A DNA stretch of 58,435 nt from Planctomycetota bacterium (GTDB lineage Bacteria > Planctomycetota > Planctomycetia > Gemmatales > Gemmataceae): contig JACPPF010000165.1 of assembly GCA_016191165.1 (NCBI GenBank), positions 1 through 58,435 of the forward strand, read 5' to 3'. Under the pieces are notes generated by a model. That model was not told the origin of the DNA, did not search any database, and saw nothing but the letters and a program-made list of their open reading frames with translations. Each line of letters opens with the position of its first letter. Position 1 is the stretch's first letter. Below, one piece after another: positions 1-58,435 of this stretch. The translations under genes and the position numbers were made by a program.

Positions 1-349
1 AGGCTGGTCGAAAAATCGAGGGAAAAAAAATTTCGCCGCATCAATCCGCTTAAAACTACGTGATCGCTGGGGGAACCGCATTTGCCGACACCGCTGCCGT
101 TAGGAAAAAGAGCGGGACCGCGAACTTCGCAATAGCCTCCGGCATCCGAACACCTTGTTGCGTTTTCCGCATTACCTGGTATACTTCAATCCACTCGATG
201 GCCGCTTTCATTTCCTGGCCTTCCCTTAATCGGGAAGCTCATCAAATCAAACCTTCCATCCACACCAACGGTGCGCGGGCTTGGTCCGTGTCGCCCGTTA
301 TTTGCCTGCGAGGATCTCTTCGTGGCGGAAGGTTTACGGGAGGTGAGCG
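1..349. other. Left-edge stretch with no recognised gene
   Basis: No open frame here resembles a known family, and the long minus-strand frame running from 862 into this stretch is antisense to the GYF gene. The only functional signal I see is the GGGAGGTGAG ribosome-binding site at about 336-345, which belongs to the next gene. The first bases could be the tail of something outside the window, but nothing shows it. Confidence 0.4.
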
Positions 350-877
350 ATGGCTGGTCAATGGTATTACATGCACGCCGGGGAAAAGAGCGGTCCCTTC
401 ACCGGGCAACAGCTGGCGGACCTCGCGACGAGCGGCGTGTTGTTGCGCGACGACACCATCCTGAAGCAGGGCAACGATTCCTGGGTGCTGGCCAGCCGGG
501 TTCGGAATCTGTTTCCGGTTTCTCCAGCCGAAAACTTGGAGTTGATTACCGTCGCCGATGTAGCCGCAGCCGATGGACCCGAGCAATCCGATGACAGGCC
601 CATCCTGGCCGAGGAGCCTGCCAAATCCGAAACCTATAGGCCAGCCGTGAAGGAAGAGCAACCCAAAAAGAAAGGAGTCGCCAGCGCCTTGAAAGGCGCG
701 GACATCGTCGGGCAGGACGGCGTGTATGCCCGCTACCGCATGAAATGTACAGAGTGCGGCCACAAGGACGCCAGCTGCCGCTCGATTGCGATCTCCAACA
801 AAGTGACCAAGAGCCGTTTCTTCTGCCGCAAGTGCAAGAAGGGGCGCGAGGTCGTCATTCAATGTCGCCTGGGATGA
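350..877 (+). CDS. GYF_2 (DUF4339) domain protein with C-terminal zinc ribbon
   Basis: A 175-residue protein without signal peptide. Residues about 4-50 form a GYF_2/DUF4339 domain (WYYMHAGEKSGPF, then a W in NDSWVLASR), a fold used in planctomycete proteins for peptide or protein contacts. The middle, about 60-115, is acidic then lysine-rich and probably disordered. The C-terminus (about 128-172) has two Cys pairs, CTEC and CRKC, spaced like a zinc ribbon. The start is set by a strong GGGAGGTGAG site just upstream. The partner and process are unknown; a role as a small adaptor is inference. Confidence 0.8.
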   Translation: MAGQWYYMHAGEKSGPFTGQQLADLATSGVLLRDDTILKQGNDSWVLASRVRNLFPVSPAENLELITVADVAAADGPEQSDDRPILAEEPAKSETYRPAVKEEQPKKKGVASALKGADIVGQDGVYARYRMKCTECGHKDASCRSIAISNKVTKSRFFCRKCKKGREVVIQCRLG

Positions 878-925
878 AAAAAACTCCAGACGTTGAAAGA
901 ATCACGTGGCCGGGCTCGGACAAGG

Positions 926-1080
926 TCATTCCTTGACCAACATGACGTTGACCGCCTTGACCACCACGCGAACGTTGTCACCCTTCTTCAGACCCAGCTC
1001 TTCGAGCGAATCCAGCGTTGTCACGGATTCCATGACGGCGCCCTCATTTTTTCCAGCCCATGCGCCTACAGCAACGGCAT
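926..1080 (-). pseudogene. Remnant of a molybdate-binding Mop (TOBE) domain
   Basis: Read on the minus strand, the last ~45 codons before the TGA at 926 give SVTTLDSLEELGLKKGD followed by VVKAVNVMLVKE. This is the second half of a Mop/TOBE module as found in molbindins and ModE/ModC (consensus S-EELGL-GD-V---IKA--VM). The N-terminal half and any start codon are missing: upstream the frame runs into a CA-dinucleotide tract and then into a different gene remnant in another frame. I read it as a 3' fragment, not an expressed gene. Confidence 0.6.
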
Positions 1081-1487
1081 GCACACACACACGACACCTC
1101 GGCGTGATACTGTTTGCGTAACGTGAACGCAGCGTTCCACCCACCCAGCATCTGAAGGTTCTGGAGGTTCGCCGACGCGGGGATGTCAAACCGCGCGTCC
1201 ACACCCGCCGTGTTGTAGGTTCCGGTGGCGACGTTGACAAAATCGTCTCCATCGTTGACCGCCGCTGCGGCATTGACGGCCGCCTGGATCGTGCGATAGC
1301 TGCCGCCGGCTACTCCGAAGGGATCGGCATCATTGCCGGTCAGTGCCACCATAAAGGCGGCCGGTGCAAGGCGATCCTCCAGCGTCTCCACCCGCGGCCG
1401 AAAGCGGCCACGCGCCTTGGCAGCTTTGCTGAGATTCTCGAGGAGGTCGGCCAAAATGCTTCGCTTGAAGAAAGAGAAAATCGACAT
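1044..1487 (-). pseudogene. Truncated extracellular beta-helix protein with planctomycete N-terminal motif
   Basis: The start at 1487 gives MSIFSFFKRSILADLLENL, then RPRVETLEDRLAPA (about residues 30-43), a motif that opens many large extracellular planctomycete proteins. Next comes a DUF1565/right-handed beta-helix beginning (GGSYRTIQAAVNAA, then a short run ending ATGTYN). Homologs usually run for many hundreds of residues; here recognisable sequence ends near residue 120 (FTLR) and the frame continues as Cys-rich nonsense over the Mop remnant until a stop at 1044. It looks like a deletion or rearrangement that joined two unrelated genes. Confidence 0.6.
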
Positions 1488-2228
1488 TGCAACAAATTCT
1501 TTCGCAAGACCCGGAAGGTTACATGGAACCGAAAACAACGATTCGAGAGCCAACGCGGTCCAACGGGGGCCATTCCGAGACATCCGCTCATCAGACGGCG
1601 GAGCAACAAAAAAGCTCCTCAATCCATGATGGTGGATCGAGAAGCTTTCGTAGCTTGGCGCAAATTCACCCGTCGCGAGTGAATGCAGCAAAGAGATTGT
1701 CGGAACTTGATTGCTTGAGTGTCAAGCAAGATTAACGAATCTTTAGCATCAAAACAGAAACTTGACGATGATTCGAACAGGGTGTAACCGCTCGTCCGCA
1801 ACACTCAGAACCCTTGAATTTCCACGGTTTTCCAGGGTTTTGGCGGTTTGGAGAACCTGAACATTGTCCGAAATTCGTGATTTCGTTTTTGCGTTTTGGT
1901 GAAAAGGTTGTAATTTCAGTAGTTCCAAGAATTAGCCACGGAAAAAACGCGGAATGGAAAATGGTGCGGAATTGCCTGTATTGCTGCCAGTTCTCCGCCG
2001 CCTTTTTCCGTTCTACAAATGATCCAAAACCAGGCACGCTGCGAAGATTTTTAGCCACGGAAGGGCACAGAAAAAAACACGGAAAACTGGAGGTCACAGT
2101 GACTTTTCCGTTCTACTAATGATCCAAAACTGCGCACCCTGCGAAGATTTTTAGCCACGGAATCACACGGAAAAAGGCAAGACTTTTGAATTCTTCTGTG
2201 TTTTTCCGTGTGATTCCGTGGCTGAATT
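1488..2228. repeat. Repeat-rich non-coding gap
   Basis: About 740 bases without a credible gene. The second half repeats 'agccacggaa'-type units. A ~60-bp unit at about 2007-2064 (ttccgttctacaaatgatcc ... agatttttagccacggaa) recurs at about 2103-2162 with few changes, 96 bases apart. A perfect 23-bp inverted repeat lies at 2153-2175 and 2201-2223 around a 25-nt loop. Similar 'ccac-gga-cac-gga' repeats are common in Planctomycetes and Verrucomicrobia. It sits at the 3' end of the next minus-strand gene and could also end its transcript. Confidence 0.7.
2153..2223. repeat. Perfect 23-bp inverted repeat
   Basis: Arms agccacggaatcacacggaa... (2153-2175) and its exact reverse complement (2201-2223) flank a 25-nt spacer. 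The element starts 6 bases beyond the stop of the minus-strand gene at 2229 and would fold into a strong hairpin in its transcript. It may act as a terminator or be a dispersed palindromic element; the sequence alone does not decide. Confidence 0.75.
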
Positions 2229-3050
2229 TTATCCGCGTTTCATCTGTGTTCGATCCGTGGCCAAGATTTGGCGGTCACATTTGGTTGCGGCTTGGCCGCC
2301 CTGGGTGTCTTCCGTGGCTGATTGAATTTTGGAATTACTGAGATTCGATTCGCAAATTACCTCGGTGATCTTTTTGAGCGCCCTTACCCGATGCCCCTCA
2401 CTGGCAAGTCGTTCAACATTTCGTTGCGTCTGGATGAGCTTCTGCACCGATTTCTTGGCATTTCTCAGATGCTTCCCAATTGCCCCGGTGCCCTCCCCCT
2501 CAGCGCTAATTTGCTCAAACCAACGTATCGTGTCCTTCCTTGTTTTGTACTGTTCTTTCAAGATTCCCTCGGCCGGGAGGCTTTTGTCCTCGATTTCCTT
2601 TTGCGCCTTGGCGATTATCGCCAGTTCTCGGTCCAGTTTTTCTGAGGTTTGACGTTGTAGCCGTGGCCCGAAATCGAAGTCCAACAACCTCGCCGTCGCG
2701 GTGGTGTCTTTTTGGATTTCCCAGGACTGATCCGCAAGCCGACTCAAATCGGCGGTGTTGCTGAGTTGCGAAACGGTGACGAGTTTCAGCATTGCCTCGC
2801 TTCGCGTTTGAATGCTCGCCCTTTGTGGGGCCCGCCGAACCTTTCTCAGGTGTCTCACCATTTGTCGGTCAGTCAGGCTGACCCTTGGCGCTAATTTCCT
2901 TTCAAGAGCCACCAGAGTTGCCTCCCACCGAACGAGCCCTTCCGTAACCTTTTTTTGCTTTTCGAGAAGTGCGGCACGGTCCCGCGCTTGCCCATAGGTG
3001 AGGGGCGACAAGACCGGAAGCAACACCATCATCATCACGGTCCATCGCAT
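2229..3050 (-). CDS. Secreted coiled-coil protein of unknown function
   Basis: A 273-residue protein beginning MRWTVMMMVLLPVLSPL, a signal peptide ending near TYGQA. The rest is charged, helical and rich in K, E, Q and R, with likely coiled coils around residues 25-55 and 120-200; no Cys-based or enzymatic motif is visible. The longer frame starts with a GTG at 3065; I prefer the ATG at 3050 because it places the hydrophobic segment at the N-terminus and has AAAGGG just upstream. It is divergent from the YHS-like gene at 3238. The C-terminal 40 residues are low-complexity. Function not recognised. Confidence 0.65.
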   Translation of the reverse strand: MRWTVMMMVLLPVLSPLTYGQARDRAALLEKQKKVTEGLVRWEATLVALERKLAPRVSLTDRQMVRHLRKVRRAPQRASIQTRSEAMLKLVTVSQLSNTADLSRLADQSWEIQKDTTATARLLDFDFGPRLQRQTSEKLDRELAIIAKAQKEIEDKSLPAEGILKEQYKTRKDTIRWFEQISAEGEGTGAIGKHLRNAKKSVQKLIQTQRNVERLASEGHRVRALKKITEVICESNLSNSKIQSATEDTQGGQAATKCDRQILATDRTQMKRG

Positions 3051-3122
3051 GGCACCCTTTCGCACACGTGGTTAGGAATTCACCCCACCGCCTCTTTCAC
3101 AAATTAATTAACGAACGGTAGC

Positions 3123-3175
3123 GGGAAAGCCAACGCGAGCCTGACAGAAGCCCAGGAAATCCCGTTGGCTTTCCC
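3123..3175. repeat. 13-bp inverted repeat between divergent genes
   Basis: gggaaagccaacg (3123-3135) and cgttggctttccc (3163-3175) are perfect complements around a 27-nt spacer, in the gap between two divergent genes. It could be a dispersed palindrome or a regulatory site; position alone does not decide. Confidence 0.6.
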
Positions 3176-3237
3176 GAAACCTTTCGTCATAATCAGGGTT
3201 AGATTCCCGGACCGCCGAACCTTTTTCGAGGCCGACC

Positions 3238-3960
3238 ATGCTTGCGCGCACTTTGGCATCCCTTACCCTCCTTGGCGTCGCTGTCGCACTTTCCGTGGGG
3301 CAGCCTGCGCCATCCAAAACGCCACGGGTGGCGCTGCAGGTGTTCGGCGATGTGATCGGCAAATGGAACGGCACGGGCGAACCCAAGGGCACCCGCGCGG
3401 AGGTGCAAGCGGGTTTCTGGACTGAAAAGATGGACTGGGCCTGGGCGTTCAAAGGTCAGGACGCCTGGATCAAAGTCGATTTTCAGAAGAGCAAGAACTT
3501 CACCGCGGGCGAATTGCGCTACGTTCCCTCCAAGGACCACTTCGCGATGACCTTGACGACGCTGAAAAAGGAAAAGCTCACCTACGTCGGCACCATGCAG
3601 ACACGCGACACGACGAAAATCCTGACCCTCGAGCGCGACGGCGACAAGGAAAGCCAGCGCCTGGTGTTCACGTTTTTACACGCCAATCGTTTCCTGTACA
3701 AATACGAGATTCGCGGTGACGGCCGACCGCTCTACGCCCTGAAGTGGAAGGTCGGCGCCACCAAGGACGGCGAGTCCTTCGCCGTCGGCACCGGCAAGCC
3801 CGAATGCGTCGTGTCCGGCGGCACCGCGACCACGCCCGTCTCCTTCATGGGCAAAACCTACTACGTATGTTGCTCAGGGTGCCGCGATGAATTCAACGCC
3901 AGCCCGGCCAAATACGTCGCCGAATTCGAAGCGCGGTTGGCCAAGAAAAAGAAGAAATAG
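3238..3960 (+). CDS. Secreted protein with C-terminal YHS-like metal-binding motif
   Basis: A 240-residue exported protein: MLARTLASLTLLGVAVALS is a signal peptide, ending near GQPAP. Residues about 30-175 form a beta-rich domain I do not recognise. The C-terminus, about 185-232, resembles a YHS/TRASH motif (PECVVSGG, MGKTYYVCCSGCRDEFNASP), where cysteines in such domains hold metals such as copper, zinc or iron. The tail is KKKKK. GAGG about eight bases upstream supports the ATG. A role in periplasmic metal handling is inferred from the motif only. Confidence 0.75.
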   Translation: MLARTLASLTLLGVAVALSVGQPAPSKTPRVALQVFGDVIGKWNGTGEPKGTRAEVQAGFWTEKMDWAWAFKGQDAWIKVDFQKSKNFTAGELRYVPSKDHFAMTLTTLKKEKLTYVGTMQTRDTTKILTLERDGDKESQRLVFTFLHANRFLYKYEIRGDGRPLYALKWKVGATKDGESFAVGTGKPECVVSGGTATTPVSFMGKTYYVCCSGCRDEFNASPAKYVAEFEARLAKKKKK

Positions 3961-4042
3961 GCTAATGCATTTAACGCTCGCCAGCCGCCGCGCCGGCGCT
4001 AAACGAAGTCATCACCTTTCCTTGACACATCTTTTGGGTTAC

Positions 4043-4079
4043 AATCGCCGAAGTTGATCGACGGCAACCTTCGGCGATT
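4043..4079 (+). promoter_or_regulatory. 11-bp inverted repeat in the leader of the next gene
   Basis: aatcgccgaag (4043-4053) and cttcggcgatt (4069-4079) are perfect complements with a 15-nt loop, ending five bases before the ATG at 4084. A hairpin here would cover the ribosome-binding region, so it could affect translation; it could also be an operator. No consensus ribosome-binding site is visible. Confidence 0.45.
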
Positions 4080-4083
4080 TGTC

Positions 4084-4479
4084 ATGCTTCTCGATGACGT
4101 TGAGCGAATCCTCCGCGAGATGTTCCTTATCAACCTGCCAGCGCTGATCGCGCTGGCGATCGGTATCGGCGTCACGTTGTCGCAATGGCGCCGGCACCCT
4201 CCCGCAGCGCGATGGGCGCTGCTCGGCTTTGGCTGGCTGTTCTGTATTTACCTTCTGGCCATCTGCTGGCATAGCTTTCTTTCCCATCTGGTTTTGGGAC
4301 TGCCGCGCGCGCTTGAGGACGAGCGCCCCTACCTGATGGCCATGTCCTGTTGCGAGGCGCTGGCATACTTCTTTTTCCTGTTCGCAATCAACGCGGCCCG
4401 CACGCCCTATCGACCGCCGTTTTATTTCGACGACTTTGATGACGAGCCCTTTTCTCGGAATAAGCCCGAAAAACCCTGA
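4084..4479 (+). CDS. Small integral membrane protein
   Basis: A 131-residue protein (MLLDDVERILREMF...) with three likely membrane helices: about 15-35 (INLPALIALAIGIGVTLS), 45-75 (WALLGFGWLFCIYLLAICW) and 92-108 (CEALAYFFFLFAI), then an acidic tail (FDDFDDEP). A TTG at 4054 would add ten residues but lies inside the hairpin loop, so I prefer the ATG. It ends 19 bases before the peptidase gene and is probably co-transcribed with it. No family recognised. Confidence 0.65.
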   Translation: MLLDDVERILREMFLINLPALIALAIGIGVTLSQWRRHPPAARWALLGFGWLFCIYLLAICWHSFLSHLVLGLPRALEDERPYLMAMSCCEALAYFFFLFAINAARTPYRPPFYFDDFDDEPFSRNKPEKP

Positions 4480-4498
4480 TTGGACGAAAGGACAAGAC

Positions 4499-6544
4499 AT
4501 GCGAAATTGCATGGCTGCCATGCTGCTGTTGGGTTGGATTTTTCTGGATTCTCAGACGTTGTCGGCTCAGGCGCCAACGAGACGCCACATCACGATCGAC
4601 GATTATTTCACGCAGGCCGACCTTTTTGGCCTGGCGTACTCGCCGAAATACATCGCGTACGTGGAAGGCCGCTGGCGTGAATCGAGCAACGACCGCAAGA
4701 CCGACCTGTGGGTTGTGCCGACGGCAGGCGGCCCATCGCGCCGCCTCACCGGGGACCGCGCCAGCGATCGCGCTCCGCAGTGGAACCCCGATGGCTCGTT
4801 CGTCTACTTCCTCGGCAATCGCAAACGCGAAGGGGAAAAGCACCCGCCCTACGACGGTCGAGCGCAGGTCTGGCGCATCAGTCCCGACGGCAAAGGCTCC
4901 CCCCAGCCCGTAACCCGCGTCGAGGGGGGCATTGAAGGCTACGAACTTTCCCGTGACGGTAAATCGATCTATTACCTGGTTCACCATGCCAAGATCGAGG
5001 ACGACTGGTCGGGTCTGCGTAGCAAGTTCAGCAAGCTCGACTACGGCCACGGTCAGAATCGTCACGGCCAAATTTGGAAGCTCGACTTGCAATCGCACCG
5101 TGCCCAAAAATTGATCGACGCGGGCCGCAACATCCGCGAATTTGCCGTCGCGCCGGACGGCAAGCGCATCGCCATGATCACAACGCCTGATGACAAGGTC
5201 GTCAGCTTCGAGGGGCAGTCGCGCGTCGATGTTTGGGAGGCCGCGACCGGTAAAATCCTGACGCCGCCGGAAGGACCCTATCGCAAGAAGGTTTCTTCCC
5301 CGTACGCCTGGCTTGAACAACTGGCGTGGAATACCGACGGAACCATGCTCGCCTTCAACGCGATCTTCGATGGCTACCCGGCCGAGATTTTCATCGTCAA
5401 CCTCAAGGAAGACACGCCTCAGGTCACACGATTGCCTCGCCCAACGGGCATTCACGTTCGCGGTTACGGTTCGCCGCTGGCGTGGTCCGGACCGGATAAC
5501 CTTTGCTTCCTCGCGGAGCAAAAGGCCCGCGTTCGTCTGACAAGGGCTAGCAAGGTCACCACCGGCATTCCCGTGTTTACCTACATCACCGCTGGGGATT
5601 CGGTGGTGGAGCAATTTTCGCTACGGCCAAGCACGCCCGGAAATGTCGAATGCGCCGTGATCCTGGGAACGCCAACCAGCCTGCCCGAGATCCATGTCGT
5701 GGGGCAAGGCCGGGTCACGAACGTCAATCCGCAAGTCGCGTCGTGGAAACTTCCGCAAATGTCCGTTGTGTCCTGGAAGGGCGCCGGCGGGCAAACCGTC
5801 GAGGGCATCCTCGAGTTGCCCCCCGATTACAAAAAAGGCGACAAGGTCCCACTCGTCGTCGAAATCCACGGCGGCCCGACGACGGCGAGCTATTTCAAGA
5901 TGCAATACTGGATCTATGGGCGTACCCTGTTGCCCGCGCGCGGCTACGCAGTCCTGTGTCCGAACTATCGCGGCTCCACGGGCTATGGCGACAAGTTCAC
6001 CACCGATCTGATTGGCCGGGAAAACGACCTGGATGTCGAGGATATTCTCAAGGGCGTGGACGCAATGATCGAGCGTGGCATCGCCGACCCGGATCGGCTC
6101 GCGGTCACGGGGTGGTCGAACGGCGGATTCCTGACCAACTGCATCATCACCAAGACGAAGCGATTCAAGGCCGCCATCTCCGGGGCCGGCATCGTTGATG
6201 CCATCATGGAATGGGGCGCCAACGACGAGCCGGCGTATGCGATGGTGTTCAAACAAGGCCTGCCGTGGATGAACCCGGAGAAGTATCACCGGGCATCGTC
6301 CACTTACGACCTGGGCAAGGTCCGCACTCCGACGCTAATTCATGTCGGCGCCAACGACGAACGTTGTCCGCCGAGCCAGAGCCGAATGCTCTACCGCGCA
6401 TTGAAGGAATACGTCAAAGTACCGACCGAACTCATAGTTTACCCGGGCGAGGGCCATGGCCTGGCGAAATATCGCAACCGCCGGGCGAAAATGGAATGGG
6501 ACCTCGCCTGGCTCGACCGGTGGGTGCTTGGTAAATCCAAATGA
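4499..6544 (+). CDS. Secreted prolyl oligopeptidase family (S9) serine peptidase
   Basis: A 681-residue exported peptidase. An N-terminal signal (MRNCMAAMLLLGWIFL...LSA) precedes a beta-propeller of PD40/WD40-like blades (about 45-430) that gates access to a C-terminal alpha/beta-hydrolase domain (about 440-681). The nucleophile is Ser540 in GWSNGG; the acid is in ANDERCPP and the histidine in GEGHGLAKY, the expected S9 order. It should cleave short peptides in the periplasm. The start at 4499 follows GAAAGGAC; an earlier ATG at 4436 would overlap the upstream gene and bury the signal peptide. Confidence 0.92.
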   Translation: MRNCMAAMLLLGWIFLDSQTLSAQAPTRRHITIDDYFTQADLFGLAYSPKYIAYVEGRWRESSNDRKTDLWVVPTAGGPSRRLTGDRASDRAPQWNPDGSFVYFLGNRKREGEKHPPYDGRAQVWRISPDGKGSPQPVTRVEGGIEGYELSRDGKSIYYLVHHAKIEDDWSGLRSKFSKLDYGHGQNRHGQIWKLDLQSHRAQKLIDAGRNIREFAVAPDGKRIAMITTPDDKVVSFEGQSRVDVWEAATGKILTPPEGPYRKKVSSPYAWLEQLAWNTDGTMLAFNAIFDGYPAEIFIVNLKEDTPQVTRLPRPTGIHVRGYGSPLAWSGPDNLCFLAEQKARVRLTRASKVTTGIPVFTYITAGDSVVEQFSLRPSTPGNVECAVILGTPTSLPEIHVVGQGRVTNVNPQVASWKLPQMSVVSWKGAGGQTVEGILELPPDYKKGDKVPLVVEIHGGPTTASYFKMQYWIYGRTLLPARGYAVLCPNYRGSTGYGDKFTTDLIGRENDLDVEDILKGVDAMIERGIADPDRLAVTGWSNGGFLTNCIITKTKRFKAAISGAGIVDAIMEWGANDEPAYAMVFKQGLPWMNPEKYHRASSTYDLGKVRTPTLIHVGANDERCPPSQSRMLYRALKEYVKVPTELIVYPGEGHGLAKYRNRRAKMEWDLAWLDRWVLGKSK

Positions 6545-6568
6545 ACCGCGCGACCGTTTGGCGAACCG

Positions 6569-7960
6569 TTATTTTTTCTTGAGCGTATCGCCCAGATCGG
6601 CGCGCATGCGCTCGGCCAGCGTTTCGAGGCGCCGCACGACGTCCGGGTTCCGCGCGGCGATGTTGGCGCGCTCGCCTAGGTCGTCGTCGAGGTTGAACAA
6701 TTCCAGACCGGCCTTGACATTCTTGTAAAGGCCGGGTCGGCCGTCTTTTCCAGGCTTTTGGCCCGCCATGGTGCGGTAGGTGCGCGGAAAATATAGCTTC
6801 CAAGGGCCGGCGCGCACGCCGTGCAATTCCTTGCCCCAATAAAAGAAGTAGGCGTCGTGCGGGCTCTTGGCGTTGGGCTCGCAGAAAAGCAGCGGGCGGA
6901 TGTCTTTGCCGTCGAGTTTTCCCGCCGGCAGCTTGGCGCCGGTGATGCGCGCAATGGTTGGAAGCAGGTCAATGGTCATCGCGGGCTCCTTCTGGGTCTT
7001 GTCAGCGGGCAGATGGCCTGGCCAACTCGCGATAAACGGAACGCGCACGCCCCCTTCCCAGGCGGTGCCCTTGCCCTCGCGCAACAGACCCGCGGAACCC
7101 CCGTGATTGCCATAAGAAAGCCACGGCCCATTGTCGGACGTGAAGATGACGAGCGTGTCTTCCTCCAGGCCATTCGCCTTCAACGCCGCCATGATCTGGC
7201 CGACGGACCAGTCGAGTTCCTCGATCACATCGCCATAAAGCCCGCCCGCGGATTTTCCTTTTTGTCGCGCGGACACAAAGAGCGGTACGTGCGGCATCGT
7301 GTGCGCAAGGTACAGGAAGAACGGTTGATTCTTGTTTTTTTTGATAAACTTCACGGCTCGATCGGTGTAGTCGGTTGTCAGCGCGGATTGATCGGGATTG
7401 AGCGTGATTTTTTTTGTGCCGCTGATAAGGGGCAGGTCGGGAAACTTGGCGGTCGGGTGTTTGGGCCACATATCGTTGGAGTAGGGCAAACCATAATACT
7501 CATCGAAACCGCGCTGAGTGGGGAGGAATCCCTCGGAGTGGCCCAGGTGCCATTTGCCGATCATCGACGTGGCGTAACCCAGTGCTTTCAGCATCTCGGC
7601 GATGGTGAAGTGGTGTCTGGCCAGTCCGCCCTTCGCCGCGGGGCCCAGAGCGCCAAGGACGCCGGCGCGATTGGAATATTTGCCGGTCATCAGCGCGGCA
7701 CGTGACGCCGAGCAGACGGCCTGGGCGACATAAAAGCTTGTGAAACGAACGCCGCGCTTCGCCATGCGGTCGAGGTGCGGGGTCTTGATCTTCTTGGCGC
7801 CGAAGCAACCGCAGTCGGCGTAGCCCATGTCGTCGGCGTAAATGATGATGACGTTGGGCGGACGCTTCGTCTTTTTTCCTTGTCCGGCTGCCACCGACGG
7901 CAAGAGGGTTGGCAAGATGATGGCAAGAAACGCAGACACAAGATGAAAAATGCGCGTCAT
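6569..7960 (-). CDS. Secreted type I sulfatase
   Basis: A 463-residue exported sulfatase. After a signal peptide (MTRIFHLVSAFLAIILPTLL) the metal-binding PNVIIIYADDMGY motif appears, then CSASRAALMTG with Cys83 as the formylglycine precursor, IGKWHLG, and the C-terminal TSDNGPW metal site. The C-x-S-x-R signature needs oxidation of Cys83 by a formylglycine-generating enzyme encoded elsewhere. The substrate, a sulfated sugar or aryl ester, is not readable from sequence. The start at 7960 has AAAGGG upstream; the frame extends further 5' without signal peptide. It is 61 bases downstream of miaE, probably co-transcribed. Confidence 0.93.
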   Translation of the reverse strand: MTRIFHLVSAFLAIILPTLLPSVAAGQGKKTKRPPNVIIIYADDMGYADCGCFGAKKIKTPHLDRMAKRGVRFTSFYVAQAVCSASRAALMTGKYSNRAGVLGALGPAAKGGLARHHFTIAEMLKALGYATSMIGKWHLGHSEGFLPTQRGFDEYYGLPYSNDMWPKHPTAKFPDLPLISGTKKITLNPDQSALTTDYTDRAVKFIKKNKNQPFFLYLAHTMPHVPLFVSARQKGKSAGGLYGDVIEELDWSVGQIMAALKANGLEEDTLVIFTSDNGPWLSYGNHGGSAGLLREGKGTAWEGGVRVPFIASWPGHLPADKTQKEPAMTIDLLPTIARITGAKLPAGKLDGKDIRPLLFCEPNAKSPHDAYFFYWGKELHGVRAGPWKLYFPRTYRTMAGQKPGKDGRPGLYKNVKAGLELFNLDDDLGERANIAARNPDVVRRLETLAERMRADLGDTLKKK

Positions 7961-8021
7961 GGTGGCGGACCCTTTCGAGGGCGAGTGGGATTGCCCTACC
8001 ATAACGCATTCAAATTGAATA

Positions 8022-8597
8022 TCAACTGTGCATCCGCGGAATTTCCTCCCCGTCCGAAATGATGGCCGCCTCCGCAACCGCCAGTTCTTCCAGGCGCGCC
8101 GCGACTTTCATCTCCGGCGCGAACAGCCGGGCCAGGCGAACGTAGGTGGCGTGGTGGCGCGCTTCCGATTCAAACAGGCCGCCGAAAAAATCGGCCAGTT
8201 CGCGATCTCCCAGATGATCGCGCAGCAGCCCGAAACGTTCGCAGGAGCGCGCCTCGATCAGGGCGGCAATCAACAGGCGGTCCACCGCTCGCATCGGTTC
8301 TTCCTTGTTCGCCAGAGCATGGAGCCGGCCGGCATAGCGGCTTGCGGGAAGCTTGCGAAAACGAACACCGCGGCGGTCCAACAGGTCGAGCACGAGGTGG
8401 AAGTGCCCCAATTCCTCCTGCACGATCGCCGACATGGCTCGAACCAGCTCCACGCGATCGACATACGCGAACAGCAAATTCATCGCCACGCCGGCCGCCT
8501 TCTTTTCGCAATGGGCGTGATCGATCAAGAGTTCATTCAGATTCGCCGATACGTGCGTCAGCCAGCGCGCCGGCGAGGGTGTGTGAAGATTCAACAT
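8022..8597 (-). CDS. miaE: tRNA-(ms2io6A)-hydroxylase MiaE
   Basis: A 191-residue non-heme diiron protein that hydroxylates the isopentenyl group of 2-methylthio-N6-isopentenyladenosine at tRNA position 37. Family hallmarks are present throughout: NELLIDHAHCEKKAAG, VQEELGHFHLVLDLL, YAGRLHALANKEEP, LIEARSCERF and SEARHHATYVRLA; the E/H pairs are the iron ligands. The start at 8597 gives the usual MLNLHTPSP... opening, so the earlier in-frame codon at 8633 is unlikely. It acts after MiaA and MiaB, neither of which is in this window. Confidence 0.95.
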   Translation of the reverse strand: MLNLHTPSPARWLTHVSANLNELLIDHAHCEKKAAGVAMNLLFAYVDRVELVRAMSAIVQEELGHFHLVLDLLDRRGVRFRKLPASRYAGRLHALANKEEPMRAVDRLLIAALIEARSCERFGLLRDHLGDRELADFFGGLFESEARHHATYVRLARLFAPEMKVAARLEELAVAEAAIISDGEEIPRMHS

Positions 8598-8704
8598 GGA
8601 GAAATAATAGCGGCTGGGCGGCCCAGGTGACACGCGGATCTGGGTTGACCATCCCGCTTCAACCGGTTATAGCGACCACGGTCCCTGGCAGAAAGGCGGC
8701 GGAA

Positions 8705-9427
8705 ATGGCGAAGCGAAAACTCTACTGGCTGTGCGGAATTGGCGCCTTGCTCCTGACCTTCGGGATCACTGCGCTAGGCGCCGCCGTCAAGCATGAGCCG
8801 AGCTTTTATCGCCAGAGCCGAATTCCGGCCAGCAGCGAACGAAAGGTCCTTGGGCACAACTTCATGAGCAAATTCGGCCAAATGCTGGCCGACCGAAAGC
8901 AAGAGACCTGGGACTGTGATGTGACAGAGAAGGAAATGAACAGCTTCTTCGCGGAGATCTTCGATCAAATGGGAGAAACCGAGGGGCTGCGTAAGCTGGG
9001 CATCTCGTCCCCGAGCGTCATACTTCTGGATGACATGCACGTTCGCCTGGCGTTTCGCTACGGCTCAGGGTTTTTCAGCACCGTTATCTCGTATGATTTG
9101 AAAATCTGGCTCGTGCCGAAGGAGCCGAACGTGATCGCGGTCGAGTTCCTGCGTGCCCGCGCCGGTGCGTTGCCGATCTCGAACCGCTCAATCTTGCAGC
9201 AACTTTCTGATTTTGCCCAGAAGCAAAACTTCCAGGTGAATCTGTATCGTCATGAGGGGCACTCGGTGGCCGTCATCGACCTGCGTAACGAACCCCAGAA
9301 TGCCGCGTCGATCCTGACGATGCTCAAAATCGAACCGCATCGGCTGTCCATCCGCGGCAAGACGCTACCCAGCGGGTTGTCGCCACTTGATGCGAGTCGG
9401 GATTTCAACAAGCTCGCGTCGCCGTGA
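8705..9427 (+). CDS. Membrane-anchored protein of unknown function
   Basis: A 240-residue protein with one N-terminal membrane segment (CGIGALLLTFGITALG, about 10-25) and an extracytoplasmic domain. TEKEMNSFFAEIF and the mixed alpha/beta character recall YpmS-like (DUF2140) anchored proteins, but that link is weak. The ATG at 8705 was chosen because it places the helix at the N-terminus; the frame extends to 8342 only antisense to miaE. Divergent from miaE. Function unknown. Confidence 0.7.
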   Translation: MAKRKLYWLCGIGALLLTFGITALGAAVKHEPSFYRQSRIPASSERKVLGHNFMSKFGQMLADRKQETWDCDVTEKEMNSFFAEIFDQMGETEGLRKLGISSPSVILLDDMHVRLAFRYGSGFFSTVISYDLKIWLVPKEPNVIAVEFLRARAGALPISNRSILQQLSDFAQKQNFQVNLYRHEGHSVAVIDLRNEPQNAASILTMLKIEPHRLSIRGKTLPSGLSPLDASRDFNKLASP

Positions 9428-9438
9428 CGTGGCGAGCG

Positions 9439-9789
9439 TCACCTTGATTCCCACACGAAACGCCAGCTGGCTCCGTCCACTTGCGTCAATTTCACCTGAC
9501 CGATAACCCGGCGGCCGGTAAGCGAAAACATGCGTCGGGTTGGCGTGGAATCGGCCATCTCCTCAAAAGTCCCTGAGTCCCAGCGTTTTACCGTCCCGCG
9601 ATCGCCGCTCACCGGGCCTTCGTAATTGAGGTACATCGCGCGATGGTCGCCCAGAGCCGTGGCGTCAATCGTTCGCCCCGGTTCGGGCGGTTCGGCCAGC
9701 CGCCACGTTCGCAGCGCATCGCCAGCCTCTAACATCAGATCCCAGTGCAGTTCGGGGTGATCGTGGTCCAGAATGACAAATCGCGGCAT
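9439..9789 (-). CDS. Stand-alone LigD-type 3'-phosphoesterase domain protein
   Basis: A 116-residue protein that is only the phosphoesterase domain normally fused to bacterial ATP-dependent ligase LigD, which trims 3'-phosphates or ribonucleotides during end joining. The metal and catalytic pattern is kept: His9, His15 and Asp17 in DHDHPELHWDLMLE with the six-residue His spacing of LigD, and His49 in GDHRAMYLNYEGPVSGD. RGTVKRWDSG matches the LigD core. It is shorter than LigD domains (about 150-190). No ligase, polymerase or Ku gene lies nearby. Activity as a free enzyme is inference. Confidence 0.8.
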   Translation of the reverse strand: MPRFVILDHDHPELHWDLMLEAGDALRTWRLAEPPEPGRTIDATALGDHRAMYLNYEGPVSGDRGTVKRWDSGTFEEMADSTPTRRMFSLTGRRVIGQVKLTQVDGASWRFVWESR

Positions 9790-9916
9790 GGACCTGACCG
9801 TTTAATTCGCCGTGAATCCGCCAAGCCCTACCAGGAGCGCAGCGAATGGCGGCGATTCAGCGAGGTTCGTTCAAGCGAGCGTAAGCCGTCGGAAACCGTC
9901 TTTCGCTAACGAATAT

Positions 9917-10240
9917 TCACGCCACTTGGTCCACCAGTTCCACTGACAGCCCAAGGGCGTTGGCCACCGCTTCCAGGTTTGAAAACCTGACATCCTTGCC
10001 TTGTTCAATGTCGCGAATGGTGCTCTGATTGGGAATTCCGGCGAGCTTGGCCAGCGCGTACCAGGTCAGCCCGCGCGCCTCACGCGCTTCGCGGATCCGC
10101 GTTGGAATACCCGCCGGTGCTGGCTTTCGTCGCGCACTGGATTTGGGCGGGATTTCCAGAAGCGACGCGGCAATGATTCGGGCATGGCGAGCCCGGTCGT
10201 CGTCCGTCAGGCGGCGGTTTACGTGTTTCAGCTTTCTCAT
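9917..10240 (-). CDS. XRE-family helix-turn-helix antitoxin
   Basis: A 107-residue DNA-binding protein. Residues about 46-103 form an XRE/Cro HTH (IREAREARGLTWYALAKLAG, IPNQSTIRDIEQGKD, LEAVANALGLSVELV). Its start overlaps the stop of the upstream gene (ATGA at 10237-10240), a typical translationally coupled toxin-first toxin-antitoxin layout. It should neutralise the product of that gene and repress their shared promoter. Confidence 0.82.
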   Translation of the reverse strand: MRKLKHVNRRLTDDDRARHARIIAASLLEIPPKSSARRKPAPAGIPTRIREAREARGLTWYALAKLAGIPNQSTIRDIEQGKDVRFSNLEAVANALGLSVELVDQVA

Positions 10241-10509
10241 TTGCGTTTCCTTCGTCTCTCAGGAACTTCGTACGCTGTTACGGGGATGATCGTGTCTTCA
10301 TCGGGTTCTTCGTAAATCACGACGATATGCCGACCGTCGGGAACATGACCATAGACGCACGGCCGACCGCTGGTTCGGCTCGTGCCGTCGGATGAATGGC
10401 ATTCCAGGACGTAGTCCACGTCGTCCGTGGTGAGATCGTGTTCCTCGACGTGCTCCACGTTGCCGCCGGGCGTCGGATCCCAAATGATCTGAGTCCACCT
10501 CATTTCCAC
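10237..10509 (-). CDS. Putative toxin of a toxin-antitoxin pair
   Basis: A 90-residue protein starting MEMRWTQIIWDPTPGG. The middle HVEEHDLTTDDVDYVLE and the end DGRHIVVIYEEPDEDTIIPV follow the beta-alpha-beta pattern of BrnT/RelE-like small toxins (compare BrnT: WD..N....K H.V....A..V). It overlaps the downstream XRE gene by four bases. Toxicity, probably as an RNase, is inferred from context and fold pattern; sequence similarity alone is weak. Confidence 0.65.
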   Translation of the reverse strand: MEMRWTQIIWDPTPGGNVEHVEEHDLTTDDVDYVLECHSSDGTSRTSGRPCVYGHVPDGRHIVVIYEEPDEDTIIPVTAYEVPERRRKRK

Positions 10510-10738
10510 CCAACCTTAAATTGTAACATTTTCTTGTAGTAATGCAATTCCGGTAGAGTGCGTCCCCGCGCCGCCAGGGCGCAAATCTTCTGACAATTGA
10601 AGCCCTCCGCAAGCAAAAAAACGCAGCCACAAACGGAGTATTTCAATTGGACGCCCTCCGGCTACCCCGTATGATACAATGGATTGGCCCACTCGTTCCA
10701 TCCTTGTAAGCTCTCCCGCCGTAGGATGTTAAGCTACC

Positions 10739-13129
10739 ATGCGTTTCCCGATTCCAGCCTGCGCGATTGCGACCCTCTTCCTGTGCCTCCTCTCGCGTGG
10801 CGCCCCCGTTGCGGCACAGACCAAGCAACCCGCCGCCAAGAAGAGCGACGCGGTCGCCAAGGTGATTATTCCCTACGTGACCAAGCATTGCGTCATGTGC
10901 CACGGGCCGAAAAAGAAAAACGCCGACTTGCGACTTGATATCTTCAAGGACGAAGCGACCATCCTGAAGGGCCGCAAACGCTGGCATGAGGTGTTGCGCA
11001 TGGTTCACGGCGGCGAAATGCCCCCGGAGAAGCAGCCGCGGCCCGACCTCAAAGACACCGACGCGTTTCTGAAAGCCATCAATGACATTTTCATCGCGGC
11101 GGACACGACCGGCAAGCGTGATCCCGGGCGCGTAACCATGCGCCGGCTCAATCGGGCTGAGTACAACAATACCATTCGCGATCTCGTCGGCTTCACCGAT
11201 TTTCGACCCGCTGACGACTTCCCCTCCGACGACGTCGGGCACGGGTTCGACAACATCGGCGACGTGCTCACCGTCTCCCCCGTGCTGATGGAACGCTACC
11301 TCGCGGCGGCCGAGACGATCATGAAAAACTCGATCACGGTCGGCCCGCCGCCCAAACCCGCCGTCGAGGTGACCTCCGCTCGCTTCCTGCAACCCTCGGT
11401 GCGCAATCCGGACAAGATCGGCCGGTTCCGCTCGATCACCGAGGCCAAGGGAACGCTGTTCACGTTTTTCAAGGTCGGGCGCGAAGGCGACTTCAAGGCC
11501 CGTGTGCGAGCCCACGGCAATCAGGTCGGCAAGGAAGTCGTTAAGCTCGCCTTGTTGGTCAACGGCAAACAGGAGAAGGTGTTTGATGTCGCCAACAGCA
11601 GCGGGGGCAAATTTGGGAGAAGTTATGACGTCCAAGTCCACCTCAAGCCCGGTTCGCACCGCATCGAGGCCATGTTTCTGAATCCATATGCCGACCCCGA
11701 ACGCAAGGCCAAGCGTGCCCTGAATGTTGAAGCCATCCAGCTTGAAGGCCCGCTCGACACCCGGCCGCCGTCCCATTACAAGCTTCTCGCCCACATGCCA
11801 GGCGCGAGCAAAGAAGAGGCGGCCCGCGAGATTCTGACCCGCTTCGCCTCGCGCGCTTACCGCCGGCCCGCCGCGAAGGCCGAAGTGGATCGCCTGCTCA
11901 AATTCGTCGATCTGGCTCAAAAAAACAAGGAGAGCTGGGAAGCCGGCATTCAGCTCGCGATGCAAGCGGTCCTCTGCTCATCCAAGTTTCTTTTCCGCGT
12001 CGAACTTGATTCCCGCCCGGACAGCAAGGATCCGCATCCCATCGACGATTATCAGCTCGCGTCGCGCCTGTCCTACTTTTTGTGGAGCACGATGCCCGAC
12101 GACGAGCTCTTCGCCCTTGCCGCCAGGAAACAACTGCACCAGAATCTCAAGCCGCAAGTGATTCGCATGTTGAAGGACCCCAGGGCAGCGGCCCTGACCG
12201 AGAACTTTGCGGCCCAGTGGCTGCACCTGCGCTTGCTCAGGACGCACGCTCCGGATTCCAAGCTCTTTCCGGATTTTGACGAGGCACTGCGTTCGGACAT
12301 GATCCGCGAGACCGAGCTATTCTTCTATGCCATTGTCCAGGAAGATCGCAGCATTCTCGATCTGATCGACAGCAATTTCACGTTCATGAACGCACGTTTG
12401 GCTCGCCACTATGGCATCGCCGACACCAATGGCAATCGACTCTACCAGAAGGCGAAGGTCAAGCCGGGCACACCGTTTCCGGGCCGATTTGAACGCGGCG
12501 GCAAATCAGATGAGTTCCTGCGCGTCACCTTCGCCGACGATCAGCGTGGCGGCGTTCTGACCCAGGCGAGCATCTTGACGCTGACCTCCAATCCGACCCG
12601 CACCTCGCCCGTGAAGCGCGGCGTTTGGGTGTTGGATCAAATCCTCGGCGCCCCGCCTCCGCCTCCGCCGCCCAACGTGCCGGAGCTGGAATCCAAGGGG
12701 CAGCTGAAAGGAACCCTGCGCGAACGCATGGAGCAACACCGCAAGAACCCGAGTTGCGCCAATTGCCACGCCCGCATGGATCCGATCGGCTTCGCCTTCG
12801 AAAACTTCAACGCCATCGGCCGATTTCGCGTGCAAGATGAAGGCCGGGAAATCGACGCTTCAGGAGTGTTACCCAATGGCCAAAAATTCAATGGCCCCAA
12901 GGATCTCAAGGCGATTTTGATGGGCAAAAAGGATCTTTTCAGTCGTGCCTTGACGGAAAAGATGGTAACCTATGGAATAGGCCGAGGCATCGAATACTAC
13001 GACAAACCAGCCATTGACCGGATCGTGTCGGCTCTCTCCAAGAATGACTTCCGTTTCTCCACCCTGATGGTCGAAATTACCCAAAGCGAACCTTTTCGTA
13101 TGCGGAGAGGAAAGGATCAGAAGGACTAA
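10739..13129 (+). CDS. Planctomycete DUF1587/1592/1588/1585 c-type cytochrome-like protein
   Basis: A 796-residue exported protein. A signal peptide (IPACAIATLFLCLLSRG) is followed by a cytochrome c-like segment with CVMCH (about residues 58-62) and the methionine region GGEMPPEKQP, then DUF1587 (RRLNRAEYNNTIRDLVG, about 135-195), DUF1595, DUF1592 (SRLSYFLWSTMPDDELF), DUF1588 (TSPVKRGVWVLDQILG) ending in a second heme-type CANCH, and DUF1585 at the C-terminus. Members usually pair with a DUF1552 protein, found here at 13993. An extracytoplasmic redox role is likely; the substrate is unknown. Confidence 0.92.
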   Translation: MRFPIPACAIATLFLCLLSRGAPVAAQTKQPAAKKSDAVAKVIIPYVTKHCVMCHGPKKKNADLRLDIFKDEATILKGRKRWHEVLRMVHGGEMPPEKQPRPDLKDTDAFLKAINDIFIAADTTGKRDPGRVTMRRLNRAEYNNTIRDLVGFTDFRPADDFPSDDVGHGFDNIGDVLTVSPVLMERYLAAAETIMKNSITVGPPPKPAVEVTSARFLQPSVRNPDKIGRFRSITEAKGTLFTFFKVGREGDFKARVRAHGNQVGKEVVKLALLVNGKQEKVFDVANSSGGKFGRSYDVQVHLKPGSHRIEAMFLNPYADPERKAKRALNVEAIQLEGPLDTRPPSHYKLLAHMPGASKEEAAREILTRFASRAYRRPAAKAEVDRLLKFVDLAQKNKESWEAGIQLAMQAVLCSSKFLFRVELDSRPDSKDPHPIDDYQLASRLSYFLWSTMPDDELFALAARKQLHQNLKPQVIRMLKDPRAAALTENFAAQWLHLRLLRTHAPDSKLFPDFDEALRSDMIRETELFFYAIVQEDRSILDLIDSNFTFMNARLARHYGIADTNGNRLYQKAKVKPGTPFPGRFERGGKSDEFLRVTFADDQRGGVLTQASILTLTSNPTRTSPVKRGVWVLDQILGAPPPPPPPNVPELESKGQLKGTLRERMEQHRKNPSCANCHARMDPIGFAFENFNAIGRFRVQDEGREIDASGVLPNGQKFNGPKDLKAILMGKKDLFSRALTEKMVTYGIGRGIEYYDKPAIDRIVSALSKNDFRFSTLMVEITQSEPFRMRRGKDQKD

Positions 13130-13143
13130 TCTGGAGGCCAATC

Positions 13144-13458
13144 ATGGTTGTGGCGTCACACTATCCGCATATTGAAACCGATGAGAAAGGCACGCTGCGC
13201 ATCGGTGCGTCACGCTATGAAGTGATCCATCTAGCTTCGGAACATTTTCACCATGGCTGGTCCGCCGAGGAACTGCTCCGCCAACATGCCGATCTTCGCC
13301 CCGAGGAAGTCTATGCCGCCCTGGCTTACTTTTACGACCACTACGAGGCGATGGTCGCCCAGATGCAAGCCTTCAATGAGCGCGGCAAAGCGCGTTTGCA
13401 AGACCAGACGTTGACGCGCGAGCAACTGCTGAAACGGCTCGGCAAAGCTCAGGGGTAA
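13144..13458 (+). CDS. DUF433 family antitoxin-like protein
   Basis: A 104-residue protein with the DUF433 (VapB45-like) pattern: GTLRIGASRYEVIHLASEHF, WSAEELLRQHADLRPEEVYAALAYF. DUF433 proteins are small winged-helix-type antitoxins that precede PIN-like toxins. It starts 14 bases after the cytochrome gene behind CTGGAGG, so it may be read from that transcript, and it ends three bases before the PIN-like gene. Confidence 0.8.
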   Translation: MVVASHYPHIETDEKGTLRIGASRYEVIHLASEHFHHGWSAEELLRQHADLRPEEVYAALAYFYDHYEAMVAQMQAFNERGKARLQDQTLTREQLLKRLGKAQG

Positions 13459-13460
13459 TC

Positions 13461-13811
13461 GTGGCCCTGACCTTCTACATGGACGTGCACATTCCCGCAG
13501 CCGTAACCGATGATCTACGCCGTAATGGCATTGATGTCTTGACTGGCCAGGAAGACCAGACACGCACCGCGGACGACGAGGATTTGTTGGACCGCGCGAC
13601 ATTGCTTGGGCGATTGCTCTTCACCTGCGACGAGGACTTTCTCACTATCGCAGCAGCGTGGCAGCATTCGGGAAAACAATTTGCCGGCATAATATTCGCC
13701 GCGCAAATGGGTATGAGCGTCGGCCAAACCATCGCTGACATTCAACTATTCGCGGAGGTATGTTCGCCCGACGAAGTTGCGGATCAGGTGATCTATCTCC
13801 CCTTGAAGTGA
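13461..13811 (+). CDS. DUF5615 PIN-like toxin
   Basis: A 116-residue protein of the PIN-like (Mut7-C/DUF5615) type: FYMDVHIPAAVTDDLRRNGIDV carries the first acidic residue, TADDEDLLDRATLLGR the middle acidic cluster, and TCDEDFLTIA the last acidic pair, a layout expected to bind metal for RNA cleavage. It starts with GTG, two bases after the DUF433 stop, with the AGGGG ribosome-binding site inside the end of that gene. The two form one toxin-antitoxin unit. Confidence 0.82.
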   Translation: MALTFYMDVHIPAAVTDDLRRNGIDVLTGQEDQTRTADDEDLLDRATLLGRLLFTCDEDFLTIAAAWQHSGKQFAGIIFAAQMGMSVGQTIADIQLFAEVCSPDEVADQVIYLPLK

Positions 13812-13992
13812 AGATTGCGGAGATTGTGATTTGAAAATCGAATTTTATCAGTCTGCCTTGACGCAATTGGTGTTACATTGTGAAATAGAGAACGCCGTAA
13901 CGCCCCCCGAATTGTGGCGTCCGCCTTCACCTGTTTTTTGATCATAGACACAGCAACGATCGCCGCCACGCGGCAACGAAAGGACCAAACGC

Positions 13993-15327
13993 ATGACCAG
14001 GTTGATCTCGCGTCGTACCGTATTGCAAGGTCTCGGAGCGTCGATCGCGCTGCCGTGGCTTGAAGCGATGGGCCCGCTTTCCGCGTGGGCGAGCCAGGCG
14101 CCCGCCGCCAATCGCACGCCGATGCGTATGGCATTCCTTTACGTCCCCAACGGCAAAAACATGGTCGAGTGGACGCCAACCGCGACCGGGGCAGACTTCA
14201 CGTTGCCGCGCATCTTGCAACCGCTTGCCGAGGTCCGCGAATACGTCAGCGTCTTGACCGGGTTGACCGCGGACAAGGCGCGGCCCAACGGCGACGGCCC
14301 TGGCGATCACGCTCGCGCGATGGCCGCGTTCCTGACCGGAGCTCAGCCGCGTAAGACCGCGGGGAGCGACATCCGCGTCGGCCTGTCGGTCGATCAGGCC
14401 GCGGCCGCCCGTATCGGCAGCCAGACGCGCTTGCCCTCGCTTGAAATCGGCGCCGATCCGAGCGCCCTGGCGGGCAACTGCGATTCGGGTTATTCGTGTG
14501 CCTACTCCTCCACGATCTCCTGGCGTTCGGCTACGCAGCCGATGCCGAAACTGAATAACCCGCGTCAAATCTTCGATCGCCTGTTCACATCAGGACCGGA
14601 CGCGAACCGCGTTCGCGCGGACCGCAATCGCCGCAGCATTCTCGATTTCGTCCGCGAGGACGCCGCGGGCTTGCAGAACCGCCTCGGCATCAACGATCGC
14701 CGCAAGCTTGAGGAATACCTCGGCGCCATTCGCGACATCGAGCAGCGCATCGAACGCGCCGCCCGCCTCCCCGAGCCGCGCCGGCCGAATCTGACGCTGC
14801 CGACGGGCATTCCGCGCGATTACCAGGAACACCTTCGGCTCCTGGCCGACCTCTTGGTCCTCGCGTTCCAGGCCGACATCACGCGCGTCAGCACGTTCGT
14901 GTTCGCCAACGAAGGCTCGAACAAGCCCTACCCGTTCATCGAGGTTCGCGAAGGCCATCACGACCTTTCCCACCACGGCAACGACCGGACCAAGCTGCAA
15001 AAGATCGGCACGATCAACCGCTTCCACGTCACGCAGCTCGCCTACCTGCTGAATCGCCTGAAGAACATCCGCGAAGGCGACCGCACGCTGCTTGACAACT
15101 GCATGATTGCCTACGGCTCGGGCAACTCCGACGGCAACCGGCATAACCACGACGACCTGCCGATCCTCCTGTGCGGCCGCGGCTCCGGCACGATCCGCTC
15201 GGGCCGCCACGTGCGCTATGCCCGCAACACGCCGCTGAACAACCTCTGGCTGTCCATGCTCGACCGCATGGGCACCCGCGTCGATCGGCTCGGCGACAGC
15301 ACGGGCCGGCTAGGTGAATTGACATAG
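13993..15327 (+). CDS. Tat-exported DUF1552 protein
   Basis: A 444-residue protein with a twin-arginine signal (ISRRTVLQGLGASIALPWLE, about 5-25) and DUF1552 throughout (MAFLYVPNGKNM; DGPGDHARAMAAFLTGA; GSGNSDGNRHNHDDLPILL). DUF1552 is found almost entirely in Planctomycetes, Verrucomicrobia and Myxobacteria beside DUF1592/1588 cytochromes and resembles DUF1501/alkaline-phosphatase-like folds. Its partner at 10739 lies upstream, with a toxin-antitoxin pair and 181 bases between. GAAAGGA 8 bases upstream supports the start. Biochemical role unknown. Confidence 0.92.
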   Translation: MTRLISRRTVLQGLGASIALPWLEAMGPLSAWASQAPAANRTPMRMAFLYVPNGKNMVEWTPTATGADFTLPRILQPLAEVREYVSVLTGLTADKARPNGDGPGDHARAMAAFLTGAQPRKTAGSDIRVGLSVDQAAAARIGSQTRLPSLEIGADPSALAGNCDSGYSCAYSSTISWRSATQPMPKLNNPRQIFDRLFTSGPDANRVRADRNRRSILDFVREDAAGLQNRLGINDRRKLEEYLGAIRDIEQRIERAARLPEPRRPNLTLPTGIPRDYQEHLRLLADLLVLAFQADITRVSTFVFANEGSNKPYPFIEVREGHHDLSHHGNDRTKLQKIGTINRFHVTQLAYLLNRLKNIREGDRTLLDNCMIAYGSGNSDGNRHNHDDLPILLCGRGSGTIRSGRHVRYARNTPLNNLWLSMLDRMGTRVDRLGDSTGRLGELT

Positions 15328-15367
15328 GAGCGAGCCGAGCCGCGTAAGCGGCCGGGTGAAGCAACCG

Positions 15368-15410
15368 AAGCCGCTTGCAACGCGAGGTTGTGAGCGGCTT
15401 TCCTGTTTTT
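15368..15410 (+). terminator. Rho-independent terminator after the DUF1552 gene
   Basis: aagccgct-tgcaac (15368-15381) pairs with gttg-tgagcggctt (15387-15400) around gcgag, followed by tcctgttttt. Stem plus T-tract, 41 bases after the DUF1552 stop. Confidence 0.7.
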
Positions 15411-15467
15411 GCGTATCGTTCAAATGCGGTAGTGTGGAAACGCAAACAAAGCAGCATTCTTGCGAAT

Positions 15468-15947
15468 TCAGGGAATACGCCACTTGGCGGAGATTTTCTC
15501 ATACTCAAAAAGGGGATTATCGCCTAAGTATTTCAAACCATCCCATATTTCCATCCACTCCAAAAATCCATCCACTTCTCGATCCTTGATCCGCCGGCAT
15601 TCTAATTCAAGTGGGGCGAAGACTTGTAGGCAGTCTCGAAGGGACGCGGCTTGCGCTGTTGCGCCGATCATTTCATACGCGGCGATCGCGTCTTTGGTCA
15701 TCGGATCGAAATCGACGAGCCGATTCCAAAAATATTGGCCCGCGCCGCCATTGAAAACCTCTGATTCAATCCAAACAGTCGGGGTCAACACTCGATAGCC
15801 GGGCGGCAACGTCCAGGTGAATCGATAGTCGGACGCGTTCAGCTTCTCCCGACCAAACCGATTTTCCAGACAATCAAAGAGGAATTGCTCAACGTCGTCA
15901 TCGTTGAGCTTTGCGACCGTGCCGACCACTTCATCGACGTTGACCAT
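15468..15947 (-). CDS. DMP19-like DUF4375 protein
   Basis: A 159-residue cytoplasmic protein. VWIESEVFNGGAGQYFWNRL is the DUF4375/DMP19 signature (E-x-NGG-x-QYF), a fold related to the Neisseria DNA-mimic DMP19 but widespread in immunity-type and housekeeping contexts. The start at 15947 gives MVNVDEVVGTVAKLND; an upstream GTG at 16004 would overlap the next gene. It lies downstream of the DUF4058 gene and is probably co-transcribed. Function unknown. Confidence 0.72.
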   Translation of the reverse strand: MVNVDEVVGTVAKLNDDDVEQFLFDCLENRFGREKLNASDYRFTWTLPPGYRVLTPTVWIESEVFNGGAGQYFWNRLVDFDPMTKDAIAAYEMIGATAQAASLRDCLQVFAPLELECRRIKDREVDGFLEWMEIWDGLKYLGDNPLFEYEKISAKWRIP

Positions 15948-15979
15948 TTTCCACCAATAGCGTTGGTCGCGTTCGCGAT

Positions 15980-16708
15980 TCACCCCCGCACCCGCCGCCG
16001 GCAAACTGCCTCATAGGTGGCTTCCAAATCCACCGGCACCACGTCCGCCCCCTTCAGCGCCAACGGCATCGTCGGCAACGCTTCGCCGAGCGCCAGGGGT
16101 TGCTGCCAGATGTCAATCTCCGCGCGATCCTCGCGTGTCACCGGTCTATACGCCACCGCGTAGAGGAAGCAATCGGCCCCCATTCGATATTGCGCCGGTT
16201 GCTTCAGGAGGTCGATCATTTCGTTGTGCAGATTCGCGTGCCGGCTCGTCACGATGTCGATGACGACCACGCCGATGCCCTGGTGCAGATAGCTACCACA
16301 TTTGATCGCGAAAGCCTGGCGGTGGGCTTCGCGGTCCTTGTTACCGGGGCTGATGAGTTCGACCGAACCAACCAGCGTTGGCCCCCCTTCGCTGGAATAG
16401 ATCTGAACCGAAAACGAATCCGGAAACACGCCCGGCATAGTCGCGGTCGGCGTGGGCGGCGACCACGTCTTCTTCACGACCGCCACGCCGCCGTTTTTCT
16501 CCGGCGCCGGTGGGTGCGGAGTCTCCTCGAAAGTTGCGACATCAATCTCAACACGGCCGCCAACGGTAACCAACTCCTCGGCAAAGAAACCGACAGGCAG
16601 CCATTCCTCGTTGAGCGCGTCAACAAGCGCCGTGGCCCATGCGGAGTGAAAGGATTCCCAGTGCCTTCGCTGCGAGAGCGGCGGATGGAAGTGATCTAGC
16701 AATGGCAT
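15980..16708 (-). CDS. DUF4058 family protein
   Basis: A 242-residue protein with the DUF4058 opening MPLLDHFHPPLSQRRHWESF, then FFAEELVTVGGRVEIDVATF and the core VGSVELISPGNKDREAHRQAF ... LHQGIGVVVIDIVTSRHANL. The E...SP.NK...G pattern recalls restriction-endonuclease-like folds, although activity has not been shown to my knowledge. The family is very common in Planctomycetes and Cyanobacteria, often in many copies. Part of a two-gene minus-strand unit with DUF4375. Confidence 0.8.
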   Translation of the reverse strand: MPLLDHFHPPLSQRRHWESFHSAWATALVDALNEEWLPVGFFAEELVTVGGRVEIDVATFEETPHPPAPEKNGGVAVVKKTWSPPTPTATMPGVFPDSFSVQIYSSEGGPTLVGSVELISPGNKDREAHRQAFAIKCGSYLHQGIGVVVIDIVTSRHANLHNEMIDLLKQPAQYRMGADCFLYAVAYRPVTREDRAEIDIWQQPLALGEALPTMPLALKGADVVPVDLEATYEAVCRRRVRG

Positions 16709-16788
16709 GTAAGAAATCCCGTCAGGCGGTCCGAGTTCCTCTGCGCGGCTATGGGTGCATGTTACCAGAAACCACGGTTGTCGTTCAA

Positions 16789-17997
16789 TCAGATCCGCAC
16801 AAAAATCCTGCCGCGATACATCCAGAACAAAATCAGCCAGAGCGTCAACAGCACCACCGCCCCCGTCAACATCGGCTCCCAGAGGACGTCACCGTAGCCG
16901 TCAAGCCACTTGAAGATGTCCGGCCCCAGGTGCGTCTTGTAGCTGCTGACGATGAATGGGCGCAGCGTGTGATAGGCGACATACGCGAGAATCGAATTGG
17001 CGCCGACGACGAAGAGCGGGAAGGCCCAATGCCAGAAACCGATGACATCGATGATGAGGTAAAACACGGCCAGGAACAGGAACGTCCAGCCCCCGGAGTA
17101 GAGAACCCAGGCCGGCGTCCAGATAATCTTGACGACCGGGCATATTTCCAGGTGTTCGCTTGCCTCGCCCAGCGCCAGACCCACCGCGCCTGCGACCGCG
17201 AACGCTGTGAACTTCAACCCCTGGGACCATTCCTTGCGCAGCCACGTGCCGGCGATCAGGCCGAGGATCATCGTCGCCAGCGTCGGAATGAAGTTGAGCG
17301 TCGTGTAGCCGGAGCGCTCATGGGTGAACGGTTCCTTGCGAGGGAACTGGTTCAGGAGCCAGACGTCAACGTCATACGCCAGGTTGGCGTTTTTGTTCCA
17401 GTGGGCCATGAAGCCCTCGAAGCGACCCGGCTCGTTCGATTTGACATTGACCGCCCGGTAGTCATAGTCGTCTGGCGGCAATGGATACGCCGCGAACGCC
17501 GCCCAGTAGCCGATCACGATCAGGACGAACGCGCTCCATTGCACAACCTGCGATCGGCAATAACCAAGCAGAAATAAGAACACATAACCCATGCCGATTT
17601 GCGTGAGGGTGTCCATGAAGGTCCAGTTGGTCATTTCCCGTCCCATCGATCGCAGGAAGATGCCGAGGAACATCAGGATGCCGCCGCGCAGGATCGCGTG
17701 CATGAACATGCGGAAAAAACCCTGGCCGCTTTCTTCCCGTTTGGCGATGGAGAAAGGCAACGACACGCCGACGAGGAACGAGAAGCCCGGTTGAATCAAA
17801 TCGTGCAGCGAGCAGCCGGTCCACTTGACATGATCGGTATGGAAGGCGAGCGTTTCCCAGAATTGGCTATCAGGGAAAAAGTGCTGGTACATGTAACCGA
17901 TGCGCAGGGCGCTGTCCATCATGAGCAGCATGACGAGGCCGCGGAAGGCGTCCACGGACAGGGCGCGCTGCGGTATGGATGGGGGAGTGGCGCTCAT
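16789..17997 (-). CDS. Heparan-alpha-glucosaminide N-acetyltransferase-like membrane protein (DUF5009/DUF1624)
   Basis: A 402-residue polytopic protein with about ten membrane helices. RALSVDAFRGLVMLLMMDSA is the family's opening (LDxxRGL), followed by HDLIQPGFSFLVGVSLPFS. The related human HGSNAT moves acetyl groups across a membrane onto glucosamine; in bacteria the acceptor is unknown. Ends WMYRGRIFVRI, much like its paralogue at 53592. It is followed upstream, after a palindromic repeat, by the KDG kinase gene on the same strand. Confidence 0.88.
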   Translation of the reverse strand: MSATPPSIPQRALSVDAFRGLVMLLMMDSALRIGYMYQHFFPDSQFWETLAFHTDHVKWTGCSLHDLIQPGFSFLVGVSLPFSIAKREESGQGFFRMFMHAILRGGILMFLGIFLRSMGREMTNWTFMDTLTQIGMGYVFLFLLGYCRSQVVQWSAFVLIVIGYWAAFAAYPLPPDDYDYRAVNVKSNEPGRFEGFMAHWNKNANLAYDVDVWLLNQFPRKEPFTHERSGYTTLNFIPTLATMILGLIAGTWLRKEWSQGLKFTAFAVAGAVGLALGEASEHLEICPVVKIIWTPAWVLYSGGWTFLFLAVFYLIIDVIGFWHWAFPLFVVGANSILAYVAYHTLRPFIVSSYKTHLGPDIFKWLDGYGDVLWEPMLTGAVVLLTLWLILFWMYRGRIFVRI

Positions 17998-18010
17998 TAT
18001 TTGCCTCGAC

Positions 18011-18086
18011 GCCCCGGGGTGTGCGCAGCGAACCCCCGGGATTTCATCCGCGTTGATCCCAGGGGTTCGCTGCGCTCACCCCCGGG
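18011..18086. repeat. Palindromic repeat, 'GAGCGCAGCGAACCCC' family
   Basis: Left arm 18011-18042 (ccccggggtgtgcgcagcga...) pairs with right arm 18056-18086 (atcccaggggttcgctgcgc...) with about 27 of 31 matches around a 13-nt loop. Single arms of the same family occur at about 20366-20399 and 27692-27720. Such REP-like units are typical of planctomycete intergenic regions. Confidence 0.75.
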
Positions 18087-18090
18087 CTTT

Positions 18091-19077
18091 CTAGCGGCTG
18101 ATGCGCAACCCGCCGCCCTTGAGCATGGCCTCGACTTCGTCGCGCGTGATCCACGCGAAGTCTCCGGGGATCGTGTGCTTCAACGCACTGGCGGCGACGC
18201 CGAAGTCGAGCGCCCGTTGCAAATCGCCTTCCAGAAGGCCGTGGATCAACCCGGCCGCAAACGAGTCGCCGGCGCCCAGACGATCGACGATCTCCACCTC
18301 ATAGGTCTTCGTTCGGAGGATCTCGCCATTTTGGTAGGCGATCGCCGTCCAGGAGTTTTTCCAGACCAGCGGGTTCTCGCGTACGGTGATGGCGATGATC
18401 TTGAGGCTGAATCTTTTCGCGGTCAGCTCCGCCGATTCCTCGTAGCTCTTGCCCTTGATGCCGAAGACGCGCTCGATGTCCTCTTCCGTCGTGATCAGGA
18501 CGTCCGTGTGTGCCATCAACTCACTCATGCACTTGCCGGCTTGCTCGGGAGTCCAGAGTTTGACGCGATAGTTGAGATCGACGCTGGTCCGCAAGCCGGC
18601 CGCCTTGGCGGCGATGAGGGCTTCCTGGGTCACTTTGGCGGCGGCCTCGCTCAGGCCGGGCGTGATGCCGGTGACATGAAACCATTTCGCGCCCGCGAAA
18701 ACTCTGGCCCACGGAACGGTCCCCGGTTGCAGCCCGGCGATGGCGGCGTTCTTGCGATCATAGAGGACGCTGGAAGCGCGCGGTGCGGCGCCAAACTCCA
18801 GGAAGTATAGGCCAACGCGATCATCGCCGGTCCACACGACATGTTCGGTCGAGACCCCTGCTTCGCGCGCGTGGTTGGCGACGAGTCGGCCCAGCGCGTT
18901 GTCCGTGAGGCGCGAGACCCATGCCGTCGCATGGCCCAGGCGCGCCAGGCCTGCCGCGGTGTTGAGTTCGGCGCCTCCTACCCTCAGGTCCAGGCTGCGC
19001 GCCTGTTCGAGCCGGAGAAAGTTGGGCGGGCTGAGGCGGATCATCGCTTCGCCGAAAGTAACAACATCGAACGGCAT
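18091..19077 (-). CDS. kdgK: 2-dehydro-3-deoxygluconokinase (KDG kinase), PfkB family
   Basis: A 328-residue sugar kinase. FGEAMIRLSPP at the N-terminus and GGAELNTAAGLARLG are the PfkB substrate-side signatures; DRLGAGDSFAAGLIHGLLEG (about 265-285) holds the catalytic Asp of GAGD. The opening and length match KDG kinases, which phosphorylate 2-keto-3-deoxygluconate for the Entner-Doudoroff route or uronate breakdown. No aldolase lies beside it, so another sugar substrate within the PfkB family is possible. Confidence 0.82.
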   Translation of the reverse strand: MPFDVVTFGEAMIRLSPPNFLRLEQARSLDLRVGGAELNTAAGLARLGHATAWVSRLTDNALGRLVANHAREAGVSTEHVVWTGDDRVGLYFLEFGAAPRASSVLYDRKNAAIAGLQPGTVPWARVFAGAKWFHVTGITPGLSEAAAKVTQEALIAAKAAGLRTSVDLNYRVKLWTPEQAGKCMSELMAHTDVLITTEEDIERVFGIKGKSYEESAELTAKRFSLKIIAITVRENPLVWKNSWTAIAYQNGEILRTKTYEVEIVDRLGAGDSFAAGLIHGLLEGDLQRALDFGVAASALKHTIPGDFAWITRDEVEAMLKGGGLRISR

Positions 19078-19522
19078 AGGGTTTCTCCCGGGGTGCTATT
19101 GTCTACAGCCAATTTACAAATGACAATTGACAATTTCCAATTAACAATCGAAATGGCGAGTTCTGTTCACACGGTTTCCCCTGTCAGGGCAACCGTTGGC
19201 GAGGAGCCGCAGGGCAGGTCCTGGCGGTGCATCCCGCTTCGGCCTGGTTCACCGCCAGGACAAGCCCGGCAGCTCGCGGATGGTTTTTTACGCTAATATC
19301 GATGGATTTGAACCAGGCCGAGAAGTCCTCAAGAAAACTGCGGCAACCAACGACTTGGCAAGAATTTGCGACGCGATTACGATTATTCACTTGTTCGAGC
19401 GTCATTGGCCGAGGAGAAAAGGGCGGTCCTGCGGATTGAAAAAAAATGCTTGCCGGGGGAGGGATTCGATGCAACGATGGCGTCCGTTCGTATGATGATG
19501 CCAAAGGCTAAACGGAGGATCC
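19078..19522. other. Intergenic region holding an AT-rich patch and a dispersed repeat
   Basis: A 445-base gap. At about 19095-19150 it is AT-rich with repeated 'acaatt' units (acaaatgacaattgacaatt). A dispersed repeat follows at 19206-19320. The last ~180 bases contain no feature I recognise apart from the GGAGGA ribosome-binding site before 19523. Short frames here are not credible genes. Confidence 0.5.
19206..19320 (+). repeat. Dispersed ~115-bp repeat, copy 1
   Basis: Core gcggtgcatcccg...ggttcaccgccaggacaagc followed by ctcgcggat and gatggatttgaaccaggccg. A copy in opposite orientation lies at 48665-48780 with roughly 80 percent identity by eye, and a core-only copy at 53500-53570. The core is itself an inverted repeat. 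No transposase is attached. Confidence 0.7.
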
Positions 19523-20362
19523 ATGAAGAAGAACATCCCGCTCTTGCTGCTCGCCTTCGCAACGATCACCGCCACTACCTGGTCGCAGGGGGCCAAGAAA
19601 AAGCCGCTGCCTGACCCGACTCCGCGAAAGGACGCGATCGTGAAACTGTTTGCCGAGGAGTTTGTGCCGATAACGCCTGGCAAGGGCAAGTTCCCCGCGA
19701 GCTTTCTGATGGGCACGGCACAGGGCGGGCGCGACAACGAGCGACCCGTTCACAAGGTCACGTTCAAGTATTCGTTCGAGATCGCCAAGTACGAGGTCAC
19801 GCAGGAACTGTATCACGTCGTCATGGGCAAGAACCCGGCCAAGTGGCAGGGGCTGCGCAACTCCGTGGAAATGTGCGATTGGAACGAGTGCAACGAATTC
19901 TGCGCGCGCGTCACCAAACTCTTGAGCGAGCGCAAGCTGATAGGCGCCGGCGAGGTGATCCGCCTGCCGTCGGAAGCCGAGTGGGAGTATTGCTGCCGGG
20001 CCGGGACCACGACCGATTACTCCTTCGCCGATACCAAGGACATCGGCAAATACGCATGGTACAAGGTCAACGCGCCGGGCAACGACCCGCCGGTCGGCGT
20101 CAAGCTGCCTAACCCGTGGGGCCTCTACGATATGCACGGGTACATCGCGGAATGGTGCCTCGACACCTGGCACCCGACCTACGAGGGCGCGCCGACCGAC
20201 GCCAGCGCTCGTACCACCGGCGACACCAAGGAGCGCGTCATCCGCGGCGGCGGCTACCCCGATCCCGCGGAAAAACTTCGCTCCGCCTATCGCGATCACG
20301 TCGCCCTCAATACGCAAAAGGACACCATCGGCTTCCGCTGCATCAAGGTCAAAACAAAGTAG
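19523..20362 (+). CDS. Secreted SUMF1/FGE-fold protein (not a sulfatase activator)
   Basis: A 279-residue exported protein: MKKNIPLLLLAFATITATTW is a signal peptide. The rest is a SUMF1 domain: GTAQGGRDNERPVHKVTF, AKYEVTQELYHVVMG, RLPSEAEWEYCCRAGT, NPWGLYDMHGYIAEWCLD, and the closing GFRCIKV. The two catalytic cysteines of true formylglycine-generating enzymes are absent: the C-terminal region reads RGGGYPDPAEKLRSAYRDHV. It is more likely a binding or lectin-like use of the fold. GGAGGATCC upstream sets the start; a PQQ gene follows after 58 bases. Confidence 0.88.
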   Translation: MKKNIPLLLLAFATITATTWSQGAKKKPLPDPTPRKDAIVKLFAEEFVPITPGKGKFPASFLMGTAQGGRDNERPVHKVTFKYSFEIAKYEVTQELYHVVMGKNPAKWQGLRNSVEMCDWNECNEFCARVTKLLSERKLIGAGEVIRLPSEAEWEYCCRAGTTTDYSFADTKDIGKYAWYKVNAPGNDPPVGVKLPNPWGLYDMHGYIAEWCLDTWHPTYEGAPTDASARTTGDTKERVIRGGGYPDPAEKLRSAYRDHVALNTQKDTIGFRCIKVKTK

Positions 20363-20365
20363 CAA

Positions 20366-20399
20366 GCCCAGGGGCGAGCGCAGCGAACCCCTTGGATCG
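20366..20399 (+). repeat. Single arm of the 'GAGCGCAGCGAACCCC' repeat
   Basis: cccaggggcgagcgcagcga followed by accccttggat matches the arm of the palindrome at 18011-18086. It fills most of the 58-base gap between the SUMF1-fold gene and the PQQ gene. Confidence 0.65.
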
Positions 20400-20420
20400 A
20401 ACTTGCCAAAGGATGAACGC

Positions 20421-21638
20421 ATGAAACGCTTTCTCGTTCTTGCCCTGCTAATCGCGCCCACGCAACTCCGCGCCGACGATTGGCCGCAATGGCTCGGCCC
20501 ACGACGCGACGGTGTCTCGACCGAGAAGGGTCTCGTCGAAATCTTCGGCAAGGCCGGGCCGAAGGTCGTCTGGCAGCGCGACATCGGCGAAGGCTACGCC
20601 GGGCCCGTGGTGGCCAAGGGCAAGCTCATCCTCTTTCATCGCGTTGGCGACGGCGATGTCGTCGAGTGTTTGGCCGCCGACACCGGCAAGTCGCTCTGGA
20701 CGCTGACTTATCCAACCGACTATCGCGACGCCCTCGGCAAGGGCGATGGCCCGCGCTCGACACCGGCCATCGTCGGCGACAAGGTCGTCACGCTCGGCGC
20801 TCAAGGGATCCTCCAGTGTGCGACGATGGAAGGCAAAAAGGTCTGGTCCCGCTCGCTGACCGCGGATTACAAGACGCCGCTCGGCTACTTCGGCATCGGC
20901 ACGTCGCCCGTCGTCGAGCAGGGGCTGGTCCTGGTCAATGTCGGCGGACCGAAGGCGGGCATCGTCGCGTTTGACCTCAAAGACGGCAAGGAAGTCTGGA
21001 AGGCGACCAACGACCCTGGCAGTTATTCCTCGCCGGTCGTGACCACCGTGGACGGCGCTCGCCGCGCTATTTTCTTCACGCGAACCGGCGCGGTCATTCT
21101 CGATCCCAAAACCGGCGCGGTCATCTATCAGCAACGCTGGCGACCGCGCATCGACGCCTCGGTCAACGCCGCCACGCCGGTCGTCATCGGCAACCTCGCG
21201 TTTTTCTCCACCAGCTACGACAAAGGCGCCTTGCTGTTGAAACTTGGTAAAAATGGCGCCGATGAGGTCTGGAACGATGAATCGGTCATGTCCAACCACT
21301 ACAACACCTGCGTTCATCAGGACGGCTATCTCTATGGTTTCGATGGACGCCAGGAGGTAGGCCCGAACTTTCGCTGCGTGGAATTGAAGACTCGGAAAGT
21401 GAAATGGGACCAGGAACGCTTCGGCAACGGTTCGATGATCCTGGCGGACGGCAAATTGATCGTGCTGACGGAGAAGGGCGATTTGTGCCTGGTGCAGGCG
21501 TCGCCCAAGGCATTTCGAGAAACAGCTCGCGCCAGGCTGCTCAGCGCGGGGCCGTGCCGGGCGCAGATCGGTCTCGCCGACGGCCGGCTTTACGCGCGCG
21601 ATCAGAAGAAACTGGTGTGCGTAGATTTGCGGAAATGA
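20421..21638 (+). CDS. Secreted PQQ-like beta-propeller protein
   Basis: A 405-residue exported protein. A signal peptide (MKRFLVLALLIAPTQLRA) leads straight into DDWPQWLGPRRDG, the entry motif of planctomycete PQQ-like/BamB-like propellers. Blades recur with the pattern A.D..tGk..W (AADTGKSLWTL; FDLKDGKEVWKA; DPKTGAVIYQQ; ELKTRKVKWDQ). No PQQ-dehydrogenase catalytic motif is evident, so a structural or binding role is more likely than alcohol oxidation. The ATG at 20421 places the signal at the N-terminus. Confidence 0.87.
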   Translation: MKRFLVLALLIAPTQLRADDWPQWLGPRRDGVSTEKGLVEIFGKAGPKVVWQRDIGEGYAGPVVAKGKLILFHRVGDGDVVECLAADTGKSLWTLTYPTDYRDALGKGDGPRSTPAIVGDKVVTLGAQGILQCATMEGKKVWSRSLTADYKTPLGYFGIGTSPVVEQGLVLVNVGGPKAGIVAFDLKDGKEVWKATNDPGSYSSPVVTTVDGARRAIFFTRTGAVILDPKTGAVIYQQRWRPRIDASVNAATPVVIGNLAFFSTSYDKGALLLKLGKNGADEVWNDESVMSNHYNTCVHQDGYLYGFDGRQEVGPNFRCVELKTRKVKWDQERFGNGSMILADGKLIVLTEKGDLCLVQASPKAFRETARARLLSAGPCRAQIGLADGRLYARDQKKLVCVDLRK

Positions 21639-21651
21639 TGGTTCAAAAAAA

Positions 21652-21672
21652 CCGCTCGCCAAAGGCGAGCGG
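21652..21672. terminator. Bidirectional terminator-like hairpin between convergent genes
   Basis: ccgctcgcc (21652-21660) and ggcgagcgg (21664-21672) pair around aaa. A run of A just before it reads as a T-tract on the minus strand. It lies between the convergent genes ending at 21638 and 21683. A related hairpin (ccgttcgcc/ggcgaatgg) is at 54730-54750, so it is also a repeat family. Confidence 0.65.
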
Positions 21673-21682
21673 CTAAACGGGG

Positions 21683-22480
21683 TTATTTGGCGGCGGCGCG
21701 CAGTTTTTCCAGGAGGTCGCCTTCAAAGCGGGCCTTCGAGTCGACACGTTCGTTGTTAAGCCCCTGTACCATCGCATCCAGGCCGGTGTGATACGTCGTT
21801 TGTTTGTCGATGAAGTAATTGACGTTCAGATTCCACTGCTGATTGGTCGGGATATTCAGTTTCCATTCTTCGCCCTCTTTCACCAGCTCGACACGGTTGA
21901 ACTGAGTCCTCGGCTCCACCAAAACGCACTGGTACATGCGCATGTCAATCTGTTGCGCCTCGGGGCCGAAGGAAACGGTCCACGGGTTGAAGGTGAAGAT
22001 CGAGTTGTCCCACAGGAACGACCCATAGGCTTTCGTTTTGCTGCTGTCCTCCTTGGGCGCGGGGCCGACCTTGAAATTGGTCGGGAATGGATCGAGGCGA
22101 TAGAGCAACAGCGTCACCTTGTCGGTCAGGAGGCCCTTCTTCTTGCCCCAGTTGCGGATGCTGTCGATGTCCCCGCCCATCTGCGATGCCGCGGTGTGGG
22201 AGCGGGTGAGGAATTCGGCATAGTCTTTCGTGCAATACTTGGCGGCGAATTTGTACTGGCGTTTGGTGATGGCTTCCTGGAATTTGTCCATCGCCTCGGA
22301 CGGCGTCTTCGCGGGCGTATAGCCGCTGGTTGCCGCCAGACCGCCTTCGAATGCTTCTTTGAGATTCTTCTGGTTAAGCCAGCCGATGCCGATGTAGCCG
22401 AAGAACGCCAGGACCACCACTCCGACCACGCCGACCACGGCGGCGAGGACAAGGAAACTTGATACCCGCATTTCAGCCAT
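21683..22480 (-). CDS. Membrane-anchored protein of unknown function
   Basis: A 265-residue protein with one N-terminal membrane helix (FLVLAAVVGVVGVVVLAFFGYIGIGWL, about 9-35) and an extracytoplasmic domain. TPSEAMDKFQEAITKRQYKFAAKYC resembles the helical start of SnoaL/NTF2-like (DUF4878) domains, and the C-terminal half is beta-rich, but the match is weak. A strong TAAGGAGG site precedes the ATG, suggesting good expression. No assigned function. Confidence 0.72.
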   Translation of the reverse strand: MAEMRVSSFLVLAAVVGVVGVVVLAFFGYIGIGWLNQKNLKEAFEGGLAATSGYTPAKTPSEAMDKFQEAITKRQYKFAAKYCTKDYAEFLTRSHTAASQMGGDIDSIRNWGKKKGLLTDKVTLLLYRLDPFPTNFKVGPAPKEDSSKTKAYGSFLWDNSIFTFNPWTVSFGPEAQQIDMRMYQCVLVEPRTQFNRVELVKEGEEWKLNIPTNQQWNLNVNYFIDKQTTYHTGLDAMVQGLNNERVDSKARFEGDLLEKLRAAAK

Positions 22481-22618
22481 GGAATGCCTCCTTAGGAAAA
22501 AATAAGAGAAATGAGATGGATCAGGCCGAACGCGCCAGCGGGGTGTTTACGCGAAATCCAGGCGATCCCCGCGCTGGCGCGTGGGGCTGGTATGCTGCTT
22601 TGTTTGGGATTCGCGGTT

Positions 22619-23959
22619 CTAGTCGCCGCGCAGGTTCATGCCCATCTGGCGGAGTTTTTCGCGCACCTCGTTGAGCGAGGTCATGCCGAAGTTTTTCGCT
22701 TCCAGCAGCTCGTCGGCGGTGCGGTGAACCAGTTCGCCGAGCGTGGCAAGACCCAGTCGGTTCATGCACTTGCGGGCGCGCACGGAGAGGTTCAGGTCAC
22801 TGACGGGCCGATTCAGTTTCATCTGCTCTTCTTCGCTAAGCTGCTGGGTCGGCATAAAACGGCGCTCCGAACCCGAACTCGTTTCCAGTGCCTGGCCCAC
22901 GCGCAAACTCTTGGCGCCGAGGATTAGCTTGATCTCGTTGAGCGAGGTTTCGCCAAAGTTTTTGCTGCTCAGAAGCTGCGGCTCGCTCACGCGGGTAAGA
23001 TCGCCCAGCGTGCGGATGTTCATTTTCTTCAGGCAATTGCGGCTGCGGACGGAAAGCTCGAAATCGGTGACGGGAATCTCCAGCACCTGGTTGTAGCGGC
23101 TGCTCGCGAGCTCGGCCTCGGGATTGTAGTACATCGTCAACGAGGCTTCGGCGTCCTTGAAGAACAGTCTGGCTTGTTCGTGGTTTGGATCGGCGTGCAG
23201 GATGCGGCGGTAGCAATCGACGGCCTTGTCGTACTTGTCGGAATCTTCATAGAGGATGCCGAGGTTCATGAGCAGGCCAACGTGAATGGGCGGATGATTC
23301 ATGCAGCGCTCGTAGCAGCTGATGGCGTCTTCGTCATTGCCGGCCAGGTCGTTGTAATGTCCGAGTTGAAACAGGGCGCCGGTATGGCTGGGGTCGAGTT
23401 CGATGGCCTTCTCGAAATGCTGGACCGCCTTGTCGTGCAGCCCTTCCTCGGAGAAGCAGCAACCCGTCTGGAAGTGGTATTCGGGATTGTGCGACGCCTG
23501 GCTTTCGACTTCTTTGAGAACGCTGCGGGCATGGGCGACATCCCCCTGGGCGCGGTAGATGCCTGCGCGTTGCAGCTTGACCTGATTGCTGTTGTAACCT
23601 GCTTTTTCCGCCTTGTCGAATGCCTTGAGAGCTTCGTCAGGTTGTTGTTTTTCGAGAAGCGCCTTGCCGAGATAGAAGTTCGCCAGCGCTCCTTCGGCCT
23701 GTTTGAAGTTCTCGATGGCGTCGCCGAGATGGCCGATAAAATATTGCGAGATGGCCAGCTTGAGGTGCCAGCGTTTGCCCAGGGGGGAACCGGCGGCGGC
23801 GTCGACTTTTTTCTTGAGCGCCTCGGCCGACTCGCGCAGGGCGCGGTATTGCGTCTTGCCCTGGGCCAGGGCCGTGCGCAGTTTCTCGACGGTGCCAGCG
23901 TCGCAATCTTCGCGCTCCACCATGAGCGCCTTCAAGTCAATCAAGATCGTGTCCACCAT
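22619..23959 (-). CDS. TPR protein with two RNA polymerase alpha-CTD-like modules
   Basis: A 446-residue cytoplasmic protein. Residues about 60-270 are tetratricopeptide repeats (FYLGKALLEKQQPDEALKAF; GLHDKAVQHFEKAIELDPSH; MNLGILYEDSDKYDKAVDCY). Two helix-hairpin-helix modules like the C-terminal domain of RNA polymerase alpha follow: about 285-345 (LSVRSRNCLKKMNIRTLGDL, then KNFGETSLNEI) and 380-440 (LSVRARKCMNRLGLATLGEL, then KNFGMTSLNEV). The alpha N-terminal assembly domain is absent. GGGAGG nine bases upstream supports the start at 23959. Binding to UP-element-like DNA or to transcription factors is a plausible but unproven role. Confidence 0.9.
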   Translation of the reverse strand: MVDTILIDLKALMVEREDCDAGTVEKLRTALAQGKTQYRALRESAEALKKKVDAAAGSPLGKRWHLKLAISQYFIGHLGDAIENFKQAEGALANFYLGKALLEKQQPDEALKAFDKAEKAGYNSNQVKLQRAGIYRAQGDVAHARSVLKEVESQASHNPEYHFQTGCCFSEEGLHDKAVQHFEKAIELDPSHTGALFQLGHYNDLAGNDEDAISCYERCMNHPPIHVGLLMNLGILYEDSDKYDKAVDCYRRILHADPNHEQARLFFKDAEASLTMYYNPEAELASSRYNQVLEIPVTDFELSVRSRNCLKKMNIRTLGDLTRVSEPQLLSSKNFGETSLNEIKLILGAKSLRVGQALETSSGSERRFMPTQQLSEEEQMKLNRPVSDLNLSVRARKCMNRLGLATLGELVHRTADELLEAKNFGMTSLNEVREKLRQMGMNLRGD

Positions 23960-24116
23960 CTCGATCCAACCTCCCTCGAATGAGTCGCAGTGCCAGTGCA
24001 AAACGATAATATAATCGGCAAGAGGAACAAACGCAAGACCCCCGTGGATACGCCCGTTTACGTTTAGCGCTCGGACGACGCCAGGCGAACGCTATTCGGC
24101 AAGCCGATTGGACAGC

Positions 24117-25226
24117 ATGGCTTCTCCGGAACTACCCGCCTGTTACGCGATGGTGCACGATGGCCTGGAGGGCATCGCCGGCGAGGAGATTGTCCAGACG
24201 CTCGGCGGAATGGTCAAGCGTTCCGGGGCTGGAATCGTTGTCTTTCGACTTGAGGACATCGATCGGTCCATCCTGCAACTGCGCACCACGGAGGACGTAT
24301 TCCTCTTCGCCTGGGGTACCGACGAGCTCAGTTACCGCGCCAAGGATCTCGACAGCATCGAACGCTGGACCGCACGCAGCGCCCCCTGGGATGTGTTACT
24401 CAAGATTCACCATGCGGTGACGCCAAAGCCGAGGGGGAAAACCACTTACCGGCTCGTCGCCCAGATGACCGGCGTTCACGGCTATCGGCGCATTGACGCC
24501 CTCCAGGCCGTGGCGCGCGGGCTGGCGGGGAAGCTGCCAGCAAGTTGGAAATATGCTGACGAAAACGCATCGGTCGAGGTTTGGCTTACCATCCACGGGG
24601 CAATGGCGATTTGCGGGTTGAGGCTATCGGATCGGACGATGCGGCATCGCAGCTACAAGCATGAGCACCTGCCGGCATCGATCCGACCGACCGTTGCCGC
24701 CGCCATCGCTCGCATGGCGGATCTGAAGCCCAATCAAAGCGTGCTCGACCCCATGTGCGGGGCGGGAACCCTGTTGGCGGAGGCGTACCTCTCCACCCGC
24801 GGCAAGCGAACGACCGGTGGCGTCGATTGGCCGATGCACTTCCTCGGCGGCGATCTCGACAAGAGCCATGTGCGGGCGGCGCAGGTGAACCTTCGGCAGT
24901 TTCACATCGAGGACCTGCGGGTCTGGGACGCGCGCGACTTGCCACTGGAGGATGCGTCGATCGATCGCATCGTATGCAACCCGCCGTTCGGCAAACAGCT
25001 CGCCACGCCCGAAGCGGTTGTGCCGCTTTATCGAGAGAGCGTGCGTGAGATGCAGCGCGTCCTACGGCCGGGAGGCAAGGCGGTCCTGATCGTCGCCGAT
25101 GCCAAGGCGCTACGCTCGGCTGTTGAGCGCGTCGGGTGGAAGGAACAGCGCCATGCCCAGATTCGGATGCTGGGGCAACGAGCGCTGATCGCGTTGTTTC
25201 GCAAGGAGCCCCGCTCCCAGGCGTAG
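24117..25226 (+). CDS. THUMP-domain RNA guanine-N2 methyltransferase (TrmN/Trm14/RlmL-like)
   Basis: A 369-residue enzyme. An N-terminal THUMP region (about 40-155) binds RNA; the C-terminal Rossmann methyltransferase has motif I in DPMCGAGTLLAEAYL and the catalytic NPPFG (motif IV) typical of N2-guanine methylation. HKHEH-type linker RSYKHEHLPASIRPTVAAAI joins the two as in TrmN/RlmL. The target, tRNA position 6 or a 23S rRNA guanine, cannot be read from sequence. The ATG at 24117 is used; an upstream TTG at 24108 is possible. Confidence 0.88.
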   Translation: MASPELPACYAMVHDGLEGIAGEEIVQTLGGMVKRSGAGIVVFRLEDIDRSILQLRTTEDVFLFAWGTDELSYRAKDLDSIERWTARSAPWDVLLKIHHAVTPKPRGKTTYRLVAQMTGVHGYRRIDALQAVARGLAGKLPASWKYADENASVEVWLTIHGAMAICGLRLSDRTMRHRSYKHEHLPASIRPTVAAAIARMADLKPNQSVLDPMCGAGTLLAEAYLSTRGKRTTGGVDWPMHFLGGDLDKSHVRAAQVNLRQFHIEDLRVWDARDLPLEDASIDRIVCNPPFGKQLATPEAVVPLYRESVREMQRVLRPGGKAVLIVADAKALRSAVERVGWKEQRHAQIRMLGQRALIALFRKEPRSQA

Positions 25227-25280
25227 GTCAGGCTTTCCAGCCTGACGTTTCGCGCGTGCTGTCAGGCAAGAAAGCCTGAC
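25227..25280. repeat. Palindromic repeat, 'GTCAGGCTTTCCAGCCTGAC' family
   Basis: gtcaggctttccagcctgac (25227-25246) and gtcaggcaagaaagcctgac (25261-25280) are each self-complementary and also pair with each other. The first begins at the last base region of the methyltransferase gene. A second, perfect copy lies at 54774-54822. Confidence 0.75.
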
Positions 25281-25307
25281 CCACGAAACAGGACGTAGAG
25301 GTCGGCC

Positions 25308-26336
25308 ATGCGCGTTGAATCAACCGCGGACAGCGGGTCGCCAATCCCCGGCCCCACTCCACGACCGGCATCGCCGCGGCAGGTGTTGCTTGGGTTCTTC
25401 GTCCTCTTTCAACTCGCCTTCTTGCTGGTCAGCAATTTCTACGGCTTCGTGTCCTATGTCCTACCGAAGAAGACGCCCGATAACTTGCGCCCAGTGGTGA
25501 ATCAAGCGATTCCCGACTTTATTTACGAGGCAGGACACGGCTGGAAATGGGGCGGCGAACTGGAGACCAACATCCGGCGCTGGACCCAGCTAACCGGGCA
25601 GGAGCAGGCCTGGTCGCTTTTTGCGCCGAACGTGGGGGAAGCAACGGGGTTCCCGGCCGTCGTTTTCCTGTGGGATGACGGGCTGGACGATCCCCTTCCT
25701 TTGCCAGGTACGTTCTTCGCCCGTGACGAGAAGAACGGCATTCACCTGTGGGCGCCCTGGAACCGCGGCGGCAGTCCGGAGCCCTCGCTGGCGACGATGG
25801 GGCGCCTTGGCATTCTTGGCGCGGCCAACCCCCTTGACGCTTTGACGCTGGCCGCCGTGCCTTTCGCGAAGCCCACTGACAAGGCGCCTCGTGTTGAACT
25901 TCTGCTTTCCAGGAATGAGCCGACGAATCTGAGTAACTTTTTCAGGGTCTCCAATTGCCGGGTACGGCGCTACGACGGTTCGCTCTATCAAAACCTCCAA
26001 CCCTACCCGGACGAAACACGGGAAAAACTGGAGACGCGATCCACCAAGCTGGTGCGCGAACTGGTGCAGGACTACCAGCACGACCGTACGCTGGCGTATT
26101 TGAAATGGCGCAGAAAGGTCTGGATCGACGCCCATCCCGACGAGTTGAGGCCGAGGCAGGTGCTTTTGTTCGAGCGCTTCATGCGAATTCGTCCGCCCGA
26201 GGAAGGGGTTCATGGCTGGGATCCGCCGATCCTGTATCCGATGGCTCGCTGGCAACCTGAGAAGAAAGTCGACGGCAGCGGCTATGTCCTTGAATACTTC
26301 GACTACACGACGAAACGCTTCTGTCCGGGGCCGTGA
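25308..26336 (+). CDS. Single-pass membrane protein paired with the HTTM gene
   Basis: A 342-residue protein with one membrane segment (VLLGFFVLFQLAFLLVSNFYGFVSYVL, about 26-52) and a large soluble domain outside. The sequence W(S)LFAPNVGEATGFPAV is the kind of 'W-xx-FAP' motif seen in proteins that accompany HTTM membrane proteins. Its stop overlaps the next gene (TGATG at 26334-26338), so the two are translationally coupled. I do not recognise a catalytic motif. Confidence 0.75.
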   Translation: MRVESTADSGSPIPGPTPRPASPRQVLLGFFVLFQLAFLLVSNFYGFVSYVLPKKTPDNLRPVVNQAIPDFIYEAGHGWKWGGELETNIRRWTQLTGQEQAWSLFAPNVGEATGFPAVVFLWDDGLDDPLPLPGTFFARDEKNGIHLWAPWNRGGSPEPSLATMGRLGILGAANPLDALTLAAVPFAKPTDKAPRVELLLSRNEPTNLSNFFRVSNCRVRRYDGSLYQNLQPYPDETREKLETRSTKLVRELVQDYQHDRTLAYLKWRRKVWIDAHPDELRPRQVLLFERFMRIRPPEEGVHGWDPPILYPMARWQPEKKVDGSGYVLEYFDYTTKRFCPGP

Positions 26337-27736
26337 TGCCATCCTCCGAACCACGTTCCGCTGAAATTGTCGGCATCGCCCCGTGGCTGCCCTGGCCGTT
26401 CTCGGCGTGGTCGTGGTGGACCGAACCGGTGCGCGCCGAGCGCTTGGCGGCGCTGCGCATCGGCGTGGCCGCGTGTCTGATCTTCGATGTTGCCTACAAC
26501 TATGCGCCGGAAACGCAGGCGTTCTTCGGGCGCGACGGGCTGGGCGCCCCGGCGGTCTTCGATTATCAGTTCAAGGGGCCACGCACGACCTGGTCGCTGC
26601 TGCGCGGCGCGAGCGATCATGCGAACCTGTACCTGAGCCTGACGTGCCTGATCGCGACGACATTGTGGATCGTGGGCACCAGCCTCGCGCGCTGGCTGCT
26701 GGTATTCGGCAACCCGCAGCCGCCCTCGGATCGTACGGGAATTGCAGCGGGCCTGTGGATCGCATCGTTGATCTTCTACACGTTGAGCGTGTGGGCGCAA
26801 ATGCTGGCCGCCCGATGGTTCAGTCCTTTGGCCTATGGCATACCCCTGGTCGGCTTCACGCTCGCCTGCCTCTATGCGGTATTCGAGTTTTCGACGCGCC
26901 TGCGCGATCCGACGCACCGCGTCCCCTGGGTGGGCACGTTCTTGATGGTGTTCACGCCGACGTGCCTGGCGCTAATTGGCCTCCTGTTGTTTTGCATCGA
27001 AAGTCCGGAGGCCCTCGACAAGGACGTATGGTGGTTTCGCGTGCTGCAATCCTGGCAGGAGGACGATTTCCTGATCCTGCTGGCGATGGGGTTCTGGATC
27101 ACCTCGGCGGTCTTGTTCCTGTTCGGGTGCGCGACTCGCTTCGCCACGATTGCCGCGTGGATGTTGTCGCTCTCGTTCCAGAATGCCAACCCCTGGCTTG
27201 ACAACGCGGGGGATACCATTCGGCTGATCCTGCTGTTTTATCTGATGTTTTGTCCCTGCGGGGCCGCGTGGTCGATCGAGGCCCTACTGCACCGCCGCCG
27301 CGGGCCGGTCTACGTGCATCCTTGGCCAATTAGGCTATTATTCGTACAGATGATTTTCATCTATTTCATCAATGGCCTGTACAAACTGCTGGGCGAGAGG
27401 TGGCTGACCGGGACGAGCCTGTATTTTGTCCTTGCCGACGCGGCGTTGATTCGGTTTTCGCCGGTGGCGTTTCCCATTCCCGTGTGGATGACACGGGTGA
27501 TGACCTGGTCGGTCCTCGCGTGGGAGGTGGCGTTTCCCGCCCTTGTGCTTTTCAAATGGCCGCGCCGCCTGGCGCTGGCGTTTGGCGTCCTGTTTCACCT
27601 GGGCATCTTCGCGACGATGGAGTTGGGAGGCTTCGTGCCATACGCGCTTTGCCTGTACCTGCCGCTGCTGCCGTGGGAACGCCTGACGCTCAGGCGTGAG
27701 CGCGGCGAACCCCTGGGATTGCAGAATGCAACTTGA
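26336..27736 (+). CDS. HTTM-domain membrane protein
   Basis: A 466-residue polytopic protein with about ten helices, of the HTTM family related to vitamin K-dependent gamma-carboxylase. The N-terminal WWTEPVRAERLAALRIGVAA and GGDTIRLI-type PWLDNAGDTIRLILLFYLMF followed by VQMIFIYFINGLYKLLGERW match the HTTM core. Bacterial members are mostly uncharacterised. The last residues (RRERGEPLGLQNAT) are encoded by a single arm of the intergenic 'GAGCGCAGCGAACCCC' repeat, so the C-terminus was probably extended by repeat insertion. Starts inside the stop of the partner gene. Confidence 0.87.
   Translation: MPSSEPRSAEIVGIAPWLPWPFSAWSWWTEPVRAERLAALRIGVAACLIFDVAYNYAPETQAFFGRDGLGAPAVFDYQFKGPRTTWSLLRGASDHANLYLSLTCLIATTLWIVGTSLARWLLVFGNPQPPSDRTGIAAGLWIASLIFYTLSVWAQMLAARWFSPLAYGIPLVGFTLACLYAVFEFSTRLRDPTHRVPWVGTFLMVFTPTCLALIGLLLFCIESPEALDKDVWWFRVLQSWQEDDFLILLAMGFWITSAVLFLFGCATRFATIAAWMLSLSFQNANPWLDNAGDTIRLILLFYLMFCPCGAAWSIEALLHRRRGPVYVHPWPIRLLFVQMIFIYFINGLYKLLGERWLTGTSLYFVLADAALIRFSPVAFPIPVWMTRVMTWSVLAWEVAFPALVLFKWPRRLALAFGVLFHLGIFATMELGGFVPYALCLYLPLLPWERLTLRRERGEPLGLQNAT
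27692..27720 (+). repeat. Single arm of the 'GAGCGCAGCGAACCCC' repeat inside the HTTM gene end
   Basis: ggcgtgagcgcggcgaaccc followed by ctgggat matches one arm of the palindrome at 18011-18086 and forms the final codons of the HTTM protein. Confidence 0.6.
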
Positions 27737-27810
27737 TACTTGACACGCCCCAACGATTCGGCGAAGATAGGACTTACGTACCCCCCGGGCCCCTATTTCA
27801 GGAGAATGGC

Positions 27811-28854
27811 ATGTCAGAACAAGTGAAGGTCCAATGCAGCGATTGCGATGCCCTGGACGGCGTCGGTCGCCGTGATTTCCTCTTGGGTGTTGGCGGCACC
27901 GCGGTGACGCTGGCCGCCCTGGAAGCGATTCCCGGCTCCGCGCTCGCACAGCAGGCGCAGCCTGCCCAGCCCGCCCGTCAGGCGCGTCCCGCCGAAGCGC
28001 TCATCCGCGAACTTTATCAGGGCCTCAGCGCCGAGCAACGCCGGCGCGTCGTCTATCCCTGGAACCACGGCGGCGGCAACAACCGCACGCCCACCCGCAA
28101 GGGCATGTACAATGCGGCCATCTTCCGCGATCATTCCATCGGCGCCGCTTACACGCCTGCCCAGGTCGAATTGAATCAGCGCATCCTGCGCGCCATCAGC
28201 TCGGACGATGCGGGTTATCGCTGCATCACTCGCAACGGTACTTTCGACGGCTCCGGCTCGTTCGGCCGCTGCGGCGCCTACATCTTTGGCGACCCGAGCG
28301 GGAACAACCAGTTCAGCTGGGTGTTCTCTGGCCATCATCTCACCGTGCGTTGCGACGGCAACTCCGAACCGGATGCGGCGTTCGGCGGCCCGATGTACTA
28401 TGGCCACAGCCCGGACGGCATGAGCCAGCGAAACGTGTTCAACTTCCAGACCCGCAGCGCCATTTCGGTATGGGACGCGCTCAGCGCGGCTCAGCGCCAG
28501 CAGGCCACCATCGCGATGAATCCTGGGGAACAGGCCGGCTCGGTTCGTTTCCGCCGCAACGGCTTCCCGGGCATCGCCGCCAGCGCCTTGACCGCCGATC
28601 AACGCCGGCTGGTGCAGCAAGTCATGCGCGACCTGCTCTCGCCCTATCGCCGTGAAGATGGCGACGAGGTCATGGAGTTGGTGGGCCGCAACGGCGGACT
28701 CGAACGGCTGCACATCGGCTTCTACCGCGCCGCCAACACGGCCGCTGATCGCTGGGACTTCTGGCGCATCGAAGGCCCCGGCTTCGTGTGGAACTTCCGC
28801 GTCCTGCCGCACGTGCATTGCTTCGTCAACATCGCGCGTCAGCCGCAGGCCTGA
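27811..28854 (+). CDS. Tat-exported DUF3500 family protein
   Basis: A 347-residue protein. GRRDFLLGVGGTAVTLAALE (about 19-40) is a twin-arginine signal, followed by AQ-rich linker. The body is DUF3500: NHGGGNNRTPTRKGM, FSWVFSGHHLTVRCDGN, FGGPMYYGHSP, and LERLHIGFYRAAN near the end. His-rich motifs such as SGHHLT suggest metal binding, but no activity is known to me. GGAG six bases upstream fixes the start at 27811; the frame's earlier start at 27733 overlaps the HTTM gene and has no signal. Confidence 0.88.
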   Translation: MSEQVKVQCSDCDALDGVGRRDFLLGVGGTAVTLAALEAIPGSALAQQAQPAQPARQARPAEALIRELYQGLSAEQRRRVVYPWNHGGGNNRTPTRKGMYNAAIFRDHSIGAAYTPAQVELNQRILRAISSDDAGYRCITRNGTFDGSGSFGRCGAYIFGDPSGNNQFSWVFSGHHLTVRCDGNSEPDAAFGGPMYYGHSPDGMSQRNVFNFQTRSAISVWDALSAAQRQQATIAMNPGEQAGSVRFRRNGFPGIAASALTADQRRLVQQVMRDLLSPYRREDGDEVMELVGRNGGLERLHIGFYRAANTAADRWDFWRIEGPGFVWNFRVLPHVHCFVNIARQPQA

Positions 28855-28864
28855 GCGTTAAGCC

Positions 28865-28912
28865 ATTTGGCCGCGGGGCTTGCCCCGCGCGGATCAAGCG
28901 CCGCGGCCAAAT
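28865..28912. terminator. Nested hairpin between convergent genes
   Basis: atttggccgcgg (28865-28876) pairs with ccgcggccaaat (28901-28912), and a second perfect stem cgcggggc/gccccgcg (28872-28889) overlaps it. It lies ten bases after the DUF3500 stop and ten bases from the stop of the convergent gene at 28923, so it probably ends both transcripts. Confidence 0.6.
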
Positions 28913-28922
28913 CCTCAATTCT

Positions 28923-29555
28923 TCAATCCCGCACGCGCACGCGCAACACCGATGCCCATTCGTGCGAATCGACCGTGCGCCGGCCCACCGTGTTTGGCTT
29001 GATACTTTGCAACGCCAATCCCAGCATGTACTGTTTCTTTCCCACCTTGATTCGGCCCGCGATCATTGCCCAACGCGTTTGTTCGCCTTCGGCCGCGCCG
29101 GTCACGGTGTTGCGGTGAAAATGCGTCGCGAACCCCTGGTAACTCACCTGCGTGGGCCAAACGCGCACGCGCGGCTTGTCGTGTTTGAGCACATCGCCGA
29201 GTCCGGGCAGGAGCTGTTCGAGAATTTTGCCCAGTTCATCCTCGTCAAGGTCGGACGCAGTCCCCGCCGGCGCAATGACGACCAGACGAACGCGCACCGG
29301 CACCCCCTCAATCCGCAGTTGCTTGTCGCCCGAGCTCGTCTTCAGGTCGGGGTATTCCGAAAGCTGCTCGATCAGATTTTTTTCGTAGGGGCTCTTTTTC
29401 GCCCGGCCACCGAACAGCAATCTGAAAACGACGATCAACAGCAAGAGTCCCACCAACCCGACGAGACACAGCGCGCCGCCCAGAATGTAAAGCGCATAGG
29501 CGCGCAGGCCCTCGGGCAGGAGGTCGGTCACCATTTGCGGGGCTTCGAAATTCAT
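28923..29555 (-). CDS. Single-pass membrane protein of unknown function
   Basis: A 210-residue protein with one helix (LYILGGALCLVGLVGLLLLIVVFRLLF, about 22-48) and a soluble C-terminal domain of about 150 residues that starts SPYEKNLIEQLSEYP. No conserved catalytic pattern is visible. It is convergent with DUF3500 and has AGGACC upstream of the ATG. Function not recognised. Confidence 0.7.
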   Translation of the reverse strand: MNFEAPQMVTDLLPEGLRAYALYILGGALCLVGLVGLLLLIVVFRLLFGGRAKKSPYEKNLIEQLSEYPDLKTSSGDKQLRIEGVPVRVRLVVIAPAGTASDLDEDELGKILEQLLPGLGDVLKHDKPRVRVWPTQVSYQGFATHFHRNTVTGAAEGEQTRWAMIAGRIKVGKKQYMLGLALQSIKPNTVGRRTVDSHEWASVLRVRVRD

Positions 29556-29707
29556 GTGCGGAGGTCCTTGATCTACAGGAAAGGGTGTACGATTCCGAAT
29601 GGTCGTTATAATGGCTGAACGGGCTTTTTAGCAAGCAAGAAATGACCAGACGCCGGATTCCAGGCCGTGCCTGGTTACCGCGGCCTGGCTTATCGATGGG
29701 AGCGACC

Positions 29708-30733
29708 ATGTTGACGATCTGCGCGTGCCTTTTTCTGGCCGGGCAACCTGGCGGCGATTGGCAGAAGGCCGAGTCCGTTCATCTGAAAAATACCAAGCAG
29801 GTGACACGCGATTTCGTCCGCGCCGGCGAAGGGTACTTTTCGCCCGATGGCACGAAGATCATCTTCCAGGCCGAGGAGAAGGGGGAAAACCCGTTCTATC
29901 AAATGTTCGTCCAGGACCTCGTCACCGGCGCCGCGCGCCGCGTTAGCCCGGGCGTCGGCAAGACGACGTGCGGGTTCTTCCACCCCCTGGGCAAGAAAAT
30001 CATCTTCGCCAGTTCCCACCTCGATCCCGACGCGCGCACATTTTATCAGCCCGAGTTTGACGCGCGCGCGGAGGAGAAGAAGGCCAAGAAACGCCGGCGT
30101 TACGTCTGGGATTTTGACGTTCACATGGACATCTTCGAGGCCAACCTCGACGGCTCCCGCCTCAAACGCCTGACGGACGCCAGGGGTTACGACGCCGAAG
30201 GGTCGTATTCGTCCGATGGCAAACAGATTGTCTTTTGTTCCAATCGCACCGGCGCCAAGAACCTTGAGTTGTTCATCATGGACGCTGATGGCAAGAATGT
30301 CCGCCAGTTGACCAAAGCGCCGGGATGCTACAACGGCGGGCCGTTTTTTTCGCCCGACGGAAAAAAGGTCATCTTCCGCAGCGATCGAAAAAAGAAGGAT
30401 CACCTTCAGCTTTACGTCATCAACGCCGACGGCTCAGGGGAGAAGGCGCTCACCGACGACGAGAATTGGGTCTTCTGGGCGCCTTACTGGTACAAGGACG
30501 GCACCCACATCATCTATACCGCGGCCGATCATAGCGATCGCACGAAACGGCCCAACTACGATCTCTACTGGATGAACATCGAAACGGGAAAAAAGATCCG
30601 GCTAACCTTTGCTCCCGGCGCCGACGTTTTGCCCGTATTCAGTCCGGACTATTCCAAGGTGATGTGGACCTCCAATCGCGACGGGCGGTCGCCCACGCAG
30701 CTTTATCTGGCCGATTTCACGGCCCCGCGTTAG
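29708..30733 (+). CDS. Secreted TolB-like PD40 beta-propeller protein
   Basis: A 341-residue exported protein with a short signal (MLTICACLFLAG). Six PD40/WD40-like blades follow: YFSPDGTKIIFQAEE, FHPLGKKIIFASS, SYSSDGKQIVFCSNRTGAK, FFSPDGKKVIFRSDRK, YWYKDGTHIIYTAAD, VFSPDYSKVMWTSNRDGR. The pattern matches TolB C-terminal propellers without the TolB N-terminal domain. The ATG at 29708 follows GGGAG. Probably a periplasmic binding or scaffold protein; no enzyme domain is attached. Confidence 0.85.
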   Translation: MLTICACLFLAGQPGGDWQKAESVHLKNTKQVTRDFVRAGEGYFSPDGTKIIFQAEEKGENPFYQMFVQDLVTGAARRVSPGVGKTTCGFFHPLGKKIIFASSHLDPDARTFYQPEFDARAEEKKAKKRRRYVWDFDVHMDIFEANLDGSRLKRLTDARGYDAEGSYSSDGKQIVFCSNRTGAKNLELFIMDADGKNVRQLTKAPGCYNGGPFFSPDGKKVIFRSDRKKKDHLQLYVINADGSGEKALTDDENWVFWAPYWYKDGTHIIYTAADHSDRTKRPNYDLYWMNIETGKKIRLTFAPGADVLPVFSPDYSKVMWTSNRDGRSPTQLYLADFTAPR

Positions 30734-30762
30734 TGCAGCGTAGCGAAAATGCGGCAGTTTTC

Positions 30763-30789
30763 GTGGCACAGGCAAGATGCTTGTGCTAC
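30763..30789. repeat. Palindromic repeat between convergent genes
   Basis: gtggcacaggca (30763-30774) pairs with tgcttgtgctac (30778-30789), allowing G-T pairs. It fills the gap between the genes ending at 30733 and 30815 and could serve as a terminator for both. Confidence 0.6.
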
Positions 30790-30814
30790 GGGCGAAACAT
30801 GCACTGGTCGCACA

Positions 30815-33340
30815 TTACCGGGCCGGTTCAAAGCAATAAAGCGAATTGTTGACGTTGGGGCTGAAAAAAAGTCGGCCATTGGCGGCGATCGGCGTCGTGC
30901 AGGCGCGCGGCGCAAAGCCGAGGCTTTGCCAGAGAATCTTTCCCGTGTCCACATCGCGCGCGTACAATCCGCTGGAACTGACGGCATAGGAGATTCGGCC
31001 CGTTGTCAAAAGAACGGGCGAGCAGGAATGATCGGGACAACCGCCGAGCGCGGTCTTGCCGTTGCGGACGATCGGTTTGCCGGTGGCGAGGTGGCGGAGA
31101 ATGCCATGTCCCCCGTAGCTGCGTGTCACGAAGTAATCCTGACCGAGGCTGGGATTGTGGGAGTAGCTGACGTTGTCCACCTTCCACTTGAGCGTCGCGT
31201 CCTTGGCCGAGATGCAGTACATCGGCGCGCCGGATTGGCCGCCCAAATAAAGCAGGCCATCGCGAGCAGACGGTCGGCCGTAGCCGTGGACGTGGTATTT
31301 CTCGGTCGTCCAAAGCACTTTGCCCGACGCGGGTTCCACGGCGACGGTGCTGCCTGGTCCGCCGCCCCAGGATAAACCGCACGAAAAAAACATGACCCCG
31401 TCGAGCACGCAGGCGCCGCCGGCAAGGGATTTCGCGCTGCCAGGCAAGTCAATTCGCCAAAGTGGCTTGCCCGTGTTGCGATCGAAGGCGGCGGCAATCG
31501 ACTTCATCGGTTTGCCTTCCATCGTGATGCCGGCGACCACGTCGCCCACGATGACCGGCGCCGTCCGGCACGTGCCTTGCAAGGCGCCCCACGGAATCTC
31601 CCAGCGAAGTTTGCCCGACGCCGCGTCGAAGGCCCGGAAGGATGCGCCGCCTTCACCCGGCTTGCGTTCGCCCAAGCGCGAACTTCCCCGCGTCACATAA
31701 AGGATGCCGCGATCGAGCAGGAGTTGCTTCCAGCCGTCGATCGGGCCGTTGAGGCGCTGCCGCCAGCGAATGCGGCCCGTCGATTGCTCGATGGCCCCAA
31801 AGGTGCCCGCCTCGGACACGAAGTAAAGACTGTCGTCATCGGCGCTCATCTGAACGCGCAAGTCGTGTGGCCGCATCGCCCAGCGCAGCCGCAGCGGCGG
31901 CTTGAGTCGTGGGTCGTCGGCGCAATTGGTGTTGCCTTGATCCATGCTGGCGACAGGCGCGCCGTAGCGTTTGCCAGTGGCTGGTTCGACCTTCGAACGG
32001 GGCGTGTGCAGGTCGGCCATCTTGGTTGGGAGTTTGCGATTGCCTCCGGGCGCCAGTCCATAGAGGTAGCCGTCGTCACAACCGAAGTAGATGGCGCCAT
32101 TCGCGATAGCAGGCGAGGATGCGATTGGTCGGCCGAACGGTGTCTTGAACATGAATGGCTCCGGCTTGAATTTCGGCCACGCGCCTGACGCGTCAAGCGG
32201 GACGACATGCAAGTCGCCAAAGATCGTGCCGAAGACGCAATGGTCGCGCGCAAGCGCCGGCGATGCCAGGGCGCCCGTGAACTTCCGTTGATCGAGCGTA
32301 TTGTCGGTACGTGCCGCCCAAATGACACGCCGCTTTTCGGTTTCCCACGCATGGACGCCCATGTAATGCGTCGGTACATGCGCCGTCGTGCCGCGAACCG
32401 CTGGCGTGGCGAACACGGCCCAGACCGAGCCGGGATAGCCGCTGTAGCGGAAGTCCTTTTTCGGATCGAACGAACCATCCGCGAGTTTGACGCGCATGAA
32501 GCCGCCGAACTGATCGGTGCCGGGATGGCCCAGGTAAACCCAGTCGCCGCAGATGGCGGGGCCCATCGGAATCCCGGGATCCTTTCCCAGCGGCGCGCGA
32601 TTACACCACTTCATACTTGGCTTTGCGCCTGTATCCTCCAGGCAATAAAGGTCCCAGCCCATGTTGACGACGAGTCGTTTCCCGGCAATCGCGATCTCGC
32701 CGCCGGCGTAATGCGGATCGTGATAGCTGCCGGGGAAACCGACAGCGCGTTTGTTTGTCTTCGGATCGACGTAGGTTTTGTAATGGTCCCAGCGCCAGCG
32801 TTCCTTGCCGTCAAGATCCAGGCAGTGAACGTTCGCGCCGACCGATTGAAAATAAATCGATTCGTTGGCAAAGGTCGGCGATCCGGTGATCGGCCATTCG
32901 GCGTCGAAGCTGCGCACGAGGTTGCCTGTCCGGGCGTTGAGCACATGCAAGCGGCCCGCCGTGGTGCCGTAGTATACCCGTTCATGGGCCACGCACGCCG
33001 ACGACGTATTCCCGCCGCGCGCGTTCTTGCCGTCGGGCGACGATTTCCACACGATGCGATTGGCGGCAGGGTCGATGCAGTAGGCCGTCCCCATCTGATC
33101 GACGACATAGATCTTCCCGCCGACGACGGCCGGCGCCGTCGTCACCGCATCGTCGAGTTGCACGCAGGTTGCCAGGCCGAGCGGCAGCGTGAGCGATTCC
33201 GTGGCCGCGTCGCCGGCATGGCCACTGGAATGCATGAACTGGGGCCAATCCGAAGCTCCAGCGAGCTGCACGGAGAAAAGGATCGTCAACAGGATGATCG
33301 GAAAGTGAAGCAACTGGTGAGGCCAGGAGATGTGTCGCAT
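30815..33340 (-). CDS. Large secreted PQQ-like beta-propeller protein
   Basis: An 841-residue exported protein. The ATG at 33340, preceded by AAGGAG, gives a signal peptide (LLHFPIILLTILFSVQLAGA) and then SDWPQFMHSSGHAG. The body holds two consecutive sets of PQQ-like blades (about 60-420 and 430-841) with recurrent A...G...W motifs (DPAANRIVWKS; NARTGNLVRSF; EQSTGRIRWRQ; DAASGKLRWEI; EPASGKVLWTT; DVDTGKILWQS), so it is about twice the usual length. CxxCH is absent. Likely extracytoplasmic; substrate unknown. Same strand as the next PQQ gene, 103 bases apart. Confidence 0.87.
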   Translation of the reverse strand: MRHISWPHQLLHFPIILLTILFSVQLAGASDWPQFMHSSGHAGDAATESLTLPLGLATCVQLDDAVTTAPAVVGGKIYVVDQMGTAYCIDPAANRIVWKSSPDGKNARGGNTSSACVAHERVYYGTTAGRLHVLNARTGNLVRSFDAEWPITGSPTFANESIYFQSVGANVHCLDLDGKERWRWDHYKTYVDPKTNKRAVGFPGSYHDPHYAGGEIAIAGKRLVVNMGWDLYCLEDTGAKPSMKWCNRAPLGKDPGIPMGPAICGDWVYLGHPGTDQFGGFMRVKLADGSFDPKKDFRYSGYPGSVWAVFATPAVRGTTAHVPTHYMGVHAWETEKRRVIWAARTDNTLDQRKFTGALASPALARDHCVFGTIFGDLHVVPLDASGAWPKFKPEPFMFKTPFGRPIASSPAIANGAIYFGCDDGYLYGLAPGGNRKLPTKMADLHTPRSKVEPATGKRYGAPVASMDQGNTNCADDPRLKPPLRLRWAMRPHDLRVQMSADDDSLYFVSEAGTFGAIEQSTGRIRWRQRLNGPIDGWKQLLLDRGILYVTRGSSRLGERKPGEGGASFRAFDAASGKLRWEIPWGALQGTCRTAPVIVGDVVAGITMEGKPMKSIAAAFDRNTGKPLWRIDLPGSAKSLAGGACVLDGVMFFSCGLSWGGGPGSTVAVEPASGKVLWTTEKYHVHGYGRPSARDGLLYLGGQSGAPMYCISAKDATLKWKVDNVSYSHNPSLGQDYFVTRSYGGHGILRHLATGKPIVRNGKTALGGCPDHSCSPVLLTTGRISYAVSSSGLYARDVDTGKILWQSLGFAPRACTTPIAANGRLFFSPNVNNSLYCFEPAR

Positions 33341-33443
33341 GGCAACTCCTTGACGGCTAGATGGTTGCGGTGATTGTAACCAACGCGCGGCCAATTGTCC
33401 TGCTTCTACTTTCAGCGACTGCAAAGCACGGCCTCGCGGCATG

Positions 33444-34739
33444 TCATTGCTTGCCAATGGCGTACAGGCGTTTGGATCCGAGGAGATAGAGTCGTCCGCC
33501 CGAGATGGCCGGGGAGGCGTGATTGGAGTCGCCGAGTTTGTTGGTCGCCAGCACCTTGAAAGAGGCGCCGGCTTCGACGACCACGCTGGTGCCGGCGTTG
33601 GCCAGCAGGATGCGCCCGGCGCTGTCAGCGACCGGGCTGGCCCAGCTGCTGGAGAGGCCGTTGACGCGCTCCTGGTAGACTTTCTTGCCGGTTTCGATGT
33701 CCCAGCAGGTGAGCGTGTTGTTGTCGTGTAGGCGGTAGATGTGGCTGCCGACCACGAGCGGCGAGCTGAGGGCGTGCGGGACGTTCGCTTCCCATTTAAC
33801 GTGGGTGTTGCTGACATTTCCCGTGCCGGTTGGGTCGACGAGGCGGGCGCCGCCGCCGCGGCCGCTGTCGCAGAAGACGAATCCCTTCGCGAAAACCGGC
33901 GAGGCGGTTTCACCTCGGCCCGCGGACCACCAGAGGCGTTCCCCGGTGCGCGGGTCAAAGCTCTGAATCGCGTTTTTCGCCGGGCCCAAGCCCGCGCCCA
34001 TCAGGACCATTTGCGGCGCGCCCTTCACCTGAATGATCAGTGGTGTGTTGTGCCCGTAGCCGGTGTCCTTCAAGTTGTTGTCCCAGGCGATGTCGCCCGT
34101 GCGGCAATCGAAAGCGACGAGCCGGGAGCCGCCTTGCATGCCGCAGTAGACAATGACCGTGTTCTTGAAGAGGATTGGGCTGGTCGCCATTTCCATGTCG
34201 TAGCGGTGGGGAATCAATTCCTTGCGCCAGACGACCTTGCCGTCGAAGTCGAGGGCCGCGAGGACCGAGGTGCCGAAGAGGGCGTAGACGCGTTGCCCGT
34301 CGGTTGCCGGAGTACAGTTGGCAAACCCGCCGCCGGCGCGGTTGTTGTGCCCGCGTTTCCAGGGGCCTGGCCCAACGATGGTGTTCCAGAGCAGCTTGCC
34401 CTGGGCCGTGTCGTAACACGCGACATATTGTTCCGGATATTGTCTGCCGATCTTCTTGTCGTCCGCCTTGCGCGACGTGTTGAGGACGAAGAGGCGATTC
34501 TTCCAGACGATCGGGCTGGCGATGCCGTCGCCAAGCAGGTCGGCAGTCCAGACGACGTTTTCGTTTTTCGGTCCACCCCAATGTAACGGCAGATCGTTCG
34601 CACTGGACAGCCCGGCGCCGGTCGGGCCGCGAAACTGGGGCCAATCCTCCCCTTCGGCGCGCGGCATCACCGCGGCCAGACAGATGGCGACGAGGAACAG
34701 TTGGAGAACGGAGCGGCGGCAAAGATTCCTGACGGGCAT
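33444..34739 (-). CDS. Secreted PQQ-like beta-propeller protein
   Basis: A 431-residue exported protein. The signal (LCRRSVLQLFLVAICLAAVM) ends before EGEDWPQFRGPTGAGLSS, the entry motif shared with the genes at 30815 and 20421. Blades carry YDTAQGKLLWNT, DCRTGDIAWDN, DPRTGERLWWS and DIETGKKVYQE. AAAGGG nine bases upstream of 34739 decides the start over the longer frame to 34832. With the 841-residue gene it forms a two-gene unit; both may be co-transcribed. Confidence 0.87.
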   Translation of the reverse strand: MPVRNLCRRSVLQLFLVAICLAAVMPRAEGEDWPQFRGPTGAGLSSANDLPLHWGGPKNENVVWTADLLGDGIASPIVWKNRLFVLNTSRKADDKKIGRQYPEQYVACYDTAQGKLLWNTIVGPGPWKRGHNNRAGGGFANCTPATDGQRVYALFGTSVLAALDFDGKVVWRKELIPHRYDMEMATSPILFKNTVIVYCGMQGGSRLVAFDCRTGDIAWDNNLKDTGYGHNTPLIIQVKGAPQMVLMGAGLGPAKNAIQSFDPRTGERLWWSAGRGETASPVFAKGFVFCDSGRGGGARLVDPTGTGNVSNTHVKWEANVPHALSSPLVVGSHIYRLHDNNTLTCWDIETGKKVYQERVNGLSSSWASPVADSAGRILLANAGTSVVVEAGASFKVLATNKLGDSNHASPAISGGRLYLLGSKRLYAIGKQ

Positions 34740-35149
34740 TCGCGGGGACCCTTTCATCAGATGAGAGGCGCTGAATTGCTTGGGGGGAGGGATTGACACC
34801 GAGCATTTTATGGCAGACCACCGCGGGTGCAATGGGTTATTTATGATCGGAAGGGATTAGCAGCAATACTGTTCGTCGAAGAGCACTTGACCAGCGCCCA
34901 TCGCAAGCTGGGAGTTTGGGGAGGCTATCCAAACCCCCACGGTTGCGAGTAGGGCTGGTCCGATGCAGCGAATGGCGTCGCGTTACAAATTCCAAAGTGG
35001 CAGCCACTCCGCTTTTGAATGAAGCCTTGTCCATCCGAAAGCTTTTGGTATAAGCGACGGCCGCCGTTGTTTATTGATGCGGAATACGACGCGTGAATGG
35101 CCCTTTTGTTTTCTATCTGCTTGGGCCGAGTGTTTTTTAGAGAAGGTCG
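34740..35149. other. Intergenic region between divergent PQQ and efflux units
   Basis: About 410 bases without a credible gene. It must hold the promoters of the minus-strand PQQ pair and the plus-strand efflux operon, but I could not pick out a convincing -35/-10 pair, operator or riboswitch. GAAGG just before 35150 is the likely ribosome-binding site of the TolC-like gene. Confidence 0.45.
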
Positions 35150-36847
35150 ATGTTGCCAGTCTCACGAATCCTGAAGGCCTTGCCATTAGGCGTGATCGCG
35201 GTGTTCGTATTCGTGACGTGGCTCACGGCATGGAATCGTGGACCGAGCGCCTGGAGTCAGGATTCATCACCCCCAAAGCGCGCCAGTTTTGGCAGACCGA
35301 CTGGTTTGCGTTCCTTGCCAAAAACGAAGGCAATTGTCCAAGCGTCGCAAATAACCGAGAATCCCCAGTCGCCGCGAATCTCGCAGGCGCCGATGCGTTT
35401 TGCGGGCATCGATGAAAGTCGGCTCATGCCGATCACGTTGAGCGCAGCGCTGCGTCTGGCGGGGACGAGCAATCTGGACATCGCGCAGTCACGTGAAGTC
35501 GTGCGCCGCGCTCGGATCCAGCTTCAACGGGCTCGCATCCTTTTACTTCCGAACGTCAACTTCGGTAGTACCTATGTCGATCACGATGGTCAAATTCAGC
35601 GGGCTCAAGGCGATGTTTTCACGGCCGATCGGAATTCACTATTCGTCGGCCTCGGCCCGTCGGCGTCGGTCCACCTGGGAGATGCCGTGTTTGCACCCCT
35701 GGTGGCTCGTCAGCTCGAACGCGCCAGCGAGGCGGGTCTGCAGCGAGTTCACAATGACACGCTCCTGGCGATCGCGGAGGCGTATTTCACGCTGATGCGT
35801 GGCCAGCGGCGCCTGGCGCGCGCCGAGCTGACTCTGGACATGCTGACTTCCGAGAAACCCTCAGCGATCCGGGCAGGTTCCAAGGGGCTGCTGCCATTGA
35901 TCACCGCCATGCAGAAAGCCGGGGCGGCTGAAGCATTCAAATCGGAGGTCTATCGTGTGGAGGTCGATGTGCTGCGCCGCCGCGAGGAGCGCGCGACCGC
36001 ATTGCAGGAATACCAGGTCGCCTCGGCGGAATTGGCCCGGCTTTTGCGTTTGTCCCCGGACATGTCGCTTTGGCCTGTCGAAGATTTCCGCGCGCCGCTG
36101 GATATTTCAGGCCCGTGGACAGACCAGTCATTCGAAGCCATGGTACGGATCGCCTTGAGCAATCGCCCCGAGCTTGCGGAGAACCAGGCCCAGGTACAGG
36201 CCGCCGTGGAACGGGTTCGCGCGGCCCGCTACCGCCCTCTCATTCCGAACCTCATTGTGAATTACACCTTCGGCGGCTTCGGGGGGGGGCCAAGCCCTAA
36301 TCCGATTGCCGTGATTCGCGACGGCAAGAGCATCGTCGGCGGCCCGGCGTCGGTAATCGGGAACTTTGGCAGCCGTGCCGATTTCGACGTGGGGCTGATG
36401 TGGCGCTTGCAAAATCTCGGCCTGGGCAACCGCGCCGAAATTCGCGAACAGCAATCGCTCGAGCGCCAGGCGAACTTGCGCCAGCTTCAGCTTCAGGACA
36501 CTGTGGTTGCTCAAGTTGTGCAAACCCGGGAACAGATCAAGGCCTCGAAAGACCGCGTGAACCAGATTCGCTCCGCGCTTTACGACGCGTCCGGCAAACC
36601 CGTTGGACCGCTCTTTGAATCCACCCGGCTCAATTTTGAGCGGATTCGCCAGGTGGAAAAAACGCGCCCCCTCGAAGTCCTGGATTCGCTGCGTCGTTTG
36701 GCCGACCTCCTCGAATTGCACGCTCAGGCGGCTACCGACTACGAGCGCGCACGCTTCCGCCTTTTGGTGGTCCTGGGCTTGCCGGCGGAGGAAATCATTA
36801 GTCGTGCGGCCGTACCCGTACCGGGGCTGGTTCCAAAGGCAAAGTGA
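35150..36847 (+). CDS. TolC-like outer membrane efflux protein
   Basis: A 565-residue outer membrane factor. An N-terminal hydrophobic segment (LPLGVIAVFVFVTWLTAW) exports it. The OEP pattern follows twice: ITLSAALRLAGTSNLDIAQ with long coiled-coil helices (about 100-330), then MVRIALSNRPELAENQAQVQ, GLMWRLQNLGLGNRAEI and a second set of helices ending NFERIRQVEKTRPLEVLDSL. It should form the trimeric outer membrane channel for the RND pump that starts 11 bases after its stop. Proline-rich residues 40-80 are not usual in the family. Confidence 0.9.
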   Translation: MLPVSRILKALPLGVIAVFVFVTWLTAWNRGPSAWSQDSSPPKRASFGRPTGLRSLPKTKAIVQASQITENPQSPRISQAPMRFAGIDESRLMPITLSAALRLAGTSNLDIAQSREVVRRARIQLQRARILLLPNVNFGSTYVDHDGQIQRAQGDVFTADRNSLFVGLGPSASVHLGDAVFAPLVARQLERASEAGLQRVHNDTLLAIAEAYFTLMRGQRRLARAELTLDMLTSEKPSAIRAGSKGLLPLITAMQKAGAAEAFKSEVYRVEVDVLRRREERATALQEYQVASAELARLLRLSPDMSLWPVEDFRAPLDISGPWTDQSFEAMVRIALSNRPELAENQAQVQAAVERVRAARYRPLIPNLIVNYTFGGFGGGPSPNPIAVIRDGKSIVGGPASVIGNFGSRADFDVGLMWRLQNLGLGNRAEIREQQSLERQANLRQLQLQDTVVAQVVQTREQIKASKDRVNQIRSALYDASGKPVGPLFESTRLNFERIRQVEKTRPLEVLDSLRRLADLLELHAQAATDYERARFRLLVVLGLPAEEIISRAAVPVPGLVPKAK

Positions 36848-36857
36848 GAGTGAATTC

Positions 36858-39800
36858 ATGTGGCTTGTCAATCTGGCCCTGAAGAGTCCGTACACGATCT
36901 TTGTCGCGATGATGCTGACGGTGGTGCTCGGCGTACTCGGGTATGTGCGAACGCCCACGGACATATTACCCAAGATCAAAGTGCCGGTGGTGGTCGTTTT
37001 TGCTTCCTACCGGGGCATGCCAGCGCCGGACATGGAAAAGAGCGTCACCGCCGTGTTGGAACGAGCCTTGACGCGCTGTGACCATTTGCAACACATCGAA
37101 TCCAAGTCGCTTCTGGGCATCGGCATTATCAAGGTGTACTTTCGCGAGCAAGTCGATCCCGATGTGGCAGCCAGCCAGGTCATTTCGCTGGTGAACGGGG
37201 AAATGCAGAACATGCCGCCCGGGATGTTGCCTCCCAGCGTCTTGAAATTCGACGCGAGCGCCATTCCCGTCGGCAATCTCATCATCACGAGCAACCGGCG
37301 CACCGACAAAGAGCTCCTGGACATCGCCGACTATCAACTTCGGGAGGAGCTGGCCGGAATCGAAGGCCTGGCGTCGGCGCCGGTCTTTGGCGGGGTTTTT
37401 CGCCAGGTGCAAATTTACGTGCATCCGCGCTCACTGGAATCGCTGAAACTTTCCCCGCTGGAGGTTGCCCGCATCGTCAACCAGCAAAGCCAGATCATCC
37501 CCACCGGGGAAATTCGTATTGGCGATCAGAACTACTATGTCATCTCGAACAGCATGGTCGGCACGCCCAAGGACTTCGAGAAAATCCCGCTTTACAACGA
37601 TGGCCGAAAGATCGTGCATCTGGGGGATGTCGCCAATGTGGTCGACGCGACTCGCTGGCGCACAAACACGGTGCATGTGGACGGCAAGCGTGCGGTCTAC
37701 ATGCCTCTCCTGCGTCAGGCCGGGGCGAGCGCCATCACGGTCGTGGACAACGTGAAGGCATTCCTGCCCGAGTTGCATGAGCGTGGGGCCATTCCCGACG
37801 ACGTGCAAGTCGAAATCGCTTTCGATCAGTCGCAGTACGTGCGTGACGCCATCGCCAATCTTCGCTTGGAGGCCGCTCTGGGCGCCGTGCTGGCATCCCT
37901 GGTCGTCCTCCTGTTTCTGGGCAGCCTGCGCAGTACCTGGATCGTCATGCTGTCGATCCCGCTTTCGGTCCTCATGGCCTTGGCAGGGCTATATTTCACC
38001 GGCGCCACTCTCAACATCATGACGCTCGGCGGGCTGGCGTTGATTCTTGGCCGCGTGGTTGATGATTGCATCGTCGATGTGGAGAACACGGTACGTCACC
38101 TGGAGATGGGCAAGAATCCGCTCCAGGCGGTGCGCGACAGTTCCCAGGAAATATCGTTGCCCGTTTTGATTGCCACGGTGACAACCGTGGTCGTGTTCTT
38201 CCCGTTGACCTTGATGTCCGGCATCGGTCGTCACCTGTTTGTGCCGCTCGCCATCAGTGCCTCGCTGGCGATGGGCGCGTCGTACCTGGTGGCGCGAACG
38301 GTATCGCCGCTCTACAATTCTCGCTTCCTGCGCGCCCACGCGGAAGGGGAGCGATTTCCGAGCTGGCTGATTCGCATCGCGTTGTTCCTGACCCTGGTGG
38401 GCCTTGGCCTGCCCGCGCTGGCCCACTATGGCGCGGGTCTCCTCGATCAGTTTTTCCCGCGCCACATCGGAGATACGTTTGCCTGGCCCTACCGCGTTTG
38501 GCCCGCGGGGGTGCGCCGAGCGCTGGTAGCCGTCGGCGCTTTGGGTGCGTTGGTGCTGATCATCGCCGGTTTGGCGAGGATCGCACCGGTATTCCATCGG
38601 CTCTTTGAGCGGTGCACCCAGGCCTACGAGCGATCACTTCGTTGGTGCCTCCATCACCGTCTGGCCGTCCTGGGGCTGTTGGCCATGGCGATTGTGATGG
38701 CTGCCTGGTGTTTCCCGCGCATCGGCCAGGAACTTTTCCCCGAAGTGGATTCCAGCGAATTCACCGTCCACCTCCGGGCTGCCGGTGGACCGCGGGTGGA
38801 GACCACCGAAAACAAGGTCCACGAGATCGAACAACTCATTCGCGATATCGTCCCGACCGAGGACCTCAAGCTGACCCTGGCCAACATCGGCCTCTCGTCG
38901 CGCTGGTCCGCAATCTACACCTCCAACAACGGACCCCATGCCGCCTTTATCCGCGTGCAACTTCGCAGCGGATTCGACGGCCGTACCACCCCGACAGGCG
39001 CGTACGTCGAGGAACTCAGGCAGAAACTCGAAAAGAGCTTTCCAAGCGACGACTTCTTTTTTGAAACCGGGGGCATGATCCGCCAGATTCTTAATGGCGG
39101 CGCTCTGGCGCCGATCGAGGTGCACGTGCATGGCAAAGACATGAACAACCGCCGCGCGGTGGCCAAGGCACTCGACTGGCGCATCGGCCGTATCCCGCAG
39201 GTCAAGGAAACCTATTTGCCTCAGGCGATGGACCTGCCGCAACTCAAAATCGAAGTGGATCGCACGGCCGCGGCCCGCTTGAAGTTGACGCAGACCGATG
39301 TGGTGCGCAACGTCATCACGTCGTTGATGTCAAGCGCTCAGCTTGCGCCCAACTTCTGGATCGATCCGAAGACAGGCAACCCGTATATCATCGGCGTGCA
39401 ATACCCGGAAGATTTGGTTGAGGACATTCAGACACTGGAGACCGTGCCGATCACCCCCGAGAAAGGGGGAACCCGACGACGAGCGCCGCTATTGCGCGAT
39501 TTGGCCACGATTGAGCGCGGGCAAGGGCCGGTCGAGGTGTTTCATTACGAGGCCGATCGTGTCAGCCAGCTTTTTGTTTCAGTCGGAGACAACGACCTGG
39601 CGCGCGTTGCGGGTGAAATTGACCGGATCGTCGAGGAATTGCCGTTGACTTATGCGATCACCGTTTTGCCCCGGGACGCGCTGCTCGCTCACGCGCTCAA
39701 GGTTTTTCCCGCCGAGAAGGGAAATCCTCGCCAGAAAGCGAAACTGCAGCGCGTGCTCAAGGCCTATTTTCACGACGAGGATCCCGAGGTCGCCAACGAG

Positions 39801-40535
39801 CTGCGTGAGGAGTTTGGGATTAGCGTGGACTCCTTGCACCTGGGGAAGAACCAAGAATTCAAGGCCCGTCTGGGCCAATTCCTGGCGATGAAAAAAGGCA
39901 AGGAGCAGGCCCGGGCGGATTTGCAGCGGGATTTTGGCGTCGATCCCGAACCGTTGCGCTTGCCGCGCGGGGTGCGCGTCACCGTGCGCGGAGAGGTCGC
40001 CAGCATGCGGGAATCGTTTTCCGAGATGGGCATCAATCTTCTGCTGGCGGTGCTTCTGGTATACTTGGTGATGGTGGCGCAATTCGCATCGTGGCTCGAC
40101 CCGTTCATCATGATCGTGGCTGCGCCGCTCGGTTTGGTCGGCGTGGCGGTCACGCTTTGGGCGACGTCCACGTCGCTCAATATTCAGTCGTCCATGGGCG
40201 TGTTGTTGATGGTCGGCATCTCGGTGTCGAACTCGGTGCTGCTCGTGGATTTTGCCAATCGTCTGCGGGAAGAGGGGATGAGGACGTTCGACGCGGTGGT
40301 GTGGGCGGCGCGGACGCGGTTGCGCCCGATCGTGATGACGACCGTCGCCACCGTCGCCGGGTTGTTGCCCATGGCCATCCATCTTCATCCCGGCGATGAG
40401 ATGAACCTGCCGCTGGCCCGGGCTGTCATCGGTGGGCTGACGGGTTCGACGCTGCTTACGTTGTTTGTCGTGCCGGTCTTGTACATGTACCTCAAGCCTG
40501 CCGACGCTCAAACCGCGGAAACGCCGGCCTCGTGA
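36858..40535 (+). CDS. RND-family efflux pump with extra helices and a periplasmic insertion
   Basis: A 1225-residue inner membrane pump; usual members have about 1,030-1,070. MWLVNLALKSPYTIFVAMML is the classic start. TM4 keeps the proton-relay Asp pair (GRVVDDCIVDVENTVRHLEM). Two departures explain the extra length: between TM6 and TM7 (about residues 500-600) lie two additional hydrophobic segments (IRIALFLTLVGLGLPALAHY; ALVAVGALGALVLIIAGLAR), and in the second periplasmic porter half about 100 Lys/Glu-rich residues (about 930-1033) separate VEELPLTYAI from LPRGVRVTVRG. The start at 36858 lies 10 bases after the TolC-like stop. Substrate not predictable. Confidence 0.92.
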   Translation: MWLVNLALKSPYTIFVAMMLTVVLGVLGYVRTPTDILPKIKVPVVVVFASYRGMPAPDMEKSVTAVLERALTRCDHLQHIESKSLLGIGIIKVYFREQVDPDVAASQVISLVNGEMQNMPPGMLPPSVLKFDASAIPVGNLIITSNRRTDKELLDIADYQLREELAGIEGLASAPVFGGVFRQVQIYVHPRSLESLKLSPLEVARIVNQQSQIIPTGEIRIGDQNYYVISNSMVGTPKDFEKIPLYNDGRKIVHLGDVANVVDATRWRTNTVHVDGKRAVYMPLLRQAGASAITVVDNVKAFLPELHERGAIPDDVQVEIAFDQSQYVRDAIANLRLEAALGAVLASLVVLLFLGSLRSTWIVMLSIPLSVLMALAGLYFTGATLNIMTLGGLALILGRVVDDCIVDVENTVRHLEMGKNPLQAVRDSSQEISLPVLIATVTTVVVFFPLTLMSGIGRHLFVPLAISASLAMGASYLVARTVSPLYNSRFLRAHAEGERFPSWLIRIALFLTLVGLGLPALAHYGAGLLDQFFPRHIGDTFAWPYRVWPAGVRRALVAVGALGALVLIIAGLARIAPVFHRLFERCTQAYERSLRWCLHHRLAVLGLLAMAIVMAAWCFPRIGQELFPEVDSSEFTVHLRAAGGPRVETTENKVHEIEQLIRDIVPTEDLKLTLANIGLSSRWSAIYTSNNGPHAAFIRVQLRSGFDGRTTPTGAYVEELRQKLEKSFPSDDFFFETGGMIRQILNGGALAPIEVHVHGKDMNNRRAVAKALDWRIGRIPQVKETYLPQAMDLPQLKIEVDRTAAARLKLTQTDVVRNVITSLMSSAQLAPNFWIDPKTGNPYIIGVQYPEDLVEDIQTLETVPITPEKGGTRRRAPLLRDLATIERGQGPVEVFHYEADRVSQLFVSVGDNDLARVAGEIDRIVEELPLTYAITVLPRDALLAHALKVFPAEKGNPRQKAKLQRVLKAYFHDEDPEVANELREEFGISVDSLHLGKNQEFKARLGQFLAMKKGKEQARADLQRDFGVDPEPLRLPRGVRVTVRGEVASMRESFSEMGINLLLAVLLVYLVMVAQFASWLDPFIMIVAAPLGLVGVAVTLWATSTSLNIQSSMGVLLMVGISVSNSVLLVDFANRLREEGMRTFDAVVWAARTRLRPIVMTTVATVAGLLPMAIHLHPGDEMNLPLARAVIGGLTGSTLLTLFVVPVLYMYLKPADAQTAETPAS

Positions 40536-40583
40536 ACCTGGAAACCGAGCACGTAGTTAGTCTGCCCGTGAAACGAGGTAGAA

Positions 40584-41903
40584 ATGAGGACTCTTTGGAT
40601 CGTGATTGCACTGGCGGTGCTGGCGCCACTGCCTTTGGGTTGCAGTAAACGAAAAGCGCCCAGGCCGAGCCTCGGCGAAGTGGAACGCCTTCCGTCGGTG
40701 GAAACGGTCGTGCTCGGAAAACCGTCCAGACTCGAGGTCATTCGCAGCTATACCGCCACCATCGACGCGTTCGAGAAGGCGGAGGTCTGTGCGATGGTCA
40801 AAGGATATCTCAAGGAAGTACCCCTTCACCTTGATATCGGCCACACCTTGAAGAAAGGCGAACACCTGCTGAAACTCGACGTTCCCGACTTGCGCGCGGA
40901 GCGGGAAAACAAGGAGGCCCTGGTGGAGCAAAGCCAAAAAGCCGAGGCCCTGACGGTCCAGGCGATTGCGGTCGCCCAGGCGGAGATCAAGGAAGCCCAG
41001 GCGTTGGTTTTGCGTGCTGAAGGCGACGTGGAATTCCGAAAGGCGCAGCACGTTCGCGTCAGAAAGCTGGCCCAGGGCGACACCTTGAGTCAGCAACAGG
41101 TGGAAGAGGCAAAGCTCCAGCTGGCCGCCGCCCAGGCGGCGCTGTTCGCCGCGCAAGCCCAGGTGGTCACCAAGCAAAACCGCAAACAGGCGGCATTGAA
41201 GGAACAACAGCTTGCCGCCGCGCGGGTCAAGACGGCACGCACGGAGCTCGAGCGCGCCAGCGTTCAGCTTGAGTTCGCCGAGCTTCGCGCCCCCTTCAAT
41301 GGCATCATCACCAAGCGCTGGCTCGATTCGGGCGCCACCGTGAAAGACGCAGGCGTACCTTTGTTTACCATCATGCGAACCGACTTCGTTCGCGTGATCC
41401 TGGATGTGCCTGAGCGCGATGTGGTTTTTTTTCGCACTGGCCCCAAGGCCAACAAGGTCGAACTGCAAATCCCCGCCCTCAAGAATCTTGGCAAACCGGT
41501 CAGCATCGAGGGTTCGATCACGCTCCTGTCGTCGGCCATTGACTCCGTCACGCGCACGATGCGGGCGGAAATCCACCTGGACAACAAGCTAGGCCTGCTC
41601 AGACCACAAATGACCGGAACCGCTCGCGTCACGCTGGCCGTGCGGGAAGCCTACACCGTACCGGCCTCGGCCCTGGTCCGCGCAGGCACAAAAACCGAAA
41701 TTTACGTCGTCGCGGATGCTACCGGGGAACCCCTGCGCGGCACCGTCAAACGAATCGAAGTCCAGATTGGCGTTGACGATGGCCGCCGCGTCGAGATTCG
41801 CAATGACGCCTTGACCGGGCGAGAACTCGTCATTGCCAAGGGCGCCGGCGCGCTTCGGCCCGGCGATCAGGTTATCTCCGTCCCGGCCGGTGTCGCGGAA
41901 TAG
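40584..41903 (+). CDS. RND periplasmic adaptor lipoprotein (HlyD/MFP family)
   Basis: A 439-residue adaptor. The signal ends in a lipobox (LPLGCSK) so it should be lipid-anchored at Cys20. It has the split lipoyl/barrel-sandwich halves (AMVKGYLKEVPLHLDIGHTL; FAELRAPFNGIITKRWLDSG) around a long coiled coil (about 100-225, with KEAQALVLRAEGDVEFRKAQ) and a C-terminal beta-barrel (VRVILDVPERDVVFF). It links the RND pump and the TolC-like channel. It follows the pump gene by 48 bases; the order channel-pump-adaptor is less common than adaptor-first. Confidence 0.9.
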   Translation: MRTLWIVIALAVLAPLPLGCSKRKAPRPSLGEVERLPSVETVVLGKPSRLEVIRSYTATIDAFEKAEVCAMVKGYLKEVPLHLDIGHTLKKGEHLLKLDVPDLRAERENKEALVEQSQKAEALTVQAIAVAQAEIKEAQALVLRAEGDVEFRKAQHVRVRKLAQGDTLSQQQVEEAKLQLAAAQAALFAAQAQVVTKQNRKQAALKEQQLAAARVKTARTELERASVQLEFAELRAPFNGIITKRWLDSGATVKDAGVPLFTIMRTDFVRVILDVPERDVVFFRTGPKANKVELQIPALKNLGKPVSIEGSITLLSSAIDSVTRTMRAEIHLDNKLGLLRPQMTGTARVTLAVREAYTVPASALVRAGTKTEIYVVADATGEPLRGTVKRIEVQIGVDDGRRVEIRNDALTGRELVIAKGAGALRPGDQVISVPAGVAE

Positions 41904-41908
41904 TCCAG

Positions 41909-42196
41909 TCAAAACAACATGACAAGCCCGTCAACCGCGCCGAGGCGACGGTAAATCGCCAGGATTTGTTGCGCGGATTGCACCACGGGCTCCAGCGTTA
42001 CCGAGACATGACGCCCACCGACCGCTTCGCGAATTCGATGATCCGGTTCGGTGTCGATGGTCAACACTTCGCGAAGCACCGCCAAGACCCTGGCCGTGAA
42101 ACCTGGGTCCGCCTTGCCGATGACCTTGAATACATACGGGCATGGAAAATCGTGTGTTTTTTGCAACAGTTCGAGAGTCGGCAGGGAACTTTTCAT
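41909..42196 (-). CDS. DUF493 (YbeD-like) protein
   Basis: A 95-residue cytoplasmic protein matching DUF493: LPTLELLQKTHDFPCPYVFK, VIGKADPGFTARVLAVLREV, GRHVSVTLEPVVQSAQQILA and YRRLGAVDGLVMLF. The ferredoxin-like ACT-type fold suggests a small regulatory protein; E. coli YbeD has no firm function. The ATG at 42196 follows GCGAGGTCCC; the frame's longer start at 42382 is antisense extension. It is convergent with the adaptor gene. Confidence 0.85.
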   Translation of the reverse strand: MKSSLPTLELLQKTHDFPCPYVFKVIGKADPGFTARVLAVLREVLTIDTEPDHRIREAVGGRHVSVTLEPVVQSAQQILAIYRRLGAVDGLVMLF

Positions 42197-42263
42197 GGGA
42201 CCTCGCGGATGATTTGGTACTGGAGAATTACCCATCCCCGTCCTGCGGATGAACCCAATGCGC

Positions 42264-43619
42264 TCACACCAACTCGCGTATCGGTTCCGGCTGCGACAAA
42301 ATCTCGCGCGGGCGGCCGGTTTGATCCGGGACGGTCTGGCGAGCGTCAATACCCAGAACATGGTAGGTGGTCGCCAGAACATCGTCGGGACGCAGCGGCC
42401 GGTCCCTGGGTTGCTCGCCGCGCGCCGTGCTGGAGCCGATTACCTGCCCGTGCCGCAATCCGCCGCCAGCAAGCAGGACGGAGAAAACGTTCCCCCAGTG
42501 ATCGCGACCGCCTGCCGGATTGATTAAAGGAGTTCGGCCAAATTCCCCCGCCACGACCACAAGAACTTGATCGAGCAGACCTCGTAGTTCCAGGTCAGCG
42601 ATCAGGCTGGCCAGAGCCCAGTCGAGGTGCGGCCCCTTGAGTCTCGTGCCGGCCTCGACCGTCGTGGCGCTGGGTGCGCCGTGCAGATCCCACTCCATGA
42701 ACTCATAGTCCTCGATCATCACGTAGGTCACGCCTGCCTCGACCAGGCGACGAGCCATGAGGCAGCTTTGGCCGAGCCGTGTGCGGCCATAGGCATCGCG
42801 CAGGCGCGAATCTTCGCGCGTCAGATCGAGGGCACGCCTGGCCACGGGCCCTGCCACCAGGTCCAACGCGGCTTGATTGAACGTGTCCATGCCCGCGGCA
42901 ACGCCATTTGCATCGAAATCACGGCGCATCCGATCGAACGAACGCTGAAGGGTTCGACGTTCCGCGAGTCGCTCGTGCGTCACGCCTTCTGGAAGTTGCA
43001 AATCAGGCACGGCAAATCGCGGCGAATTCGGGTCGCTCACTGCGAATGGGTTGTAGCCGACCCCGAGGTAGGCGGCGTTCCCATATCCGCTGGCGCGCGG
43101 AATTCCGACATAGGCCGGCATGCCGGCGCGGTTGGGCCCGCGGAAACGTGCCACGACCGAGCCGATGGCGGGGCGTTGATTCACGTAGAATTGCAGGTTC
43201 TGCGGATAGTAACCGGTGAGCATCCAGTGGTAGCTGTGATGGTGGCTGCCGTCGGCGTGGTGAACGGAGCGAAGTATCGACATTCGGTCCATGAGTCCCG
43301 CGACGCGCGGAAACAACTCCGTGATTCGCACGCCAGGCAAGCGCGTCGAAATGCTCTGGAATGGGCCCCGATACTCGACCGGCGCGTCGGGTTTCGGATC
43401 GAAGGTATCGTGCTGGCTTGGGCCACCGCTCAGGAAAATCTGAATAACAGCCTTGGGTGACCGCGCGTTTGTTGAGGCCGACGGCGCGCGCTCCTCGTTA
43501 GCCGGACGCGCAAGCGACGGACACGCCAGTCCCCCAAGCCCGATTACTCCGGCCTTGAGAAAGCTGCGCCGTGATAAGCCCAGATGCGTCGATCGGCCAG
43601 GTGCATCGAGTTCAAACAT
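42264..43619 (-). CDS. Tat-exported DUF1501 protein
   Basis: A 451-residue protein. LSRRSFLKAGVIGLGGLACP (about 14-33) is a twin-arginine signal. DUF1501 follows: KAVIQIFLSGGPSQHDTFDP, HHADGSHHHSYHWMLTGYYP, LARRLVEAGVTYVMIED, VVAGEFGRTPLINPAGGRDH and VLGIDARQTVPDQTGRPREI. The family shares the alkaline-phosphatase/sulfatase fold and usually pairs with DUF1549/DUF1553 cytochromes; none is adjacent here. It lies 75 bases downstream of eutBC on the same strand and may share its transcript. No clear ribosome-binding site. Confidence 0.9.
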   Translation of the reverse strand: MFELDAPGRSTHLGLSRRSFLKAGVIGLGGLACPSLARPANEERAPSASTNARSPKAVIQIFLSGGPSQHDTFDPKPDAPVEYRGPFQSISTRLPGVRITELFPRVAGLMDRMSILRSVHHADGSHHHSYHWMLTGYYPQNLQFYVNQRPAIGSVVARFRGPNRAGMPAYVGIPRASGYGNAAYLGVGYNPFAVSDPNSPRFAVPDLQLPEGVTHERLAERRTLQRSFDRMRRDFDANGVAAGMDTFNQAALDLVAGPVARRALDLTREDSRLRDAYGRTRLGQSCLMARRLVEAGVTYVMIEDYEFMEWDLHGAPSATTVEAGTRLKGPHLDWALASLIADLELRGLLDQVLVVVAGEFGRTPLINPAGGRDHWGNVFSVLLAGGGLRHGQVIGSSTARGEQPRDRPLRPDDVLATTYHVLGIDARQTVPDQTGRPREILSQPEPIRELV

Positions 43620-43694
43620 GTGATTGCCCCAATTTGAAATCCCAAATCCGGATCGCCGGCTCCCGTCGCTGTCGCTCCAGGCACGCCCCATGAA

Positions 43695-45881
43695 CTATCC
43701 TTGTTTTACAAGACTCATCAGCCGATTCCCCGCCGCCTTGCGGCTTAGTATTTCGCTCACCCGCTCCACGATGACTCCGCCGGCCTCCGCGGGTGGCAGG
43801 CCGCCGGAATAGATGTTGGAGATCACGGTGTATTCAAAGCAAATTCCGGCGTTGCCGCTGAACCGAGCCGCCTGTTTTTGAATGTCAGGATCGCCAAGGC
43901 GATAGACCAAATAAGCCGACAGGCTGCGTGAAGCCAGCGCGTCGCCGCCGGGACGTTCGCCGATCAGGTAGACAACGACATCACACCGTAGTTTCTCGGC
44001 AAGCGGCTCGGCCAACTTCACGCGTCCATAACGGGCGGCGATGGGTTGCCCGGTTGTGAAACTTCGCCCCGCGAATCCGTCGAACAATACGGGCAAGAGA
44101 TCGTTCATGTTATGATGCACGGCTTCGGCGCTGAGGCCGTCGGACACCACGATCTGCACCTGGCGATTTTCCGGCGTCAACCACTCGATGCTTTGCGCCG
44201 AGATGCGGGCGCCAAGATCGGGGGAGCCCAGGTGAGCCTCCTTGCTCGACGCCTCGGTGGTGATGACGCGGAACGGCGCGATTCGCTGTAGGTCATCGAT
44301 GCGCAGTTCCGCATGGATCGCCGCGCGGCCTACGCCTTGATTGAGCCGCACTTGCCGCGCGACCGCGTTGGCCGGGCGCGGACCGGCGTTCTCGAGGCCG
44401 CAAAGGGCGGGGGTCGCGGCCAGGAGTTCCTGATACTCGGCATCCGACTCGCAGAATTGTCTGGGATCGCCCCACCGCGGTCCGCGTAGAACCGTGCCCT
44501 GCGCGTCGAGCGTGAAGATGCCGCGATTCAAACCCCATTCCAAATATTCCGGCGCGAGCCGCTTGCCATGAATTTCCCGCAACGTCTGATTGTCGTGGCC
44601 GCTGGTGTCGAAGTAGGCCAACATGCGATCCGTGTTGAGTCCCACGTCCATGAAGTAGTTGGCGCCCGCGGCCGTCAAAAGTTCCGTGGCGATCTGCTGC
44701 CCTTCCAGGGTGATGTTGGAGTGCAACGTGAAACAAGGGGCCATTCCCATCGGCAGGCCGAGCAGTTTGCCCATGAAGTGATCCTGCAAATTGGCGAGGA
44801 CCATCTCGAAATTATCGAGGTGGGTTTCTGGGCCGATGAAACCCGTTACGTTGTTGACCATGAACGGATCATATCGCCGCGCGAGGCCGTAGCACAGCGC
44901 CTCGGAGGTGGTCATGTCGATGCCGTTGTGTTTGCCGTAGCTGTATTCACTCCCCTGTCCCGTCTCGAAGTACATGAATTGCTCGGCGATGTCCCTGAGA
45001 GGCCCCTTCTCGACCATGACCCGGTAGGCGTGATCAAGTAGATCGACGGTGATGTCGAACTCGTTGTTGGTCCTGTCGGTTCCTCCCAGGCTCTGAAAAA
45101 TGACCTCTACTGGTACGCCGCGCTCCAGGCAGGCGAGTTGAGTTTTGATGTGTGCCAGCACGCAGATTTGGGTTGGCGCCCCCGTCCGGCGGCGCAGCTT
45201 GTCGAGGTGATGCAGGACGCTGGAAATGTTGTCCACCGTGTCGATGGCGGGGTTCAAGCCGATGAGCGCGTCGCCGGTCCCCAGAGACAAACCCCAATAG
45301 AAGAGAAAGGTGATGCCGCGTAAATCGTCCGTCGGATGGTTCCCCTGCAAGCGCGAGGAGAGCGTGCCTGGCGTGCCGAGCAGCGTGCGCGCCCTGGTCG
45401 GCCTGGTGATCTTCCGTGCAAGGTAGATCAACTCATGAACGTCGCATAACTTGGCCAGGGCCGCCGCCATGACGCCCGTCATGGCCTGACCCATGCGCTG
45501 AACCTCCACGGCGCCTGCGCGCAGTAGTTGATTCTTCACCTCACCCAGCGTCAAGCCGGCCAGCTCCGCGAATGCGGCGTGATCGATGTCGTAGTTTACC
45601 GCCATGACCGAATCGACTTTGTCATCGGCATCGGTAAGAGGATTGTCGTAAAGATGCTGCAACGTCAAATTTGAAAGGATGGTCCGTGCAACCTCGCGTT
45701 CCGTCTCGCTCGACGCGGCCAGTCCCGCATGGCGATCACCGGCCTTGCTGCAATCCGCGGCGCCCAGCAATCGCTTCAAACCCTGGAATGCGAAATCCTG
45801 CGCAAAGAACCTCGACCGGTACACCTGCTCCGGTCCAGGCCGCGGAACCGCGATCTCGCTCAAGGGTGTTAGCTCTTTCAC
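43695..45881 (-). CDS. eutBC: Ethanolamine ammonia-lyase, large and small subunits fused (EutB-EutC)
   Basis: A 728-residue single polypeptide. Residues about 25-465 are EutB (TLLGTPGTLSSRLQGNHPTD; LSLGTGDALIGLNPAIDTVD; LYFETGQGSEYSYG-type FMYFETGQGSEYSYGKHNG; RRYDPFMVNNVTGFIGPE), the catalytic barrel. After a short linker, about 480-728 are EutC (QVRLNQGVGRAAIHAEL; VQIVVSDGLSAEAVHHN; YLIGERPGGDALASRSLSAY; TVISNIYSGGLPPAEAGGVI), which completes the adenosylcobalamin site. The enzyme splits ethanolamine to acetaldehyde and ammonia. In most bacteria these are two genes. The start overlaps the eutA stop by four bases (ATGA). Confidence 0.95.
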   Translation of the reverse strand: MKELTPLSEIAVPRPGPEQVYRSRFFAQDFAFQGLKRLLGAADCSKAGDRHAGLAASSETEREVARTILSNLTLQHLYDNPLTDADDKVDSVMAVNYDIDHAAFAELAGLTLGEVKNQLLRAGAVEVQRMGQAMTGVMAAALAKLCDVHELIYLARKITRPTRARTLLGTPGTLSSRLQGNHPTDDLRGITFLFYWGLSLGTGDALIGLNPAIDTVDNISSVLHHLDKLRRRTGAPTQICVLAHIKTQLACLERGVPVEVIFQSLGGTDRTNNEFDITVDLLDHAYRVMVEKGPLRDIAEQFMYFETGQGSEYSYGKHNGIDMTTSEALCYGLARRYDPFMVNNVTGFIGPETHLDNFEMVLANLQDHFMGKLLGLPMGMAPCFTLHSNITLEGQQIATELLTAAGANYFMDVGLNTDRMLAYFDTSGHDNQTLREIHGKRLAPEYLEWGLNRGIFTLDAQGTVLRGPRWGDPRQFCESDAEYQELLAATPALCGLENAGPRPANAVARQVRLNQGVGRAAIHAELRIDDLQRIAPFRVITTEASSKEAHLGSPDLGARISAQSIEWLTPENRQVQIVVSDGLSAEAVHHNMNDLLPVLFDGFAGRSFTTGQPIAARYGRVKLAEPLAEKLRCDVVVYLIGERPGGDALASRSLSAYLVYRLGDPDIQKQAARFSGNAGICFEYTVISNIYSGGLPPAEAGGVIVERVSEILSRKAAGNRLMSLVKQG

Positions 45882-47311
45882 GAACGATCTCCGTGAGGGA
45901 GAAACCCGTAATAGGAAACCGGAACCACCTGATTTCGCGGCAAACCGATTCGCACATATTGGGCGTCACGCCGCGGAATTTCGTCGATGACCAGAACGCG
46001 CAACGGTAGCGCGCCCCAGCGCGTCACGTATTGGCCCAGCACCTTGCCCAGATTCTCCTCCATCAAAAATACCAGCGGATGCCTGGCCGGGAAAGCGTCT
46101 TCTTGCAGAAACCGCGCGATTCGTTGACCCACGTCACGGACCACGGATGCGTCGTGAGTGCCGAGCTGCAACTGGATTCCCCCGCCGCAGCTGCTTTGCC
46201 GGACCAGCCTGAGGACGTCGTGAACCTGGAAGTCGGGCGAATCACCCCGCAGATTGCCCAGGATTGGAAGATCGGCCAGCGGCAAGATGTCAGCGTTTCC
46301 AAGGAACAAGCTGCTGCCGGAGACTTCGGTTGCATGGCGCAACAGACCGTAAACGGTCGCCCGGCCCCCGGACTCGGGGCGAATCCGTCGCAGCGATTCG
46401 GCCCAGATCGGCGCCTGCACGATGCGCTGGGCCAGATCGATACCGAGGTCGCCAAAATGCGTCGTCGCGGGCCAGGGCTGGCCTTGCAAATAGCGATAGA
46501 TCAACTCGCCAACGCCGCCAGAGAATGTCACGGCGATGTCGCCTACCTCGGCAGGCATCTGAAAACGCGCCTGCTCCAGGAGACTCGCAATCGAATTTTG
46601 GAACGGTTCGCGGTTCCCGGTGCAAACCGCCTCCAGGAGCGTCAGATAGAATGACATGATCACGTCAACCTCGGTACTGGTCAGCTCGTCGCCCAGTCCC
46701 TTGCTGATTTGAACCTGATCGAACAAAGCCCGTGCATGGGCTGAAAGGCGAACAATCCGGTAACTGCCCGGGACCAGCTCAACGTGACGGGCGCCCAGGA
46801 AAAGGCACCCCGTTCGCGTTACCTGCCCGCTGATCCCGAGCGCGATGTTCGTCGTGCCGCCACCGATGTCGAGGTTGAGAATGGCCAGGCCGGGATGTTG
46901 TCGCGCAAGGCCGGCACAGTTGCCCATGAAGGCAAGCCAGGACTCAAGACAGGGATCATCTGCCGTCGCGATCAGCGCATCGCCGAGCCGTCGGCGAATC
47001 AGGCTGACGAGCCCGGCCGCGTTTTCCTTTTGAGCGGTCAGCCCGGTCAACAAGGCGCCGCCGCCGAATAACTCATCGGTATGTACGTGCCCCGCTTGCA
47101 GCCAGCCGTTCAAAAGGGATTCCACCCTCGCAAGGTCCAGGCGGCCATCGGGCAGCAGCGGAGTGAAAACCATCTCGGAGCGAAAAACCTCCTCCTGAAA
47201 ACCAAGCTCCATACGCCCGACCGCCGTTCGGCATAACCGCGCAAGGGCGACCACAGCGATGCTGGTCGTCGTTCCAAAATCCAGGCCAATCAGCTTGACG
47301 GATTCTGACAT
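45878..47311 (-). CDS. eutA: Ethanolamine ammonia-lyase reactivating factor EutA
   Basis: A 477-residue actin-fold ATPase that removes damaged cobalamin from the lyase. Signatures: IGLDFGTTTSIAVVA (phosphate-1, about 8-22), GGGALLTGLTAQKENAAGLV, LNLDIGGGTTNIALGIS (phosphate-2, about 145-161), VTFSGGVGELIYRYL, and the C-terminal LRVLVIDEIPRRDAQYVRIG plus PVSYYGFLPHGD. Length matches the family (about 467). It is the first gene of the eut unit and overlaps eutBC by four bases. No shell, eutE, eutD or eutT gene and no cobalamin riboswitch is visible upstream. Confidence 0.93.
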   Translation of the reverse strand: MSESVKLIGLDFGTTTSIAVVALARLCRTAVGRMELGFQEEVFRSEMVFTPLLPDGRLDLARVESLLNGWLQAGHVHTDELFGGGALLTGLTAQKENAAGLVSLIRRRLGDALIATADDPCLESWLAFMGNCAGLARQHPGLAILNLDIGGGTTNIALGISGQVTRTGCLFLGARHVELVPGSYRIVRLSAHARALFDQVQISKGLGDELTSTEVDVIMSFYLTLLEAVCTGNREPFQNSIASLLEQARFQMPAEVGDIAVTFSGGVGELIYRYLQGQPWPATTHFGDLGIDLAQRIVQAPIWAESLRRIRPESGGRATVYGLLRHATEVSGSSLFLGNADILPLADLPILGNLRGDSPDFQVHDVLRLVRQSSCGGGIQLQLGTHDASVVRDVGQRIARFLQEDAFPARHPLVFLMEENLGKVLGQYVTRWGALPLRVLVIDEIPRRDAQYVRIGLPRNQVVPVSYYGFLPHGDRS

Positions 47312-47815
47312 GGCTAAGTAATCATTCTTTCATGGTGACGATTCAAGCTCCGTACCGACGCCGGACATCGACTCAAGCGCCAAACCGGGCGACCGGGTGA
47401 CGGAAAGCCGAAGACCGAGAATGTTTGGACCAATCGGTAGTGTCTCAGTTTGATTGTAGACCTCACGCTCCGCGTGAGAAATTCCTCACGCGGAGCGTGA
47501 GGTCTACCATGCGTCGAAGCAAAATGAAACACTACGACCAATCACGCCGATCTCGTCATTCTCGGTTCTCGGTTTTCCGTCACCCGGTTGTCCGGTTGCG
47601 ACCTTGCCTCATGGGGACGAAAAGGAATGTCCATCCTACACAACAAAGATAAAATGTTGGAAGAACCCCTTCGCATGGCCTCGTGGACCGATCATGATTA
47701 GTCTACGATGCCGGACTCCCCAAGGCTGAGGTGACGTCATGTTTTCGTTGAGGAAAGGCGGGATAAGTGATGTGGACGTCGCTTGTTGTTGACAACCGTA
47801 TCGGAGTAAAATGAG
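47312..47815. other. Intergenic region between eutA and the ankyrin gene
   Basis: 504 bases between divergent genes. The central ~220 bases are a large inverted repeat (47381-47599). The remaining sequence has no recognisable gene; a GGAG site at about 47802-47805 serves the ankyrin lipoprotein. No riboswitch fold was recognised upstream of eutA. Confidence 0.55.
47381..47599. repeat. Large inverted repeat, MITE-like
   Basis: A perfect 23-bp stem (47456-47478 and 47485-47507, loop aaattc) is the centre. The complementarity continues outward, with gaps, over roughly 110 bases per arm: gaccgggtgacggaaagccg (left) against the reverse complement of ggttttccgtcacccggttg (right), and gtagtgtctcagttt against its imperfect partner. 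A shorter palindrome within a longer imperfect one suggests a nested or degenerated mobile palindrome; no transposase is present. Confidence 0.75.
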
Positions 47816-48535
47816 ATGCGCTTCGCTGGCCGATTGCTAACCCTTGGTTTCGGCGTGATGATCCTCAGTGGATGCCAACAACCTGCGGAACAACTTAAGG
47901 ACCGGCTTGGCCATGAGCTCTATCAGGAGAAGACGGCGGAAGCGATAAAGACGTTGAAGGTGATGGGCCAACGTAAGATTTCACTAAATGGGACGTTTGA
48001 ACTGCATCGCTGTTCGCGCTACAGAAAAGTTGAAGCCGTCAAGTTGCTAATCGGATTTGGATGCGACGTAAACGAAAGGGACGATGATGGCTGCACCCCG
48101 CTGCATTGGGCAGCAGAGAGTGGGTCCCTGCCGATCGTAATAGACCTATTGAAACACGGGGCCGAAGTGAACGCGAAAAACCATACCAACTGGACGCCGC
48201 TTGATAGGGCGACAAGTTATGAGCAAGTCGAGGTGGTGAGGCCGTTGCTTGCGGCTGGCGCCACCATCGAAACAAGGCTTCCAGGGGGTTCACCCGTACA
48301 TCTTGCCGCCTCTAGGGGTAACCGTCGAATCCTTTCCGAATTGCTCATATTTCCGCACGAAATCGACAAGAAGAATGAATTTGACCGAACTCCTTTGGAG
48401 GAGGCTGCCTACCTCGGACGAATGGATGCGGTCGCGCTGTTGAGGGCCAACAAAGCCAAAATGACATTGCCCGCTGCAGTCCTATTGAAGGAGTATGACT
48501 TCGTCGTAGGAAGAAAAAGGGTCGGGGGTCAATAA
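47816..48535 (+). CDS. Ankyrin-repeat lipoprotein
   Basis: A 239-residue protein whose signal ends in a lipobox (MILSGCQQ, Cys at about 20), so it should be lipid-anchored. Residues about 65-210 contain five ankyrin repeats, the clearest being DDGCTPLHWAAESGSLPIVI, TNWTPLDRATSYEQVEVVR, GSPVHLAASRGNRRILSEL and FDRTPLEEAAYLGRMDAVAL. Ankyrin repeats mediate protein contacts. GGAG about ten bases upstream supports the start. GC content is lower than that of its neighbours, which may hint at acquisition; the partner is unknown. Confidence 0.85.
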   Translation: MRFAGRLLTLGFGVMILSGCQQPAEQLKDRLGHELYQEKTAEAIKTLKVMGQRKISLNGTFELHRCSRYRKVEAVKLLIGFGCDVNERDDDGCTPLHWAAESGSLPIVIDLLKHGAEVNAKNHTNWTPLDRATSYEQVEVVRPLLAAGATIETRLPGGSPVHLAASRGNRRILSELLIFPHEIDKKNEFDRTPLEEAAYLGRMDAVALLRANKAKMTLPAAVLLKEYDFVVGRKRVGGQ

Positions 48536-48848
48536 TTTTTCAAGGATTTTTGCATATCACCAGTGCTAGAAAAATCAATGAACGCCGCCCCTTTTTCTTC
48601 CCTCAGTAAGGTGTCCTAACTCCTTTTCCCAGACCAATCCCGCGCCCTGCAATCTTGAAAGAAACGGCCTGGTTCAAATCCGTCGATTTTAGGGTAACAA
48701 ACAATCCGCGAGCCGCCAGGCTTGTCCCGGCGGTGAACCAAGGCGGATCGGGATGCACCGCCGGGACAAGCCCGGTGGTTCGCCGTGACCTTCACTTGAA
48801 CCAGGCCAAAAAAACGGCTCCCACCCCTCCCCCGCCTGACCGCCATGT
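48536..48848. other. Intergenic region with a dispersed repeat
   Basis: Between the convergent ends of the ankyrin gene and the thioredoxin-fold gene. It holds the dispersed repeat copy at 48665-48780; the rest shows no gene or clear terminator. Frames across it are repeat-derived. Confidence 0.5.
48665..48780 (-). repeat. Dispersed ~115-bp repeat, copy 2
   Basis: Inverted relative to the copy at 19206-19320: read on the minus strand it gives ggcggtgcatcccgatccgc, then ggttcaccgccgggacaagc, ctcgcggattg and gacggatttgaaccaggccg. The core arms gggcttgtcccggcggtg and caccgccgggacaagcc form a strong internal hairpin. Confidence 0.7.
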
Positions 48849-50039
48849 TCACTTCTGGCCCGTTTCCTGGATCAGCTTCTCCAGGGCGGTGTCGATGGCC
48901 CTTTCGCCGGGGCTGCCCATCCATTTGTAACGGATCACGCCCTGGGGATCGATGATGTAGTATCCGGGATTGCCGGCGTTCCACTTTTCTCGGATCGGAC
49001 GTCCCTTGGCAAACGAGCGCCAGTTCAACATTTCCTTGGCCATTACGGTTTTCAATTTCTTTGGCTCCAGGCGATCGACGTTGACGCCGATCAGGGCGAA
49101 CGGCTTCTTGGCCAGGTTCTTGACGAGCGACCGCTCGTGAGGCCAGGTGGCCCGTCAGTGGAGTCATATTTCGGACCAGAAGTAGAGCAGGACCACCTTC
49201 CCGCGATAATCGCTCAGCTTGAAATGTTTGCCATCCTGGTCCTGGCCTTCGATTTCCTGGGCCATTTTTCCGACGGTGAGATTGCGAAGTTCGTGCAGTT
49301 CGATCTTGGCCCGTTCGCCCACCGTGCCGGCGTAGGGAAGTTTCACGTCACCGAATTCCCTGGCAGCCCGCACGAAAAGGGATTCAACTTCTTTGACTGC
49401 CTGGGTGCGATCCTGGCGCTGAAGCGTCTCAAGATAAGCTTTGCCGAACAGGCCCTGGTAGCGTCGTGCCATTTCCGGCCGTTCCTTGAGCAGGTCGAGC
49501 CGATTCAGGCGGGTAATCAGAAGCTGAGCCAGGCGCAGGCAGGCGGCGCCTTGAACATCCCGGTGCGGGCTTTTGGCCAGAGCCGTGCGCAGGAATGTCT
49601 CGCAGTCCTTGTGAAATCCGTAGGAGATTCGCCAGCAGGCATGGCCGAGCTTGTCGCTACGGATGTGATTGCGCAGCAGGATTGCGATGGCCTTCTCTTG
49701 CAGGCCATCCTGGATTCGGCGAAGATTTTTTGTGTTGTTCTCGAACCAGAGTTCCTGGTTGACCACCTGGACCAGAGCATCGATGGCGACCGGGTCCTTG
49801 GGATACTTCTCGGCCAATTTCAGGCAGCTCACGGAGAGAGCACCCACCCGCGCGATGGCCGGGTTTCGCTCCTCGTCGGTCTTGGCCTTGAATGTGAAGA
49901 CATGCGTCATCTCGTAGAACTCTTTGACGAGCGACTCGAACTGTGCGGCTGGCTTGTCCTTTCCGGCGGCCTGGAAATTTGCCGCCGCAAGGCCAATGAC
50001 GAGAATGGGAATGCAGCTCATGTAGTTCATTCCATCCAT
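48849..50039 (-). CDS. Predicted selenoprotein: secreted thioredoxin-fold protein with UxxU motif
   Basis: A 396-residue protein if two UGA codons (49164-49166 and 49155-49157, codons 292 and 295) are read as selenocysteine. A signal peptide (MSCIPILVIGLAAANFQAAG) and a helical region (about 30-255) precede a redoxin/TlpA domain: KLSDYRGKVVLLYFWSEI-U-LH-U-R, then ATWPHERSLVKNL, PFALIGVNVD, NPGYYIIDPQGVIRYKWMG and a TAA-free end at TGQK with TGA at 48849. In homologs FW-E-W-C-G-P-C-R occupies this place, so both UGAs sit exactly on the CxxC cysteines and the frame is unbroken on both sides. The start at 50039 follows GGGGGAAAG. Alternatives are a decayed gene or sequencing error; two hits on precisely these codons make both unlikely. 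Confidence 0.85.
49123..49138 (-). promoter_or_regulatory. Candidate bacterial SECIS hairpin
   Basis: On the minus strand acgagc (49138-49133) pairs perfectly with gctcgt (49128-49123) around a GGTC loop. The loop begins 22 nt after the second UGA and 31 nt after the first. The E. coli fdhF SECIS also exposes GGUC in its apical loop at a similar distance, where SelB binds the guanine and uracil. It lies within the coding sequence, as bacterial SECIS elements do. Confidence 0.65.
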
Positions 50040-50403
50040 CTTTTCTTTCCCCCTGGCGCTGTCGTACCGTTTGCTTCGGGTTGTCAAAGAACCGATGCGT
50101 GCGTCATGGGGGCCATTATATACTTCATGCGCTGAGGAATGGCATATTCGCTCCGCCGCAGGGATATACCCCCGGTTCCGTGAGAAGTCCTCGAAAAAAA
50201 AGTCGGAACGTTTGGCTGATTCATGGCTTATGAATCGAGAGGGACTTTTCACATGGTTTGAGACCGGCGACTGCACTCAAGCGAACTCCTCTTGACCGTT
50301 TCGACTTTACCGCTATAGGTCGCGTTCCAATTGCCAAAACATGCGAATTCTGAGCGAGGACCGCCGGCACGCGGGGGCGCCGGGTCTTCACGGAGGGGGA
50401 CCG
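50040..50403. other. Divergent promoter region of the selenoprotein candidate and DUF11 gene
   Basis: 364 bases without a gene. On the minus strand a perfect TATAAT lies at 50120-50115, 76 bases upstream of the selenoprotein candidate's start, but its -35 is poor; a TTGACA at 50087-50082 lacks a good -10. On the plus strand GGAGGGGG precedes the DUF11 start. No riboswitch recognised. Confidence 0.4.
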
Positions 50404-52389
50404 ATGAAGCGATTCCAGTGGTGGACACTCATGGCGCTGCCCGCGGCGGGGTTGGCGGCGCTGCTTCTGGGTCAGGCGGTTTTTGGTCAGCCGGAGGCGA
50501 AGCAAAAGCCGTCGGCGCCGCTGGACGTGCCGGCAGCGCCCAAGAGCGGCGTCCTTCCTTCGCTGCCCGAACCGCCGCGGCTGCCGGAGGCGCCTGCACC
50601 CAAACCGATTGCCGAGCCGGCGGGCCCGACTGAAATCTCCAAACCGATGGAAGCGGTGTTGCCCCTTCCAGGTTTGTCCGAACCGTTGCCAAAAAAAGAT
50701 GGTGGCCGCGTTCCCGAAATCAGCGAACCGACCGTGCCGGACATGTTACCCAGGCCGAAGAGCATTTCGCCGCCGGTTGCGACGCTGGTAACGCCCGAGC
50801 AGGCGCCGGGCAGCATCATCGTGGACGCGCAGCCAGGCAAACAACAGGCGGCGGTGAGCGTCGAATGGGTAGGCCCGGCCGCGATGCGCGTCAACCAGCC
50901 GATGACGTGCCAGCTCATCGTGCGCAACACGTCCGCGACGCCGGCGCAAAATGTCGTCGTCCGCCATCGCCTCGGCAAGGGCGTGGTGTGCAAGTCGTCC
51001 GAGCCGCTGGCGCTGCAAGGGGCGGGCGAACTCACGTGGAATCTCGGAACGCTCGGGCCCAAGCACGTTCGCCGTATCGACCTGACGCTTGTGGCTCAAA
51101 CGCGCGGGACTTTGGATCTTCCCGCCATCGTGACCTTCAGTTCGGTTGCCGCTCATCGCGTGCAGGTCAACGAGCCGCAATTGCTGGTCAAGGTGCAGGC
51201 GCCCGACAAGGTGATCGTGGGAGAAAACGTCACGCTCTACATCGCGATCGGCAATCCCGGCGATGGGGCCGCGGAGGGCGTGAAAGTCAAGGCGATCCTG
51301 CCTGATGGGTTCGAGCACCCGCGCGGCAAATTCGTCGAGTTCGACGCGGGGACCCTTGAGCCCAAGGATGCCCGCGCGGTGGAGTTGGTCTGCGTTGCCA
51401 AGGCGGGTGGGGCGCAGAAATGCGTCGTCATCGCCAACGGGGCCGGCGGCCTGAGCCACATGGCCACGAGCCAGGTGGATGTTCTGGTGCCCAAGCTCAA
51501 CGTTGCCATCGCCGGGCCGAAGTTGCGCTATCTGGAACGGCGCGCGATTTACACGCTCAAGGTCAAGAACCCCGGCAGCGCGCCGGCGACGAACGTCGAG
51601 GTGCAGGAGACGATTCCGGCCGGTTTCAAATTCCAACTGGCGAGCCATTCGGGAACCTACCAGGCCGCGACCAGACAAATCACCTGGACGCTGGGCGATC
51701 TGGCGCCTGGCCAAAGCAAGGATTTGGCGGTTGAGCTGATTCCCGTCGAGGCCGGCAGCCATCGCATCGCCGCCCAGGCGAAAGCGGCACGGGGCTTGAG
51801 TTCCGAGACGGACACGTTTACCACGGTCGAGGGGTTGCCGTCGCTGTTCATCGAGGTTGGTCACGTGGATGACCCGATCGAGGTCGGCGCCGAGACGGCC
51901 TACGAGATTCGCGTCGCCAATACTGGCACCAAGACGGAGACCAATGTCGAGGTTGTTTGTACGCTTCCCGATCAACTCGCCTTCAAGGCGGCCAAGTGCA
52001 GCTCGACGTTGCGCTACAAGCAAGAGGGCCGGGATTTGATCTTCGAGCCATTACCTCGCCTGGCGCCAAAAGCGGACGTGGTCTTCCGCATTCAGGTCCG
52101 CGGCGTGGCGCCGGGTGATGTGCGGTTCCGGACGCGCATCCGCGCGGATGGCTTGAAATCGCCGATCGTGCGTGAAGAGAACCTGCGGGTGTATGTCGAT
52201 GACGCGCCGGTTCGGCCGGCGAAAGGAAACTCCAACGTTCGTCGCGAGGCGCCAATCGTGGAGGTGGAAACGCCGTCGAAGAAGGCCGCGTCGGCGCCCC
52301 TTCCACTGCCGGCGCCGCCCCGGGCCATCGAGGCGAACCCGGGTTCGCTGCCGATGATCGCGCTGCCGACGCCGCCGACGAATCGTTGA
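50404..52389 (+). CDS. Secreted DUF11-repeat protein
   Basis: A 661-residue exported protein. A signal (WWTLMALPAAGLAALLLGQA) is followed by a long Pro/Ala/Glu-rich stretch (about 28-165) and then four DUF11-type beta-sandwich repeats of about 115 residues: MTCQLIVRNTSATPAQNVVV, VTLYIAIGNPGDGAAEGVKV, AIYTLKVKNPGSAPATNVEV and TAYEIRVANTGTKTETNVEV, each with N-G or N-T at the turn. It ends in a second Pro-rich tail. DUF11 domains are common in cell-surface proteins of Planctomycetes. The start at 50404 has GGAGGGGG upstream. Confidence 0.88.
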   Translation: MKRFQWWTLMALPAAGLAALLLGQAVFGQPEAKQKPSAPLDVPAAPKSGVLPSLPEPPRLPEAPAPKPIAEPAGPTEISKPMEAVLPLPGLSEPLPKKDGGRVPEISEPTVPDMLPRPKSISPPVATLVTPEQAPGSIIVDAQPGKQQAAVSVEWVGPAAMRVNQPMTCQLIVRNTSATPAQNVVVRHRLGKGVVCKSSEPLALQGAGELTWNLGTLGPKHVRRIDLTLVAQTRGTLDLPAIVTFSSVAAHRVQVNEPQLLVKVQAPDKVIVGENVTLYIAIGNPGDGAAEGVKVKAILPDGFEHPRGKFVEFDAGTLEPKDARAVELVCVAKAGGAQKCVVIANGAGGLSHMATSQVDVLVPKLNVAIAGPKLRYLERRAIYTLKVKNPGSAPATNVEVQETIPAGFKFQLASHSGTYQAATRQITWTLGDLAPGQSKDLAVELIPVEAGSHRIAAQAKAARGLSSETDTFTTVEGLPSLFIEVGHVDDPIEVGAETAYEIRVANTGTKTETNVEVVCTLPDQLAFKAAKCSSTLRYKQEGRDLIFEPLPRLAPKADVVFRIQVRGVAPGDVRFRTRIRADGLKSPIVREENLRVYVDDAPVRPAKGNSNVRREAPIVEVETPSKKAASAPLPLPAPPRAIEANPGSLPMIALPTPPTNR

Positions 52390-52403
52390 GCAAATTGAAC
52401 ACA

Positions 52404-52459
52404 CCGGGCCTGAAGCGTTAGCGAAGGTGGCGTTTTCTTCGCTTACGCTTCAGGCCCGG
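52404..52459. repeat. 23-bp inverted repeat between convergent genes
   Basis: ccgggcctgaagcgttagcg... (52404-52426) pairs with the reverse complement at 52437-52459 with one mismatch and a 10-nt loop. It lies between the ends of the DUF11 gene (52389) and the Q-rich gene (52479) and may terminate both. Confidence 0.7.
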
Positions 52460-52478
52460 ACGTGCAGCCGGTTCCAGA

Positions 52479-53213
52479 CTACTTCGCCTTGGCCCGCTCG
52501 ATCAGGCTGGCGTCGGTGACGCGATAGATCGCCGTCGTGCCCTGCCGGGTCTGGCGTTGCATCACCTGGCCGCGCACCGAAATCAGGTCTCCGCCGCGAA
52601 ACTGCGTCAGTTCGCCTTTCTGGGGCATCAGCACGATTCGGCCATCGAACTTGTCGATCGTCTCCGGGGTGGCGTAGTAAAGGACATGGTTGCCCTTCTC
52701 GATTTCGAGTTGTCCGGTGATCCACTCGAAGCGTTCATCGCGGCCGATCTTGTTGGCGAGGTCCGGGCGGATCGGCGTCTTGGCGTTCTTCAGGTCGGCG
52801 ATTTGCTTCAAGACGTCCTGGTCGGCCTGGGTCGGTGTGGCCTCGCGCGCCACCGTCTTGCCTGGCGTCGTGGACCGGCTGGATGGGTTCGGCAGCTTGC
52901 GAAAAAAATCGTTGCTGGCGGGCGGCGCCGGCGCCGGATCGCTGAGCGGCGGCGGCGGAGTCTCCCGCTTGATCTTGTCTCGACCAATCAAACCGTTCGG
53001 CTGGGGGTCTTTCGTATCGCGTTTGAACCAGCCCTGAATCCGCGACAGGATCGGGCGATCCTCACGCGAAAACCAGTTAAGAATCGGCCTGGTTTGCTGC
53101 TGCTGCTGCTGTTTCGGCTGCACGAATGGCCCGCTCCGCGGCGGCGGCGGATCGCCTGGCTGTCCCAAAAACATGCTCGCCGCCAGCAAGCTGCTGCTCA
53201 CAATCGCGTTCAT
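52479..53213 (-). CDS. Secreted Pro/Gln-rich protein of unknown function
   Basis: A 244-residue exported protein (signal MNAIVSSSLLAASMFLG). Residues 20-125 are Pro-rich and include six consecutive Gln encoded by five CAG and one CAA codon. The C-terminal ~110 residues (DVLKQIADLKNAKTPIRPDL; EWITGQLEIEKGNHVLYYAT; RGGDLISVRGQVMQRQTRQG) look like an OB-type small domain, with the final part resembling tail-region nucleic-acid-binding folds, though not clearly. AAGGGGAATCTG precedes the ATG. Function unknown. Confidence 0.7.
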   Translation of the reverse strand: MNAIVSSSLLAASMFLGQPGDPPPPRSGPFVQPKQQQQQQTRPILNWFSREDRPILSRIQGWFKRDTKDPQPNGLIGRDKIKRETPPPPLSDPAPAPPASNDFFRKLPNPSSRSTTPGKTVAREATPTQADQDVLKQIADLKNAKTPIRPDLANKIGRDERFEWITGQLEIEKGNHVLYYATPETIDKFDGRIVLMPQKGELTQFRGGDLISVRGQVMQRQTRQGTTAIYRVTDASLIERAKAK

Positions 53214-53591
53214 CAGATTCCCCTTTTCCTATGGGTTGTTTGGGATTGGGCGTCCTGGGTCGAATCCGTCCGACGCCCTATTCCCAAGCACCACAAATTA
53301 GCGCCCCATTGGAGGCGCGTTCAAATTCCCTCCCTTTCATCGACCACGCAGGCGTGCGGCCTTTAACAACTTTGCCAGGCACGTGAAGATTGCCGAAAGG
53401 GCGATTTCGATCTTGATGCTTGCCGAGATTGTGCAGGTTCTGTTCAAATGGATTAGCGCTGCCCAGCGTCACAGGATTTGCGTGGAGGAACCGAGCGAGC
53501 CGCCGGGCTTGACCCGGCGGTGCATACGGTCGCGGCCTGGTCCACCGCCAGGACAAGCCCGGCGCCACGCTTGTATTTTGGAAACGAGCCC
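53214..53591. other. Intergenic region with dispersed repeat core
   Basis: 378 bases between divergent genes. At 53500-53570 it holds the core of the dispersed repeat (copy 3), which abuts the start of the next gene. I see no riboswitch or operator; frames crossing it are repeat-derived. Confidence 0.5.
53500..53570 (+). repeat. Dispersed repeat, core-only copy 3
   Basis: ccgccgggcttgacccggcg, then gcggcctggtccaccgccag and gacaagcccgg match the core of copies 1 and 2. The flanking gatttgaaccagg end is missing here, though 'gttcaaatggatt' occurs ~55 bases upstream. Confidence 0.6.
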
Positions 53592-54716
53592 ATGGTCAAA
53601 CTTCGTGACACCAACGCCGGCAGTGCCGACCAGGGCGAACGCCTCGCCAGCCTCGACGCGACGCGCGGCATCGTTCTGCTGCTCTTCGTCAGCGGTGGCT
53701 TCGGGCTGCGCGTCATGCTGCCTGGCGCGCGCTGGGGTTGGATCACGGGCCAGTGGACGCATCGCGACTGGTTTGGCTGCTCGCTCTGGGACCTCCTGCA
53801 ACCCGCTCTCCTGTTCATCGCCGGCGTCGCGCTGTCCTATTCCTACACCAATCGCCAGGCGCTTGGACAAAACTGGTTCCGCCAGTTTGGCCATGCGCTC
53901 CTGCGCTCCGCCATCCTGATTGCACTGGGAATCTATCTCGATTCCTACCAGGCCAATCGCCTCCTGTGGTGGGAAGTGCGCGGCGACTTGCAACTGATCG
54001 GCCTTGCCTATCTGCTGGCGTTTCTCGTCGTGCCGCTCGGCGTGGCCGTGCAATCGATCACCGTCGGATTCCTCCTGATTGGCCATATCGCCGCATTTGT
54101 CATTTACGGAATCGCGACCGGTCAGGACTTCTGGCTGCCTGACCAAAACGTCGGAATCGTGGTGGATCGCTGGTTGCGCCTTGGCGCGCACCCGCGGCAT
54201 CTGGCGACGTTGAACGGGATTCCCGCCACCGCGCTGGTCCTGCTCGGCACGCTCTTCGCCGGTCTGGTCCGCGGTGGACTCACGCCCGGCGCCAAGGTGG
54301 CCGTGATGACCCTGTGCAGCCTGACGTGCATCTTGCTCGGCTGGGTTCTATCCGGCGGCAACGGCTGGATCGACGCATCCTGGTTCACCGTCGTTCCGAT
54401 GATCCCGCGTCTGATGACGTTCACCTTTGTGCTGACCGCCGTTGGCTGGACGCTGTTGCTGTTCACCTATTTCTATCTCGTGATGGATGGGCTCCAACTG
54501 CAATCGTGGGGCACGCCCCTCTCGCTGATGGGCCGCAATTCGTTGTTGCTATTCTTGACCTTCACCCTGGCACAAGGCTGGGCCGTCCGGTCCGCGTCGC
54601 TGATTCTACCGGCGTCGTGGACGCTGCGGCCGTTGTTTGTCACTTTGATCGTGATCGCGATGTTTTGGCTGCTTTGTTTTTTTCTGTATCGTCGCCGAAT
54701 TTTCGTGAAGGTGTAG
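53592..54716 (+). CDS. Heparan-alpha-glucosaminide N-acetyltransferase-like membrane protein, second copy
   Basis: A 374-residue polytopic protein with about ten helices. RLASLDATRGIVLLLFVSGG matches the family opening (LDxxRG), followed by CSLWDLLQPALLFIAGVALS, the same pattern as in the gene at 16789. It ends FFLYRRRIFVKV against YRGRIFVRI there, so the two are paralogues. The ATG at 53592 puts the conserved opening near residue 18; the longer frame starts inside a repeat. Upstream GGAAACGAG is a weak ribosome-binding site. Acyl acceptor unknown. Confidence 0.85.
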   Translation: MVKLRDTNAGSADQGERLASLDATRGIVLLLFVSGGFGLRVMLPGARWGWITGQWTHRDWFGCSLWDLLQPALLFIAGVALSYSYTNRQALGQNWFRQFGHALLRSAILIALGIYLDSYQANRLLWWEVRGDLQLIGLAYLLAFLVVPLGVAVQSITVGFLLIGHIAAFVIYGIATGQDFWLPDQNVGIVVDRWLRLGAHPRHLATLNGIPATALVLLGTLFAGLVRGGLTPGAKVAVMTLCSLTCILLGWVLSGGNGWIDASWFTVVPMIPRLMTFTFVLTAVGWTLLLFTYFYLVMDGLQLQSWGTPLSLMGRNSLLLFLTFTLAQGWAVRSASLILPASWTLRPLFVTLIVIAMFWLLCFFLYRRRIFVKV

Positions 54717-54729
54717 AACAGCATAGCCT

Positions 54730-54750
54730 CCGTTCGCCAACGGCGAATGG
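54730..54750. terminator. Hairpin after the acyltransferase-like gene
   Basis: ccgttcgcc (54730-54738) pairs with ggcgaatgg (54742-54750) with one G-T pair. It is the same family as the hairpin at 21652-21672 and lies 13 bases after the stop codon. Confidence 0.5.
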
Positions 54751-54773
54751 CTAAGAGGGTCCAAAGAAATGAA

Positions 54774-54822
54774 GTAGGTCAGGCTTTCCAGCCTGACCGT
54801 CAGGCTGGAAAGCCTGACCTAC
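54774..54822. repeat. Perfect 24-bp palindrome, 'GTCAGGCTTTCCAGCCTGAC' family
   Basis: gtaggtcaggctttccagcc...(54774-54797) and its exact reverse complement (54799-54822) are separated by one base. The same family occurs at 25227-25280. It lies in the 155-base gap before the PVC-type gene. Confidence 0.8.
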
Positions 54823-54871
54823 TTTCAATGTTTTAGGCACTCTAAACAAACGCGACTTTTCTGGGGTGGTC

Positions 54872-57800
54872 ATGCGAATCATCTTCGTCGTCCTGGGCTT
54901 GTATTTTTGTTGCGCCGCGACCCTGATGGGCCAGCCCGATCCTTATGTGAATCGGGTTGCCAAGGCGTCGAACGAATGGAAAAAGACCGCCAAGCGGATG
55001 AAACTTCCACCCGGCGTGCAGGCCGACATGTGGGCGGCGGAGCCGCTCGTCGCCAATATCGTCGCGTTTCATTTTGACGAGAAGGGCCGCTGCTTTGTCG
55101 CGGAGACATTTCGTCTGCACAAGGGGGTCACGGACAATCGCAACCATCCGCGTTCGTGGACCGACGACGATCTGGCCTGCCGGACCGTCGCCGACCGCAT
55201 CGCCATGTACAAGAAACATCTGAAAGACAAATTCTCTACCTACGCCATCGACATGGATCGCGTTCGCCTGGTCGAGGACACCACCGGCTCGGGACGGGCC
55301 GATAGGGCGACCGTTTTCGCCGACGGGTTCAGGAATGCCGAGGACGGCATCGGCTCGGGCGTCCTGGCGCGCAACGGCAAGGTCTGGTTCACCAACATCC
55401 CCGACCTTTGGCTCTTGCAAGACACCAAGGGAACGGGGCGGGCGAATGTCAAGAAATCGCTCCACACCGGCTATGGCGTCCACACCGCATTTTTGGGGCA
55501 CGACATGCACGGCCTGCGTTTTGGGCCCGACGGCAAGCTGTATTTCTCCATCGGCGATCGCGGCCTGCACGTCAAGACCGCCGACACGGTCGTCGCCGCG
55601 CCCGACACCGGCTCGGTGCTGCGCTGCAACCCCGATGGCTCCGAACTCGAAATCTTTGCCTCCGGCCTGCGCAATCCGCAGGAGCTTGCCTTCGACGAAC
55701 TCGGCAACCTCTTCACCGGCGACAACAACGCCGACGGCGGCGATCAAGCCCGCTGGGTTCACGTCGTCGAGGGCGGCGACAGCGGCTGGCGCATGAGCTA
55801 CCAGTACCTCCCGCGCCTGGGCGTCTGGAACGAGGAACGCCTTTGGCACACCCAGGCGACCAACACCGCGAGCTATCTGCTGCCGCCGCTCGCCCATATC
55901 GCCAGCGGACCATCCGGGCTGACCTATCACCCCGGCACGAGCCTGTTGCCTGAAAAGTACGCCAAGCATTTCTTCTTATGCGACTTCCGCGGCGGTTCCG
56001 GCGGTAGCGGCGTCCGCGCCTTCACGCTAAAACCCAAAGGCGCCTCCTTTGAACTCATCAACCGCCAGGAATTCGCGTGGACCATCCTGGCAACCGACTG
56101 CGATTTCGGCCCGGACGGCGGCTTCTACCTCAGCGATTGGGTCGAGGGATGGGGCACACCCAACAAAGGACGCATCTTCAAGCTCTTCGATCCCAAACGG
56201 CTCAAGGATCCCGTGGTTGCGGAGGTCAAAAAGCTGCTTGCCGAGGGATTCAGCCACCGATCAGCGCCAGAACTCGCGGGGTTGCTCGACCACAAGGATC
56301 AACGCGTTCGCCAGGAAGCGCAGTTCGCGCTCGCGGACAAGAAGGACATTGATACCCTCGCGGGCGTCGCGCCCAAGGCCAGCAAGTTGGCCCGGCTTCA
56401 CGCAATTTGGGGCCTCGGTCAGATCGGTCGCAAGGACGCCAAGGCGCTGGAGCCGTTGCTCTATCTCGTCAAGGATGCCGACGCCGATGTGCGCTGTCAG
56501 ATCAACAAGGTGGTCGGCGAGGCGCGCTGGCAGCGCGGCATCGTTGGCGTAACGTTTGGCCTGAGCGATCCGGAACCGCGCGTCCGCTTTCAAGCGGCGC
56601 TGGCGGCCGGCAAGATTGGCGTCAAAGAGGTCATTGCCTCGGTGCTCAAGATGCTCAAGGCCAACAACGACACCGATCCCTACCTTCGCCACGCCGGCGT
56701 CATGGCGCTCATGGGCATCGGCGATCGTGACGCGCTCAAGAATGCCGCGGCTGATTCGTCGTCGTCGGTGCGATTGGCTTCGCTGTTGGCGATGCGCCGA
56801 CTGGCGATGCCCGAGGTAGCCCTGTTTTTGAATGATGCCGACAAACAACTCGTCCTGGAAGCCGCACGCGCGATTTACGATGTCCCGATTCCCGCTGCCA
56901 TGCCTGCCCTGGCAGAGCGCGCGTTGCAGAGCGCCAAAGACGTCCCCGAACCGGCGTTTCGACGTGCCCTGGCGGCAAACTATCGGCTCGGCGCGAAAGA
57001 AAACGCCCGTGCCCTGGCGAGCGCGGCGACGCGCCCTGACGTGCCGATCGCGCTGCGCGAACAAGCGCTGAAGATGTTGCAGGCGTGGGAACAACCTTCG
57101 GGCCGCGATTGGGTTGTCGGCCTCTGGCGGCCGATCAAGGCCCGGCCCGGGAGCGATGTGGCCGAAGTCTTGCGCCCGGCGCTGCCAGCCTTGATGACTG
57201 GCCCCGCCAAGGTGCGAACCGAAAGTGCCAAACTCGCCGCCAAGCATGGCATGAAAGAAATCGGACCCGCCTTGCGAAAAATGGTGCTCGACAAAAATGA
57301 ATTGGCCGGCACTCGTATCGCTTCCATGCAGGCGCTGGAATCGCTCAAGGATGCCAGGGTCATCGACATCGCCAGGGCGGCACTGGGTGACGCCGATCCG
57401 CGTTTGCGCCACCAGGGCCGGCGCATTCTCCTGGCGACCGCCTCGAAAGCCGAGGCGGTGCAAACGTTGAAGAAAGTCCTCGACAACGGCGCGATCGTTG
57501 AACGCCAGGGCGCGCTCGCCCTGCTGGGCAACGTGAAAACCCCCGCGGCCGATGAGTTGCTCGAACATTGGCTCGATCAGATGAACGCCAGAAAAGCGCC
57601 GCCCGAAATCCACCTCGACATCATCCTTGCCGCTCGCGAAGTGAAAACGCCATCGCTCAACAAGAAACTCGCCGCCTACGAAGCCACCCGCAACGCGAAG
57701 AACCCCGTGTCGATGTATCGCGAGGCGATCATCGGCGGCGATGCCGATGCGGGACGCGCGATCTTCTTCGAGAAATCCGAGGTCTCCTGTCTGCGTTGCC

Positions 57801-58153
57801 ACAAGGTCAATGGGATCGGCGGCGACGTCGGCCCTGATCTGAGTGGCATCGGCAAGAAGCAGAAACGCGATTACCTCCTCGAATCGCTGGTCGATCCCAA
57901 TAAACAAATTGCCAAGGGCTATGAGTCACTTCTCATCACGCTCAAGAGCGGCCTGACCCGAACCGGCATCCTCAAAGGCGAGGACGCCAAGACCGTGCGC
58001 CTGATGACGCCGGAAGGCCAGATGCTCGCGATCCCGAAGGCCGACATCGACGAACGCGCACGTGGTCCCTCGGCAATGCCGAGCGACCTTGTGCAGAAAT
58101 TGACACGCCGCGAGGTGCGCGATCTGGTGGAGTTCTTGTCCAGCCTGCGGTGA
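54872..58153 (+). CDS. PVC-type membrane-bound dehydrogenase with HEAT repeats and cytochrome c end
   Basis: A 1093-residue exported protein. A signal ([20 protein letters not shown]) is followed by the planctomycete 'membrane-bound dehydrogenase' propeller (about 30-440; [74 protein letters not shown]), about twelve HEAT-like repeats (about 450-890) and a C-terminal heme-binding domain with CLRCH at Cys973 followed by GPDLSGIG. It should pass electrons from an unknown substrate to a c-type heme outside the cytoplasm. GGGGTGG just upstream supports ATG 54872; GTG 54866 is also possible. Confidence 0.92.
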
Positions 58154-58179
58154 TTGCGAGGACCTGCCAAATTGACAGC

Positions 58180-58197
58180 ATGTTCCGCGCGGAACAT
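58180..58197. promoter_or_regulatory. 18-bp perfect palindrome upstream of the next gene
   Basis: atgttccgcgcggaacat is self-complementary. TTGACA lies just before it (58172-58177) and tacaac just after (58197-58202), 19 bases apart, so it could be an operator inside a promoter for the gene starting at 58425. It could also be a coincidental palindrome; no second copy is visible. Confidence 0.4.
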
Positions 58198-58424
58198 ACA
58201 ACCCAGGCCTGCCATTTTGACGGGACCGCTGGCTTTGCACAAGAACTCCAAGCCAAGGTCAAAAAAGGAAAGCAGGAAGGCAGGAAACGTCAAATCAGCC
58301 AGCAGTTCCCGGCAGCTGGTAATACCGCGTCATTTTCAGGAAGCCTGCGTGTGGGCGTTCGTAATCGTTTTCGCCATGATAATTCCCTAGCTTCTCTATT
58401 TTGTCGTGCGCAAAGGGACTTGCC

Positions 58425-58435
58425 ATGGATGCCGA
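58425..58435 (+). CDS. Probable start of a gene cut by the window edge
   Basis: ATG at 58425 follows AAAGGGA nine bases upstream. Only MDA is visible. The identity cannot be given. Confidence 0.4.

Follow-up and report, generated by a model that had tools for sequence, protein, structure and literature searches.

The locus described here raises the question of how a cell reads a thioredoxin-fold gene in which two in-frame UGA codons stand at the two cysteine positions of the catalytic CxxC motif. The gene lies in a window of 58,435 nt (the whole stretch of DNA that was analysed) from a planctomycete of the family Gemmataceae. Direct reading of the minus-strand frame from 50039 to 48849 gave 291 open codons, then TGA, Leu-His and a second TGA, after which the frame is open again to its end; no further stop lies between codon 295 and the terminal stop, itself a TGA at 48851–48849. 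The original prediction, made from this stretch of DNA, that two in-frame UGAs occupy the CxxC positions of this frame was thereby confirmed, and the two fragments that it had listed, namely 291 codons ahead of the first UGA and a 68-aa TTG ORF at 48849–49055, are both present as given. Our preferred reading, to which we assign a probability of roughly 93 %, is that this gene codes for a ResA/TlpA-like redoxin that is probably exported and in which both catalytic Cys residues are replaced by selenocysteine (Sec) to give a UxxU motif, both being decoded through one bacterial SECIS element (bSECIS), and that it was derived from a UxxC gene. The features of the gene are as follows.

48849–50039, minus strand: UxxU redoxin gene of 396 codons plus the terminal TGA when the two internal TGAs are read through; PF00578 match, and homologues with the same two TGAs
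49164–49166, minus strand: UGA1 (codon 292), where Sec is predicted for the first of the two catalytic positions; read directly, and matching the first Cys when TlpA/ResA-like structures are aligned
49155–49157, minus strand: UGA2 (codon 295), where Sec is predicted for the second; read directly, matching the second Cys in the same alignment, and Cys in UxxC relatives
49123–49138, minus strand: predicted bSECIS hairpin, ACGAGC-GGUC-GCUCGU; from codon invariance in Sec genes only, pairing counts, fold energy and the published bSECIS model
48927–49274, minus strand: AhpC-TSA/redoxin domain, residues 256–371; from hmmscan, with a thioredoxin fold in the model and ResA as the best structural match
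49281–49952, minus strand: helical N-terminal region, residues 30–253, of no known family; from the AlphaFold2 model (mostly pLDDT >85), without a Pfam match
49962–50039, minus strand: hydrophobic N-terminus, residues 1–26, a possible export signal; from sequence only, in a part of the model with low confidence

Elsewhere in the window, at 43695–47311 on the minus strand, two adjoining frames resemble, judged by their translation, the large subunit of glutamate mutase and a MutL/GlmL-like protein.

When both UGAs are read through, residues 256–371 of the protein match PF00578 (AhpC-TSA; hmmscan, 3.1e-18), and in the family profile the U positions fall on the two Cys residues of solved TlpA/ResA-like proteins, in agreement with the earlier claim that the UGAs replace exactly the catalytic cysteines. 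An AlphaFold2 model built with 31 sequences (mean pLDDT 89, pTM 0.84) comprises an N-terminal part made of helices and a domain with the thioredoxin fold, in which residue 292 immediately precedes a helix and the active site lies ahead of the domain's first helix. In Foldseek this domain was best matched by ResA, with TM-scores (by target length) reaching 0.90, and by TlpA, and P358, at the cis-Pro position before the strand facing the active site, is invariant in 31 UxxU proteins. None of the NCBIfam models matched the protein above its cut-off, those curated for TlpA and ResA being missed at 48.5 of 230 bits and 46.9 of 170 bits, respectively. The hydrophobic character of the N-terminus suggests that the protein may be exported. 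Such a protein would alternate between the diselenide and the two-selenol state and exchange electrons, in one direction or the other, with an extracytoplasmic partner.

If the UGAs specify Sec, the host should encode the machinery to insert it, and a search for that machinery had been proposed with the original prediction. The host genome assembly (7.2 Mb, 183 contigs, 95 % complete) contains a tRNA-Sec of 73 bits, above the Rfam cut-off; ARAGORN typed it as SeC (anticodon TCA), and its fold has an acceptor stem of 8 bp together with a long variable arm. SelA (559.9 bits; cut-off 268) and SelB (361.6 bits; cut-off 242) are also encoded there, each in an open frame. The expectation was borne out for these three components and not for SelD, for which no match above cut-off was found in this 95 %-complete assembly; the best matches in the SelD search were rejected, as they resemble ThiL and HypE, the HypE-like one lying beside a HypD-like frame. 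The gene probably falls in an assembly gap, because SelD scored above cut-off in 83 of the 95 genomes of the family, including all six of the other searched members of the host's genus, although the gene may instead have been lost. SelB exceeded its cut-off in 81 of the 95 family genomes and in all six further UxxU genomes examined, namely Paludisphaera soli, four labelled Verrucomicrobiota and one of the Pirellulaceae. The presence of Sec machinery in the host also bears on the idea that UGA has been reassigned there to another amino acid, a reading that would account for in-frame UGAs within a gene. Since the gene's own terminal stop is a TGA, and since the internal UGAs occur solely at the catalytic Cys positions, paired with a hairpin, we consider reassignment so improbable as to be negligible.

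The same two codons were then compared among relatives, where the original prediction leads one to expect Cys or UGA. Comparison of the read-through protein with the 95 family genomes yielded, besides the window, 16 homologues (45–63 % identity) from eight other genera of the family with exactly two in-frame TGAs, and in every case where we inspected the DNA these occupied the same two codons; further homologues in this search had one TGA and others none. A search of 392 planctomycete genomes added five more homologues with two TGAs, from other parts of the phylum, and additional ones with one; this brings the total from the protein searches to 21 homologues, all from Planctomycetota, that have the same two TGAs in an intact motif. 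The two codons in relatives thus read as UxxU, UxxC or CxxC, and the two-TGA arrangement, recurring at the same codons in many homologues, is far beyond chance. We also scanned one genome per species from 84,980 species with a pattern that demanded the hairpin and therefore cannot gauge its conservation. There were 40 matches, of which 38 fall in UxxU redoxin genes and share one span of 44 bases; the remaining two (L140 and L142) have other spacing, do not lie in such a gene and were discarded as chance. The 38 sites come from Gemmataceae, Pirellulaceae, other Planctomycetota, the isolate Paludisphaera soli (Isosphaeraceae) and four MAGs labelled Verrucomicrobiota. The UxxU genes of these four MAGs (L112, L114, L138 and L149) cluster with planctomycete ones, perhaps through gene transfer or binning error. 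Behind the UGAs the frame is intact at 35 of the 38 sites, with an early frame break in the other three (L111, L134 and L137). At L111 and L137, two MAGs have a UxxU gene in common whose frame breaks at one and the same place, some 20 codons past the hairpin, which may be due to error, decay or frameshifting, and the UxxU copy at L068, L102 and L134 (G069:C62) is disrupted by a short repeat and a frameshift.

The predicted bSECIS hairpin, a feature that the original prediction had not considered, lies within the coding sequence; its loop follows UGA1 at a distance of 31 nt and UGA2 at 22 nt. In the protein-similarity sets the codons after the motif are CAC GAG CGG TCG CTC GTn, the hairpin spanning those for E-R-S-L, and it was present in every UxxU gene from the protein searches, in one case with a G-U outer pair. 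In the 60 Sec sequences compared, only one codon is used for each of H, E, R and S wherever the residue is kept (59/60 each), and L is encoded by CTC in 58 and by CTT in two. Codon entropy at the hairpin positions is 0.5–1.5 bits in CxxC homologues, and it is 0.7–1.9 bits at the other residues of Sec genes that are at least 95 % conserved and have more than one codon. All six pairs are formed in 20/20 UxxU, 39/40 UxxC and 0/16 CxxC sequences, the departures in Sec genes being mostly G-U pairs. Part of this invariance could reflect constraint on the protein, conserved residues being encoded there, but such constraint does not account for the whole of it, because the codons are fixed as well.

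The core of the hairpin folds with −7.9 to −8.5 kcal/mol (z about −3.1 to −3.2). Fold computation showed no unusual stability of the wider 60-nt region around the UGAs as a whole, and a long stable fold spanning both UGAs was accordingly dismissed as unsupported. The bSECIS model published in PMC13188914 has a loop of 3–9 nt with G in the first two positions, a stem of 4–16 bp, a distance of 16–37 nt from the UGA and an MFE of at most −7.5 kcal/mol; the loop GGUC, the 6-bp stem, both spacings and the fold energies of the present hairpin all agree with it. The host genome has two exact copies of the 16-mer, one behind this UxxU motif and the other behind the UTHC motif of the host's own paralogue (L028; G000:C165:93703–94806). 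In the 95 family genomes there are 39 copies, against 0 for a reversed control pattern; all 39 are in redoxin genes and in one register, and 37 of them follow a UGA.

Several individual hairpins deserve mention in their own right. The host UTHC paralogue has the identical 16-mer yet groups with CxxC sequences in the tree; it may have undergone gene conversion or gained the hairpin independently, or the neighbouring sequences may have lost theirs. A UMAC redoxin in a CxxC group (L027; G004:C171) has a variant hairpin, GAGC-AGUU-GCUC, with AGUU in place of GGUC in the loop and the outer pair lost, and perhaps gained Sec independently. In the two redoxin genes among the 39 that lack the UGA, L084 (G075:C269:42114–42129) and L212 (G088:C139:38441–38456), the exact hairpin is kept and the active site is Ser/Ser or Gly/Trp; these hairpins are possible SECIS relics in inactive paralogues. 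Finally, several of the family's SelD genes (L184–L193) themselves contain a UGA (SCAGUAGKLPP), and the hairpin that follows it is a different one, with GGU in its loop. The notion that SelB needs the exact stem everywhere was rejected, as the Sec-containing SelD genes of the same family have this other hairpin and lack the 16-mer core.

These observations bear in turn on whether the gene is decaying, the UGAs being true stops and the 291-residue protein its only product. The missing SelD of the host assembly would fit such a state, as would the relative G069, which has a visibly broken copy and in whose 79 %-complete genome no SelB was found. Elsewhere the sequence behind the UGAs is intact and under selection in many species: dN/dS there (40 codons each) was 0.06–0.50 in 24 of the 25 pairs listed and 0.90 in one paralogue pair. 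Degradation of relatives past 49164, which would have spoken against the original prediction, was not what we saw, the region being conserved and mostly under purifying selection. With the hairpin conserved at the codon level and SelA, SelB and tRNA-Sec intact in the host, decay is a very unlikely explanation.

The reading of the gene as encoding a UxxU selenoprotein, as first proposed, is therefore supported by the Sec genes, the relatives and the near-invariant hairpin, and Sec is very probably inserted at both UGAs. SelB with Sec-tRNA would use the single hairpin, very probably shared by the two codons, to place Sec first at UGA1 and next at UGA2. Decoding two UGAs generally lowers efficiency, and it is conceivable that one UGA is read efficiently while the other acts mostly as a stop or receives a near-cognate residue, the main product then being truncated or mixed; the hairpin of UxxC relatives is 31 nt from the UGA, which gives only the UGA1 distance a single-UGA record of its own. 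Such partial decoding seems unlikely to us, since both UGAs are retained in all UxxU sequences of one large clade and both hairpin distances fit the bSECIS model of PMC13188914.

That clade, with SH-aLRT support of 99, unites all 38 UxxU sequences of the tree inside a mainly UxxC group; the active-site and hairpin columns had been masked, and the tree, at 146 columns, has many open forks and leaves the sister group undecided. A single origin of the UxxU form is probable, through a change from TGC to TGA in a UxxC gene already equipped with the hairpin. From such an ancestor the second Sec would have required no new SECIS: with the hairpin 31 nt behind the existing UGA, the change at the second Cys lands 22 nt away and could be decodable at once. 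We think it highly likely that these genes form a dual-Sec redoxin family of Planctomycetota, and possibly Verrucomicrobiota, in which one intra-coding hairpin serves two UGAs nine bases apart and fixes the codons and most of the residues HERSLV, the second Sec having been acquired by a one-base change under an existing SECIS.

SelL is a UxxU Prx-like selenoprotein with a diselenide. Compared by description only, it has in common with the present protein a UxxU motif in a thioredoxin fold and an expected diselenide; unlike SelL, the present protein is ResA/TlpA-like and has a helical N-terminal region. Its likeness to ResA and TlpA lies in the thioredoxin fold, the best structural matches and the aligned catalytic positions, whereas the Sec predicted at both of these positions, the extra N-terminal region and the scores below the NCBIfam cut-offs set it apart from them. 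The SECIS of E. coli fdhF is a hairpin within the coding sequence behind the UGA, with an apical loop GGUC. The present hairpin is likewise intra-coding, behind a UGA and topped by GGUC, but differs in that one hairpin would serve two UGAs, in its longer spacing and in a stem without a visible bulged U.

UxxU selenoproteins are thus already known, and the present family is a variant of them. In PMC9312934 and PMC13188914, PF00578 Prx-like thiol:disulfide oxidoreductase selenoproteins are listed with UxxC and UxxU (representative WP_010940744.1), and these have the same Pfam domain as the present protein, Sec at the CxxC positions and a UxxU variant, WP_010940744.1 being compared by description only. 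UxxU also appears in a pfam04592-like family in the GOS survey (PMC2398784), and Sec genes are reported for Gemmata obscuriglobus and Isosphaera pallida in PMC4807772. The novelty implied by the original prediction consequently does not extend to UxxU in the PF00578 Prx-like family (PMC9312934, PMC13188914). It stands for the planctomycete protein to the extent that, in an incomplete set of papers available in part, we found no planctomycete UxxU redoxin or clade, no shared near-invariant hairpin and no origin from UxxC.

The exact 16-base hairpin offers a practical tag for these genes, which standard annotation splits in two, and the family provides a simple one-base route from UxxC to UxxU. 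The UxxU gene, moreover, lets one ask in a natural setting over what distance a single bacterial SECIS works and whether it acts twice running, a question that single-UGA genes are unable to settle and that the cultured host Paludisphaera soli makes feasible to address.
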